Shown piece by piece: positions 1-45,089 of a stretch of DNA of 45,089 bases; within the stretch, counting starts at the first letter, position 1; the number at the start of each line of letters is the position of its first letter. Source of the stretch: a virus. The stretch covers positions 1-45,089 of the IMG/VR virus record IMGVR_UViG_3300010401_000015. One strand, 5' to 3'. The notes below the pieces were generated by a model that was not told the DNA's origin, made no database searches, and saw nothing but the letters and a program-made list of their open reading frames with translations. The translations under genes were made by a program, and so were the position numbers.

Positions 1-123
1 GACGGCGTCCACGGCCCGCTTGACGGCCCGGAACTCGTCGTAGGTGAGGTCAGCCAGTTCCCGGTTCGCCTCCGGTACGGCCTCGTCGACGAGGTTCTTC
101 ATGTCCGCGTACAGCTGCGGATC
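1..123. repeat. 123-bp terminal redundancy, left copy
   Basis: Bases 1-123 are identical to bases 44967-45089. The long minus-strand frame is continuous through the join, because 123 is a multiple of three and both copies are read in the same phase. This shows a circular or circularly permuted molecule. A 123-base overlap is of the size left by a k-mer assembler, so it need not be a biological direct terminal repeat. Confidence 0.95.
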
Positions 124-3100
124 GTACTTCTCGAGGAACGCGAGGTAGCTCGATGCCGACTTCTCCGTCTTCCCGATGTTGACGCTCGCCAGGATGGCGC
201 GGGCGACGTTGACGTAATCCATGTCGCGCGTTTTGGAGAGCTTCTCGTCGGACTTTTGGAGCACCTTCCAGCGCTCAAGCGACGAGCCGACATCTTCCTT
301 CGCCTCGTCCGCGGCCATGAATCCGGCGTGGAATGCGGTGCTGTTCCGGCGCTGTACGAGCGCCTCGGCGTCGTCGCCCTTGATGTGCGCTTCGAGCGCG
401 GCCTTGTTCGCCCGGCGTTCGGATGCCGCATAGACCTTTGGGTTGATGGTCCGGAGAGTCTGCCGCCCGACCGCCCGCTCGGCTTCCTTACGCACGATGT
501 CGAGGCGCGGGATTCCGCCGGCCACGAGGCGCAGCATCTTGGGATCGCCACGGGCGAGAATCTGCATCTCAAGGAGCATCTGCTCGGCGCGGGCGTCGTT
601 GTGGATGGAGGCGAGGGCGTACTCCTTGAAATCCGCCTCGGTCGGCTCGCCGCCGTACTCGGCGAGCATCCGCTCCTCGGTCAGGCGGTCGATCTTGTTC
701 TTACGCTCCTCCATGCCCTGGAGGGCGTTCAGGAGCGCCCGGCCATCCTCGAACCTGAACATCCCGGCCGCGATGTCGATGTGCGTCCCGCCTTCGGCGG
801 TCGTGATGGCGCGCGGGAGCATGCTCGGCTTGATCTCGACAGGCAGGGAGTCGCGGTCGATCTTGAGGGCGGGGGTCAGCAGCTTCACGCCCGCGGGAGT
901 CTCGTTCTTCTGGAGGACGGACACCGCGCGGTAGATCGGCTCCTTGTTGACGTCTTCCTCGACCTCGGCGCGGGTCTTGGCCTTCGCGTCCTTGTACCAC
1001 TCCATCTGTTCGCGGCGGGCCTGCTCCATGCCCTTCTGAAGGAGCTTTTCCTCGGCGATCTGCTTCGCCTTGAGCGTGAGTTCCGCGTACCGCTGGGCCT
1101 GCTCGTCGGTGGCGCCGGCCGACTTGGCATCCTCAAAGAGAGGTGCCTGCGCCTGATCGAACTGCGCCTGAAGGATCTCCTCGTCGGTGGCGAGGAGGCG
1201 GTCCATGACCTTGCGGATGTCGGCGTTCAGTTCGACGCCGAGGGCTTCCTTGGCGCCCTGGTAGATGTCCGTCAGCCATTCCTTGAACCGGTAGAACACG
1301 CCTCGCAGCTTCTTGGACGGGGCGTTGCCCTCGAGCAGGTACTTCTCGAACGACCTCGCCCATTGCTCGTGATTGTCCTTGGAAATCTTCTCGCCTTCCT
1401 TGCGGCCGAGCCAGTCGAGGACGGTCTTCCAGTCGGCTTTGATCTGATCGGATGCGCCCTCACGCGTGGCGAGCCGCTCCAGCAGGTCGAGGTACAGGTG
1501 GCCCGTCTCGTGCAGGAACGTGGAGGAATCGGCCTCCTTGAACAGGTCTATGTTGACCGCAACGTCGCCCAGGCGGATCCGGCCGCGCGGCTTGCCCGCC
1601 TCGCCCGGCTGCTCGTGGCCGAAGGCTCGCTCGAAAACGGCCATCACCTTTTCGACGGTCGGATTCTTGACCTCCACGCTGTCGTGCATGCTTCCGGAGG
1701 AACTCTCGTTGCTGACGTCAACGTTGATGGGATCGCCAGGGAACTCCCGCTTGTAGTCCTTAAGGATCTTCGCGATCTGCTCGACTGTCGGCATGAAGTT
1801 CGCGCTGATTCCAAGGCCGCTCATGTACCTTACGGCACCTGCGGCTTTCTGGAACTTCAGCATTACGTCGGTAGCGGTTCCCTCGTAGATTTCTCCGTGG
1901 GTCGGATCCTTGCCGCCGACACCAACCGCGTCTCTGATCTTCGCGCCGAGTTCGCGATGGTCGATCACCCTGTGGCCGGCCAGGTAGTCCCCGGCCTGCC
2001 CAGGAAGGGCGACGTATCTATCGCCGGACTTCTCATAGCCTACTGCCTGATGCCGACCGGAGAGGTCAAGGTATGTGCCGTCCGGAAGAACGTACCCGGC
2101 CTCATTGAGGTTGTTGGTGACGCCGAACTGCTCCTTCGCCACGTTGCCGAGGTTCTCGTCGTAACCGTAGGAAACCTTCTTTCGCCTGGGCTGCTCGAAC
2201 ACCTGTCCCTCGGCGGTGACGGGAATCTCCCCGCGCCGCTCGACCGTCAGGGGACGCTCGCTGAACAGCTGGTAGGGGTCGACGTTCTCGCGCTGCCCGA
2301 GGGTCTGAAACGTGGCCGAGACGTACTTCGCGACCGCCGCAGCCTCCTTCTTGAACCCAGCGGATTCGAGCGCGGCCTTGATCTCGTCGGACACCTTCTG
2401 GACGGACGCTACGACCTGCTTATGCTTCGCGCGGGCGGCGATGGCTTCCTCGAGCTTCCGGTCCTGCTCGGCCTCGGCGAGGTTCGAGCGGATGGCCTTC
2501 TGGAATTCCTGGTCGGTGACGGCGTCGATGATGTGCGCCGGGATCTCGTCGCTCATGACGGCCGACGACGCCTTCTCGCGGGCCTGATCCGCACGCTTGA
2601 TCTGGTCGACGAGTTCCTCAGGGTTCATGCCGTATTTCGCCGCGACCTCGTCGATGGGGGCCGCGTAGGCTCGGCCTTCCTTGTCGACGCGCCGCATGTC
2701 GGCGATCATGTTCTTCGGGATACCGCTCGTGGTGAGTTCCTCGGCTTGCTGCCCGGCCTCGTTCAGCCAGTAGATCTTCCCGCCGAAATCGTGCTCCACT
2801 TGACTGATGATGTCTGACCGCTTGAGTTCCGCGAGCGTGGCGTTCGCTTCGCGCTTCGCGACCCGCTTGGCGATCGGCAGGATGACCTGATCGGAGAGCG
2901 ATTCGGCCGCCTTCTGCTCGGCCTGGGACCGCGCCTCCTCCATGAGCCTTTCCGTCTCGCTGACGGTCATGTCCATGGGGTCGCGCCGGATCTCCCCCTG
3001 CATGAAGGTCTTCTCTTCGGGGGACATCGTCAGGTATTTCTCGGTCGGGATCTGGATGTCGCCGTTCTTTTCGACGGCCTCCGCGAAGCCCTCGGCGTTG

Positions 3101-4809
3101 CCCCTCAGTTCGGCGATCCGCTGCGCCGGGTCGACGCCCGCCTTCTGGTAGAACTCAGCGAGGGGCGCGGCGGCCACCGTGACGTAGGGTAGGCCGATGC
3201 GGTCGACGACGGCCTTCGCGATGCGCTCCGACTCCTCGGGGTTCGTGGCTGCCAGCTTCACCTGATCATGCAGCTTGGCGATCTTGCCGAGCGTCTCCTG
3301 GGTGTGCTTGGCCTGACGAATCTGGTGGACCTCCGTCGCCGCGTGCATGCCTGGGCCCGCGCCGCCGAGCAGTATCATCGCGCGCATCGTCTCCGAGAAG
3401 ATCCCGATCAGCCGTTCCATGATCTCGCCCGGGGTCGCCTTTTCGAACTGCCCGGAGGACGCCATCTTGGAGAGTTCCTCGGCGACGACGTTGACGCCCT
3501 CCTGCATGACCTCGGTGACAGACTCGCCGAGCGTGGACCCAGCGTATTCCTTGCCCATCTCCAGCAGGACACGGGCCATCGTTGGCTTTGCGACCACGTC
3601 CTTGATGCCTTCAACGAACATGCGCTTCGCCGCGGCCTTGAACGGCGCGGTGAATAGCTTGACCCCCACCACCTCGAGAGCGGCGTTCAGGACACCAACG
3701 GTGACCGCGGCGCTACGCTTGACGCCCTCGTCCAGCTGCTCGCCGTTCTTCCCGCGGATCTGGTCGAGTTCAACGTAGGCGTTTCCACCCTCCGTGATGA
3801 ACGACTGCTCGGCCATGCCGAACATCATCCCGGTCCCGAACCCGCCAGCGAATCCAGCCGGCACGGTGATGGGGGCGGCCGGACCGCCAGCCACGCCGAG
3901 TCCAGCGCCGAAGATTGCGCCCTCGGCCCCGCGCTCAAGGGCCTTGTCCGCGGTGTCGACCATCTGGGCGACGAGCTTCGATGTCGGGTAGAGCCACCGA
4001 GAGGCGAAGTCATCGCCCTGCGGGGTCTGCTCCATGCGCTTCTGCGTGTCGGCGATGGCCGCCTTGAGTTCTGGGCTGTCGTTGCCGAAGACGCGCTGCA
4101 TGCCGAGACGCCCAAGGACGTTGGTCCCGACGCCAGCCTCGGCTCCCGTGCTGAGAGCCTCCCCGGCTCGCTCGAGGAAGGACGTCCGTGACGTGTCTCC
4201 CTGAAGGAATGCTTCACGGCGGCGCGCGGCGCCTACCGCCGCCGAGGTGTAGGACTTCTCCATCTCGTCGAGCGTCCGCTTCGGCGGCGGGCCGTAGGTG
4301 AACGCCCCAGGAGCGGAGAAGAACGGCCCGGAGTCCTGCTTCGCAAAGTCCTCGGCTGCTTGCTTACGGGCCGCCGGACCATGGATAGCCTCGAGTTCCT
4401 GATCCGTCGAGGGGCGGAACTTTGGGGCGGCGAGCTCGCCGAGCGCCCTCTCGATCTCTGCCATGCGAGAGAGATCGTCCTTCCCGGCGGCCCGGCGGTA
4501 AGGGTCGGTCGCCCAATCTGCGGTCGCCGGCGCTGTCTTGCGGAGTTCCTCGAGCTGGCCCGGCGTCATCTGGTCCTGGGCCGCTCTGGTACCGGGGATG
4601 TCGCGGAAGACCGTGTCGATCGGAAGCCCGCTGCGGATTGATAGCTGTAGCGCCTCGGCCGCCTGCGCGGGCGGGATCTTGCTGGCGAGGTGCTCGGAGG
4701 CGTTCAGGCGCTGCTGTTGGCGGGTTTCCGCGTCACGGAGGAACGCCGAGTACGGCCCCTCGTCCTGCGACTCGGCCGGCTCGAGAGGGTCCGCGTTACT
4801 TTCCAGCAT
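1..4809 (-). CDS. Giant internal virion / DNA-ejection (polyvalent) protein, N-terminal 1,603 residues
   Basis: This is the first part of a 2,344-residue protein that crosses the circular join and ends at 42741. The ATG at 4809 overlaps the end of the previous gene by 14 bases. The position, last of the gp14-, gp15- and gp16-like internal proteins, and the size match podophage ejection proteins. A zinc-peptidase motif HETGH lies at residues 1100-1104, followed about 55 residues later by a conserved-looking WARSFEKYLLEG segment that could supply a third ligand (gluzincin-like). A Gly/Ala-rich hydrophobic stretch near residues 265-305 may contact membrane, and long Glu/Lys/Ala-rich helical segments follow. 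I saw no lytic transglycosylase motif. Ejection role and peptidase are inferred from context and motif. Confidence 0.85.
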   Translation of the reverse strand, partial: MLESNADPLEPAESQDEGPYSAFLRDAETRQQQRLNASEHLASKIPPAQAAEALQLSIRSGLPIDTVFRDIPGTRAAQDQMTPGQLEELRKTAPATADWATDPYRRAAGKDDLSRMAEIERALGELAAPKFRPSTDQELEAIHGPAARKQAAEDFAKQDSGPFFSAPGAFTYGPPPKRTLDEMEKSYTSAAVGAARRREAFLQGDTSRTSFLERAGEALSTGAEAGVGTNVLGRLGMQRVFGNDSPELKAAIADTQKRMEQTPQGDDFASRWLYPTSKLVAQMVDTADKALERGAEGAIFGAGLGVAGGPAAPITVPAGFAGGFGTGMMFGMAEQSFITEGGNAYVELDQIRGKNGEQLDEGVKRSAAVTVGVLNAALEVVGVKLFTAPFKAAAKRMFVEGIKDVVAKPTMARVLLEMGKEYAGSTLGESVTEVMQEGVNVVAEELSKMASSGQFEKATPGEIMERLIGIFSETMRAMILLGGAGPGMHAATEVHQIRQAKHTQETLGKIAKLHDQVKLAATNPEESERIAKAVVDRIGLPYVTVAAAPLAEFYQKAGVDPAQRIAELRGNAEGFAEAVEKNGDIQIPTEKYLTMSPEEKTFMQGEIRRDPMDMTVSETERLMEEARSQAEQKAAESLSDQVILPIAKRVAKREANATLAELKRSDIISQVEHDFGGKIYWLNEAGQQAEELTTSGIPKNMIADMRRVDKEGRAYAAPIDEVAAKYGMNPEELVDQIKRADQAREKASSAVMSDEIPAHIIDAVTDQEFQKAIRSNLAEAEQDRKLEEAIAARAKHKQVVASVQKVSDEIKAALESAGFKKEAAAVAKYVSATFQTLGQRENVDPYQLFSERPLTVERRGEIPVTAEGQVFEQPRRKKVSYGYDENLGNVAKEQFGVTNNLNEAGYVLPDGTYLDLSGRHQAVGYEKSGDRYVALPGQAGDYLAGHRVIDHRELGAKIRDAVGVGGKDPTHGEIYEGTATDVMLKFQKAAGAVRYMSGLGISANFMPTVEQIAKILKDYKREFPGDPINVDVSNESSSGSMHDSVEVKNPTVEKVMAVFERAFGHEQPGEAGKPRGRIRLGDVAVNIDLFKEADSSTFLHETGHLYLDLLERLATREGASDQIKADWKTVLDWLGRKEGEKISKDNHEQWARSFEKYLLEGNAPSKKLRGVFYRFKEWLTDIYQGAKEALGVELNADIRKVMDRLLATDEEILQAQFDQAQAPLFEDAKSAGATDEQAQRYAELTLKAKQIAEEKLLQKGMEQARREQMEWYKDAKAKTRAEVEEDVNKEPIYRAVSVLQKNETPAGVKLLTPALKIDRDSLPVEIKPSMLPRAITTAEGGTHIDIAAGMFRFEDGRALLNALQGMEERKNKIDRLTEERMLAEYGGEPTEADFKEYALASIHNDARAEQMLLEMQILARGDPKMLRLVAGGIPRLDIVRKEAERAVGRQTLRTINPKVYAASERRANKAALEAHIKGDDAEALVQRRNSTAFHAGFMAADEAKEDVGSSLERWKVLQKSDEKLSKTRDMDYVNVARAILASVNIGKTEKSASSYLAFLEKYDPQLYADMKNLVDEAVPEANRELADLTYDEFRAVKRAVDAV

Positions 4810-6505
4810 TCGACTTCGCCCCCGCCCTCTGCTGAAGAAGCTTGGAGTACGCCTCTCCGAGCATGAGATCGTCCCATACGATGCCGTGCCTTTTGAAATC
4901 GGAGATGATGAAATCTCGATCGGTCTTCGGGATGTTGTCCGTCATGAATTGCTGTATGCGAGACTGAGATGCGTAAGCCTTTTCCTTGGTGCCGAACGGG
5001 CCCCAGGTCCAGCCCATGACGCCCGGCTTGATGACCTCTTTCAAGAGATTGTCCGTCATCTCCTGAATCTCGCGGTCGGGGATGTCCTTGTCCTTGTTCG
5101 CTGGGATGGACTGCCACTGGCGCACCTTGTCGTTGATGACGCGCAGGAAAGACTCGTGCTCCTTCTCTGGGATCTTGCCCATGATCGTGCCGCTGACGAT
5201 GCCCGCCGTGGTCCGGAAGCCATCCGCATCCTTCTTCGCCTTGGCGTCATCCTTGATGAGTCCTGCCTGGAGCTTCACCAGTTCCTGGAAATCGCCCTTC
5301 GAGAACTTGTCGACGTAGTCGTAGAGGTTGAGGTTCTTAAAGGCGCCCCGGGTGCCCTCGTGCGCGGCCATGAGGTTGAGCGCGTACCACTGGGCGTCGT
5401 CCGTGACCTTCTCGCCCTTGGCGTAGTTCATGAGGGTCTTACGGTCCGTCGGCGAGAGGCTGTCGCGCAGCTCGGCCGACAAGTCGGTGAACTTCTTCCC
5501 GCTGTCGATCTCGTTCGCGGCTTCAACCATGCCCTGCTTTCGGGCCTCTTCACGGCTCCGCACAACTCCGGCCCACCGCTGCCGGGTCAGCTGTTCCGCC
5601 TGCGCCCGAACGTCCGGGTCCTGGATCTTCCGCGCCTCCTCCATGGCGGCCTCTTCGGAGGTCGGTACGGCGTGCTCTTCTTTCGTGTTCCAGTCCACAT
5701 AGTTCGTGAAAATCTTGTCGACCTCGCGCTGGGCGGTGCCGAGCGTCGACTCCCGCTTGACCATGGCGGCGGCCCGGCGCGCGTCGTCGCCGACCAAGTC
5801 GTCCTTGTGCGCCGTGTAGTAGTCCTTCGCGGAGAGGTCGTTGCCGCTGTTCAGCATCATCCCAAGGACGCCGAAGTGCAGGTCGGACTTCTCCTTGGCG
5901 ATCTCGTACTCGGTCTGGTCGCTCAACCAGCCCTGGCGCGCGGCGCGCTTCCGCACATTGTCGTCGACCATCTGGACCTCGAGCGGGACTACGGACGGAT
6001 CGGCAGCGGCGCGGTTCTTTGAGGAGGCGATCGCCGCTCCAATCTCGTTTTCCTCCACGACGGCGGATTGCTGGTCGAGGTGGTCCTGCGCCCATCTGGT
6101 GACATGCATGCGCCGTGCGTCGGCCATCTGCGCGTACTGCTGGCGCTGGGCCTCATTCGCGAGTCCTTTCTGCCGCTCGGCCACGAACTTGTCGAAGCCG
6201 CCGGAGATCTCGTCGGGCACCGTAAGGGCGTCCTTGCCGAGCTTCTTCTTGGCGGCCGAGACGTTCTGGATCTCCCAGTCGTTCAGGGCGCGGCGCTCCT
6301 CCGACAGCCGATTCGCGTCCCAGCGCTCCTGTTGGGCCATGGCGATGCGCTGGACGTCCTGATTGACGCCGCGGGCGGCGTCGAACACCTGGGCGCCGGC
6401 GCGACCGCCGCCGAACGTCTCCGGGGAGACGCCGGGGTCGAGGACGCGAGGGCGAAGCGGATCCTGCTGGACGCGCGGATCGCCGTACCTGGGTGCCTGC
6501 GGCAT
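4796..6505 (-). CDS. Internal virion protein, gp15-like
   Basis: A 569-residue, highly charged, helix-rich protein without signal peptide or membrane segment. It lies directly between a gp14-like protein (2 bases upstream) and the giant ejection protein (14-base overlap downstream), the place of T7 gene 15. The N-terminus is Pro/Arg/Gln-rich and the remainder alternates Glu/Lys/Ala helices, as in tubular ejection proteins that span the periplasm. Assignment rests on gene order, size and composition rather than on a catalytic motif. Confidence 0.7.
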   Translation of the reverse strand: MPQAPRYGDPRVQQDPLRPRVLDPGVSPETFGGGRAGAQVFDAARGVNQDVQRIAMAQQERWDANRLSEERRALNDWEIQNVSAAKKKLGKDALTVPDEISGGFDKFVAERQKGLANEAQRQQYAQMADARRMHVTRWAQDHLDQQSAVVEENEIGAAIASSKNRAAADPSVVPLEVQMVDDNVRKRAARQGWLSDQTEYEIAKEKSDLHFGVLGMMLNSGNDLSAKDYYTAHKDDLVGDDARRAAAMVKRESTLGTAQREVDKIFTNYVDWNTKEEHAVPTSEEAAMEEARKIQDPDVRAQAEQLTRQRWAGVVRSREEARKQGMVEAANEIDSGKKFTDLSAELRDSLSPTDRKTLMNYAKGEKVTDDAQWYALNLMAAHEGTRGAFKNLNLYDYVDKFSKGDFQELVKLQAGLIKDDAKAKKDADGFRTTAGIVSGTIMGKIPEKEHESFLRVINDKVRQWQSIPANKDKDIPDREIQEMTDNLLKEVIKPGVMGWTWGPFGTKEKAYASQSRIQQFMTDNIPKTDRDFIISDFKRHGIVWDDLMLGEAYSKLLQQRAGAKSNAGK

Positions 6506-6507
6506 GG

Positions 6508-7098
6508 CTATCGGTACCTCGGATCGGACATGGACTTACCGCCCGGCGGGCGCACATAGATGTCGGCGCCGCTGCCGCTGGGCGGCTTTTTGTACGTCTC
6601 GTAGAGGTATGCCCCGCGCATCACGTCCTGGGCCGCCTGGAGGCCGCCCGTGGCAATGGTACTGACCGCTTGGCTCCTGGCGGCGTTCAAGCCAGCGGTG
6701 CCCCGATAGCGCATCATGCTGGCGTCTTTACGGAGGCCGTAGGCTTCCCGGATGGCGTTGTTCCCGGCCGTGATCCGGTCCTGGAGAGCCGCGGCATCCG
6801 TCTCGGCCTGGAGCGCGCCGGCCGTTCCGAAGTTCGGGTCGATTTCCATTCCACCGGTGGCGACGGACTGGGACGCCTTCAGGCGCTCGGCGCGACCGCC
6901 GATCTGAAGCGCCTCGGTCTTCCCTCGGTTGAGCGCGTCCGAGGCGGCCTCCTCTGCCTGGGAGGCGTTGTAATTCGCGAACTTCCGCTCAACGCCCGCA
7001 GCTGCCACCCCGGCCTGAGCCTGATTGACCGAGCTGCCGACCGCCGAAACGGCGTTCAGGCCCTGCATTGCCATGAGAAGTCCGGCGGTTTCGCCCAT
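6508..7098 (-). CDS. Internal virion protein, gp14-like
   Basis: A 196-residue protein rich in Ala, Gly, Gln and Ser. The N-terminal 40 residues are weakly hydrophobic, the middle is helical, and the C-terminal tail is basic and Pro/Gly-rich. This is the usual look of the small internal core protein (T7 gp14 type) that ends up in the outer membrane during ejection. It follows tail tubular protein B by 26 bases; that gap carries the CCCCAGCCT motif seen in two other intergenic regions. No enzyme motif is visible. Confidence 0.65.
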   Translation of the reverse strand: MGETAGLLMAMQGLNAVSAVGSSVNQAQAGVAAAGVERKFANYNASQAEEAASDALNRGKTEALQIGGRAERLKASQSVATGGMEIDPNFGTAGALQAETDAAALQDRITAGNNAIREAYGLRKDASMMRYRGTAGLNAARSQAVSTIATGGLQAAQDVMRGAYLYETYKKPPSGSGADIYVRPPGGKSMSDPRYR

Positions 7099-7115
7099 TC
7101 TTCACCAAAACGTAT

Positions 7116-7124
7116 CCCCAGCCT
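7116..7124 (-). promoter_or_regulatory. Repeated intergenic motif AGGCTGGGG(A/C)TA, copy 1
   Basis: Read on the minus strand this is AGGCTGGGGATACG, in the 26-base gap ahead of the gp14-like gene. The same core is found only in two other gene-free spots (17555-17563 and 42090-42098), always in the same orientation. It may be a phage-specific late promoter or processing site. ATCCCC/GGGGAT arms flank this copy. Confidence 0.35.
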
Positions 7125-10001
7125 CTATCTGAAGGGGATGATTCCTGCGGGGGCAATCGAGAGAATCTCCATGGGGAGCGGATCTATCTGCGCGATGCAT
7201 ACGCGTCCGTTGGAGTTCCAGGAGGCGTCAATGTCGAGGTCCGCGGGCCCGGTCAGCAGGTCCGTGGGCTCACTCCAGTCCTCGAATTCGCGGAGCTTGA
7301 GCTCGTACATGTTGCCGCGCTGGTCCGTATCGTCCTCGTCGGCGAATTCCTCGCCAGCGAATACGCCGCGGGTCTTGTTCAGCATCAGGGTCAGCTCTTT
7401 GATGAGCTTCTTCTTGTCCATCAAGGTCTCGCCCTGGGCCGTGTCGATGTTCAGCGTCTCGATCTGGGAGACGTAGGGGAGCCCGAACTTGACGATGGCG
7501 CCCGGGGGCGTGGAGAAGGTCACGGCCCCACTAGACACGGTCACGGAAGTCGTGTATGCTGCGTTATTCGGGCTCGTGATCACGTTCCCATCCGCGAACA
7601 CCGCCAGACGCTTCCCCTCGAGATTCCAGAGTCCCGCGAACGAGAGCGGGCAACGCGCCCATGTCGTCCGTGCGCTCGCCCGAAGGTTTACCGGCACGTC
7701 GATGTCGACCGTTCCAGTCACCACGGTCGTGCTCGTGAAGCCGGTGATCGTGAACGTGACGACAACCCCCGTCGCCGACGTGATCTGATACTTCACCCCG
7801 ATGTCCGTCGAGGCGAACGTCGCCACCGATGCGGTCAATGTGATGACGTCATTGACCGTGTACGTCCCGGCCGACGACAGCGTCAGCGTCGTCCCGCCCG
7901 TGTTCGTCCCGTCGAAGCCGATGGAATTGTCCATGAACGCCTGGGCCTCAATGTTCTCCTCCAGGAAGAACCGGACCTGCATCTGCTCGACGTGCCGCTT
8001 CGTCTCGCCGTTGATTGTGCGCTTCACCACGAAATAGGGGCGGTACTCTGTCGAGTCCGGCACTGTGCAAACCGCCTCGAATGTCCCATCCGTGTCGTGG
8101 CGGTGCCACGCGACGTACTGCTGATCCTTCACATAGGTCAGGCCGAGAAGGTCCCCGTCGCTGCGGATCATAAAGACGATTGACTGCGGAGTCTTCTGAT
8201 ATGCCCAGTCGGTGATGGTGTAGCCGGCGGTGAGATGCGGCGACCACATCCCGAGTTCCACGGGCTTATAGCCCTCTACCTCGAAGTCAAAGCCGATGTC
8301 GAAGACCTGCCCGCCCTGCTCTTGGACGAACAGCGCGCTCTGACCGACCGGAAGGGCGCGCAGCGTCGTGCAGCCGCTGTAGGAATGCGTCTCAGCGTCG
8401 ACGTTCGTCGGGGTCATGGCGACGTCTGTGCCCGCGGTGATGGCCCATTCCGCACCGGCCGTGAAGACGATCAGCGATTTGCCGATGCTCACCATGCTTC
8501 GGATGGTGTCGCTCCGCTCTCCCGCGAGCTTTAGGATGATCGGGTCAGTGTCGATCGGGACGAATCGGAGGTCGAAGTTCGCGCAGCTGGTGTTGAACGA
8601 GGTCGTGATCGACAGCCAGATACCAGCCGGATCATTGTCCGTCGAGGCCAGCACTAGGCGATTCTGATGGATCGCCACGATGCCTGGATAGTTGCCGGAG
8701 GACCCAAAGAGTGCGTTCGTCTTCGGCGGGGTCTGGAGCAGATCGGGGTCCTGCCCAGTGTCCAGGAACGGGAAGGAAGACCCCTGCGCCGCGCCGATCA
8801 GACCGTAGATTCCGCCGATGCTCTTGTAGACCCGGTACTCGTAAGGGGACTGGTCTCCGGTGACGGCGATGCTGACCGAGATGGGGGCTGTGATCGTGGG
8901 GGCGTTGACCGCAGCCGTCTTGATGAAGTTCTGATAAACGTTGCCGTTTGCCGAATAGGCGGTGTAGCCGGTCGAGTTGATGCCAGCCAGTTCGAAGGTA
9001 TTCGCCGTCGTCGCCCCCACCGAGAAGTAATGTCCGTTCAGCTCGGTCATTCCTACGACGTTGTCGATGTAGACATCGTCCCCGGTCGCGAAGCCGTGAG
9101 CATTCGAGGTGATGACGCACGGATTGGCCTGGGTCGCTCCGGTGATGTTGTGGGAGATGCCGCGGCCCCAGGAGGATTCCTCGCCGTAGTTCAGCTGGGT
9201 AGTGTCGATTACGCGACGGGTTACGCGATAATAGTAGAAGTTCGCCCCTGCCGTTCCGGTGGCTGTTCCAGCAGCTGGGGCGTTGAGCGACGGGCCGATC
9301 GTCAGATTTCCAAGCGTCCAGCTAGAAGCGGACACGCGCGTGAGTACCTGCGTCCGATAACTGCGATGCGCGATGTAGACCTTACTCTTATGCTGCTTGA
9401 ATGAAAGCAGCGAGAGATCCGCCTCGAGATACGAGGTCGCGATGACATACACCCGCGCCACAGTCCCACCGGAGACGTAGGTCGAGTACGCCGTGCTGTT
9501 GATATTCGTCCCGCCGGTGGTCTGAAGCTCGAACGTGTTGGCCGCCACGTTCGCCACCTTGAACCGTCGGCCATTCAGCTGCGTCATGCCGACGACGCCG
9601 GTGATGTAGACGTGGTCGCCGTTCGAGTAGCCGTGCGCGTTCGAAGTGACGACGCAGGGATTCGCCTTCGTGGCCCCCGTGATGTTCTTGGCCGCCTCGA
9701 GCACCCTGGACCCGTTGACGACGACCTCCATGTACTGGTCGCCGAACTCGAGAACGCTCGTCTGTGATGTGTCGTGGCCGTAGATGAACGGGATCAGGAT
9801 GCACCGCTTGGACGGGTAGCGCGTCTCGTCCACGAACTTGAGCCCGGGGCGATTCTGAAGGGCGCCCGTCTTTGTCGGATAGGCGTTCCGACAGGTGCGG
9901 AGCCCGAGTTGATACCGCGACTGGTCGACGCGGCCGAAGAGTTCGGGACCTACCTCGCCAGCCGCGAATGACCGCTGCCCGACGGCAACAGGCATCGGCA
10001 T
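7125..10001 (-). CDS. Tail tubular protein B-like (podovirus tail nozzle)
   Basis: A 958-residue tail protein starting with the family-typical segment in which a short N-terminus leads to AAGEVGPELFGRVD and a Tyr/Arg-rich stretch. It follows tail tubular protein A in a TGATG stop/start overlap. It contains two copies of a domain of about 53 residues, at residues 107-159 and 286-338, each beginning ITGATxANPCV and ending ANTFEL; these resemble E1_FCCH-like beta domains found in phage tail proteins. The rest is Ser/Thr/Gly-rich beta structure. It should form the hexameric nozzle at the tail tip that joins the fibres. Confidence 0.88.
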   Translation of the reverse strand: MPMPVAVGQRSFAAGEVGPELFGRVDQSRYQLGLRTCRNAYPTKTGALQNRPGLKFVDETRYPSKRCILIPFIYGHDTSQTSVLEFGDQYMEVVVNGSRVLEAAKNITGATKANPCVVTSNAHGYSNGDHVYITGVVGMTQLNGRRFKVANVAANTFELQTTGGTNINSTAYSTYVSGGTVARVYVIATSYLEADLSLLSFKQHKSKVYIAHRSYRTQVLTRVSASSWTLGNLTIGPSLNAPAAGTATGTAGANFYYYRVTRRVIDTTQLNYGEESSWGRGISHNITGATQANPCVITSNAHGFATGDDVYIDNVVGMTELNGHYFSVGATTANTFELAGINSTGYTAYSANGNVYQNFIKTAAVNAPTITAPISVSIAVTGDQSPYEYRVYKSIGGIYGLIGAAQGSSFPFLDTGQDPDLLQTPPKTNALFGSSGNYPGIVAIHQNRLVLASTDNDPAGIWLSITTSFNTSCANFDLRFVPIDTDPIILKLAGERSDTIRSMVSIGKSLIVFTAGAEWAITAGTDVAMTPTNVDAETHSYSGCTTLRALPVGQSALFVQEQGGQVFDIGFDFEVEGYKPVELGMWSPHLTAGYTITDWAYQKTPQSIVFMIRSDGDLLGLTYVKDQQYVAWHRHDTDGTFEAVCTVPDSTEYRPYFVVKRTINGETKRHVEQMQVRFFLEENIEAQAFMDNSIGFDGTNTGGTTLTLSSAGTYTVNDVITLTASVATFASTDIGVKYQITSATGVVVTFTITGFTSTTVVTGTVDIDVPVNLRASARTTWARCPLSFAGLWNLEGKRLAVFADGNVITSPNNAAYTTSVTVSSGAVTFSTPPGAIVKFGLPYVSQIETLNIDTAQGETLMDKKKLIKELTLMLNKTRGVFAGEEFADEDDTDQRGNMYELKLREFEDWSEPTDLLTGPADLDIDASWNSNGRVCIAQIDPLPMEILSIAPAGIIPFR
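8988..9683 (-). repeat. Intragenic duplicated domain of tail tubular protein B
   Basis: The segments 9525-9683 and 8988-9146 encode two related modules of about 53 residues (ITGAT, SNAHG, GMT-LNG, ANTFEL conserved in both), separated by about 126 residues. Protein similarity is high while DNA identity is partial, so the duplication is old rather than recent. Confidence 0.75.
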
Positions 10002-10603
10002 CAGCGCATCCTCTCGAATTCACTGAGCGGCGGCTCGTCCGGCTGCTCCTCGTTCGCAGCGTTCACTCCCGCCCGCTGGGCCTCCATCGCGTACATCTGG
10101 AGACATTCTTGGGCGCTCATGAGGCCCTTGGTGACGGACGGCGCCAGCATGGAAGCGAGGCGCCACGCCACGCATCCGACAAAATCGGCGGGGTAGTGCT
10201 CGACGACATCGTCCTCGACGCTGTACTCGATGCTCGGCTCGGACTCGTCCGTCAGGATGACACGGCCGCTGTCGTCCCCAACCACGCGGAACTTGATCTT
10301 CTCGTTGGCGCCCTCGCTGCGGGTTCCGCTCACGATGCGCCAGACCCTGGAGGCGACAGACGGGTAGCGGAACGCATATGGCCACTCGTCATCCCAATCA
10401 TTCGAGGTGAGCTCGGCGAGAGCGACGATCCGGACGGCGTGCGGCCACTTGAAGTCTCTGTAGGTCTGGGAGAGCGCCTGCGGATAGAACCGCCGGCAGG
10501 CCGCCGCCTCCTTCGTGCGGTCAGTGTCGAAGTCGTCGATCTCGCGCGAGCCTCCGATGTGCCGGATGGCGAGATTACAAATCTCAGTTTTCGAGCTTGC
10601 CAT
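10001..10603 (-). CDS. Tail tubular protein A-like (adaptor)
   Basis: A 200-residue protein starting MASSKTEICNLAIRHIGG. An N-terminal helix that counts residues as ICNxALxxIG, followed by ACRRFYPQALSQTYRDFKWPHA, is typical of tail tubular protein A / head-tail adaptor proteins of short-tailed phages. It should bind the portal ring and connect it to the nozzle protein encoded next, whose start overlaps this stop as TGATG. The C-terminus is acidic and Pro-rich. Confidence 0.85.
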   Translation of the reverse strand: MASSKTEICNLAIRHIGGSREIDDFDTDRTKEAAACRRFYPQALSQTYRDFKWPHAVRIVALAELTSNDWDDEWPYAFRYPSVASRVWRIVSGTRSEGANEKIKFRVVGDDSGRVILTDESEPSIEYSVEDDVVEHYPADFVGCVAWRLASMLAPSVTKGLMSAQECLQMYAMEAQRAGVNAANEEQPDEPPLSEFERMR

Positions 10604-10611
10604 CTATGCCT

Positions 10612-11910
10612 CTAGTCGAAGTAGCCCTCGATGATGCAGGTCCCGCGGACCACCTGGGAGGCCGTCGCCGAGCCGATCGGCATCTTGAGGATGACGTGCA
10701 CGAACTCGCCGGGGTTCGCCACGAGCGGCGTCTGGAACGTCCTGTCGATGTCCGGCACGATCGCCGCGATGGCAGCGCCGATCGGGAAAGACTGGAACCC
10801 GAGGGTCACGCGGCGCGGGGCCTTGGCGGCGGCGGCTTCAGCCGTTGCGAGAGAAACGGCGGTCGCTCCCGTCGCGATCGCCCACTGTAGCACCGTCGCG
10901 GTCGTCGCCACGGCGGCGCCGGTGTTCACCGTCGAGATCCGGACGCCAGTGATATGGAGCGTCATGCCGGGCGCGGTAGCTGAGGCTGCCGGAACCTGGA
11001 ACCCGAACAGGGCGTAGTCGGTTTCCGCGCCAGCCACTGCGGCGAACTGCCACTGCCCGCCGAGGGTCGTGTACCCGGCCGCCGTGTTGGATAGGGACGC
11101 CGAGGACGGGGCCGCGCTGTTCGCGTAGTTCGCCGTCAGTCCCATCGTTCCGGCCGTCTGGCCCTGGAAGGCGTTGAAGCCCGCGCGAGCCATCGTGTGG
11201 GGCCAGGGCTTCGACTGGTTCACGTCGCCCTGGGTGATGGCGACGTTCGAGACATGGAGCTTCTGCGCCGTGCCGACCGTGCCGGTGTTGAAGATCCGGA
11301 ACAGGACAGGCCATGCGCTGGAGCGCGTCAGCAGGTTGGTGGTGCGCGGGCGGGGGATGTAGCCCACGAGCGCGTTGTTCAGCCTGCATTCCGCCTGATC
11401 GTGCGTGCTTGCGATCTGGAGGCGGTAGAACTCACCGGCGGCCAGCGTGAACCCGTCCGGTACCTGGAGCGTCTGCTTGGTCTCGACGCTGTTGTTGACC
11501 GTGACGAACTCCATCGTCCCGCCGTCCGTGAGCCGTAGCATCAGGCCATCCGTAGGGGCGCTCGTGCCCGAGGCGAACCCGAGGCCGATCTCGACCTTGT
11601 TGTTCGTCTGCATGACGGCGTCGAGCTTGAAGACGCAGTCGAAGTACGTCGGGAACGCCCCGCACATGGAGATGTGGGCGTAGCTCTGGACGCGGGCGAC
11701 GGTGGCGTTCGCGGTGTCGCCGCCGTTGTTCAGCGTGATGACGCCGTTGGCTACCGCCACGGTCATCGTGGTGACGTTCGTGTTGAACTGCGCGGTGTTT
11801 ACCGCCGAGCCCTGAAACTCCTCGTCGAAAACGAGCTGATCAAGGCCAGAGACGCGGCGCCCCTGGAACGAGTTCTTTCCGGGGCGGCTCAGGGGGGTGA
11901 GTGCAGCCAT
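10612..11910 (-). CDS. Virion-associated beta-sandwich protein (probable capsid decoration or fibre)
   Basis: A 432-residue protein placed between capsid genes and tail genes. After about 25 residues there is a beta-rich region of some 200 residues (VFDEEFQGS to VAITQGD) with the feel of a concanavalin A-like lectin/glucanase jelly roll. A second beta region then alternates Ala/Thr/Gly strands and ends in IIEGYFD. No catalytic Glu pair is evident, so carbohydrate binding or capsid decoration is more likely than hydrolysis. I do not recognise a specific family; structural role is inferred from position and composition. Confidence 0.5.
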   Translation of the reverse strand: MAALTPLSRPGKNSFQGRRVSGLDQLVFDEEFQGSAVNTAQFNTNVTTMTVAVANGVITLNNGGDTANATVARVQSYAHISMCGAFPTYFDCVFKLDAVMQTNNKVEIGLGFASGTSAPTDGLMLRLTDGGTMEFVTVNNSVETKQTLQVPDGFTLAAGEFYRLQIASTHDQAECRLNNALVGYIPRPRTTNLLTRSSAWPVLFRIFNTGTVGTAQKLHVSNVAITQGDVNQSKPWPHTMARAGFNAFQGQTAGTMGLTANYANSAAPSSASLSNTAAGYTTLGGQWQFAAVAGAETDYALFGFQVPAASATAPGMTLHITGVRISTVNTGAAVATTATVLQWAIATGATAVSLATAEAAAAKAPRRVTLGFQSFPIGAAIAAIVPDIDRTFQTPLVANPGEFVHVILKMPIGSATASQVVRGTCIIEGYFD

Positions 11911-11955
11911 CTGATTCGTCCTCTCTCAATCTGTATAGGGACTTCGAAAGCGAGC

Positions 11956-12216
11956 CTACTGCTTGGGGAACTTCCGCTTGGGACCGGCTTCGACGGCGAC
12001 AAGGCGAGGCTTCGGGGCTTCCTCGACCACGCGCATCATGGTCGCCTCGGAGAACTCCTTCTCGCTGTCGATGTAGAACCGCTCGCCGACCTCGTACACC
12101 TTGCCGTCGCTGCCGAGCGCCTTGCGCTGGCTCGCGCCCTTGGTGCAGCGCCAGATGCGGGCCTTGGCCTGGACGAGGATGGCGCCGGTGGCGCCCGCGG
12201 GGATCACGTCCGACAT
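11956..12216 (-). CDS. Small hypothetical protein in the capsid operon
   Basis: An 86-residue protein, MSDVIPAGATGAI at the start, with a short beta-rich core (RIWRCTKG, YEVGERFYID) and a very basic Pro/Lys C-terminus. It lies between the cement protein and the beta-sandwich protein and just downstream of a strong hairpin. A good Shine-Dalgarno (AAGGAGG) lies a few bases ahead of the ATG. Not recognised; a minor virion or head-completion protein is possible. Confidence 0.6.
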   Translation of the reverse strand: MSDVIPAGATGAILVQAKARIWRCTKGASQRKALGSDGKVYEVGERFYIDSEKEFSEATMMRVVEEAPKPRLVAVEAGPKRKFPKQ

Positions 12217-12242
12217 GCTTGCCTCCTTTCAAATCCACAAGA

Positions 12243-12276
12243 GGGGAGGGCGAGCCAACTAAGGCCCGCCCTCCCC
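12243..12276 (-). terminator. Strong hairpin after the capsid genes (attenuating terminator)
   Basis: GGGGAGGGCG (12243-12252) and CGCCCTCCCC (12267-12276) form a perfect 10-bp stem with a 14-base loop, followed on the minus strand by the pyrimidine-rich TCTTGT. It lies in the gap after capsid and cement genes, like the terminator after T7 gene 10, and would let capsid mRNA exceed downstream tail mRNA. The U-tract is weak, so an RNA-stabilising or processing hairpin is possible. Confidence 0.5.
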
Positions 12277-12292
12277 GAGGGTCACAGCGTGC

Positions 12293-12727
12293 TTAGGAGA
12301 TCGTCAGGCCGTCCGGATAGGCGGTCCAGCGATCGGGATCCGTGGTCAGGAACGCGGTGAACGAGCCGGTCGTCAGGTTGCCGTTCGCGACCGTGTACTG
12401 GAGGCGAACGAACCGCTCGGCCGTGGCGAACGGCGAGAGACGGACCTGGAACCGGGTGCCGGCCGCAGACGTCGCGGCGAACGTGCCGACGGTCTGGGCG
12501 GTCGTGGCGCTGCCGAAGGCGGCGGCGTCGTCCGTTTCGACCGTGACGGCAACCGTCGAGTCCGAGGACGCGTCCGTCATGGGGACGGTGCAGGTCACGA
12601 TGAGCCACAGGGGCCTGCCGTCACCGAGGTTGCGGACGGCCATGAGGTCGACCAGGTTCGTCGACGCCGCGGAGGCGGTGATCGCCTGGGCGTTCGAGAA
12701 CCGGTACTGCGCGTCGATGTACGCCAT
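12293..12727 (-). CDS. Bbp16-like capsid cement protein
   Basis: A 144-residue beta-rich protein directly downstream of the major capsid protein. The pattern FSNAQAITASAASTNLVDL near the N-terminus, then TVAVTVETDDAAAFGSATT and RFVRLQYTVANGNLTTGSFTA, is characteristic of the Bbp16 family (capsid cement of Bordetella phage BPP-1). It should bind on the outside of the expanded shell and stabilise it. AAGGAG lies ahead of the ATG. It is followed by a strong hairpin. Confidence 0.8.
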   Translation of the reverse strand: MAYIDAQYRFSNAQAITASAASTNLVDLMAVRNLGDGRPLWLIVTCTVPMTDASSDSTVAVTVETDDAAAFGSATTAQTVGTFAATSAAGTRFQVRLSPFATAERFVRLQYTVANGNLTTGSFTAFLTTDPDRWTAYPDGLTIS

Positions 12728-12769
12728 ATTGTTCGTGCTCCTTCGTTCGTTGGTTGTTGAAAATCCGGG

Positions 12770-13774
12770 TTAGGACACGAGGGTCTCGTTCTCCGGGATG
12801 CGGTCGAACAGCTTCACGGGGATGCCGCGGAAGCTCGTGATCCGCTTGCCGTCGACCATCTCGTACTTCAGCTGGCCGCCGGAAATCACGTCGTTGCGGG
12901 CCTGGATGTCGAGCATCTCGAAGACGGTCCGGTTGACGTAGTAGACCGGGCTGCACGAATCCAGGTTGGGGATCCGGTGCGTCATCTTGATCATCAGCTT
13001 GAGCAGCGCAGCCGCACTCGACTCGCCGACGAGGTTGGAGATGTCGATGTTGGGCACGCGGACGACGTAGCGCCAGTCCTGGACGCACAGGCCGCACTTC
13101 CAGGAGAAGAAGGTCTGGTACGCCAGCATGCGGCCGCCCGCCGAGCCGACGCCCGCCGTGGTGTCGACCGTCTGTAGACCGCGCTTGTCGATCTCGAGCC
13201 CGGCCTTCGAACCGCGGGGATAGATGCCGTAGACCTTGTTCTTGCCCCAGCCGACGAGCAGCATCGAGCTGTTGTCGGAGCCGGATCCGCCGCCCAGGAT
13301 GATGTTCTGCCCGGTCGCGCCCGCCGTGGCCGCGTACCGCGCGTAGAACCCGGTGAACTGGGTGGGGTCCGTCGACTGATTGCCCGTGATGAGCAGGTCG
13401 GCGAACTTCTGGCCCATCGCCTCGATGTCGGCGGTGGACTCGGACATCAGGTTCGCGTCGGTGTTGCCGCCGAACTCCGCGACATCCTTCGCGATTTCCG
13501 TGACCTTCCGGATGATGCACGTCGACTCAGCGTTCTGAGCGGTCGTGCTGTTGGTCGGCGCCACGCCTTCGTTGGCCGCCACGGTCGAGGCCGTGGGGAG
13601 GCTGGTCCGGACCGTGAACTCGTGGCCCGAGAAGCCGTTCGTCTCGACCCACGGGACGTCGTTGATGATGGGATTCGACTGGTTGAGGAGTTCGCCGATG
13701 ACCGCCGCCTGGCCCGAGGGATCGGTCCGCTTGGCGATGTCGACAATGGTAAGGGCGCCGGAAAGGGTCGCCAT
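12770..13774 (-). CDS. Major capsid protein
   Basis: A 334-residue protein with the look of BPP-1 type capsid proteins: N-terminal ALTIVDIAKRTDP, a segment GELLNQSNPIINDVPW, then VRTSLPTASTVAANEG and a long beta-rich body. It should adopt the HK97 fold and assemble on the scaffold encoded two genes upstream. Position between scaffold and cement genes supports this. No prohead protease gene was recognised nearby and the N-terminus lacks a long delta-domain, so cleavage is not expected. Confidence 0.88.
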   Translation of the reverse strand: MATLSGALTIVDIAKRTDPSGQAAVIGELLNQSNPIINDVPWVETNGFSGHEFTVRTSLPTASTVAANEGVAPTNSTTAQNAESTCIIRKVTEIAKDVAEFGGNTDANLMSESTADIEAMGQKFADLLITGNQSTDPTQFTGFYARYAATAGATGQNIILGGGSGSDNSSMLLVGWGKNKVYGIYPRGSKAGLEIDKRGLQTVDTTAGVGSAGGRMLAYQTFFSWKCGLCVQDWRYVVRVPNIDISNLVGESSAAALLKLMIKMTHRIPNLDSCSPVYYVNRTVFEMLDIQARNDVISGGQLKYEMVDGKRITSFRGIPVKLFDRIPENETLVS

Positions 13775-13872
13775 AATGCATCCTTCTTTCTGCTTGGTCC
13801 GAAGGAGGCATCTGGCTGGCGAGGGCCCGTTGAGGGCCGAGGCGCGCCGCGAGCTTCGGCGGGTTTTCTAGT
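13775..13872. other. Leader upstream of the capsid gene with two GC hairpins
   Basis: The 98 bases before the capsid gene hold two short inverted repeats: GGCCC/GGGCC around 13825-13840 and CGCCG/CGGCG around 13846-13864. No U-tract follows either one. They may protect or process the capsid mRNA. I see no clear promoter. Confidence 0.3.
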
Positions 13873-13992
13873 TCAGTCCTGTGTCTTTGGTGCTACTCCG
13901 CTTCTCTGGGCGATCCACTTGGCGAAGAGGTTCAACGCCCCCTTCACGTGGCGGATGATGCCCTGGAGCAATTCGCCGGTTTCTGGCTTCAT
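13873..13992 (-). CDS. Small 39-residue protein between scaffold and capsid genes
   Basis: A 39-residue frame, MKPETGELLQGIIRHVKGA at the start and KTQD at the end, with high third-position GC in its core. It begins 7 bases after the scaffold stop and is preceded by AGAGGGAG. Small helical peptides of this kind (LLxGIxRxxKGAL) occur at the same place in related podophages, from memory of that group. Function unknown. Confidence 0.6.
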   Translation of the reverse strand: MKPETGELLQGIIRHVKGALNLFAKWIAQRSGVAPKTQD

Positions 13993-13998
13993 CTCCCT

Positions 13999-14721
13999 CT
14001 AGCTCCCGGAAGGCTGACTGAGTCTCAGGATCTGCTCGGGGCTCTTGGGGTTCTCGGCCTTCGGCTGAGCGATCACGGCCTGGTCGTTGGAGATCATGGC
14101 GCCGATGCGCTTCAGACCCTTCACGAGCTCTGGATGATTGCCGTAGCCGGTGACTCTCAGCTCGTCCACCATCTTCGGGAAGAACTCCATCAGGGCCTTC
14201 TTCGCCAAAGCGGAGTTGGCCGCAAAGTTCGTGCGCCCGAACTCGGGGTCGTCCTGGAGCTCCTTGGCCCAGCCGTTCACCTGCTTGTCGTGCCGCTCTA
14301 CCATCCGGTCCCGGAACGCGGACACCGCCACGTTCTGACGGGTAAGGGCCGCTTCCGCCTGCTTCTGGGAAAGGCCGTGCTCCTTGGCGAAGCTCAGCGT
14401 CCCTTCGACGTCTGTCGCGTCGAGGAGCGCGTCCTTGGGGAGTTCGAGCTTGATCTCGCTCGTGGGCTCCGTGGTCTTCGCGGGATCTGCGGCCTTTTCG
14501 CCTTCGGCGGGCTTGGCGGGCTCGTCCGTCAGGATCGTGGAGCGGGCCGGCGCGGGGGCGGGCGGCTTCTGCTCCGGAGGCTGCGCGGACTCAGCCGGAG
14601 CCTTTGCCGGCGGAACAGCCGCAGACGAGGCGGTGGGCTGCGCGACAGTCTCTTTCGACGCGGCGGCTGCCTTGGGGTCAGCCTGAGCAGCCGGGGCCGC
14701 GATCGTTTCAGCGGTTGCCAT
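13999..14721 (-). CDS. Capsid assembly scaffold protein
   Basis: A 240-residue protein whose first 90 residues are disordered Ala/Pro/Glu/Lys. The middle (FAKEHGLSQKQAEAAL, then WAKELQDDPEFG) matches podophage scaffold-like proteins, and a helical C-terminus follows. It sits between portal and capsid genes, as expected, and overlaps the preceding gene by 14 bases. It should fill the procapsid and leave before DNA packaging. Assignment rests on composition, motif and place. Confidence 0.75.
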   Translation of the reverse strand: MATAETIAAPAAQADPKAAAASKETVAQPTASSAAVPPAKAPAESAQPPEQKPPAPAPARSTILTDEPAKPAEGEKAADPAKTTEPTSEIKLELPKDALLDATDVEGTLSFAKEHGLSQKQAEAALTRQNVAVSAFRDRMVERHDKQVNGWAKELQDDPEFGRTNFAANSALAKKALMEFFPKMVDELRVTGYGNHPELVKGLKRIGAMISNDQAVIAQPKAENPKSPEQILRLSQPSGS

Positions 14722-15046
14722 CGAAATTTTCCTCCTTGAGTTGCTTCATCTCCATCTCGAACAAGGCGCGCGGCTCTACCGCGCGGATCTGTTTCCGTAG
14801 GTCCAAGCCGATGCTGCGGCGGCCCTGAAGGTAGTAGACCCGGCTCGACGCCTCGAACCCCTCTTCGAACACCTGACAGTCGTCCATCAGGCGCTTGAGG
14901 AGTTCCCGGCCGGGGTAGCGCCCGCCGACCGTCAGGGCGAGGACGGCCCGAAGATCCTCGGCCTGTTGGCGCCGCTGGATCTCAAGCTCCCGCATCGCCT
15001 CTGCCCGCTCTCTGGGCTCCCCGGCGTTCGCCTTGTCAGGTCTCAT
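14708..15046 (-). CDS. Bbp19-like protein
   Basis: A 112-residue protein. A basic N-terminus is followed by VLALTVGGRYPGRELLKRLMDDCQVFEE and YYLQGRRSIGLDLRKQI, the pattern of the Bbp19 family named from BPP-1, which is regularly encoded between portal and scaffold. Its start overlaps the portal stop as ATGA, and its end overlaps the scaffold start, so the three are probably translated in a coupled way. Its biochemical role is not known to me. Confidence 0.7.
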   Translation of the reverse strand: MRPDKANAGEPRERAEAMRELEIQRRQQAEDLRAVLALTVGGRYPGRELLKRLMDDCQVFEEGFEASSRVYYLQGRRSIGLDLRKQIRAVEPRALFEMEMKQLKEENFDGNR

Positions 15047-16791
15047 GCAGCCCTCCGCGGGCGACCAGCGTTAACTGTGTCGACCAGGCGCTTGAGCGCG
15101 GAGTCGTTCGTCATGTCGGTCTGGGAGAGGTCCTTGGCCGCCTTGGCGCCGCCCTGGATCTGCTCCATCTGGACTTGCTGGGCCTGCGCCTTGGCCTGGG
15201 CCTCGCGCATCGCCGCGACCTCGTCCTTGGTCCGCACGATGTTGGGCTGGAGCGTGGCGAGCTTGGCGTAGACCTCGAGCAGTTCGTCAAAGTCGATCTT
15301 CATGGCCGCGCTGGGGTTGTCCTTGATGATCAGCTGGGCGAAGTTCGTGAACCGCTCCAGGGGGCCGATCTCGACGGCCTTCTGGGCGAGCGCCATCATG
15401 GAGACGTACTCGACCTTGAGGTCCATGCCCTGGATCTCCTCGGGGGCGGGGTCGAACTCGCCATTGAGCTCGTCCCACTTGACCGACATGGCGAAGCAAA
15501 TGTCGATCATGGGCTCGATCACCCCATCGTTCAGCTGCTGGAGCACGGGCCCGAAGGAGAGCATCTTCTCGTCGTTCCGCGCCTCGATCTCCGTGGCGGT
15601 CATGTTCCGGAGGTCGCTGCGCGTGAGCATCAGGATGACGTCTTCGAAGAACACCGCCCTGATCCGCTGGCGGGTCTCCTCGATGTACTCGCGCAGCTCC
15701 TGGATGCGCGGGTCGATCTCGTGGACCGGGGTGACGCCTTTGCCGTCCGTGGACCAGTTCGTTTCGCCGGCTACCACGGTCGCGCCCTGGGTCTTGAGCG
15801 AGAGCGGGGCGTTCGTGGGCGGGTTGACCATCTTCTCGATGGCCTGGAGGGCGCGGCGAACCATGACCTGGAGGGCGTTCACGTCGCCGAGCGCGGTCAT
15901 GCCGGGACAGTTCGTCGCGTAGACCTGCCCATGCGTGCGGTTCCAGCGGGCGCACACCGCTGGGAAGTAGTCGTATCCGCTCTCCCTGAGATACCGCTCG
16001 TCGCCATCCGTCTCGTAGACGCTGCTGCCGGACGATCCCAGCTCGTAGTAGCACGAGGAGAACTTCTTGTAGCGGTTGAACTTGCTCCGCGGCCGGTAGT
16101 CCTCGTTCGGCTGGAGCATGTGCGCGACGTCGACCCAAGTCTCGTAGTTCCCGATCTCGTACTGATCACGAACGTAAGTGCTGAACTTCGACCAGTCGAT
16201 CTCACCTCCCTCGTGATCCTGCCCGAATTTCTCGATGAGCTGCCGGACCGTCATGCGGAATTCGCGGTAGAGGCAGTCCACAACCTGCCGCTCGTTCTGG
16301 GCGATCCAGTAGCTACCGATCGGGAGGACGTAGAACCGGAAGACATCGAGGAGGTCTTCCTCGATGAGCATGACCGAGGTGCCGAACGCTGCCGCGTCCT
16401 CGTACAGTTCCGAGAGCGCGTTGTAGAGGTTCGCCTTCTGGAACCGCGTCTGCATCTTGGTCTGCTGACGGTAGCACCAAGATTTGACGGGGTCGGTCTC
16501 CGCGAGCATATCGTTGGCGACCGTGAACGAGAACCACGGCCGAGACGGGGAGGTGTAGCCGCCGAGAAAGCCGCTGGACAGAGCCCGAAGCGATAGGGTC
16601 GCGGTGCAGTCGAGGATCTCCTGATCTTCCCGCTCGCCGCGCTCCACGTCGTTCGTCAGGAACTGCCCGCGCGTGGGCAGCATGACGTCCTCGATCTCCT
16701 GCCAGTGGGACTCGAACGGCGCCCGGACCAGCTTCATCTGGGCAGAGCGCTTCTTCGTGCGGGAGAGCTTGCTTTCGTCGAGAGCGAGCAT
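15043..16791 (-). CDS. Portal protein (head-tail connector)
   Basis: A 582-residue protein of the podovirus Head-tail_con (T7 gp8-like) family. Visible hallmarks are RAPFESHWQEIEDVMLPTRG in the first 45 residues, LSSGFLGGYTSPSRPWFSF, an AAFGTSVMLIEED segment, and a Gln/Ala-rich helical C-terminus. It forms the dodecameric ring at the capsid vertex through which terminase pumps DNA. It abuts the small protein upstream with no gap and overlaps the Bbp19-like gene by four bases. Confidence 0.92.
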   Translation of the reverse strand: MLALDESKLSRTKKRSAQMKLVRAPFESHWQEIEDVMLPTRGQFLTNDVERGEREDQEILDCTATLSLRALSSGFLGGYTSPSRPWFSFTVANDMLAETDPVKSWCYRQQTKMQTRFQKANLYNALSELYEDAAAFGTSVMLIEEDLLDVFRFYVLPIGSYWIAQNERQVVDCLYREFRMTVRQLIEKFGQDHEGGEIDWSKFSTYVRDQYEIGNYETWVDVAHMLQPNEDYRPRSKFNRYKKFSSCYYELGSSGSSVYETDGDERYLRESGYDYFPAVCARWNRTHGQVYATNCPGMTALGDVNALQVMVRRALQAIEKMVNPPTNAPLSLKTQGATVVAGETNWSTDGKGVTPVHEIDPRIQELREYIEETRQRIRAVFFEDVILMLTRSDLRNMTATEIEARNDEKMLSFGPVLQQLNDGVIEPMIDICFAMSVKWDELNGEFDPAPEEIQGMDLKVEYVSMMALAQKAVEIGPLERFTNFAQLIIKDNPSAAMKIDFDELLEVYAKLATLQPNIVRTKDEVAAMREAQAKAQAQQVQMEQIQGGAKAAKDLSQTDMTNDSALKRLVDTVNAGRPRRAA

Positions 16792-17088
16792 CTAGAGCCC
16801 CAGTGCCTGTTTGTTCGCGAGATTCGGCACCCCGGGGGAGCCTAGCGGCTGACTGTACCCGGGCGTGGTCGTGTGGGAGCGCAGCCGAGCCGCCATCAGA
16901 GACGCGGCCGAGTTCTTGTTCGCCTCTTCCTGCTTCCGGCGCTCCTCGTCAAGGCGCTTCTGCTTGTCGAGCTGGTGTTGGGCGTCGACCTTCTGCTCGT
17001 GAGCCGCGGTGGCCTGATAGCCCGTCTCCGCACCGGCGGCAGCCAAGCCCGCGAGGGTTCCGATGATCGCTACGGTCTCAATACCCAT
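16792..17088 (-). CDS. Small protein with hydrophobic N-terminus, upstream of portal
   Basis: A 98-residue protein. The first 20 residues (MGIETVAIIGTLAGLAAAGA) are hydrophobic, followed by a charged helix rich in Lys, Gln and Glu and a flexible Gly/Pro/Ser tail. The design resembles small virion or ejection-associated proteins such as T7 gp6.7/gp7.3, but there is no direct motif. It shares one base with the acetyltransferase stop and abuts the portal gene. Confidence 0.5.
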   Translation of the reverse strand: MGIETVAIIGTLAGLAAAGAETGYQATAAHEQKVDAQHQLDKQKRLDEERRKQEEANKNSAASLMAARLRSHTTTPGYSQPLGSPGVPNLANKQALGL

Positions 17089-17540
17089 CAGCTCACCTTG
17101 ATCCAGATTTCCTCGAGCTTCTCGTACCCGTGATGCGAGTAGAGCCTCGAGAGATCCTTGTGGGGACGGAAGTTGCGCAAGGGGCGCAGGTGCTCCTCTT
17201 GAAGCGCCGCATCAGCAAACGCCAGGAACCGCGAGGGCCCGATGCCGCGGTGGCCGGACGAGACGAAAAACGTATCCTGACTGGCGAACTTGACGCCAGG
17301 GTAGCGGAAATGTGGAGTCGCGAGGAACACCTGGTACCCGACCAGTTTGCCGGCCTCACGCATCGTGAACAGGCGCGTTACGCCGAGGTCTTCCATGCGG
17401 ACGTACTGTTCCTTCGGGGCCACGCGCGCCGGGACGATGTCCTTCGCGATGTAGCCCGTCTCGGCCTCGTTGGCTTTGATGAGATCTACAGCCTCGTCGA
17501 ACACGTTCTTGATTTGCTCGCTAGCGAAAATCGCCGTCAC
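17088..17540 (-). CDS. GNAT-like N-acetyltransferase
   Basis: A 150-residue protein with a degenerate GNAT fold: an REAGKLVGYQVFL strand pair, a beta-bulge strand DTFFVSSGHRGIGPSRFL in place of the usual acetyl-CoA loop (Q/RxxGxG/A, here HRGIGPS), a helix, and the end RLYSHHGYEKLEEIWIKV. Such proteins sit beside terminase in many podophages, where their substrate is unknown. The gene begins after a 39-base gap that carries the repeated CCCCAGCCT motif inside AATCGG/CCGATT arms. Confidence 0.7.
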   Translation of the reverse strand: MTAIFASEQIKNVFDEAVDLIKANEAETGYIAKDIVPARVAPKEQYVRMEDLGVTRLFTMREAGKLVGYQVFLATPHFRYPGVKFASQDTFFVSSGHRGIGPSRFLAFADAALQEEHLRPLRNFRPHKDLSRLYSHHGYEKLEEIWIKVS

Positions 17541-17545
17541 GCTCG

Positions 17546-17572
17546 AATCGGTATCCCCAGCCTAGGCCGATT
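17546..17572 (-). promoter_or_regulatory. Repeated intergenic motif AGGCTGGGG(A/C)TA, copy 2, within an inverted repeat
   Basis: CCCCAGCCT at 17555-17563 (minus strand AGGCTGGGGATACC) is framed by AATCGG and CCGATT. A perfect -35-like TTGACA lies upstream on the minus strand, with GATACC or TACCGA near 16-18 bases downstream. This is the best candidate for a promoter serving portal and capsid genes, but the -10 match is poor. Confidence 0.4.
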
Positions 17573-17579
17573 GTCAACG

Positions 17580-19073
17580 TCAACGGCGCTTCTTTGCGAT
17601 GGGATTCCAGTCGGAGCGCGTCTTGCCGGAGTTCTGTGAGCCGAGCCCGAAGACTGGGGCAATGGGGTACGCGAACAGCATCGCTAGCGCGTCCCCGTCG
17701 TCTGGAGATGCGAGTCCGCGCGCCTTCATGTGTTCCTTAGCCTCAAGCAGCAGCTGGTCGCGCTTGTTGTGGCCGAACTCCGGGCCGGTGAGGTCCTGCT
17801 CAAGAAGCGTGCTGTCGTCGATCGCAAGGCCGTCGCCAAGAGCGTCCCGCATCCGCGCCCACATGTACGCCCGCATGTTCGCGCAATGCGGGTCTGGAGA
17901 CTCGCCGCCGAACGGGACGCCAATAACGCTGTACCCCATCTGTCGGATGCGGTCGCCAACCGGACCGCCTACCCCAGTCTCGTCGTAGAAGAACGCGTCA
18001 GGCTTGTGAAGCTCGATGAGATCCACCACCTTTGCCACGAGAACCATGCTGTCCCGAACGGCGCTTCCTGGGATCCTGATCGGCGGAACGCTCCGGGCGT
18101 CCAGGCCCCTGCGGAACCTGATGACGCAGTTGTCCTCGCCCCCGCGGGCGATGTCGAGTGACATCAGGAGCGGGTCGCCGTAGTTGTGCCGAGCCTCGCG
18201 CCTCTGGGCCGCCAGCACGCGCTCGCCGTCGATGTACTGGAGGTCTGAGCCACGCGGGAACATGCCGCGGACGCGGACGCGGACCCAGTCCGAGTCTTCA
18301 CCGTGGTCCTCTATCCACTCCTTGAACAGCTTCTTGTTCGTGCCCTCGACTTGGCGAGAGTCGATCTGCCTATTGCCCCATCGGTGGCGGAACTTACCGA
18401 AGCACTCACGGAATGGCCCGGTGTTTCGCGTGGGGTTCCCGAACACAGCCCAGATGATCTCCGTATGCTCGTCCGTGAGAGCGCCCGACGCCACCTCCCA
18501 GATGATCTTTGGGATCTTCGATGCCTCGTCGAAGATCAGGACGAGCCGCTTGCCGAGGTTATGGAGGCCGGCGAACGCTTCGGAGTTGTGCTCGCTCCAC
18601 GTCACCATGTCCGCGCGCCAAGTCTTCTTGTGCTCCGCGTCGGCCGAGAACAGCGCGGTATCGGTGAAGACAAAAAAGTGTTTCGCGATAGAGAGCCGAT
18701 GCCACTTGGCGAGCTCCGGCCAGGTCTTCGTTCGAAGCTGCGCTTCGGTGTTCGCGGTAATCATGCACCGAGTGTCGGCGCAGGTATCCAGGCCCCACTT
18801 GATGAGCCACGAAACCAGCGCGGACTTGCCGATGTCGTGGCCCGAGCAGACGGCCTCCTGAATGACGCGATGCGGGTCGGTCTTCTTCTCGACGAGCTTC
18901 TTGCCGATGTCGATGAGATATTCCCGCTGCCAGTCGCGCGGGCCAGCCTGCTCCGCTAGCTCCGTCCCGGGCTTCCCCCACGGGTATGTCGCGAGCACGT
19001 GGCCGTATGGGTCGTGGGTGAACTCGGCCATGAACTCCACGAGGGCGCGGTCGTCAGCTGTGAGCGTTCGCAT
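17580..19073 (-). CDS. terL: Terminase large subunit
   Basis: A 497-residue DNA-packaging motor. The ATPase domain has Walker A SGHDIGKS (residues 77-84) and Walker B LVLIFDEAS (Asp182, Glu183). The C-terminal RNase H-like nuclease has acidic residues Asp307 (SLDIARGGED), Asp364 (FYDETGVGG) and Asp461 (SPDDGDALAM). It cuts concatemeric DNA and drives it through the portal. Its start overlaps the small subunit gene by 20 bases. All key residues are present and the length is normal. Confidence 0.95.
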   Translation of the reverse strand: MRTLTADDRALVEFMAEFTHDPYGHVLATYPWGKPGTELAEQAGPRDWQREYLIDIGKKLVEKKTDPHRVIQEAVCSGHDIGKSALVSWLIKWGLDTCADTRCMITANTEAQLRTKTWPELAKWHRLSIAKHFFVFTDTALFSADAEHKKTWRADMVTWSEHNSEAFAGLHNLGKRLVLIFDEASKIPKIIWEVASGALTDEHTEIIWAVFGNPTRNTGPFRECFGKFRHRWGNRQIDSRQVEGTNKKLFKEWIEDHGEDSDWVRVRVRGMFPRGSDLQYIDGERVLAAQRREARHNYGDPLLMSLDIARGGEDNCVIRFRRGLDARSVPPIRIPGSAVRDSMVLVAKVVDLIELHKPDAFFYDETGVGGPVGDRIRQMGYSVIGVPFGGESPDPHCANMRAYMWARMRDALGDGLAIDDSTLLEQDLTGPEFGHNKRDQLLLEAKEHMKARGLASPDDGDALAMLFAYPIAPVFGLGSQNSGKTRSDWNPIAKKRR

Positions 19074-19614
19074 CGGTCCTCGAGCCGTTTCCGCCGATCA
19101 CACGTTGCCGTGCCTCGGCCAGCAGACCGGCGATGTCGAGTTGCGCCTCGATCTTGAGCGTGTCCGAGAATAGACGCAGGTGTTTCCCGAGTAGCTCGAG
19201 GGTCTTGACCTTGTCCCATAGGCGGATCTTCCGCGTATACCCGACGTGCTCGCGGTCCTCGCCCCTCCCCTCGAACAGCTCGTCAACCTCAACCGAGGAG
19301 ATCGCCCGCCTGATGTGCGGCGGTATGTCCTTGATCGGCTTCAGGCTCCCGTCGTCGTTGAACGCGGCTGCGAGGTCGCTCGTGGCGAGCAGATACGTTT
19401 CCCGAAGCACGTCGTCTGCCCTAATCTCGACCCTCTCGGTCCGCTTGTCCGCAAGCCGCTGGATTTCTGCCTCAATTTCAGGTTTTTTCAGGAGGTCGTG
19501 GCCCTGAGAACCGGCCGTCTTCTGGCTGTACCCAGCACGGATCGCGGCCTGGGTGGCGTTCAGGTCGACGATGTACTCCTGGCAGAACCGGAGCTGTTTC
19601 CCGTCAAGTGGCAT
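19054..19614 (-). CDS. terS: Terminase small subunit
   Basis: A 186-residue protein of the Terminase_2 type: LDGKQLRFCQEYIVDLNATQAAIRAGYS at the N-terminus forms the DNA-binding helix-turn-helix, followed by KPEIEAEIQRLADKR and a region that ends in a helical oligomerisation tail. The start at 19614 is preceded by GAGAAGG. It recognises the packaging site for the large subunit, with which it overlaps by 20 bases. It overlaps the upstream gene by 11 bases. Confidence 0.88.
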   Translation of the reverse strand: MPLDGKQLRFCQEYIVDLNATQAAIRAGYSQKTAGSQGHDLLKKPEIEAEIQRLADKRTERVEIRADDVLRETYLLATSDLAAAFNDDGSLKPIKDIPPHIRRAISSVEVDELFEGRGEDREHVGYTRKIRLWDKVKTLELLGKHLRLFSDTLKIEAQLDIAGLLAEARQRVIGGNGSRTDANAHS

Positions 19615-19921
19615 TCGAGATGATCGCCTTCTCGGTTGGGTCTGAGCCAAGCCCGTTGAGCGCCTCGCCGATCTTGTCGAGCGCGAGCCGGCTGGTCTTG
19701 AGGCACCGGACGCAGTAGTTCGCCTTGCCGTCGCCGAGCCGCTTCTCGCCGCTGTGATTGCGGATTCGGCAGTCCTGGGCGATCCGGTTGGCGCCAAGCC
19801 ACAGCCGCGCGATGCGGAGCAGGATCGGGTCTACCGGCTTGCGCGCAAGACCGAGTTGATCAGCGACCTCATCCGCTTCAGCGTTTTCCGAAACCGCTTG
19901 ATGTTCTGCTCCATCCGCCAT
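19604..19921 (-). CDS. Hypothetical protein upstream of terminase
   Basis: A 105-residue protein, start MADGAEHQAVS, preceded by GGAGG at 8 bases. The C-terminal half is helical and contains a single CVRC pair (YCVRCLKTSRL), a possible half zinc site. It overlaps the preceding gene by 91 bases in another frame and the terminase start by 11. The large overlap lowers confidence in the exact start; the C-terminal part looks genuinely coding. Confidence 0.5.
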   Translation of the reverse strand: MADGAEHQAVSENAEADEVADQLGLARKPVDPILLRIARLWLGANRIAQDCRIRNHSGEKRLGDGKANYCVRCLKTSRLALDKIGEALNGLGSDPTEKAIISNAT

Positions 19922-20088
19922 TTCTCGACCTCCACGTTCGCGAGTTGCTCGGCCGCGAACTTCCACTTATCCCTCTCCAAGATCAGGTCCGCGAGTTCCC
20001 TGTCCAACGTCACCGCGGGCGCCGCTTTCTTGGTTCCCACGCCGAATGCATACCCCCATCTTTGGCGCAGACGCAAGGGGCCATTCAT
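19831..20088 (-). CDS. Small basic helical protein
   Basis: An 85-residue, strongly basic protein. After a Pro/Ala linker it forms a long charged helix (LDRELADLILERDKWKF, then EKWRMEQNIKRFRKTLKRM). The ATG overlaps the previous stop in a TGATG junction, so translation is probably coupled. The coiled-coil look suggests a DNA- or protein-binding accessory factor. No family recognised. Confidence 0.55.
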   Translation of the reverse strand: MNGPLRLRQRWGYAFGVGTKKAAPAVTLDRELADLILERDKWKFAAEQLANVEVEKWRMEQNIKRFRKTLKRMRSLINSVLRASR

Positions 20089-20393
20089 CAGCACGCAGCT
20101 GAAGCCGTGAGGAAACGGGGGAGGCCCCTCGACTTCGGCACCTTCCGGACCTTGGTGCGCTGCTTGCACGAGCCGCAGCGGTTGATCCTCGCCGTCACGA
20201 TCAGGAGCCAGAGGTCCGCAAGTCCCGTCCCCAGTTCGTCGCCATGCTTCTTCGGTAGTGCTCGGCGCTTCCGCTTCCACTGGGCTACTAGAGGTTCGAT
20301 TCTCGCCTTTGCGTGCGCGCATGTTGCCCCCATCAGTTTCGACGCGACCCTGGACGGCATTCCGTCCGACCGTTTCGCCGACGTCTTACCCAT
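20088..20393 (-). CDS. Small basic protein with CxxC
   Basis: A 101-residue, Lys/Arg-rich protein. The start is chosen at 20393 because GGAGAGAGG lies directly ahead. It has WLLIVTARINRCGSCKQR near residue 70, giving one CxxC pair, and ends SASAAC. It may bind nucleic acid. Stop and next start overlap as TGATG. Confidence 0.55.
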   Translation of the reverse strand: MGKTSAKRSDGMPSRVASKLMGATCAHAKARIEPLVAQWKRKRRALPKKHGDELGTGLADLWLLIVTARINRCGSCKQRTKVRKVPKSRGLPRFLTASAAC

Positions 20394-20491
20394 ACCTCTC
20401 TCCGTAATCTCCACACTTCCTGAAGAAGCAGCGCCACCCACAGAGCTGCCATCGCGAGGATCAGCTCAATCCGTTCCGCCCACTCACGCAC
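20333..20491 (-). CDS. 52-residue single-span membrane peptide (GTG start)
   Basis: This frame begins with GTG at 20491, preceded by a perfect AAAGGAGG at 6 bases. It encodes a short amphipathic N-terminus, a hydrophobic segment LILAMAALWVALLL and a very basic C-terminus. It overlaps the upstream stop by 8 bases and the next gene by 61 bases. The ribosome site is the best support. A small membrane-active early protein is possible; no family recognised. Confidence 0.4.
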   Translation of the reverse strand: MREWAERIELILAMAALWVALLLQEVWRLRREVWVRRRRNGRTECRPGSRRN

Positions 20492-20735
20492 CGCCGGCCT
20501 CCTTTCCATCGAGTAAGAAAGGGGCGTCCCCGCTGTGCGACGGAGACGCCCCCCGAGGAGGGAAGGAAGGAAGTTGGCTGTTTTCCGCCAGGATCCTCCG
20601 CAACTTCTTGACCTCTGCCAGGAGGTTGTCCCGGTCTTGCTGCAACTGTTCGCGCTGGTAGCGAGCGACCTTGTAGGCGTGGTACCAGAACCGCGCCTTC
20701 ACGTTGTTCTCCAGGTTCTCTTGGTCTGCGTTCAC
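20484..20735 (-). CDS. Small coiled-coil protein after the helicase gene (GTG start)
   Basis: An 83-residue protein starting with GTG, in a GTGA overlap with the DnaB stop. Residues 10-50 form a charged heptad-like helix (REQLQQDRDNLLAEVKKLRR). The last 30 residues are Pro/Ser/Gly-rich and are encoded across an intrinsic-terminator-like hairpin, so the tail may be a by-product of that RNA structure. It may be a replisome accessory protein. Confidence 0.5.
   Translation of the reverse strand: MNADQENLENNVKARFWYHAYKVARYQREQLQQDRDNLLAEVKKLRRILAENSQLPSFPPRGASPSHSGDAPFLLDGKEAGGA
20521..20552 (-). terminator. Intrinsic terminator-like hairpin within the 3' end of the small coiled-coil gene
   Basis: Bases 20542-20552 and 20521-20531 pair as an 11-bp stem (one G-U pair) with a 10-base loop. 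It is followed on the minus strand by TTTCTTACT. It is positioned after the replication genes, where early transcription might be attenuated, yet it lies inside an open frame. Confidence 0.55.
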
Positions 20736-22090
20736 GGCGACTCCCACTCTGCGGTCGGCGGCTGATGCGCCATCTGACCGCGTTCGTTGACCTCGTAGAA
20801 ACGCCCCTTCGCCTTGTCGAACATCAGGTCGACCTCGAAGCACTGGCCCATCCGGTGCTTGGCGACCGAAAGCACACGCGGCTCGACGATCTTGAACTCG
20901 TCGCCGCGCTCCTTGCGCCACAGGAACACCACGTTGTCGGCGTCCTGCTCGATGTTGCCGCTGTCCCGCAGGTCTGCCAGGCGCGGCCGATCACACTCCG
21001 ACGCGCCGCCACGCTTCTCGACCTCCCGGTTCAGCTGCGCGAGCAGGATGATCGGCACCTGACGCTCGAGGGCCACCTGCTTTAGCAGCCGCGTCGTCGC
21101 GCCCACGGCCAGGTCGTTGCGCTCTGATTTGTCATGCCGCATGAGCCCGAGGTAGTCGATGAACACGGCGGCGATGCGCCGGCCGCGCGCCTGCGTCTGC
21201 GTGATCGCGAGGGAGACGTCCAGCGCCGAGATCGCGGTGCGCTGGTTGACGGCGATGGTGTCGAACACCGGCGATGCGCTTGCGAGGATGACCCGCTCGA
21301 TGTCTTCCGGCGTGACCTTGTTGCGCGAGTAGTTCCAGTACGGTACCTCCGCGAGTTCGCACGCGAGTTGACGGGTCAAGACCTCCGGCGTGACCTCGAG
21401 CGAGAAGACCAGCGCGTCCCCCGCCGTCGCCGCGTTCACCGCCATCTGCCGCATGAGCGAGGATTTGCCGATGCTGGGCCGTGCGGCTACGATCGTCACC
21501 TCTCCCGCCGCGAACAGGTTGATGTTCCCGTCGATCTTGCCGATCCGCGTGACCGTGGGCATCGGTTCCGCCCCGCGGGCCTGTAGTGCGGAGTTCGCGA
21601 TTTGGCTGAGGTACACCAGCGCGTCGTTCCCCTGCGCCTCGCCAACCGCCTCGATCGCGCGGTTGATCAGGTGCATGGCGTTGAACTGTTCTCCGGTCGG
21701 CGACTCGGCGATCTGCTTCCTGAGGGTGTCCATTACCGACGAGAGCGTTCGACGCTGCCACAGGTCTCGGACGGTCTTCGCGTATTCCGGGGCGCTCGCA
21801 GCGTTCGGGAGCTCGGCCACCAGCGAGAGGAGGTAATCGGCGCCGCCAGACGCCTTGAGCGCGTCGGTCTTCCGGAGTTCCTCCAGCACGATGACCAGGT
21901 CGACCTTTGCGCCCCTTGCGTGCACGGACAGGATCGCGTCGAAAATCAGCTGGTTCGCAGGGAAGAAGAACATACCGCGCTTCATCCCGATCGCCGTCTC
22001 CGCGATCTGCTCCCCGTCGAAGAGCAGCGACCCGAGGTACGCCATCTCGGACTCTTTGGAAACCAGCGGATTAGATTTTTTGGGGTCCAC
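20732..22090 (-). CDS. dnaB: Replicative DNA helicase, DnaB family
   Basis: A 452-residue helicase. The GTG start at 22090 is preceded by AAAGGAGGG at 6 bases. An N-terminal domain (SEMAYLGSLLFDGEQI) is followed by a RecA-like core with Walker A ARPSIGKSS (203-211), Walker B VFIDYLGLM (Asp312), the LAQLNREVEKR motif (350-360) and the DLRDSGNIEQDAD motif (373-385). It unwinds the fork and recruits host primase and polymerase. The gene follows the initiator gene with a 20-base overlap, a standard phage replication pair. Confidence 0.93.
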   Translation of the reverse strand: MDPKKSNPLVSKESEMAYLGSLLFDGEQIAETAIGMKRGMFFFPANQLIFDAILSVHARGAKVDLVIVLEELRKTDALKASGGADYLLSLVAELPNAASAPEYAKTVRDLWQRRTLSSVMDTLRKQIAESPTGEQFNAMHLINRAIEAVGEAQGNDALVYLSQIANSALQARGAEPMPTVTRIGKIDGNINLFAAGEVTIVAARPSIGKSSLMRQMAVNAATAGDALVFSLEVTPEVLTRQLACELAEVPYWNYSRNKVTPEDIERVILASASPVFDTIAVNQRTAISALDVSLAITQTQARGRRIAAVFIDYLGLMRHDKSERNDLAVGATTRLLKQVALERQVPIILLAQLNREVEKRGGASECDRPRLADLRDSGNIEQDADNVVFLWRKERGDEFKIVEPRVLSVAKHRMGQCFEVDLMFDKAKGRFYEVNERGQMAHQPPTAEWESP

Positions 22091-22802
22091 TTGCGTCCCT
22101 CCTTTCCTTGAAAAGTTCGTCGGTGATTTGCTTGCCGCTGATGGAGAAGTGCTGTCGGCTGATGTCGAGTACATCCCAGCCCTTGACCTTGCCGCCCATG
22201 AGGAGTTCCTGCACGAACGGGAACCCCTTCTGAGCGTGCCAGCCCTCGATCTGGGCTTTGAGTTGGCGGTATCCAGTCGCCCGGAGCTTCTGTCGGCGGG
22301 CCTCCTCGAGAAGCATCCCGAGCGGGGAAGAGGGGAGCCAGTCCGCGCGGCTGTCTTCTCCGTTCTCCGGGGGCGCGTCCCCTTTGGATACGGAACCGGA
22401 TACGGAGAGGGATACGGGGGTCGCTTTTTCGCGCGGAGACTCCACGGATTCTCCGCGGAGACTCCGCGCCTCATAGGCGCGCTTTTTCCGCGCCCGCTCA
22501 CTGATGATCTTCTCGATGAATTTCCCCTGATGTTCTTGCCACTCATGGACTTGCGCGCCGTCGACCCATCCGGACTTACGGAGCGCAGAGACGAACTTCG
22601 TCGCCGATCCTCGCCAGCGGCAGGCTTGCGCTATCTCTGACGTGGACATGTCCTCGAGCGAGCCGCTCGCCCGGAACTCGGCCGTTACTGACCAGAGTCG
22701 AACGAGGTACCCGGCCGCTTCGGGCGAGTTCCTCTTGAGCAGCTCGGCCAGCCTGAAGAGTTTTGGGTTGTCCCACAGGTTCCAATCGACAAGGACTTTC
22801 AT
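22071..22802 (-). CDS. Replication initiator / helicase-loader-like protein
   Basis: A 243-residue protein. The N-terminal 110 residues (VDWNLWDNPKLFRLAELL, then SEIAQACRWRGSATKFVSALRKSGW) form a winged-helix DNA-binding domain like those of phage replisome organisers. A Ser/Val-rich linker follows, then a C-terminal helical domain likely to contact DnaB. The linker is encoded by three iterons with a 12-bp period, as in lambda O and similar initiators whose gene contains the origin. It overlaps the helicase gene by 20 bases. Confidence 0.75.
   Translation of the reverse strand: MKVLVDWNLWDNPKLFRLAELLKRNSPEAAGYLVRLWSVTAEFRASGSLEDMSTSEIAQACRWRGSATKFVSALRKSGWVDGAQVHEWQEHQGKFIEKIISERARKKRAYEARSLRGESVESPREKATPVSLSVSGSVSKGDAPPENGEDSRADWLPSSPLGMLLEEARRQKLRATGYRQLKAQIEGWHAQKGFPFVQELLMGGKVKGWDVLDISRQHFSISGKQITDELFKERRDASGPQKI
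22386..22417. repeat. Three GGATACGG iterons, candidate replication origin
   Basis: GGATACGG occurs at 22386-22393, 22398-22405 and 22410-22417, exactly 12 bp apart. Next to them, CGCGGAGACTCC occurs twice (22432-22443 and 22454-22465), the second within the palindrome CTCCGCGGAG (22451-22460). The cluster lies inside the initiator gene, the classical place of a lambdoid origin. Repeats are seen directly; the origin role is inferred. Confidence 0.6.
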
Positions 22803-22815
22803 AGCTTCCCTCTCC

Positions 22816-23097
22816 CTACTCGTCGCCGTCTTCTTGGGCCGCATCCAGGACATGGAACTGACTTTGGAGCGAGCCACTCGCACTTGCACCAGCACTTCCG
22901 CCAAGCCCAGCCGGTATGAGGTCCACCGTGAAACCATGCTGCCTGTCGATCCTGCGGAGGAACGGCCGGCCGATCAGAACGTGGACGGCCCGCATCCACA
23001 GGAAGAGCGCGAGGTTTTCGCTGACGTACGCGACCGCCAGCCTGTCGCTCAATGGCGGCGCGTTGCGCAGGCGTGAGATGACGCTTGATCTCCTCAT
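22816..23097 (-). CDS. Hypothetical protein; overlaps an alternative frame
   Basis: A 93-residue frame with high third-position GC, like its neighbours: MRRSSVISRLRNAPP at the start, a hydrophobic centre (LALFLWMRAVHVLIG) and an acidic end. A competing frame, 22799-23104, has a better placed Shine-Dalgarno (GGAAGGAG, 4 bases) and an ATGA junction with the next gene. It begins MRYEEIKRHLTPAQRA and ends with a CxCxC and CPGC cluster, but its codon use is flat. Only one is likely to be the main product. Confidence 0.45.
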   Translation of the reverse strand: MRRSSVISRLRNAPPLSDRLAVAYVSENLALFLWMRAVHVLIGRPFLRRIDRQHGFTVDLIPAGLGGSAGASASGSLQSQFHVLDAAQEDGDE

Positions 23098-23447
23098 ACC
23101 GCATCGCTCTCCTTCCGCACGCTGTAGACGCGCGCTGATTTGCCGTGGGTGGTGGGGCGCCGCTCCTTGCCGAACGAGATGAGGCCGAGCGCCTGGAGCT
23201 CGGTGATGCGAGCGGACGCAGCGGTGTAGGCGATCTGGAGCGCGATCGACACCTCTTCGCAGGTGCTCGGTCGATCGGCGATGAATCGGAGCACGCGCTC
23301 GCGCTGGAGCTTACGCGCGCTGGCCGGCGTGGAATTGAACGCTTCGGCGGACGTGTCGGCGCCACGGTGGCGCGACGAGCAGAGATCCGCCGATGGTACT
23401 AGCTGCTTCGGACTGCCGTTGAACAGGTCAAGCTGTTCTTCCTTCAC
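23094..23447 (-). CDS. Winged-helix DNA-binding protein
   Basis: A 117-residue protein with GTG start. After a flexible N-terminus, residues 47-110 form a winged helix: RVLRFIADRPSTCEEVSIAL (helices 1-2), AYTAASARITELQALGLI (recognition helix) and a basic wing KERRPTTHGKSARVY. It resembles phage MarR-like/HTH_20-type regulators. It lies just before the replication genes and could control them. Confidence 0.65.
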   Translation of the reverse strand: MKEEQLDLFNGSPKQLVPSADLCSSRHRGADTSAEAFNSTPASARKLQRERVLRFIADRPSTCEEVSIALQIAYTAASARITELQALGLISFGKERRPTTHGKSARVYSVRKESDAV

Positions 23448-23673
23448 CTCCCATCCAATCTAAGAACCGCCCGTTGCCAGCCACGCTCAACCCCGCCGCC
23501 CGTCGACAACGGGAACCTCGGCGGTCTTCACCGTGAGCCACGCTGGTCGGATGCCTACGCATCACGGAGCCGCGGGAGAGGCCGGCATCCACAGGGGAAC
23601 CCGCGACGTATGCCGGGTGCATCGCGTCCCTGGTGAAAAACCCGCGACTCCGTGGCGCGCAGACAATCATCAT
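23428..23673 (-). CDS. Possible 81-residue protein in a poorly coding stretch
   Basis: An open frame from ATG 23673 to 23428 covers the 233-base interval between the Tat-signal gene and the winged-helix gene. The product is basic and low in hydrophobic residues, and the ribosome site is weak. The stretch also holds the direct repeat AACCCGCGAC about 30 bases apart. It may be a leader or regulatory segment instead of a gene. Confidence 0.25.
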   Translation of the reverse strand: MMIVCAPRSRGFFTRDAMHPAYVAGSPVDAGLSRGSVMRRHPTSVAHGEDRRGSRCRRAAGLSVAGNGRFLDWMGGEGRTA

Positions 23674-23680
23674 GTTCACT

Positions 23681-24019
23681 TCAGGTGATTGGTCCAAGCA
23701 AGTACCTTGCGTCGATGTTCCGGACAACGCAGGTTGGCTCACCGAGTCGAGCGTACATGACGCCGTTCTGGCCCAGCTTGTCGGCGTCCGTGAGGAGGTC
23801 GTACTCATCGTGCCAGAGAACCTTAACGCTGGTAACGACGTACTTGCTGGCGAGCGGTGCCTCGAACTCGTAGGGTCCAGACACCCACTCGTAGACCGGC
23901 GGCTTCCACACCTCGCCAGTCCCGAAGAACGAGAAGAAGCTCTTTGGCTTGATGATCGGGGCGGCCACAGCAGCCGCCGCGCCAGCACCAAGGAACCGCA
24001 GGAAGCCGCGTCTATTCAT
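23681..24019 (-). CDS. Small exported protein with twin-arginine (Tat) signal
   Basis: A 112-residue protein starting MNRRGFLRFLGAGAAAAVAA: a twin-arginine motif, a weakly hydrophobic Ala-rich segment and a possible cut after residues 19-20. The mature part (WKPPVYEWVSGPYEFEAPL, then YDLLTDADKLGQNG) has no motif I recognise. Export by the host Tat route in folded form would place it in the periplasm. It overlaps the preceding gene by 8 bases, deep in the early operon. Confidence 0.7.
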   Translation of the reverse strand: MNRRGFLRFLGAGAAAAVAAPIIKPKSFFSFFGTGEVWKPPVYEWVSGPYEFEAPLASKYVVTSVKVLWHDEYDLLTDADKLGQNGVMYARLGEPTCVVRNIDARYLLGPIT

Positions 24020-24215
24020 CCTTCAGCCTCATGTACAGGGCGAACATGTCATCCATGTGGAAGAACCCATCTTCCCGCCGCTTCAACAGGCCACGGCTCT
24101 CCATCTCCAGCGCCCAAGCCTGCGCACATGGGTTCAGCCTGATTCCCATCTTCGCGTCCTTCGGTAGGGAAGCGTGGGCCTTAATCATCAGGTCGATCAG
24201 CGAGTCGTTATTCAT
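24012..24215 (-). CDS. Small hypothetical early protein
   Basis: A 67-residue helical protein, MNNDSLIDLMIKAHASLP at the start, with the acidic end MFALYMRLKDE. A repeat of amphipathic helices suggests a small winged-helix or helical bundle. It overlaps the Tat-signal gene by 8 bases. Not recognised. Confidence 0.6.
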   Translation of the reverse strand: MNNDSLIDLMIKAHASLPKDAKMGIRLNPCAQAWALEMESRGLLKRREDGFFHMDDMFALYMRLKDE

Positions 24216-24227
24216 GGTTCTTGAGTT

Positions 24228-24524
24228 CTATGTAGTCCCGCCACCACTACTAGCCCGGTATTCCCTCGCATTTTGGAATAGCATCGCTAAGAACGCCTCC
24301 CGCATCGTGTTGGTAAGCGTCTCCGAAAGTGCATTGCGTTTGGCATATCCGTTGACGATGTCTTTTATGACGACGCTAGCCGCGCCAAGGGCCTTGTCGT
24401 CTTTGGCCATAGCATGCTCGACGGTGGCCATGAGCCACCCGACCGTGGCGTGTCTATCAAACTCTCTTGCCTGCCCCGCCGCCAAGAACCGCGCTGCGGT
24501 CATAGCTTCACTCTCTGGTTCCAT
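24228..24524 (-). CDS. Hypothetical early protein
   Basis: A 98-residue, mostly helical protein, rich in Ala (ARFLAAGQAREFDRH, LGAASVVIKDIVNGYAKR). No motif recognised. It overlaps the upstream gene by 25 bases. Confidence 0.6.
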   Translation of the reverse strand: MEPESEAMTAARFLAAGQAREFDRHATVGWLMATVEHAMAKDDKALGAASVVIKDIVNGYAKRNALSETLTNTMREAFLAMLFQNAREYRASSGGGTT

Positions 24525-24715
24525 AGCCAGCCCTCCAATTTTTTGCCGTCAACAATGTCGAGTACCTCGCCGCACGGGCGGCACTTGGCGCAGTGCCATG
24601 GTCCAGCCAGCCCACGGCCCCAGACTTCCGGATAGCACCGCTCGCGACGATGAAAGAAGGCGCACCAGAACCACTGCTTCAGGTCTTCCAGAAACCACCA
24701 AGCCCGCTCTTTCAT
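24500..24715 (-). CDS. Small Trp-rich protein with a CxxC motif
   Basis: A 71-residue protein (start MKERAWWFLEDLKQW) with seven Trp residues and the cluster HCAKCRPCGEV near residue 45. It is one of the many small metal-binding-looking products of this operon. A single Cys cluster plus His could hold one zinc. Function unknown. Confidence 0.6.
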   Translation of the reverse strand: MKERAWWFLEDLKQWFWCAFFHRRERCYPEVWGRGLAGPWHCAKCRPCGEVLDIVDGKKLEGWLWNQRVKL

Positions 24716-24731
24716 GGCCGTCTGAATCCCT

Positions 24732-24953
24732 CTAGAACAGTTCGCGGTTCCAAAGAAGGCGGATCCCGGCGCTCTGGCCGGTATGCTCGCACCAGCCCTC
24801 ATGTCCATCCTTGAACTTGCACCGGAACGTTGGCCCACCAGGTAGGTTGAAGTATTCCCGGCACCGACCCAGCTCTCCCTCAACGCCGATCTTCTCGATA
24901 ATCACCTTGGTCGAGAAGCCGCTGGTTACGATCACTCCTGGGACGTCGTGCAT
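24732..24953 (-). CDS. Hypothetical early protein
   Basis: A 73-residue beta-rich protein with three Cys and several His/Trp residues (FRCKFKDGHEGWCEHTG), a possible zinc site in the C-terminal half. Not recognised. It ends 16 bases before the next gene. Confidence 0.6.
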   Translation of the reverse strand: MHDVPGVIVTSGFSTKVIIEKIGVEGELGRCREYFNLPGGPTFRCKFKDGHEGWCEHTGQSAGIRLLWNRELF

Positions 24954-24974
24954 ATGTCTATCTCCTTATGTTTC

Positions 24975-25193
24975 TTAGATCCAGGTCTTTTCGGTATCTC
25001 GCAGCACCTTGAACGCCTCACAGTGGAGGCACGCTGGCGCCCCAGCGCAAGCGTGGACATCGTTCTTCGGTTGCCCGCCAGAGTGCATATTGAGATACCC
25101 GAACTCCGCGAACCTCCTGAGCATTGCGCGTAGCTGCTCGTTCTGGTCCTTCAGGATGTGGTTCTCAAAGCACAGCTTGAAAATTTCTTCCAT
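24975..25193 (-). CDS. Small protein with helical N-terminus and Cys-rich C-terminus
   Basis: A 72-residue protein. Residues 1-30 form a charged helix (ENHILKDQNEQLRAML); residues 48-60 carry CAGAPACLHCE, a compact three-Cys cluster. Possible zinc-binding early protein. Confidence 0.6.
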   Translation of the reverse strand: MEEIFKLCFENHILKDQNEQLRAMLRRFAEFGYLNMHSGGQPKNDVHACAGAPACLHCEAFKVLRDTEKTWI

Positions 25194-25204
25194 GGCCTAC
25201 CCTT

Positions 25205-25525
25205 TTATCCTTTCGCGCAGTCGCAGGCGATAGCCTGACCGCCACACTTAGAGCACTTGATGGGTTCCGAATAGGGCACTATCTCGGAATCGTCTATCGC
25301 TTCCTTGGCGCACTTCTTCATCTCAAGAGCCACCGCGCTACGCTCGTTTGGCGCCAGCGGGAGCGTTGCAATCCAGTGAAGGGCCCCGCGAAGCCTATCC
25401 CGCTCCTTCCGAATTTCTACCATGACGTCATGGTGCTTCTTGACCTCTGCTTGCAGCGCCTTGATCCGCTCGACTTGGTTCCTGTTCTCAAGCCGTAGTT
25501 GGGTGATCGTTCTTTCATCGCTCAT
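25205..25525 (-). CDS. Coiled-coil protein with C-terminal zinc-ribbon-like cluster
   Basis: A 106-residue protein. Residues 5-50 form a coiled coil (TQLRLENRNQVERIKALQ), and the C-terminus carries CSKCGGQAIACDCAKG, two close Cys pairs that could hold zinc. The combination suggests a dimer that presents metal-binding tips. Not recognised. Confidence 0.65.
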   Translation of the reverse strand: MSDERTITQLRLENRNQVERIKALQAEVKKHHDVMVEIRKERDRLRGALHWIATLPLAPNERSAVALEMKKCAKEAIDDSEIVPYSEPIKCSKCGGQAIACDCAKG

Positions 25526-25552
25526 ATCAGTTCTCTTTCGTCATATGCCTAT

Positions 25553-25753
25553 TCAGACCTTCACCCAAGTCTTGCCGTCTCTCATTACCTCTTTCCCTAG
25601 GTATCCCTTGTCTACCTCATACCCCTCAAGCCAGTAATCTCGATTCGGCGTGATCTGAGCACCCAAGAACGCCTTCGCCTTCTCTGCCGTGCTGAACACG
25701 CCAAGAATGATGAAATCCTCGTAGTCCACCTCGGCAAGCACCCAAGCGTTCAT
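25553..25753 (-). CDS. Hypothetical early protein
   Basis: A 66-residue alpha/beta protein, MNAWVLAEVDYEDFIILGV at the start, with FSTAEKAKAFLGA as a helix and a Tyr-rich, basic end. It resembles small domains that follow a strand-helix-strand plan. No motif for activity. Confidence 0.6.
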   Translation of the reverse strand: MNAWVLAEVDYEDFIILGVFSTAEKAKAFLGAQITPNRDYWLEGYEVDKGYLGKEVMRDGKTWVKV

Positions 25754-25759
25754 AAATCC

Positions 25760-25978
25760 CTACTTCGATGAGAGCAACTTCTTCAGCTTCTTGATGAACA
25801 GGTCGGTACGCCCGCCGGGGTGCGGGTCCGAATGCTCGAGAAGCTCAATGGCCCCGGAGATCCCGTCCCGGAGCTTGGTGTAACGATCGTGTACGACGGA
25901 GCCCAAGTCACTTGCCATTTCGCCGCGCTTCGCTCCGACAAGTGGCCCGTACTTCATCAGGAAGTCTGCCGGTGTCAT
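25760..25978 (-). CDS. Hypothetical early protein
   Basis: A 72-residue, helical, mildly basic protein (MTPADFLMKYGPLVG at the start, LFIKKLKKLLSSK at the end). No recognisable motif. Spaced 6 bases from the next gene. Confidence 0.6.
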   Translation of the reverse strand: MTPADFLMKYGPLVGAKRGEMASDLGSVVHDRYTKLRDGISGAIELLEHSDPHPGGRTDLFIKKLKKLLSSK

Positions 25979-26006
25979 TCTTTCGTCTCCTTCAAATCCG
26001 CTGGTA

Positions 26007-26177
26007 CTACTTGGTCAGATCAATCTCCGGATGTTCCAGCTTGTAGTGCGCGGCCAGCGCCACGACCCCACCAGGGATCTCCTTCTTGCACTGGTAGCAC
26101 TTGGCTACGTCGTTTGGGCCACCACCGTACTTCTTCTCGGGCGGCTTGTTCGGGTCTGGGGTCTTGTAGATCGTCAT
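26007..26177 (-). CDS. Small C2H2-type zinc-finger protein
   Basis: A 56-residue protein, with CYQCKKEIPGGVVALAAHYK and then LEH: CxxC, twelve residues, and His x4 His, a classical C2H2 finger spacing. The N-terminus is Pro/Lys-rich. The start at 26177 overlaps the preceding stop as TGATG. A nucleic-acid-binding early regulator is plausible. Confidence 0.65.
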   Translation of the reverse strand: MTIYKTPDPNKPPEKKYGGGPNDVAKCYQCKKEIPGGVVALAAHYKLEHPEIDLTK

Positions 26178-26287
26178 CAGTTCACCTGAAATAGCTTCCC
26201 GCATCGAACACAATGCCCAAGTAGAACCCATTTCCGCTTGTGGCGGAAGAGGTCCGCGAAGTACCAGCCCCTCTGATGTTTGCACAT
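26177..26287 (-). CDS. 36-residue zinc-knuckle-like protein
   Basis: A 36-residue frame beginning MCKHQRGWYFADLF and ending HCVRCGKLFQVN. Cys2/His4 and the CVRC pair could bind one zinc. It ends in a TGATG junction with the C2H2 finger gene, which supports real translation, although its ribosome site is weak. Confidence 0.5.
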   Translation of the reverse strand: MCKHQRGWYFADLFRHKRKWVLLGHCVRCGKLFQVN

Positions 26288-26288
26288 T

Positions 26289-26378
26289 TCAGTTCAAAAA
26301 GAAGTCGCCAGCACACAGCGGTACTCTCCCGGAGTTCCACCACACCCACCACGACGCGGCAAACATGGCCTTATTCAT
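26289..26378 (-). CDS. Possible 29-residue leader peptide
   Basis: A 29-codon frame (MNKAMFAASWWVWWNSG at the start) ends one base before the next ATG. It has four Trp residues but only a weak ribosome site. It may be a translated leader or chance. Upstream lie a TGTTGA/TCAACA inverted repeat (26383-26402) and a wider GTTGAC/GTCAAC pair. Confidence 0.25.
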   Translation of the reverse strand: MNKAMFAASWWVWWNSGRVPLCAGDFFLN

Positions 26379-26414
26379 GATTTGTTGACGTTTTCTTCAA
26401 CATGGCCAATTCAG

Positions 26415-26690
26415 TCAACTAGACGAATCGCTGGAATTGTCCTGTGCCTCAATCTCTTCTTCGACGCACGTCCCGGTGCAGTTCACCGATCCGCATTGAG
26501 AGCAGGGGCGCTCGTCATCCGCCTCCTCGTCGTGGTCCACGTCGTCCCCGCAGCAGTTGTCGCAGTCGCAGGTATCGTCGTGGGGAGTTTGGACGAAAGA
26601 AAAGCGGTCCCACTCGTCCAGGCATCCGGAGCAACTGCACTTGCAGTCCGGAACGCCGTTGCAGTTCCCGCGATGGCAGCAAACGAACAT
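26415..26690 (-). CDS. Cys-rich acidic protein (15 Cys in 91 residues)
   Basis: A 91-residue protein starting MFVCCHRGNCNG. It has 15 Cys residues arranged as CC, CKCSCSGC, CDCDNCC, CSQC and CTGTC, with acidic runs between and a Ser/Asp tail. It lacks a signal peptide, so disulphides are unlikely and several metal ions are probable (a metallothionein-like or multi-zinc design). The start overlaps the upstream stop by one base. Confidence 0.7.
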   Translation of the reverse strand: MFVCCHRGNCNGVPDCKCSCSGCLDEWDRFSFVQTPHDDTCDCDNCCGDDVDHDEEADDERPCSQCGSVNCTGTCVEEEIEAQDNSSDSSS

Positions 26691-26869
26691 CACTCGCTCC
26701 TTCCCGTGGCCTTCCTCCAGATCCGCTCCAGAACCGCGTCTTGCTTGTCGCTGAGGGTGGCCCGGCCCGCGATGCTCTGGAGGAACTCGTCCTCCCATTC
26801 CGTGAGGTTGTAGGCGTCCTCCTCGACGGCGCGGCGGATCTCCGCGATCAGTTCCTTGGTGTCGCCCAT
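26690..26869 (-). CDS. Small helical early protein
   Basis: A 59-residue protein, MGDTKELIAEIRRAVEE at the start, then LTEWEDEFLQSIAGR and LSDKQDAVLERIWRKATG. This pattern is common among small phage proteins near replication or recombination genes. The start at 26869 is preceded by a perfect AAGGAGG. The frame stays open upstream to an ATG at 26992 (100 residues), whose extra Trp/Tyr-rich segment could be genuine. Confidence 0.7.
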   Translation of the reverse strand: MGDTKELIAEIRRAVEEDAYNLTEWEDEFLQSIAGRATLSDKQDAVLERIWRKATGRSE

Positions 26870-26999
26870 TCCGACCTCCTTGGGTTGTGGCACGTAATAG
26901 ATCTGTGAAGGCCCTTTTGGGACGTAGACCAATGGGACGCCCCACCACCACGCGTCGCCGTTGAGCGTGGTTCGGCTGTACGCAGATGTCACGGTCGAT

Positions 27000-27215
27000 C
27001 TACCTCAATTCGTAGAGGACGGTTACGGGAACGATCTTGTAGTGAAGGGCCTCGCTGTCTTCCTTCCACGTCCCCTTGCGCCCTTGCCGAAAACGATCCT
27101 CGAAATTCTTGATGGCCCCGCCTTCGGTTAAGGCCACGGTGTTCATAAAGATCGTCTCTCCCGGAGGCTTCACGGCGTAGCCCACTTCAACCCGCTGGCG
27201 TTTCTTTTTACTCAT
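27000..27215 (-). CDS. Hypothetical early protein
   Basis: A 71-residue basic alpha/beta protein, MSKKKRQRVEVGYAVKPPG at the start and KIVPVTVLYELR at the end. No motif recognised. It lies 10 bases after the large Cys-rich protein gene. Confidence 0.6.
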   Translation of the reverse strand: MSKKKRQRVEVGYAVKPPGETIFMNTVALTEGGAIKNFEDRFRQGRKGTWKEDSEALHYKIVPVTVLYELR

Positions 27216-27225
27216 GTCGATTAGC

Positions 27226-27807
27226 TCATCCACACAGGCCGCATGGGCCATCCCCGACCTTGATGCCGTGGGGGCAACGGTTACTGCAATCGGAGCAGGA
27301 GCAGACGCAATGCTCGCAGTCGTGCCGCTCGTTTTTATTCGGACCACTGACAACCCGCTTTTCGGTCTTGGCCCAATATTCGCAAGCATCGCACACGTCG
27401 TTAATGCCACCCGCTCCGCGCCCGAATCCCTGAAGGCCGCAGATGTGTTCCGGCGGCTTTGCGGCGTATGGAGGCTCCATCTCGCCGCACTCGGCACACT
27501 TACGGAATCCCTCCCCAACGGCCTTGATCCTCTGATGGGTGCACTTCTTCAGCGCCGACAATACGAAAGCCGCAAAGCCGGGATGGGCATCCCAGTGTTT
27601 CCTTGCCACCTTCTCGACGGCGGAAATCCGGTCCTGAAGTTCGCGGTTCTGAAGGTCCGCGAGAGCAAGTTTGTCGCTGGCCGTCTTGTGCATCAGCTTC
27701 CAGCGCCCGACCTCGGACACCAAGGCCCCACGGCACCACTCCTCCGGAACCTCCGAAGCCTTCACGCCCTCTACCAAGTGGTCCGATCCGCACCGCTCGC
27801 AAATCAT
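27226..27807 (-). CDS. Multi-zinc-finger-like Cys-rich protein
   Basis: A 193-residue protein with about 17 Cys residues. An N-terminal CERCGSDH cluster is followed by a helical segment (residues 35-90), then CTHQ, CAECGEME, CGLQG, CDACEYW and a dense end HDCEHCVCSCSDCSNRCPHG with a last CGLCG. Several zinc ribbons are likely. A large inverted repeat lies 16 bases upstream of the ATG, with GAGGAG between. Possible transcription-interfering or adaptor protein; not recognised. Confidence 0.7.
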   Translation of the reverse strand: MICERCGSDHLVEGVKASEVPEEWCRGALVSEVGRWKLMHKTASDKLALADLQNRELQDRISAVEKVARKHWDAHPGFAAFVLSALKKCTHQRIKAVGEGFRKCAECGEMEPPYAAKPPEHICGLQGFGRGAGGINDVCDACEYWAKTEKRVVSGPNKNERHDCEHCVCSCSDCSNRCPHGIKVGDGPCGLCG

Positions 27808-27823
27808 GCGCTACACTCCTCAT

Positions 27824-27888
27824 GCCCCCTGGGACTGGGATCTCCTCTTCGGCGGGGCCTCCCCCACCGTCGACCCAGCCCAGGGGGC
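27824..27888. repeat. Long bulged inverted repeat upstream of the Cys-rich gene
   Basis: GCCCCCTGGG, a bulged A and CTGGG (27824-27839) pair with CCCAGCCCAGGGGGC (27874-27888), giving 15 bp with one bulge and a 34-base loop that itself holds GGGG/CCCC. It fills most of the 100-base gap and ends 16 bases from the start codon. No U-tract follows. An RNase III-like processing site or translational control hairpin is possible. Confidence 0.65.
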
Positions 27889-27907
27889 GTTCTGTCAAGG
27901 TCACAGG

Positions 27908-28288
27908 CTAAGAACCACGCTGGTAAACTCTCGGGATCTCCTGCCCCATGCTCTTGATCTTTCCGCCCGCCAGCTTGTAGATCTTCCGAAGCTCGTCCTC
28001 ACCCATCTCCTTCAGGGTGGGCGTCACGGGGCCGTCTGCCGCGAGGCAGCGAGACTCCACGCTGTCGATCACGTCCTTGATGGCCCGGAGCCGTTCCTCG
28101 ACGTCGTGGCTGTCCCTGATGGCCATGTCGAATGCATCATCCAGCATCGCCTTCGTGATGACGCAGGTGTCGCGCTCTCGGCAGATCTCCTTTGCCTTCA
28201 GGTCGACCAGCCTGTCCAGTGCCATCAGCAGCTCGGCCTTGGCGTTCTTGTAGCTGTCGGTCATCCGGATCGGAGGCGAGTCTTTCAT
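27908..28288 (-). CDS. Hypothetical helical early protein
   Basis: A 126-residue all-helical protein (LLMALDRLVDLKAKEICRE, VEERLRAIKDVIDSV). It has two Cys near residues 35-45 that are not paired as a zinc site. No family recognised. Confidence 0.6.
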   Translation of the reverse strand: MKDSPPIRMTDSYKNAKAELLMALDRLVDLKAKEICRERDTCVITKAMLDDAFDMAIRDSHDVEERLRAIKDVIDSVESRCLAADGPVTPTLKEMGEDELRKIYKLAGGKIKSMGQEIPRVYQRGS

Positions 28289-28323
28289 CGGTCAAATTCC
28301 TTATTGGTCATCGAGCCTTCGCG

Positions 28324-28494
28324 TTATCGCGCTCTACGGGTCTTGAGCAACACCCGGTACTTGGTGAGGGCGTTCGTCTCTTTGTGGTAGAAGGCTTCAT
28401 AGGAGATCAACTCCCAGCCCTCCTTGCCGAGTTTGTTCAGCGCCCTCTCGGTGAGATCCTTGATCCACTCGATTTTGTATTCCCAGTATTCCAT
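28324..28494 (-). CDS. DUF4177-like small protein
   Basis: A 56-residue protein, MEYWEYKIEWIKDLTER at the start, with LNKLGKEGWELISYEAF in the middle and a C-terminal strand YRVLLKTRR. The WEYK ... LxxLGxEGWELxS pattern is the signature of DUF4177, a small alpha/beta family of unknown role that is common in phages and bacteria. Confidence 0.75.
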   Translation of the reverse strand: MEYWEYKIEWIKDLTERALNKLGKEGWELISYEAFYHKETNALTKYRVLLKTRRAR

Positions 28495-28514
28495 GGCCTT
28501 CCTTTCAGTCGTCT

Positions 28515-28658
28515 CTACTTGCGCAGTTCCCACTCGATTTCCCACCACCACTTGTCGTAGAAGTCCAGTTCCTCGCCATGCGGAAGATGCTCGAACGTCA
28601 TCAAGGCTTTCTGCCAACGCTTCAGGTCACGTCGGCGGGTCATGCATTCGCAAGCCAT
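28515..28658 (-). CDS. 47-residue hypothetical protein
   Basis: A 47-residue frame starting MACECMTRRRDLKRW, with a Trp-rich end (KWWWEIEWELRK). GAGG lies ahead of the ATG. Two Cys near the N-terminus fit the metal-binding theme of this operon. Confidence 0.5.
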   Translation of the reverse strand: MACECMTRRRDLKRWQKALMTFEHLPHGEELDFYDKWWWEIEWELRK

Positions 28659-28667
28659 GGAACCTCG

Positions 28668-28823
28668 CTAATGCGAACCCGCATTCCTATCAGCCTCTTC
28701 CGCCATGTCCTGCAGCGCGAACGCCTCAAGGCACGCCTGGATGTCCAGGCAGCAGCCGTCCTTGCCGATTCCGTATGGTGGATCCACCCTCTTGCAGGTC
28801 GCGCATTCCTTCTTGCCGTTCAT
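28668..28823 (-). CDS. 51-residue Cys-rich protein
   Basis: A 51-residue protein starting MNGKKECATCKRVDPP with CATC, then GCCLDIQAC: five Cys within 25 residues. A strong TTAGGAGG lies ahead of the ATG. It is a likely zinc-binding peptide of unknown role. Confidence 0.6.
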   Translation of the reverse strand: MNGKKECATCKRVDPPYGIGKDGCCLDIQACLEAFALQDMAEEADRNAGSH

Positions 28824-28843
28824 TTGATGGCCTCCTAACATCC

Positions 28844-29032
28844 CTAAGTCACTGGTACGATCTTCACTCGGACAACCATCGAGTGTCCTGGAAGCTGGTA
28901 CGCCCTGGCCTTGCGTCGGCTGGCGAACAGCATAACCCGAGGCTCATACTTGAGCTTCGTGGCCGGCGCATAGGTCCGGTAGCGTGGGATCCACAACGCC
29001 CAGGCCCATTCGACTACCGGCTTCCGACTCAT
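28844..29032 (-). CDS. Hypothetical early protein
   Basis: A 62-residue, basic, beta-rich protein (KPVVEWAWALWIPRYRTYA, then MVVRVKIVPVT). Start at 29032 chosen because GGAG lies 6 bases ahead; a GTG at 29044 is an alternative. Not recognised. Confidence 0.55.
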   Translation of the reverse strand: MSRKPVVEWAWALWIPRYRTYAPATKLKYEPRVMLFASRRKARAYQLPGHSMVVRVKIVPVT

Positions 29033-29043
29033 GCCGTTCTCCA

Positions 29044-29157
29044 CTACGGATGTTCACAGATCGTGGTCCACGTCGCGCCGCAGTTGCGGCAGTCCCAGTA
29101 GTGGACCTTTTCGGTACACCACCACATGTCCGGACGCGGTTCATTGCAACAGGCCAT
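29044..29157 (-). CDS. 37-residue zinc-ribbon peptide
   Basis: A 37-residue frame with six Cys: MACCNEPRPDMWWC at the start, then WDCRNCGATWTTICEH. This is the plan of a minimal zinc ribbon of the treble-clef kind. It starts 7 bases after the HNH gene stop with a weak ribosome site, so coupling is likely. Confidence 0.55.
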   Translation of the reverse strand: MACCNEPRPDMWWCTEKVHYWDCRNCGATWTTICEHP

Positions 29158-29164
29158 ATGGTTA

Positions 29165-29728
29165 CTAAGCAATTTCACGATTCAACTTGGGGCGACCCTT
29201 CTTCTTGTGGCCTCGGGCCAACCTCGCCGCCTTCTGGTCGGCCAACAGTTTCGTGTAGCACGCTTTGCACCGCCGGTTGACGTACCCCGTTGGCCGGATA
29301 TACAGGGCGATGTTATCCTCGGTCAGTTCGTGCCCCTGCTTGCAGACCCTCTTCCACGCCCGCTTCTTGTTCTCGGCGTGGGTGACGGGCTCAAGGTGCG
29401 CCGGCCGCACGCAACGACGAACGCGGCAGAGGTGATCCAGCTCCATGCCGTCCGGAACAGGCTTCCCATTGGCCCACATCCAGGCGATGCGATGGGCGCG
29501 GCGCTCACCCTTGCCGTACCCGAACTGGCCGTAGCCGTTCCGGTAGAGGACTCCAGTCCACAGCCAGCATTCCACGGACTTGTCCACCTTGCTCCAGAAG
29601 CGGACCTCCTTAGAGGCGTCGTATGGGAGGTATGGGCGCTTCCGCCCGCAGGCGGGGCAGCGGACCTTCCCGCCGCCCTTGTTCTGGCAGGAGGCGCAGT
29701 CCTTGAAGCCCCGGTGTTTCATCTGCAC
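29165..29728 (-). CDS. HNH homing-type endonuclease
   Basis: A 187-residue nuclease. An N-terminal zinc ribbon (Cys11, Cys14, Cys24, Cys27) precedes an HNH_3-type core: RFWSKVD and CWLWTG (residues 43-58), HRIAW (79-83), LDHLC (97-101), and HLEPVTHAEN (111-120), supplying the His-Asn-His metal site. A C-terminal zinc motif (CKQGH ... CKAC) follows. Such free-standing enzymes cut DNA and spread between phages, or help packaging when beside terminase. This one is far from terminase, so a selfish role is likelier. GTG start at 29728; ATG at 29722 possible. Confidence 0.85.
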   Translation of the reverse strand: MQMKHRGFKDCASCQNKGGGKVRCPACGRKRPYLPYDASKEVRFWSKVDKSVECWLWTGVLYRNGYGQFGYGKGERRAHRIAWMWANGKPVPDGMELDHLCRVRRCVRPAHLEPVTHAENKKRAWKRVCKQGHELTEDNIALYIRPTGYVNRRCKACYTKLLADQKAARLARGHKKKGRPKLNREIA

Positions 29729-29744
29729 AGGTAACAGTCCTCCT

Positions 29745-29900
29745 TTAGACCTTCACCGAATGATTGGCGCAGCACTCGCTTGGCTCATGTGGCGAGTCCT
29801 CGTTACACTCCCCGCAACGCGGGCAGGCCGTTTCGGCGGCTCACCCCTCCCAGGAGTTGCCGCACTTCTTGCACCGGAAATCCAGCCACGGATAAGACAT
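29745..29900 (-). pseudogene. Zinc-ribbon gene interrupted by an in-frame TGA
   Basis: From ATG 29900 the frame reads MSYPWLDFRCKKCGNSWEG, then TGA at 29841-29843, then continues in the same frame with AAETACPRCGECNEDSP to TAA at 29745. The first CxxC pair lies before the stop and the second after it, so they look like halves of one 51-residue zinc ribbon. TGA is an ordinary stop elsewhere in this genome. A nonsense mutation, a base error or stop readthrough could explain it. Confidence 0.6.
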
Positions 29901-29914
29901 AGGTCACTCCTTGC

Positions 29915-30142
29915 CTACAGTCCAAGCTCTTTCTTGCGCTGCTCGATGACAGCCGCCCCGTTCCGCTTGATGCAGTCGAGGTCGTAGCGGAGAGTTGCAT
30001 CTTCTGGGCGCAGTTGGTCGAGACACTGGCGAACGCGCTCTTCCGTGGTGATCGGGAAGGGCGGCGGATAGGCCCCGTTGATCGCATCAACGGCGTACTG
30101 CATGATCTCTTCCCGCGTCGGCTTGTCCCATTCGTTGTTCAT
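29915..30142 (-). CDS. First gene of the early operon, hypothetical
   Basis: A 75-residue protein, MNNEWDKPTREEIMQYAVDA at the start, with a C-terminal charged helix AVIEQRKKELGL. GAAAGGA lies 9 bases ahead. It is the first gene downstream of the leftward promoter that is interleaved with operators, so it is probably an immediate-early product. Not recognised. Confidence 0.65.
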   Translation of the reverse strand: MNNEWDKPTREEIMQYAVDAINGAYPPPFPITTEERVRQCLDQLRPEDATLRYDLDCIKRNGAAVIEQRKKELGL

Positions 30143-30172
30143 CTGTCTCATTCCTTTCTGCTCTACTCTGAA

Positions 30173-30229
30173 CTAATGGCATTATGCCTAATGGCATTAG
30201 GAATGTCAAATAAAATCTAATGGCATTTG
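30173..30229. promoter_or_regulatory. Three operators with core TAATGGCATTA
   Basis: TAATGGCATTA at 30174-30184, the same at 30189-30199 (within the palindrome CCTAATGGCATTAGG, 30187-30201), and TAATGGCATTT at 30218-30228. Centres are 15 and 29 bp apart. Copy 1 overlaps the leftward -10, copy 2 fills the leftward spacer, and copy 3 overlaps the rightward -35. The arrangement indicates binding by a dimeric repressor. Confidence 0.75.
30181..30209 (-). promoter_or_regulatory. Leftward early promoter, TTGACA-17-CATAAT
   Basis: On the minus strand TTGACA (30209-30204), a 17-base spacer and CATAAT (30186-30181) give a near-consensus sigma70 promoter about 30 bases upstream of the first early gene's leader. 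Two operators overlap it. Confidence 0.75.
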
Positions 30230-30255
30230 CAAAATAGTTTCGATCCCGCTATACT
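30227..30255 (+). promoter_or_regulatory. Rightward promoter, TTGCAA-17-TATACT
   Basis: TTGCAA (30227-30232), a 17-base spacer and TATACT (30250-30255). The predicted start of transcription is near 30262, only about 10 bases from the ATG of the zinc-finger gene. The third operator overlaps the -35. Confidence 0.7.
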
Positions 30256-30271
30256 CACAGTGGAGATGCCC

Positions 30272-30421
30272 ATGTGCAGAAACCCGAAGTGCGGGAAGAA
30301 ATTCGACTTGGTCCGTAAGTGGCCACCCCGCCACTACTGCTCCCCGGAGTGCCAGAACCGCCACGCCTTTCAGCGTTGGTACGATCGACACGTCCGGGGG
30401 CAGCAGCGCGGTAAGCATTAA
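30272..30421 (+). CDS. 49-residue zinc-finger protein, divergent from the early operon
   Basis: A 49-residue protein, MCRNPKCGKKFDLVRKWPPR at the start, then HYCSPECQNRHAFQRW. Two Cys pairs fit a treble-clef finger close to the CGNR type (Cys, Cys, Asn-Arg). It is alone on the plus strand under a promoter overlapped by an operator. It ends convergent with the integrase gene, the two stops sharing TTAA. A regulator of the switch is plausible but unproven. ATG 30266 is an alternative start; GGAG favours 30272. Confidence 0.65.
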   Translation: MCRNPKCGKKFDLVRKWPPRHYCSPECQNRHAFQRWYDRHVRGQQRGKH

Positions 30422-31200
30422 CCCCTACGATCCAGCTTGTCGAGCTGCTCCTTCACATCGACCGATGTAGCATAAGCCTGCGTCGTGACGATGCTCTCGT
30501 GGCCGAGAAGCTGCCGAACAGTCTGGATGTTCTTCGTGTCGGCGTAGAGCTTCACAGCGAAGGCATGTCTGAGCGAGTGGATCCCCCGGCCCGGTACGTA
30601 CGCCCCCGCCTGCGTGATCGTCAGCCGGAAGCGACTCTGCAAAGAACGCACGTGGAGATGGCCCCCAGCGCAGACCGGCTCATGGATTTCCTTGCTGGCG
30701 AACTCCACCCACTCCGCGACCTCATCGGGCGTCCGCTCGTGCTCCTGGGTTAAGTGGTTGGCGAAGTTCTGGATGCGATCGCACTTCTTCCGGACCTGAT
30801 CCAACCTAAGCAGGTGTCGGTTGCAATCGGGACAGTGCGTCTCTTCAAACTTCGGGCGGCGGTGGATGATGCACGGGCCGCAGGATCCAGGGAACATCCA
30901 CCCCTTCCGATCCTTGATCCACGCCGCCATGGACTCAGCCCAGCTCGGGAACACGTCAATGATCGACGGTTTCAGGACACGCTTCTTCCGTCGCGTGACC
31001 TTCAGCCTGCTTCCCGGCAGCAGGTCTTCGCACTTCAGATGCGCGATCTCACTCACGCGGAGCCCCGTCATCATCGCCGTGTGAAATGCCATGTGATACA
31101 TTTCCGGATGGTCGTTCTTCGCCACCTCGACCGTGTGCTGTACTTCCGCCTGGGACGGAATTTTCGACCAGTCAATTCCGTAGGTTGCCGTGCCTTCCAT
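30418..31200 (-). CDS. int: Tyrosine recombinase (integrase), catalytic domain with zinc-finger-like insertion
   Basis: A 260-residue recombinase from ATG 31200. Catalytic residues are Arg48 (TGLRVSEIAHL), His208 and Arg211 (HSLRH), His234 (LLGHES) and Tyr243 (TTQAYA). Between Arg48 and His208 is an insertion of roughly 90 residues with GSCGPC and HCPDCNRHLL, two Cys pairs that likely hold zinc. No N-terminal SAM-like core-binding domain is present, unless the open frame upstream to 31494 is translated (358 residues). It would integrate or resolve phage DNA. Confidence 0.85.
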   Translation of the reverse strand: MEGTATYGIDWSKIPSQAEVQHTVEVAKNDHPEMYHMAFHTAMMTGLRVSEIAHLKCEDLLPGSRLKVTRRKKRVLKPSIIDVFPSWAESMAAWIKDRKGWMFPGSCGPCIIHRRPKFEETHCPDCNRHLLRLDQVRKKCDRIQNFANHLTQEHERTPDEVAEWVEFASKEIHEPVCAGGHLHVRSLQSRFRLTITQAGAYVPGRGIHSLRHAFAVKLYADTKNIQTVRQLLGHESIVTTQAYATSVDVKEQLDKLDRRG

Positions 31201-31542
31201 GTCTAACCACCCATCTTCTAGTCCCCCAATTTCACAAAAACACACCCCCGGAGCCTCTCCTCCCAGCTCCAGGAAACAAGTCTCACCACCAACGCGCCCG
31301 GGTTCTCGCTCGGGCGCGGGTGCGGAGAGACTTGCCGTTTCCACCCAATCCCCGCAATGTGAAGACTTCCAACGCCGGGTATAGAGGGGGCGAGGGCTAT
31401 CATCGCTCATGGGCTTGGCGCCCATTCCGCTACTGTCGCGCATCCCCGCCCTCTCTAAAATTCCCCGGTCGCGCCACCGTTCCACCTCTCTCACCCATCC
31501 AGCCGCCTACTGCCTCGAAGCGGTAAATCCCCCGGGAAGTGG
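31201..31542. other. 342-base interval upstream of the integrase with nested inverted repeats
   Basis: No confident gene. Two weak frames cross it on the minus strand: the upstream extension of the integrase and a 61-codon frame (31218-31403). The main content is a nested structure at 31272-31342 and a smaller ATGGGC/GCCCAT hairpin at 31409-31425. It may hold the integrase promoter, an attachment site or a small RNA. Confidence 0.4.
31272..31342. repeat. Three-tier nested inverted repeat
   Basis: GGAAAC (31272-31277) pairs with GTTTCC (31337-31342), AAGTCTC (31278-31284) with GAGACTT (31327-31333), and GCGCCCG (31294-31300) with CGGGCGC (31311-31317). Symmetric 9-base internal loops separate the last two stems, giving one 71-base hairpin with 20 perfect pairs. 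Confidence 0.7.
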
Positions 31543-31842
31543 CTACGCGCCCTCGGCGCGCCGCAGGAGCTCGCGAAACCTGCGGACCTTGGAAATCGAC
31601 AAGCGCCGCCGCTTGGCGATCGCGCTGTCGCTCAGATCATCCGGCAACATCTCGCGCATGAAGGCGACGAGGTTCGACTTGCTCGGCCTCGAGAAGTCGT
31701 AGCCCAGCGCCCGCGCCGTCTCGAACACCTTGTAGACCGTGTCCTCGTGGAACTTCGGCCCACGCTTGCGGCCGAGGATCTTGTTGACACTGGAGACGTC
31801 GACCCCGCATCGCCGCGCAATTTCCAGCTGTGTCGCGCCCAT
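31543..31842 (-). CDS. Orphan LacI-type helix-turn-helix protein
   Basis: A 99-residue protein with the N-terminal DNA-binding domain of LacI repressors: TQLEIARRCGVDVSSVNKIL as the helix-turn-helix, then a hinge-like RALGYDFSRPSKSN. No sugar-binding domain follows; instead there is a second basic helical region (SDSAIAKRRRLSISKVRRF) that could be another helix-turn-helix. GAAGGAG precedes the ATG. It is the best candidate for a phage repressor. Confidence 0.75.
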   Translation of the reverse strand: MGATQLEIARRCGVDVSSVNKILGRKRGPKFHEDTVYKVFETARALGYDFSRPSKSNLVAFMREMLPDDLSDSAIAKRRRLSISKVRRFRELLRRAEGA

Positions 31843-32993
31843 GTTCTGTTTCTCCTTCTATTTCTTGGGCATCTGTTTCCCGAACGGAACGTCATCGTCG
31901 TTGTATGGTTCTCGACCGTCGCCGCGGCGGCGGGCGCAGGCGCTTCGCCGGGCAGGTAGAGCTTTCCGCCACGGAGCGCGTACTCGGCGTTGCGGACGCA
32001 ATCGAACGCCTTAGCGATCTTCTGGTAGTCCGGCTTCCTGATGTCGGCGAGGGACTTAGCCTTGCGACCAGTAACCTTCTCGACGATGGCGCTGAAGTCC
32101 GCGTTCGAGAGTGAGAACTCCTGTAGCAGCGCCTTCATGCCGCGCATCTGGTTGTCGTCCACGAACGCGCCGCCCTGTGAACCGGCCTCGGTGTCGAACT
32201 GCGGCGCGGCAGCAACGGCCGGGAGTTCCTGCGCGAACGTCTCGATTTCCTTCGTCGTGTCTCCCGCGGGAGCAGCGTGGGCCTCAACGAACTGCCCCGG
32301 GTCGAGCTTCTCGCCGAACGTGCCAGCCTCTTCCTCACTGTAGACGGAGCCGAATTCCTTGGGGTAGCAGGAGCGGACAGCGTCCATCTCCACGCACTTC
32401 AGGAGCATCGTCTCGGGCATCTTGCCCCAGTTGAAGTTCTTGTCGTCCCTCCGCTCGCTCACGTCGAGGATCCGGATGTAAGGCTCCTTGCCGTTCCGCG
32501 AAATCTTGGCCCATGCGGCGATCATCATCCCGCGGTCCTTCTTCACGAGCGTCTTGACGACGTGCTTGACGGCACCGGATCCGAGGTCGGCGGTGAACTC
32601 GTCCTTCTCGTAGACGACGGCCGATTGGAGTCCCGCGAAGTCGGGCCGCTCCTCGAGCCGCTTCTGTACCTGGTTCTTCGAGAGACCCATGACGAGGCGC
32701 CGCTCATAGACCTGCTTCCCGTCGCGGATGACGTCGCTCCCGTAGCTATCCTTCTTCTTGGCGAACCGGACCTGGGCCCACGCTTCTTTCTTGAGGGGGT
32801 CGGCCCCGGAGGACTGGCAGTAGTGGACGTACAGCGCCGCCTCGTCCTCGTTCAGGTCCGGGCAGAGCGTCCGGCGCATGAGCTCAACCTGATCCTTGGT
32901 CATGCGCGCCGCATCGCCGGTTATGACGTCGCCTCGGCCGCCCTCGATCACGGTCAGGGCGCCGCCCTTCTTCTTGTCAGGCTTGGTTGACAT
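31632..32993 (-). CDS. bet: RecT/Bet-family single-strand annealing protein, frameshifted near its end
   Basis: A 453-codon frame from ATG 32993, preceded by AAGGAGG. The first 250 residues match phage Bet/RecT: MTKDQVELMRRTLCPDLNED, FVHYC-like VHYCQSSGADPLKKE, YERRLVMGLSKNQ, and EMDAVRSCYPKEFG. After the linker the frame runs into the next gene and gives a low-complexity Arg/Ser tail. One frame back, the text reads EPYNDDDVPFGKQMPKK and stops at 31858, just before the next ribosome site. That acidic DDDxPF end is typical, so an indel around 31915-31945 is likely. Confidence 0.85.
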   Translation of the reverse strand: MSTKPDKKKGGALTVIEGGRGDVITGDAARMTKDQVELMRRTLCPDLNEDEAALYVHYCQSSGADPLKKEAWAQVRFAKKKDSYGSDVIRDGKQVYERRLVMGLSKNQVQKRLEERPDFAGLQSAVVYEKDEFTADLGSGAVKHVVKTLVKKDRGMMIAAWAKISRNGKEPYIRILDVSERRDDKNFNWGKMPETMLLKCVEMDAVRSCYPKEFGSVYSEEEAGTFGEKLDPGQFVEAHAAPAGDTTKEIETFAQELPAVAAAPQFDTEAGSQGGAFVDDNQMRGMKALLQEFSLSNADFSAIVEKVTGRKAKSLADIRKPDYQKIAKAFDCVRNAEYALRGGKLYLPGEAPAPAAAATVENHTTTMTFRSGNRCPRNRRRNRTWARHSWKLRGDAGSTSPVSTRSSAASVGRSSTRTRSTRCSRRRGRWATTSRGRASRTSSPSCARCCRMI

Positions 32994-33585
32994 CGCTTTC
33001 CTCCTTCGCGTTCGGAATCGCCAGCTTGAAACCTTCCTCTTCGTCCACATGGATCCGCCCTGGCGCGGGCTTGCCGTTCTTCGTTTCCCACTCCTTCACG
33101 CGCTCGAGAGAAACGACAGACTTGTACGTCACGGCGTCCACGAACTCGCGCTCTGCCCACGCAGCCAGTTCTGCCTCGCTGAACGTGTGGTTGTGCGCCG
33201 GCTTCCTACGCAGCCGGAGCTCAGCGTGCTTGAGCAGCAGACTGCGGCGCTTCTTGCCGACGAGCTGCGCCTTCGTCCACGCCTCGAGCGCGCCCTCGAA
33301 AATCCCGTGGAGCCGGGTGGCCCGGGATTCCTCCCGGGCGACCCGCTTCGCCTCGATGGCCTTCACTGAGGCCAGCCGGCGGTCTGCCTCCACGAGCAGC
33401 TTCGCGATCGCGTCGGCCTCCTCGATTGAGTTGATGCGGACGCTGCCTTTATTGATGAGGGAGAATGGATCTACCTCGGTAAGGCGCTCGTCTTCCTCCT
33501 GCGCCTTATGCTCGGCGATCATCCGCTCGAGGATCTCGGTCTGAGATTCCTCTTTCGGCGCGCCAGTTCCCTTCGCCTCTTCCAT
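32977..33585 (-). CDS. gam: Mu Gam-like host-nuclease inhibitor
   Basis: A 202-residue protein. After an acidic N-terminus, a long coiled-coil (INSIEEADAIAKLLVEADRR) leads to a beta hairpin SLLLKHAELRLRRKPAHNH and a C-terminal domain (AAWAEREFVDAV, KPAPGRIHVDEEEGFKLAI). This is the layout of Mu Gam-like proteins, which coat DNA ends and shield them from RecBCD. It overlaps Bet by 17 bases. A Gam+Bet pair is present but no lambda-type exonuclease was seen in the operon. Confidence 0.78.
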   Translation of the reverse strand: MEEAKGTGAPKEESQTEILERMIAEHKAQEEDERLTEVDPFSLINKGSVRINSIEEADAIAKLLVEADRRLASVKAIEAKRVAREESRATRLHGIFEGALEAWTKAQLVGKKRRSLLLKHAELRLRRKPAHNHTFSEAELAAWAEREFVDAVTYKSVVSLERVKEWETKNGKPAPGRIHVDEEEGFKLAIPNAKEESDVNQA

Positions 33586-33622
33586 CACACCACCCCCGAA
33601 GATTGCGACCCTCGCTAAGTCA

Positions 33623-33655
33623 GCGGGAGGGGCCCCTTTGAAGAGCCCCTCCCGC
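33623..33655. repeat. Perfect 11-bp hairpin upstream of gam
   Basis: GCGGGAGGGGC (33623-33633) and GCCCCTCCCGC (33645-33655) pair perfectly around an 11-base loop, in the 88-base gap before gam. No U-tract follows on either strand. Probably an RNA processing or attenuation hairpin. Confidence 0.6.
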
Positions 33656-33673
33656 CAGAGGAGGGTTCCATGC

Positions 33674-33835
33674 CTAGAAAAAGATGATTGACCCGCCGCA
33701 GATCGTCCAGGTCGCGGGGTCGATGTACCCGCGAAGCTCATCCAGGTCCCAATGGGGGATGGGGCCAACGTATGTACAGAGCCCATCCTCGTCGCGGACC
33801 CAGCCGGAGTAGATCGCTACGTTCTGGTTACTCAC
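33674..33835 (-). CDS. Small hypothetical protein upstream of gam
   Basis: A 53-residue protein with GTG start at 33835, in a GTGAGTAA overlap with the preceding stop. It has an aromatic, beta-rich body (VAIYSGWVRDEDGLCTYVG, TICGGSIIFF). Not recognised. Confidence 0.5.
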   Translation of the reverse strand: MSNQNVAIYSGWVRDEDGLCTYVGPIPHWDLDELRGYIDPATWTICGGSIIFF

Positions 33836-34223
33836 GGCACGACGTCCCGCAGCTCCACCGCGCTCGGTGGGAGCCATCCACCAAGGTCACGACGTCGGCT
33901 CCGGAAAAACCGTAGTCGTCGTCATTCCAGCCCGCGCGACACTGGGCGTCGATGCACTCCGCGTCCGTCAGGCAGTCGGTCGACACGAACTCGAACCGCA
34001 GTTCCGAGTCGTAAAAGAAGACCTTCAGGCCCTGGACTGGGTACTGCGGCTGGATCTCCGGGCGCCGCCGAGGCGGCATCTCGATGTACGTCTGGCCGGT
34101 GAACGGATCGGTCTTGACCTCGCCGCCGTTCTGGATCAAAATTTGCCGATGCTGACGGCATCCGGCCGCCCTCTCCACTGGCGCCGCATCAGCACCGGCA
34201 ATTTCCCTAATCTCTTCCCACAT
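33828..34223 (-). CDS. First gene of the recombination operon, hypothetical
   Basis: A 131-residue protein from ATG 34223, preceded by AGAGGAGG. It has a Pro/Arg-rich middle and an acidic, Cys-containing C-terminal half (STDCLTDAECIDAQCRAGW, then WSCGTSC). Six Cys residues in the second half could bind metal. It is the first coding sequence after the pseudoknot leader. Not recognised. Confidence 0.6.
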   Translation of the reverse strand: MWEEIREIAGADAAPVERAAGCRQHRQILIQNGGEVKTDPFTGQTYIEMPPRRRPEIQPQYPVQGLKVFFYDSELRFEFVSTDCLTDAECIDAQCRAGWNDDDYGFSGADVVTLVDGSHRARWSCGTSCRE

Positions 34224-34240
34224 CGCGCCTCCTCTACGCG

Positions 34241-34272
34241 TACCCACAGACAAAAGACGTGGTCTGTGGGTA
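34241..34272. repeat. Perfect 11-bp hairpin in the leader of the recombination operon
   Basis: TACCCACAGAC (34241-34251) and GTCTGTGGGTA (34262-34272) pair around a 10-base loop, extended by CGCG on both sides with one bulge. It ends 17 bases from the ATG at 34223 and would form in any leftward transcript that reads past the upstream terminator. Confidence 0.65.
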
Positions 34273-34283
34273 GCGCGCCTACG

Positions 34284-34371
34284 AAAAAAGCCCGCTAGTC
34301 TGCGCCGCCGCCCCGCCCCTGGTGAGATGAAGCAACATTGACAGAGCTTCGGCGCAGGTCATCGGGCTTTT
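34284..34371 (-). terminator. Intrinsic terminator with long loop
   Basis: The GCCCG/CGGGC stem, continued by the CTGCGCCG/CGGCGCAG stem, ends in TTTTTT on the minus strand (34289-34284). On the plus strand the same stem ends in TTTT. It separates the leftward leader from the Gam/Bet operon, so expression of that operon would need read-through or antitermination. Confidence 0.6.
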
Positions 34372-34386
34372 GTGTTGCTTCATCTG
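34284..34386 (-). ncRNA. Candidate leader RNA / ncRNA with H-type pseudoknot and intrinsic terminator
   Basis: On the minus strand, GATGAAGCAACA (34384-34373) pairs with TGTTGCTTCATC (34337-34326), 12 perfect pairs. A second helix crosses it: AAAAGCCCG with CGGGCTTTT (34371-34363 with 34294-34286) and CTGCGCCG with CGGCGCAG (34357-34350 with 34307-34300), separated by 5-base internal loops. The 3' end is CGGGC followed by six T. A promoter is positioned to start transcription within a few bases of the first helix. The helices share no bases, so they can coexist as a pseudoknot. Confidence 0.65.
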
Positions 34387-34392
34387 CCAGAG

Positions 34393-34421
34393 ATTCTACA
34401 ACTTTGTGAATCCAAAAGCAA
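34393..34421 (-). promoter_or_regulatory. Leftward promoter for the leader RNA, TTGCTT-17-TAGAAT
   Basis: On the minus strand TTGCTT (34421-34416), a spacer of exactly 17 bases and TAGAAT (34398-34393). Transcription should start near 34386, at the first base pairs of the pseudoknot helix. The -35 lies inside one arm of a 13-bp inverted repeat. Confidence 0.65.
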
Positions 34422-34457
34422 ACAAAAATTCACGATTCGGTTAGATTTTTGTTTGCT
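34417..34457. repeat. 13-bp inverted repeat, candidate operator or recombination site
   Basis: AGCAAACAAAAAT (34417-34429) and ATTTTTGTTTGCT (34445-34457) are perfect inverted arms around a 15-base centre. One arm covers the leftward -35 box and the other lies 15 bases before a rightward -35. It could be an operator for both directions, or the core site of the adjacent tyrosine recombinase. Confidence 0.7.
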
Positions 34458-34471
34458 GCCGATGTGAACTC

Positions 34472-34527
34472 TTGTATACCCATATTTCTCCGAGTATGTT
34501 GCATTTCTATGCGTGGCGTGATATAGA
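34472..34527 (+). promoter_or_regulatory. Two tandem rightward promoters upstream of the recombinase
   Basis: TTGTAT (34472-34477), 17 bases, TATGTT (34495-34500); and TTGCAT (34499-34504), 17 bases, TATAGA (34522-34527). Downstream lie two small inverted repeats: CTCCGT/ACGGAG (34548-34563) and GTATGAC/GTCATAC (34572-34592). Confidence 0.5.
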
Positions 34528-34703
34528 GCCTTCGCATCCGGCGCCCGCTCCGTTCCCACGGAGTGAACCTTGTATGACCTCAGACGTCATACTCATCAGG
34601 TTCAATATTTCGTGGGGTAGGAGAGGCGGGCGGAACAGGGGAGGTAGGGCCCCTGTCCCAGCGGGTACAGGTCCGCGCGGTCGCGGAGGAGTACCTAGGT
34701 GCG

Positions 34704-35591
34704 TTGCGCGTGCAAGGCTATTCGTCGAGCACGCTGGAGAATTACTCTCTCGCCATCGGCAGGTTCCTTGAGCACCTAGACGTCGAAGGCCGCACGCCAT
34801 TCGAGAGGAGGCGCGGCGCGCAGACCTCCGTCGACCACGGCTGTCTACTCCGCTTCCTCCAGAAAATCCGCGGTCTAGGCGTGAAAGAGACCACCCTCCA
34901 GGGCCATAAGTCCGCGATCTCCAGCTGGTACGAATGGTTGATCCGCTGCGGCCACGTCGACCGCAACCCGATCGACATGCTCGCGCCCATCAAGACGCAG
35001 GAGGTCAATCCAGATCCGCTCCCGGTCGAGGACACGCTGAAGATTCTCGCTGAGGTGCGGCTGATGAATTGGCGGAATCTTGAGCGGAACCGCGCAGTCC
35101 TCGAGCTGTTCTACGCCAGCGGAATCCGCCTGAACGAGCTTCGGATGCTCGATGCGTCGGACATGGTCCTGAACGACCGCCGACCGCATTGCGTCATCCG
35201 CTATGGCAAGGGCAAGCAGCAGGGCATCGGGCGCCTGACGCCGGAAGCTGTCGACGCCGTCAAGGCGTGGCTGCCGAAGCGCTCCGGTATCCTCCGGAAA
35301 TGGGAGAAGCCCGCGGAGCCCGCGCTGTTCGTCTCGCGGATCGGGGACCGCCTTGGAGAATGGCGAATCTGGAATATGGTCGTCGAGGTCGGGCAGAAGA
35401 TTCTGGGCCGGCGGATCCACCCGCACCAGTTCCGGCACTCGTTCTGCACGGACCTCCTGAACAACGGCGCTGACCTCGAGAGCATCCGCAAGCTCGCGCG
35501 CCACAAGAACCTGAACACGACCCAGAAGTATCTCGCCGTGTCCACCGCCCACCTCGACGAGGCATACGCCAAGCTGCCGCGCAGAAGATAG
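34704..35591 (+). CDS. XerC/D-like tyrosine recombinase
   Basis: A 295-residue recombinase with the two-domain plan: an N-terminal SAM-like domain (GYSSSTLENYSLAIGRFLEH, then LRFLQKI) and a catalytic domain with Arg in YASGIRLNELRML, a beta-hairpin Lys in RYGKGKQQG, HQFRHSFC (His, Arg), RHKNLNTTQKYL (His, Tyr). The frame contains no ATG or GTG upstream: TTG 34704 is used here, but in-frame coding continues upstream and CTG 34653, preceded by GGGAGG at 8 bases, would add 17 residues (AEEYLGALR included). Likely the phage integrase or resolvase; it ends at a strong hairpin. Confidence 0.88.
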   Translation: MRVQGYSSSTLENYSLAIGRFLEHLDVEGRTPFERRRGAQTSVDHGCLLRFLQKIRGLGVKETTLQGHKSAISSWYEWLIRCGHVDRNPIDMLAPIKTQEVNPDPLPVEDTLKILAEVRLMNWRNLERNRAVLELFYASGIRLNELRMLDASDMVLNDRRPHCVIRYGKGKQQGIGRLTPEAVDAVKAWLPKRSGILRKWEKPAEPALFVSRIGDRLGEWRIWNMVVEVGQKILGRRIHPHQFRHSFCTDLLNNGADLESIRKLARHKNLNTTQKYLAVSTAHLDEAYAKLPRRR

Positions 35592-35592
35592 G

Positions 35593-35619
35593 GGGCCCCC
35601 GTAGGAGGTCCGGGGGCCC
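35593..35619. terminator. GC hairpin between convergent genes
   Basis: GGGCCCCCG (35593-35601) and CGGGGGCCC (35611-35619) pair perfectly around a 9-base loop, immediately after the recombinase stop and before the end of the leftward late genes. It has no U-tract, so any termination would be weak or factor-assisted. Confidence 0.45.
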
Positions 35620-35672
35620 GGGTTAGGGGGTAGCAACCGGCCGCCTTTACGGGCGACCGATAAGGGTGGGGT

Positions 35673-35978
35673 CTAGCGTTTCGCCTGTGATTCGACGTAC
35701 TCCAGCCGATCGGCCGCCTGCGCGATCAGCTTGTCCGAGAGCGCCTTGTGGGCGTTGATCGCCGCTTCGCCTTCGGTCTTTCCGTCGACAAGTACATAGA
35801 TGCGGATGTCTGGATCTGGCGCCTCGTTCAGCGGCTTCGACTTGAAGCGGAAGACCACGGTCCAGGCGCTGCCTGCCGCGGACTGGGCATCCGCAATCGA
35901 GATCAGGAAGATCGCGATGGATGCCGCGAGCACGAGGATGAAGAACGCGAAGACCGTCGAGCCAACAAACTTCTTCAT
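35673..35978 (-). CDS. Single-span membrane protein with periplasmic domain
   Basis: A 101-residue protein: MKKFVGSTVFAFFILVLAAS and the following residues to about 28 form a membrane anchor. An alpha/beta domain (WTVVFRFKSKPLNEAPDPD, then helical to the C-terminus) follows, probably periplasmic. It is the last gene of the fibre-to-lipase operon. A spanin-like or envelope role is possible but not shown. Confidence 0.6.
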   Translation of the reverse strand: MKKFVGSTVFAFFILVLAASIAIFLISIADAQSAAGSAWTVVFRFKSKPLNEAPDPDIRIYVLVDGKTEGEAAINAHKALSDKLIAQAADRLEYVESQAKR

Positions 35979-35987
35979 ACGGCACCT

Positions 35988-36803
35988 CTACGTCGTGATC
36001 TTGACGTCCCAGTCCTGCACTCCAAGCCGAACCACGATTGCGCCGCGGCGATTCGGACCGAGCCCGGCGCGTTCAGCATAAGTGTTATGCCAGCCAAGGA
36101 ATCCGCCGGTCACGCCGAACCACCTCTGCTTGGCGCGAGCCTCCATCCCGTGCGCGGAGAAGTCCATGTACTCCTTGCCCCAGTGGATTGGCTGGTGAGC
36201 GTGCCCCATCAGGAACACGTCGGCGACGTGGTGGCGCTCCTGTTCGCGGCATTTGCGCAGGGCCGCCTCGGGCGAGCACCCATTCCCGCTACCGTGCCAA
36301 GAGTGGATAGTGTACGTCTGCTTCCCAATCTTCAGGCGAGTCAGAGCCTGCCAGCGGCCCCATAGCGGGGTGACGTCCGGTTGCGGCTCGGTCATCGCCT
36401 TCGGCAGCGACTGGGCCTGAAGGAATACGTTCAGTTCCTTCGCCACGCTGCGGCCGGTTTTGGCCTCGGTGCGCCACGCGTGGTTCGAGTCGTGGGTGAT
36501 GATGAGCTTCCCGGCCTCCGCGACGGGGCGCCAGTAATCGGCCGCCTCCATGTACTGCTCTTCCGGGTGTTTGTCGCTATCCCACATCATTGAATTGTGG
36601 ACCTCGTCCCCGGGGATCGCGTTCTCCATATCGTCGCCGAGGTTGAACGCGAACCTGTTGGGACCGCGAAGCAGCCAACTGCGCCAGCTGAGCAGCCGAC
36701 GGCGATCGCACGCCTTGTGCCCGAAGTGCGCGCAGCAGAAGCTGATGAGCTCAATGTGCGATGGCTTTCCCTTGACCTTGAGCCTGACCTCGTGGCACTT
36801 CAT
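35988..36803 (-). CDS. Metallophosphoesterase (calcineurin-like)
   Basis: A 271-residue phosphoesterase with a full set of metal ligands: SFCCAHFGH (His26, His29), NLGDDMEN (Asp57, Asp58), THDSNHAWR (Asn107, His108), HSWHGSG (His170) and GHAHQP (His201, His203). The first motif is divergent from the usual DxH. There is no signal peptide, so it acts in the cytoplasm on a phosphodiester or phosphomonoester, possibly nucleic acid. It starts in an ATGA overlap with the preceding gene. Confidence 0.85.
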   Translation of the reverse strand: MKCHEVRLKVKGKPSHIELISFCCAHFGHKACDRRRLLSWRSWLLRGPNRFAFNLGDDMENAIPGDEVHNSMMWDSDKHPEEQYMEAADYWRPVAEAGKLIITHDSNHAWRTEAKTGRSVAKELNVFLQAQSLPKAMTEPQPDVTPLWGRWQALTRLKIGKQTYTIHSWHGSGNGCSPEAALRKCREQERHHVADVFLMGHAHQPIHWGKEYMDFSAHGMEARAKQRWFGVTGGFLGWHNTYAERAGLGPNRRGAIVVRLGVQDWDVKITT

Positions 36804-37174
36804 TTCAGCTTCCCCATCGACTTGAGGGCGACATGCAGCTGGTCGCTCAGCTGTTCGTCCGTGAGAGGCTCCATCTGGCGGTGGCTGATCGGGATACTGA
36901 TCCAGCCGTGCCTACCCCATTTCTTCCTCGCCTCCGTCACAGCCGCCGTCTCGAGGACGTGGCGCATGAAGAACGAGATTTTGAGCGACGGAATCCCGAC
37001 ATGGGCGGCGACGTCTTCCATGTAGCACGGGGACGCCGGCTTTAGGCCGAGCCGCTTGACCGCGCCGATGATGCGCTCAACGTATTCGTTGTCCAGGTCC
37101 ATCTGCCCGAGCGCCCGCCTGGTGGACTCATTGACCCCAAGGTATGGACCGCGCGCCATGAAAATAGATCTCAT
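36800..37174 (-). CDS. Hypothetical protein with possible winged helix
   Basis: A 124-residue protein. Residues 30-95 (EYVERIIGAVKRLGLKPAS, then DVAAHVGIPSLKISFFMRHV) have the helix-turn-helix spacing of a winged-helix domain, followed by a basic wing (EARKKWGRHGW). AGGAGG lies 8 bases before the ATG. It is coupled on both sides by ATGA overlaps. It could regulate the lysis or late operon. Confidence 0.5.
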   Translation of the reverse strand: MRSIFMARGPYLGVNESTRRALGQMDLDNEYVERIIGAVKRLGLKPASPCYMEDVAAHVGIPSLKISFFMRHVLETAAVTEARKKWGRHGWISIPISHRQMEPLTDEQLSDQLHVALKSMGKLK

Positions 37175-37269
37175 CTACCCGCCTCCTTCAGGACGGCGAT
37201 GAGGTCGAGGTACGTCTCGTCCGTCACCGTCTTCCCGTGCCACTTGATGAACCAGTGCCCCAGCGTCAG
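37171..37269 (-). CDS. Possible 32-residue peptide with a CTG start
   Basis: The coding-like segment LTLGHWFIKWHGKTVTDETY and the end AVLKEAGR has no ATG, GTG or TTG. A CTG overlaps the preceding stop as CTGA, mirroring the ATGA junctions on either side, and its own stop overlaps the next ATG as ATGA. This chain suggests translation by re-initiation at CTG. Confidence 0.3.
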   Translation of the reverse strand: MTLGHWFIKWHGKTVTDETYLDLIAVLKEAGR

Positions 37270-37478
37270 AACCCGAGGGCCATCCTCATCAGCGAAAACA
37301 GCTGCGAGAGGATCGGCATCAAGCCCTCGCCGATCTTGTAGAAGGTCGCCGATTCGGCCCCCGTCGCATCCCCGCCCGTGGCTCCTAGCCACATCGAGTT
37401 CAGCTCGGCGCATCCCGTCAGGGAGAGCATCGTGATCATGAAAAAACACGCCACCGCCATCGGCCTCGCGTACTTCAT
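37266..37478 (-). CDS. Small phage lipoprotein
   Basis: A 70-residue protein with a lipoprotein signal: MKYARPMAVACFFMITMLSL then TGC, giving lipobox LTGC with Cys23. The mature peptide is short and Gly/Ala/Leu-rich (GLMPILSQLFSLMRMALGF). It follows the lipase gene in an ATGA overlap. It might be an outer-membrane lysis or exclusion factor such as a minimal spanin, but it has no partner that is clearly an inner-membrane spanin. Confidence 0.7.
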   Translation of the reverse strand: MKYARPMAVACFFMITMLSLTGCAELNSMWLGATGGDATGAESATFYKIGEGLMPILSQLFSLMRMALGF

Positions 37479-38191
37479 TGGACTGTCCCCTTTCTCCTTT
37501 GGAGTTCTGCATATCTCGTTACCGCCAACAGGTAAGCAATCATCTTGTGGTCCGTGAACGACTTGCCGCTGAGGTCTGACGTCAAGATCTTGTCCGCGAA
37601 GATGAGCCAGCGGAACAGGCCGCCGATTGGTCCAATCTCCTTGCCGTCGCTGTTCAGATGCAGCGCAGGCGAGACGTGCCGATAGCCGATCTTTGGCATC
37701 CTTGGAACGATGTCATCGGCGTGCACAACGCGGACGTGATCTATTTTGAGCGCCTCGAATGTCTCGGCGAATGCGGAGTTGCCGACGCGCGGACTGCCGA
37801 ACGTGGTGAGCGAAACCTCGTATCCGTCCTTTGCGAGTTCCGCCGCCAGGATCGTCGCGATGGCGCCGCCCAGGCTGTGACCGGTCAGGTGGATCGGCCG
37901 CATTGGGTGGGTGCGCACGAACCGGAATACCTGATGCTGGATCGCTTCGAACTCTCTTAGGAATCCTGTATGGATCCCGTCGCCGGACGCCGTTTCGGTC
38001 ATCAGAACGTCGCCGTCGATGAACGCATCACGGATGCTCGCGGTCCCGCGGATGGATATGAGCGGGCCGTAGCCGAAGCGCATGAATCCGCGGCAGAGGC
38101 CGAGGTCATCCTCTAGCGGCGTGTACTCGTCAGGCTTAGAATATGCATCAGCCGCCGCGTCTGCCAGATCGCAGATCAAGTCAGGGCTCAC
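37475..38191 (-). CDS. Class 3 lipase (alpha/beta hydrolase)
   Basis: A 238-residue enzyme of the lipase class 3 family. The nucleophile elbow is GHSLGG (Ser106), the acid is Asp160 (HADDIVPRMP), and the base is His215 (SFTDHKMIAY). FGSPRVGN (131-138) is a family hallmark, and SIRGT (47-51) supplies the oxyanion residue. No signal peptide is seen, so it would reach lipid only after membrane damage or by an unusual route. It is coupled to the lipoprotein gene by ATGA. A membrane-degrading role in lysis is inferred. Confidence 0.88.
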   Translation of the reverse strand: MSPDLICDLADAAADAYSKPDEYTPLEDDLGLCRGFMRFGYGPLISIRGTASIRDAFIDGDVLMTETASGDGIHTGFLREFEAIQHQVFRFVRTHPMRPIHLTGHSLGGAIATILAAELAKDGYEVSLTTFGSPRVGNSAFAETFEALKIDHVRVVHADDIVPRMPKIGYRHVSPALHLNSDGKEIGPIGGLFRWLIFADKILTSDLSGKSFTDHKMIAYLLAVTRYAELQRRKGTVQ

Positions 38192-38201
38192 GCGCTACTC
38201 C

Positions 38202-38423
38202 TTACCGACCGAGCGCCTTGTCCTTCGCTTCGAAGTGTTCGAGGACCATGACCGCACGCGTCATGAGTTCGTTGGTCTTGAGGCCGATGAACCAGACATA
38301 GGCCATGAGGAGGAGGGCCATCATGATGGGGAATCCGGTCTTCGCGATGAACTCCGTCAGCGGGTTCATCCACCAGATTCCGCGGCTCTGGCCTTGCCAG
38401 ACCGTTTCCCTCTCAGTCCCCAT
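38202..38423 (-). CDS. Small single-span membrane protein (holin candidate)
   Basis: A 73-residue protein. Residues about 25-48 (FIAKTGFPIMMALLLMAYVW and on) form one transmembrane segment, followed by a charged, helical C-terminus (VMVLEHFEAKDKALGR). GGAG lies ahead of the start. Size, single span and charged tail fit class III holins or related small phage membrane proteins. Its place between fibre and lipase genes supports a lysis role. Confidence 0.55.
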   Translation of the reverse strand: MGTERETVWQGQSRGIWWMNPLTEFIAKTGFPIMMALLLMAYVWFIGLKTNELMTRAVMVLEHFEAKDKALGR

Positions 38424-38434
38424 GCTGTTCTCCG

Positions 38435-38893
38435 TCAGTCGTCGACCTTGATGCCGTACTTCTCGAGGAGCGCGCCGACGTGCTTGGCGTTGGCGCCGGC
38501 GAACTTGGCGTCCTTGAGTACCGATGCGATATGCTCGTCGAGCTTGGCCTTGATCCAGTAGGTGGCGTCCTTGCCGAGCTGCTCCTCGGCGGTGAGCTTG
38601 GGGCGCGGGCCGGGATCGGGGGCCTGTGTCGTGATGTGGCGCTCGAGGGCGGCTGCCCACGCCTGGGTACGTTTCGCGATCTCCAGGTCCATCACCGCGA
38701 AGTAGTCGTCAACGCCCTCTTGGTCGAGAGTCTCCTGGAGTTTGACGAGGCGGCCGAGCGTCTTCGCGTCCGCGCCCTGCGCAGTCGCGGCGTTCAGCGC
38801 CTGGAAGATCAGCATCCGATCGCGGAACGTGAATACGCGCTTGACGCAGCCGGGATGTTCGTCCACCAGCTTGCTACCCTCGATTAGTTCCAT
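38435..38893 (-). CDS. Hypothetical late protein
   Basis: A 152-residue all-helical protein (RDRMLIFQALNAATAQGAD, then LGRLVKLQETLDQEGVDDYF). It has no signal, no Cys-rich motif and no catalytic pattern. The C-terminus resembles a small helical bundle. A virion or assembly accessory role is possible. Confidence 0.6.
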   Translation of the reverse strand: MELIEGSKLVDEHPGCVKRVFTFRDRMLIFQALNAATAQGADAKTLGRLVKLQETLDQEGVDDYFAVMDLEIAKRTQAWAAALERHITTQAPDPGPRPKLTAEEQLGKDATYWIKAKLDEHIASVLKDAKFAGANAKHVGALLEKYGIKVDD

Positions 38894-38912
38894 CTGTTTT
38901 CCTCCTTCGTGG

Positions 38913-39512
38913 TCAGGGCCCTAACCCGTTGGAGCATTCATATCCCCATCCTTCGCCTGTCAACTTCGAATTCACATTGAATCGTTGCCACAGCGGGCTC
39001 TTGTGCTGCGGGTCGTCGATGACGGTATGAAGAAGTTCGTGGGCGATTGCTGGCATCAGCGGCAAATCGGTATGCCGCCACGCCGAGTACTGTGTTCCGA
39101 AGCTGTTCCCGGGGGCGCGGGCGATAAAGCACGGGTGAGGGTCGGTGTCCGTGTAGACGCGCGACCAGATGCAGACGCCGATCCAACCAGCGCCCATGTA
39201 CGAGACGCCGCCAGCCCAGCCCGCGCCATCGACCCACATGACGTAGTCGTCGACAAGCCACACGGCGTAGTTCGGGGCCGGATAGTCCGGGAACAGCTTT
39301 GAATAATAGAGATAGCTAGAGTCGACTGCCCAATCGAGATCCTTCTCGGTGACCCACCCCTCTTTCACCGATCGGAATGGCCCGCCATCTCGGACGTGCC
39401 CGTTGGGCGTCTGAACGTAGTACTTCGGCTGTTGTATCCGCCACTGAGCGTAAGGGTCGCCAACGCCGCAGGAAACCAGCAGGACGGCGATCGCGCAGCG
39501 TAGGTACTTCAT
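38913..39512 (-). CDS. Lipoprotein with HELLH zinc-metallopeptidase motif
   Basis: A 199-residue protein. MKYLRCAIAVLLVSC is a lipoprotein signal with lipobox LVSC (Cys15). The mature domain is aromatic-rich and carries AIAHELLHTVIDDPQH at residues 155-170: His158, Glu159 and His162 form the metal and catalytic site, with His170 or an acidic residue as a third ligand. It begins in a TGATG overlap with the fibre stop. An outer-membrane-anchored protease in the late operon could aid lysis or alter the cell surface. Activity is inferred from motif alone. Confidence 0.7.
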   Translation of the reverse strand: MKYLRCAIAVLLVSCGVGDPYAQWRIQQPKYYVQTPNGHVRDGGPFRSVKEGWVTEKDLDWAVDSSYLYYSKLFPDYPAPNYAVWLVDDYVMWVDGAGWAGGVSYMGAGWIGVCIWSRVYTDTDPHPCFIARAPGNSFGTQYSAWRHTDLPLMPAIAHELLHTVIDDPQHKSPLWQRFNVNSKLTGEGWGYECSNGLGP

Positions 39513-42001
39513 CAGTTGATGACCTCCACGATCATGCCTTCCTGAACGATGTCGTTGTCGGCGGTCGCGGCGGCCGTGCACTTTACGACGATGGTCGCCG
39601 TCTCGGTCTGCGTGCCGGCCGTGAGCTCCTGGTCGAAGATGAGCGTGGCGCCCTGGAGAGTGCGGGCGACGATGTCCTGAGTGCTAGAGCCGGTGCGGAT
39701 GATGACCGCTTCGACCTCCCACTGTCCGGCGATGGAGACCGTCAGCGCGGTCGTCAGCACCGTCTGGGAGCCGACGTTGAACGTAAGCGTCTTCGCGTTC
39801 GCGTTGTTCGCCGTGGTGCCCCATGCCTTGACGCGAATGGCCTTGTTCGTCGTGACGAGGACGTTGGCCGGGATGGTGAAAGTCATCAGGTCATCCGTGC
39901 CGCCACCGACGTTTCCGACCGCTGTCGAGATGACGCTCAGAGTGCGCGGTAGCGCCTTCCAGCTGGTCGAGTAGAAGTTCAGCTGGTCGGCGTTGGAGTC
40001 GATAACCAGCGGCTTCTGGGCCGTCGGGATGCTCGCCGGGGTGCCCGTGGGGACGCCCGCGCAAGATTGGAGATGCAGGAAGCCTTCCGTCGCGGACGTA
40101 GCGAGCGCGGAAGTGCCGTGGGCGAAGCGAGCATTACCCTGCGCCGTCAGGCCGGTGGCCGCCGTGGCGCTCGCCGTCCAGCCTGACGTGCCCACAACGA
40201 CCGACGTGCCGAAGTAACCGGTGCGCACGTTGTTCGTCGCGTCGCCGAGGTCTTTGGCGTTACCACCGCCCAGCGGAATCCATGCAGTAGCACCGGAGAC
40301 AACTCCCCACGCGTTAGAGCCGTTGCGGGTGAGAAGAAGGTCTGTATCCGTCGCCGGGCCAATTGATAGCGAGCCGGATGAAACAGAGATTACGCCGTTC
40401 GTCCCATCGTGGGCGATAGAGGCGTACTTAGTGCCGGTGGTCGTCCCGTAGACCCGCAAGGTCTGGGCATTTGTCGAGTTCTTGATCGCTGTGATTCCAG
40501 CTCCATCGCTCTGAATCAGGATGTTTGCTGCGCCGACCGTGCCGACGCCAAGGCCACCAGTGACCGTCCAGAAGCCAGCGCCGTCCAGTCCAGCCACCGT
40601 TGAGGCTGAAGCGGCGACGTCTATGCGAGTCGAGGCAGCGTTCCAGAAGAAGCCCCAATTCGTTGAATTCGCGAAGCTGTAGTTCGGGGAGGCCGCGCTC
40701 CCGTTCGGCGCCAGAAGCTGCGAGGACCAGTAGAGCGAGCGCCAGCGGACGCTCGATGTGCCGAGATCAAGCGAACTGTCCGAGCCGGGGCGAACATGCA
40801 CCGCCGCGGTAACGAATGCACCGCTGCCCGAGGTTCCGAGGACCACGTCGCCGCTGTTCGTGGTGTAAACGGCGTTCGTGCCGTCGTGCGAGAGGCTGGC
40901 GTACTTCGGGCCGGTCGTGGTGCCGTAGATGCGGAACGTCTGGACATTGGTACCACGCTTCAGCGCAAGAATGTCGTTCGCTCCGTCGCGAAGCAAAGAG
41001 AGGTCGATCGTGGCCGCGGCGTTCTCGGACGACGTCCAATTCAGCGACTGGCTGGCGCGGAGACGAACCGTGCCGGTCGAGATGCTGAGTTCGTTGACCC
41101 CAGCGGTTGCAAAGTTGATGAACGGTCCGGCGCTGAAGTACATGCCGACGCCGGTGGAGCTAGCGAAGGAGTACGAGGGAGCCCCGACCGCGCCGCTAGG
41201 AGCAAGAGCCTGCGTCCCCCAGTAGATCGACCGCACGGTGTTCGTGGAGTCGCCGAGGTCGTAGGTGTTCGCGTTGCTCGGAGTCCAGTGCCCACTACTG
41301 GGGAGCTTCCACTGGGCGGCGAGGCCGGCAGCGAAGTTCAGCGTATCCCCGTCCGTCTGGAGCAGCGCTGCGGAGCCGGTATGCAGCAGGTCGACGTAAT
41401 GGGCCACTCCAGCCGCGCCGTATACGCGCAGCCGTCGATATGTGCCCTTTGGTGCGAGATAGACTGTGTCTCCACCCTCGACACCGAAGTAGGCACCGCT
41501 ACCCGTGCCGGCCAGCACCGTGAGATTTCCGGACGAGTCCCATCCGAGGTACCCGCTGATGCGCTGGAGAGAGCCGGGGAGCGTAACGACAGCGGCGGCA
41601 GGGACCTCTGTTTCGGGGGCCTTGATACATTTGTCGATCAGGAACTTCAGCTCCTGGGCGACCATCGTCAGCTTGTCGAGCGCGTTCTCGACGGACACGG
41701 GGGAGTACGGATTCTGATTCTTGATGTCCGTCAGCTGAGTGATCGCGGCGCCCTGGCGGATCATCAGCGTGTAGCCGGTCGCCGGGGCGACGAGCATCGT
41801 CACGTTTCCGCCGCCGATGTTGCCCGCGCCACTCACCGTGTAGTCGGTCGTCAGCGCCTGCGCCGTCTCGACCTGCGTCGTGTCATTGACCAGCGTGACG
41901 ACGAGATCGGCCGTGGTGTTGATCTTGAAGGTGTATGGGAAGACGGTCGTGGCGCCGTTTCCAGCCGCCGTGACATACGGCGTGGTCGTCGAAATGGACA
42001 C
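39512..42001 (-). CDS. Tail fibre protein
   Basis: An 829-residue fibre. Residues 1-135 (TVFPYTFKINTTADLVVTL, SPVSVENALDKL) match the T7 gp17-type N-terminal domain that attaches to the nozzle. The shaft holds repeated units: YGTTTGxKYASxxHDGTNxV occurs twice with a weaker third copy, and DLGDxTNxVRxxYWG with a following NYSFA element occurs three to four times. The end (LIFDQELTAGTQTETATIV) is a beta tip. The start is GTG with GGAGG at 5 bases, and this ribosome site is paired in a hairpin. Confidence 0.88.
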   Translation of the reverse strand: MSISTTTPYVTAAGNGATTVFPYTFKINTTADLVVTLVNDTTQVETAQALTTDYTVSGAGNIGGGNVTMLVAPATGYTLMIRQGAAITQLTDIKNQNPYSPVSVENALDKLTMVAQELKFLIDKCIKAPETEVPAAAVVTLPGSLQRISGYLGWDSSGNLTVLAGTGSGAYFGVEGGDTVYLAPKGTYRRLRVYGAAGVAHYVDLLHTGSAALLQTDGDTLNFAAGLAAQWKLPSSGHWTPSNANTYDLGDSTNTVRSIYWGTQALAPSGAVGAPSYSFASSTGVGMYFSAGPFINFATAGVNELSISTGTVRLRASQSLNWTSSENAAATIDLSLLRDGANDILALKRGTNVQTFRIYGTTTGPKYASLSHDGTNAVYTTNSGDVVLGTSGSGAFVTAAVHVRPGSDSSLDLGTSSVRWRSLYWSSQLLAPNGSAASPNYSFANSTNWGFFWNAASTRIDVAASASTVAGLDGAGFWTVTGGLGVGTVGAANILIQSDGAGITAIKNSTNAQTLRVYGTTTGTKYASIAHDGTNGVISVSSGSLSIGPATDTDLLLTRNGSNAWGVVSGATAWIPLGGGNAKDLGDATNNVRTGYFGTSVVVGTSGWTASATAATGLTAQGNARFAHGTSALATSATEGFLHLQSCAGVPTGTPASIPTAQKPLVIDSNADQLNFYSTSWKALPRTLSVISTAVGNVGGGTDDLMTFTIPANVLVTTNKAIRVKAWGTTANNANAKTLTFNVGSQTVLTTALTVSIAGQWEVEAVIIRTGSSTQDIVARTLQGATLIFDQELTAGTQTETATIVVKCTAAATADNDIVQEGMIVEVIN

Positions 42002-42005
42002 GCTT

Positions 42006-42033
42006 GCCTCCGTTCTGCACTTCCCACGGAGGC
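42006..42033 (-). promoter_or_regulatory. Hairpin that sequesters the fibre ribosome-binding site
   Basis: On the minus strand GCCTCCGT (42033-42026) and ACGGAGGC (42013-42006) pair perfectly around a 12-base loop. The GGAGG Shine-Dalgarno of the fibre gene lies in the second arm, 5 bases from its GTG start. Translation of the fibre would be restrained until the stem opens. Confidence 0.6.
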
Positions 42034-42089
42034 GTTGCGGGGCGAGGCTTTCGCGAGGCCCTGCGCGTGCGCGGGTGCTATTGTTTTAG

Positions 42090-42098
42090 CCCCAGCCT
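42090..42098 (-). promoter_or_regulatory. Repeated intergenic motif AGGCTGGGG(A/C)TA, copy 3
   Basis: On the minus strand AGGCTGGGGCTAAAAC, 88 bases upstream of the fibre start and in the same orientation as the two other copies. It may mark a promoter for the fibre operon. Confidence 0.35.
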
Positions 42099-42130
42099 AA
42101 GCGGCCGGAACTGAATTTTTCAATTCACCA

Positions 42131-42159
42131 TTGACTTGGCTCGAGCCGGACTGTACGTT
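42131..42159 (+). promoter_or_regulatory. Rightward promoter, TTGACT-17-TACGTT
   Basis: TTGACT (42131-42136), 17 bases, TACGTT (42154-42159). Transcription would start at about the ATG at 42166, so the message would be leaderless. A GAATT/AATTC hairpin lies just upstream (42113-42126). Confidence 0.45.
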
Positions 42160-42165
42160 TCGAGC

Positions 42166-42555
42166 ATGAGAGTAAGTTTGATTCTGCTTGTACTCGCCTG
42201 TGGCTGTGCGAGTAAGCCCGCGATCAAGGACTACGCCGCCGCCGACGCGGACGTGATCAAGGCGCGCAAGGCCGCCATTGCGCGAGTCGACGAGATGGCC
42301 CCCTCCTATGTGAAAGGCAGCGAGACTGCGGAGGCCATCGGTTACGCGATCCTGTCCGACTGCGGCAACGAGCGCGTTACGCTGGTGTCGGCGATGCAGC
42401 GGCGCGCGAGACTGGACCTTGCGAGCGCGAGAAAGGCCGACATTTCCGAGCGGTTCGCGAAGATCGAAACGGAAGTCTCCGACATGGTTTACCGAGAGGG
42501 GGTCGCCGCAATCATTCGGTTGCGCCGTAGCGTTGGGCTGACGACGAGGGAATGA
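42166..42555 (+). CDS. Lipoprotein on the opposite strand (moron-like)
   Basis: A 129-residue protein whose start MRVSLILLVLAC is a short lipoprotein signal with lipobox Cys12. The mature part is helical and charged (ADADVIKARKAAIARVDEM). Unlike nearly all neighbours it is on the plus strand, between the fibre gene and the giant ejection gene, with its own promoter. The ATG at 42166 is preferred over an upstream ATG at 42136 because it gives the signal sequence. Possible superinfection-exclusion or lysis protein. Confidence 0.65.
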   Translation: MRVSLILLVLACGCASKPAIKDYAAADADVIKARKAAIARVDEMAPSYVKGSETAEAIGYAILSDCGNERVTLVSAMQRRARLDLASARKADISERFAKIETEVSDMVYREGVAAIIRLRRSVGLTTRE

Positions 42556-42559
42556 GACC

Positions 42560-42844
42560 ATGAGCATCTTCAGACGCGCGACCATCGCGGCAGCGGCGCT
42601 CTCCGCGCTCGGATTCTTCTCGGCGTCTACGGTGCGGGCCTTCGAAAAGGCTTCGCGTGAAGAGTGCGCTTGGCTCGCCGCTCTCGGCGTCCTCGTGCCG
42701 TGCGCGATCTTCGGAGCGTACATCGTCATCAACTGGATCATCACCGGGCGCCCTTCTTTGGAACGGACCCAGTCCCCGTCACAACCCCCCGCAGGAAATC
42801 GACAGGTCCAGACGGCGTCTTGCTCCCCTCCGCAACATTCGTAA
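42560..42844 (+). CDS. Small two-span membrane protein, partner of the lipoprotein
   Basis: A 94-residue protein with two hydrophobic segments (about residues 7-25 and 37-60: CAWLAALGVLVPCAIFGAY and on) and a polar Ser/Pro/Gln tail. It follows the lipoprotein by 4 bases. Its last 104 bases overlap the end of the giant gene on the other strand. Holin-like topology is possible; with the lipoprotein it may form an envelope pair. Confidence 0.5.
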   Translation: MSIFRRATIAAAALSALGFFSASTVRAFEKASREECAWLAALGVLVPCAIFGAYIVINWIITGRPSLERTQSPSQPPAGNRQVQTASCSPPQHS

Positions 42845-45089
42845 GGTACTTCGCGGGCTTCGCGAGCGCGCCCGTCGGAACACCGGTTAGACCGCCGAAC
42901 ACCGTCAACACGTCATCGACCGCCTTGCCCTTCGCGCCCTTGATCGGATTCCCATGCTTGTCCTCGCCGAATGTGGCATCGTAGACGTCGAACGGCGTCG
43001 AGGCGAACTGTTCCGCAAGCGACACGGCCGGCGATACGTTGATGGTGTCGTTGTGTGGGTTCTTGTCGAACTTGTTGATCATCACGTCAAGGAAGGGTCC
43101 AACGCCAGGCGCCATCGCCTTCGCCTCCTTGAACTGGGAGCCGAAGAAAAACGCCATGATGTCGTCGAGGTATCCGTCGTCGTCCGGGTCGAGATCCTGA
43201 TTCGCCATCAGCTTGTAGATCATCCCGCTGACGAGCGCAGGGATGGTGAAGCCCGTCATCGCGAGAACGGAGAGCTTCGCGGCCTTCGCTGGAAGGCCGA
43301 GTTCCTTCCGCATGATCTTGACGCCCTCGCTCCCGAGCAGGTTCGCCCGCATGTTGAACCAGCTGGTGTACATCGTGAAGAGACGGACGGCGGCGTTCCC
43401 CGCTTCGAATGAACTGACGTCCTCCGGCGCGCTGCTTCCCTGAGTCGTCCGCACGATGCTATCCGCATGCTTTACCGCCGCGGCTTCGTCCTTGCCGCTG
43501 GCGAGCGCCTCGTTGAACGCGGCCTTCCAGACCACGTCGTCGACCATGCCCTGGGTCAGCTTGGACAGGATGAAGACGTGCTTCATCGTCAGACGCTTCG
43601 CATTCTTCCAGAGCCCGGCGTCGTGCAGGACTTCGTCCGTTGCCTCCTGAAGCGACCCGACGACCTCTTGTGTGCGGTGCGCCATATAGTCGGACAGGCC
43701 AACGATTGCCTTGTGCGTCTCGAGTGGGCTCGCCATGAAGCTTCCGAGCGCCTGTACGAGATGGCCGCCGCCGACCTTCGTCGATGCGACAACGAGCCCC
43801 TCGTAGTTCTGGGCCGCGTTCACCACGTTCAAGCCGAGCTGTTTCACCCCGGCCGTCGTCTTCATCCACCGAGCGACCTTTCCGAGCCAGGACCACCCGG
43901 TCGGCATCTTCTGTTCTACGGTCTGGGTGGCGGTGCGCTGGAGCCACGGCATGATGATGCCGCTCGCCGCGGACGGGTTGAACTTCTTGAGGCGGTCGCG
44001 GAACTCGTCGTTCCACATGAGCCGCCGCAGTTCCGCGACGTGCGGCTCGATGTTGATGTATTTACCGGCCCACCGAATATGTTCCGTGACCTGGCCGACG
44101 TCCATCCGGAGCGCCTTCCAATAGCCGCTCGACCGGTTCTTCGTGCGCCCTGAGCCGGCCGTAGGGAGCGAGAAGGAGTTCCCAACCTCGGCCGCTCGCT
44201 GCTCCTCGCGGACTGCGGACTTCTCGACCTCGGCGGGGTCGGCGAGCGCGGGGAAGTAGCCGCCGCGGTATTCGGCCCAAGGCGTCGAGAACGGGGTCGC
44301 CGTGACCTCGTTGAAGTAGTACCCGTTCAGCGCCTTGTGGGTCTGTTGGAGCTGCGGCTTGATCTCCTCGAACAGATCCCATACGGATTGCACGAAATCG
44401 TAGTCGGCCTTCGTCAGCACGCCCTCGCGCTGCATCCGCTCGATGAAATGGTCCCAGCGAGACGTGTCGAGATTGCCTTCCTCGTCGAGCTTCGCCCAGC
44501 CACGGCCGAGGAGCAACTTCCAGAGGTTGCTACCGCCGTCCTCTCGGTTCCCCGTGTGGAGCAGCGCGCCGAGCAGGTCGCGCTTCCCGTTCTTGAAGGT
44601 GAAACCGAGTTCCGGCGCGTTGATCTCGTCTTTGGAGAGCTTCGGCAGTTCTCGGACGATGGCCTCGTATTTCTTCAGGTACTCATCGAGGAACACGCGA
44701 TAGGCGTCCGTCCCCTCGTGGATCTTCTCAGGGAAGACCTGCTTGAAGAAGTCGCCGATCGCTTCCGCCCAGTGCTCGACGCGAGTGAATCCCGCGCGGC
44801 CTTGGATGAGCATGCCGACGTTTTCGTCAGTCTCCGTCCGAGTCGCATTCGTCGGCTTGGCCTTCTCGATAGCGTCCATCTCCATGGTCAGCTTCGCGAT
44901 GACGTCCTTGATGTGCTCGCGCACGAGCCCGACCCGGATCTGATTCGTCTTGGTCGACATCTCGAGGACGGCGTCCACGGCCCGCTTGACGGCCCGGAAC
45001 TCGTCGTAGGTGAGGTCAGCCAGTTCCCGGTTCGCCTCCGGTACGGCCTCGTCGACGAGGTTCTTCATGTCCGCGTACAGCTGCGGATC
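42741..45089 (-). CDS. Giant internal virion / DNA-ejection protein, C-terminal part
   Basis: This is the continuation, across the circular join, of the frame that starts at 4809. Bases 44966-42741 encode residues 1604-2344, and 44967-45089 repeat bases 1-123. The C-terminal region is helical, with AVRLFTMYTSWFNMRANLL and a hydrophobic segment (LSVLAMTGFTIPALVSGMIY) followed by DLDPDDDGYLDDIMAFFFG, features I associate with the ends of phage polyvalent and ejection proteins. The last residues are basic (SVPKKGAR). Confidence 0.85.
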   Translation of the reverse strand, partial: DPQLYADMKNLVDEAVPEANRELADLTYDEFRAVKRAVDAVLEMSTKTNQIRVGLVREHIKDVIAKLTMEMDAIEKAKPTNATRTETDENVGMLIQGRAGFTRVEHWAEAIGDFFKQVFPEKIHEGTDAYRVFLDEYLKKYEAIVRELPKLSKDEINAPELGFTFKNGKRDLLGALLHTGNREDGGSNLWKLLLGRGWAKLDEEGNLDTSRWDHFIERMQREGVLTKADYDFVQSVWDLFEEIKPQLQQTHKALNGYYFNEVTATPFSTPWAEYRGGYFPALADPAEVEKSAVREEQRAAEVGNSFSLPTAGSGRTKNRSSGYWKALRMDVGQVTEHIRWAGKYINIEPHVAELRRLMWNDEFRDRLKKFNPSAASGIIMPWLQRTATQTVEQKMPTGWSWLGKVARWMKTTAGVKQLGLNVVNAAQNYEGLVVASTKVGGGHLVQALGSFMASPLETHKAIVGLSDYMAHRTQEVVGSLQEATDEVLHDAGLWKNAKRLTMKHVFILSKLTQGMVDDVVWKAAFNEALASGKDEAAAVKHADSIVRTTQGSSAPEDVSSFEAGNAAVRLFTMYTSWFNMRANLLGSEGVKIMRKELGLPAKAAKLSVLAMTGFTIPALVSGMIYKLMANQDLDPDDDGYLDDIMAFFFGSQFKEAKAMAPGVGPFLDVMINKFDKNPHNDTINVSPAVSLAEQFASTPFDVYDATFGEDKHGNPIKGAKGKAVDDVLTVFGGLTGVPTGALAKPAKYLTNVAEGSKTPSGPVDFLRGVVTGTGSVPKKGAR
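44967..45089. repeat. 123-bp terminal redundancy, right copy
   Basis: Identical to bases 1-123; see the left copy. The duplicated segment lies inside the giant ejection gene, in the same reading phase at both ends. Confidence 0.95.

Follow-up and report, generated by a model that had tools for sequence, protein, structure and literature searches.

A compact cluster of three palindromic operator-like sites between predicted divergent promoters, beside a standalone CGNR-type zinc finger, in a phage known from environmental sequence

The virus contig analysed here (45,089 bases, referred to throughout as the window) comes from a tailed phage that has been seen only in environmental sequence; the phage has epsilon15-like head genes and a terminase whose relatives in IMG/VR number 131 (best identity 61%). 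In genomes, terminase kin are found in Eisenbacteria, Solibacteraceae, Bryobacterales, and Nevskia. A 1603-aa ORF (1-4809, minus strand) is open at the left end of the record, and a 775-aa ORF (42741-45068, minus strand) starts near the right end and matches the last third of phrog_9880, a phage family of 2231 aa; the record may represent a genome that is close to complete and circularly permuted, cut inside one large gene. The locus considered below is a short intergenic gap, and the features of the gap and of its surroundings are as follows.

22071-22937, minus strand: replication initiator (phrog_9474, E 8.5e-24)
29915-30142, minus strand: gene for a 75-aa protein, first in the leftward operon, with its ATG at 30142 and AAGGA upstream; no known family
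30173-30185, plus strand: predicted operator O1, CTAATGGCATTAT, on the leftward -10 and presumed start (centre approx. -5)
30181-30209, minus strand: predicted leftward promoter, TTGACA-17-CATAAT, 11/12 matches to the sigma-70 consensus
30188-30200, plus strand: predicted operator O2, CTAATGGCATTAG, a perfect 6-1-6 palindrome in the leftward spacer (centre approx. -20)
30217-30229, plus strand: predicted operator O3, CTAATGGCATTTG, the weakest match (centre approx. -49 relative to the leftward start and approx. -39 relative to the rightward start)
30227-30255, plus strand: predicted rightward promoter, TTGCAA-17-TATACT, 9/12 matches, the weaker of the two
30272-30421, plus strand: 49-aa standalone CGNR-type treble-clef zinc finger, C-x4-C-x15-C-x3-C with CQNR
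30418-31203, minus strand: tyrosine recombinase (PF00589, E 1.3e-16; Xer-like in NCBIfam), with matches confined to the catalytic part
31543-31842, minus strand: 99-aa HTH protein (two HTH segments predicted), immediately downstream of RecT

The 75-aa gene is followed on the same strand by small genes, including one for an HNH protein, and by the genes for the replication initiator, a DnaB-like helicase (read from its translation), the terminase, and the portal. The zinc finger is the single gene on the opposite strand here and starts at the switch. Its stop codon overlaps that of the convergent tyrosine recombinase, and rightward transcription would therefore run antisense into the recombinase gene. 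A second, full-length Xer-like tyrosine recombinase (34704-35591; XerC model, E 2e-54) is encoded on the same strand as the zinc finger, and a protein with a class 3 lipase domain (PF01764, E 5.5e-28) lies at 37475-38191 on the minus strand. The RecT-like ORF (31632-32993 and 31858-32001, minus strand) continues in what appears to be a non-coding frame. In the adjacent frame, the sequence ends in EPYNDDDVPFGKQMPKK and a stop codon, resembling an acidic tail, after which come AGAAGGAGA and the start codon (ATG) of the HTH gene; a frameshift in the RecT tail, either programmed or introduced by sequencing, could account for this.

Exact copies of the motif TAATGGCATTA are located at 30174-30184 and 30189-30199, and a third copy, TAATGGCATTT at 30218-30228, differs from the motif by a single mismatch. 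When the whole window was scanned on both strands with up to two mismatches allowed, six matches were returned, which are the same three sites each counted on both strands, and none were found elsewhere; 1.65 matches were expected, and six were reached in none of 100 whole-window shuffles. In register, the three copies share CTAATGGCATT, have start-to-start distances of 15 and 29 bp, and together span 57 bp. The gap in which they lie is AT-rich (60%, compared with 27-41% in other gaps measured). This local composition does not account for the repeats, because three non-overlapping copies of any 11-mer (at most one mismatch) arose in 0 of 2000 dinucleotide shuffles of positions 30152-30271. Thus, the three repeats described in the initial annotation are indeed present, and they go beyond chance both in the window and in local shuffles. 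The motif string was found in seven papers, none of which has a title or abstract concerned with phage regulation. Judged from its sequence, the region is a real, non-random regulatory region and a compact form of a known type of phage switch. An RNA element in the gap was considered and not accepted: the single-strand fold (z -2.7) follows from the tandem palindromes. Positions 29700-31600 gave no Rfam match. Given their periodicity of roughly 14.5 bp in an AT-rich stretch, the repeats might also belong to a replication region, as iterons or as a partition site, but the replication initiator and the helicase are 7-9 kb away and no partition gene was detected among the proteins scanned, which makes this explanation very improbable.

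The promoters were called as matches to the sigma-70 consensus, which may not be that of the host; presumed starts were set seven bases past each -10, at approx. 30174 leftward and approx. 30262 rightward, and the operator centres were counted from there. The leftward promoter is the sole match of at least 10/12 on either strand of the 45-kb window. With O2 in its spacer and O1 on its -10, it has the architecture that had been ascribed to it, and the positions of sites and promoters support the description of operators clustered among the elements of two divergent promoters. The rightward promoter was likewise found as described, whereas the placement of the third operator "on its -35" proved too strong, because only the first two bases of that element (30227-30228) fall within the 11-bp core of O3. 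This position would fit either partial repression or class-II activation of the rightward promoter. Since the rightward -10 is free of operators and the third site reaches a mere 2 bp into the -35, the arrangement points to strong repression of the leftward promoter, combined with mild repression or class-II-type activation of the rightward one, and not to mutual repression by two proteins. On balance, we consider it probable that these repeats act as a cluster of operators through which a regulator encoded by the phage turns off the leftward early promoter, the zinc finger being in the position of the repressor, because the sites are far beyond chance and confined to the gap and because two of the three are placed directly on the window's only promoter of at least 10/12.

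The proximity of a recombinase gene should also be considered. The tyrosine recombinase gene ends 190-245 bp from the repeats, closely spaced repeats in the same orientation beside an integrase gene could be arm-type or excisionase sites, and in epsilon15 integrase-binding sites are annotated close to the integrase gene. However, integrase arm sites are usually asymmetric, whereas the repeats are near-perfect palindromes centred on promoter elements. Moreover, no such sites are present at the 5' end of the recombinase gene. With regard to an arm-type layout, in which the integrase N-terminus would bind sites in both arms flanking attP, one repeat cluster was seen, with no sites upstream of the recombinase. 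A role as recombination sites seems improbable.

If the repeats are operators, the next question is which protein they serve. The claim that no CI/Cro-type gene lies here is supported, as no gene in the window matched HTH_3 above the cut-off (with a positive control) and no S24 peptidase (PF00717) was found in the window (control positive in 13 of 14). Of 23 related virus contigs, several have HTH_3 matches, in some cases as divergently oriented pairs; the lack of HTH_3 here stands out among relatives, yet it is not unique. In two related contigs with divergent HTH_3 pairs (G041 and G045), no three-copy operator set was found. The missing canonical phage repressor leaves room for a host regulator, LexA-like or another, that would control the phage promoter through these sites, and it is well known that phage early promoters can be under host control. 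Nonetheless, among 396 genomes of the Solibacteraceae phylum none has the tandem pattern, and TAATGNCATTA is rare in, or missing from, the four genomes carrying terminase kin, both being weak tests; we regard such control as unlikely.

For a cluster of operators bound by a phage-encoded regulator, the lambda OR switch is an obvious comparison, and the initial annotation had spoken of lambda-like logic. This holds insofar as three similar palindromic operators lie in one gap between divergent promoters, two of them covering the strong promoter and one lying near -40 of the weaker, opposite promoter. It does not hold for the proteins, as no flanking CI/Cro genes of the HTH_3 type, no CI or Cro homologue, and no Cro-like partner were found, and nothing covers the rightward -10. 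Furthermore, the sites here are 11-13 bp long and 15 and 29 bp apart, whereas lambda OR operators are spaced approx. 23-24 bp. Epsilon15 (Uetakevirus) is a structural relative (the portal is approx. 36% identical to portals of the epsilon15 group) and has a layout of the same kind, with annotated repressor sites, three of which lie in the intergenic stretch that separates its repressor gene from the RecET operon. However, its repressor is of the HTH_3 type, whereas here a zinc finger occupies the repressor position, and its sites are of the 16-17-bp ATTACC-N5-GGTAAT type and extend over approx. 150 bp, compared with 57 bp here. The switch of S. aureus phage phi11 also has three homologous operators between two divergent genes, but both phi11 genes encode repressors (PMC3991615), and no canonical repressor is present here. 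The point of interest of the locus is this missing canonical repressor, with a standalone zinc finger in its place.

The 49-residue zinc-finger protein noted earlier on the rightward side is borne out and is of the CGNR type. Its match to zf-CGNR (PF11706; E 5.1e-5) scores 23.4 bits, just under the curated cut-off of 24, and aligns residues 2-40 with positions 5-44 of the 44-position profile, that is, with nearly the whole of it. The ORF is preceded by GGAG at 30262-30265, with a predicted mRNA leader of approx. 10 nt, and would encode 64 aa if counted from the earliest start codon. Among CGNR/ABATE proteins (PF11706, PF07336), it shares its cysteine spacing and CQNR motif with Jann_2411, the structure from which the CGNR family was named (PMC2954205). 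Jann_2411 dimerises via contacts in its ABATE domain (PMC2954205); the ORF here consists of the finger only and is too short to hold an ABATE domain. A single-sequence structure model of the protein was weak (pLDDT 69, pTM 0.36) and yielded no fold match and no usable PDB match. On the basis of the crystal structure, CGNR fingers have been proposed to bind DNA and to act in transcription regulators (PMC2954205). Because the zinc finger is located at the position of a repressor gene and its family has been proposed to bind DNA, it is the likeliest candidate for the operator binder, although we put it forward tentatively. The case is weakened because the protein is small and without a dimerisation domain and because such fingers are often nuclease parts; indeed, many phage zinc fingers of this kind belong to HNH or other enzymes. 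It is more speculative still that a standalone 49-residue CGNR finger serves as the immunity repressor of a temperate podovirus, a minimal non-HTH protein that would act on three 5-1-5 palindromes and autoregulate its own divergent promoter.

The next candidate binder, also a doubtful one, is the 99-aa protein, which had been described as a LacI-type HTH protein. The HTH assignment stands, as the best matches are to HTH_24/HTH_23 (HTH_24, E 1.2e-4), and a PHROG transcriptional repressor is also matched (1.2e-3). The LacI type is a loose label: the LacI HTH match is weak (E 0.037), the RbsR-type match (3e-4) is far below the cut-off, and the LacI hinge and periplasmic-binding-like domain are absent from a protein of only 99 aa. 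Its structure model has low confidence (mean pLDDT 68) and gave no usable PDB match. The operators might possibly belong to this protein, which would then repress the leftward promoter, the zinc finger being an accessory or a lysogeny-side product. Its HTH matches are the best in the window, it is the only match (a weak one) of the HTH_3 search, and palindromic operators of such length suit HTH dimers. However, its gene is located 1.3 kb from the operators, behind RecT, no operator-like site is present at its own promoter, neither a hinge nor a dimerisation domain is evident, and its family matches are all weak or far below the cut-off.

In the reading favoured here, the 120-bp gap would be the control region of the leftward operon, in which a DNA-binding protein, presumably as a dimer, would recognise the 5-1-5 palindrome CTAATGGCATTAG. 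Occupation of O1 and O2 would cover the -10, the start, and the spacer of the only strong promoter and thereby switch leftward transcription off. Occupation of O3 would place the protein beside the weaker rightward -35, where it could either dampen transcription or help it from a class-II-like position, and the divergent 49-aa zinc finger would thus be autoregulated. The likeliest binder in such a scheme would be the zinc finger itself, acting as a minimal early repressor. Should the zinc finger bind these sites, it would represent a class of phage repressors that does not use an HTH fold and is one of the smallest known, and a DNA target would be defined for the CGNR finger. Should the HTH protein bind them instead, the locus would be a switch of the ordinary sort, albeit a very compact one, in a virus group that has been little studied.

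The operator-cluster reading is without evolutionary support, as searches for relatives that share the motif, the zinc finger, or the HTH protein found none. In the collections searched, neither these nor the 75-aa protein had relatives, and the viral_contigs collection held none of the zinc finger, the HTH protein, the 75-aa protein, or the recombinase; it should be noted that these searches for gene relatives use exact peptide seeds and reach close relatives only. The RecT search returned distant kin only, and the recombinase search of Acidobacteriota-side genomes returned only weak homologues. Exact matches to the tandem motif in IMG/VR mostly proved to be repeats within the coding sequence of AT-rich genes, probably of the fibre type (L003, L095, and L098-L102), and were rejected. 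Among terminase-relative loci of at least 9 kb, the only other three-palindrome cluster is in L123, a distantly related virus contig, in which three TAATACTATTA-like palindromes are clustered at positions 480-517. With regard to the zinc finger, a parallel that is suggestive at most is offered by two genomes of Heliusvirales phages, which encode proteins of approx. 390 aa with a weak C-terminal CGNR match (L142:1957-3129 and L143:1951-3129). These genes are divergent to strings of small genes, from which they are separated by a gap of less than 20 bp.
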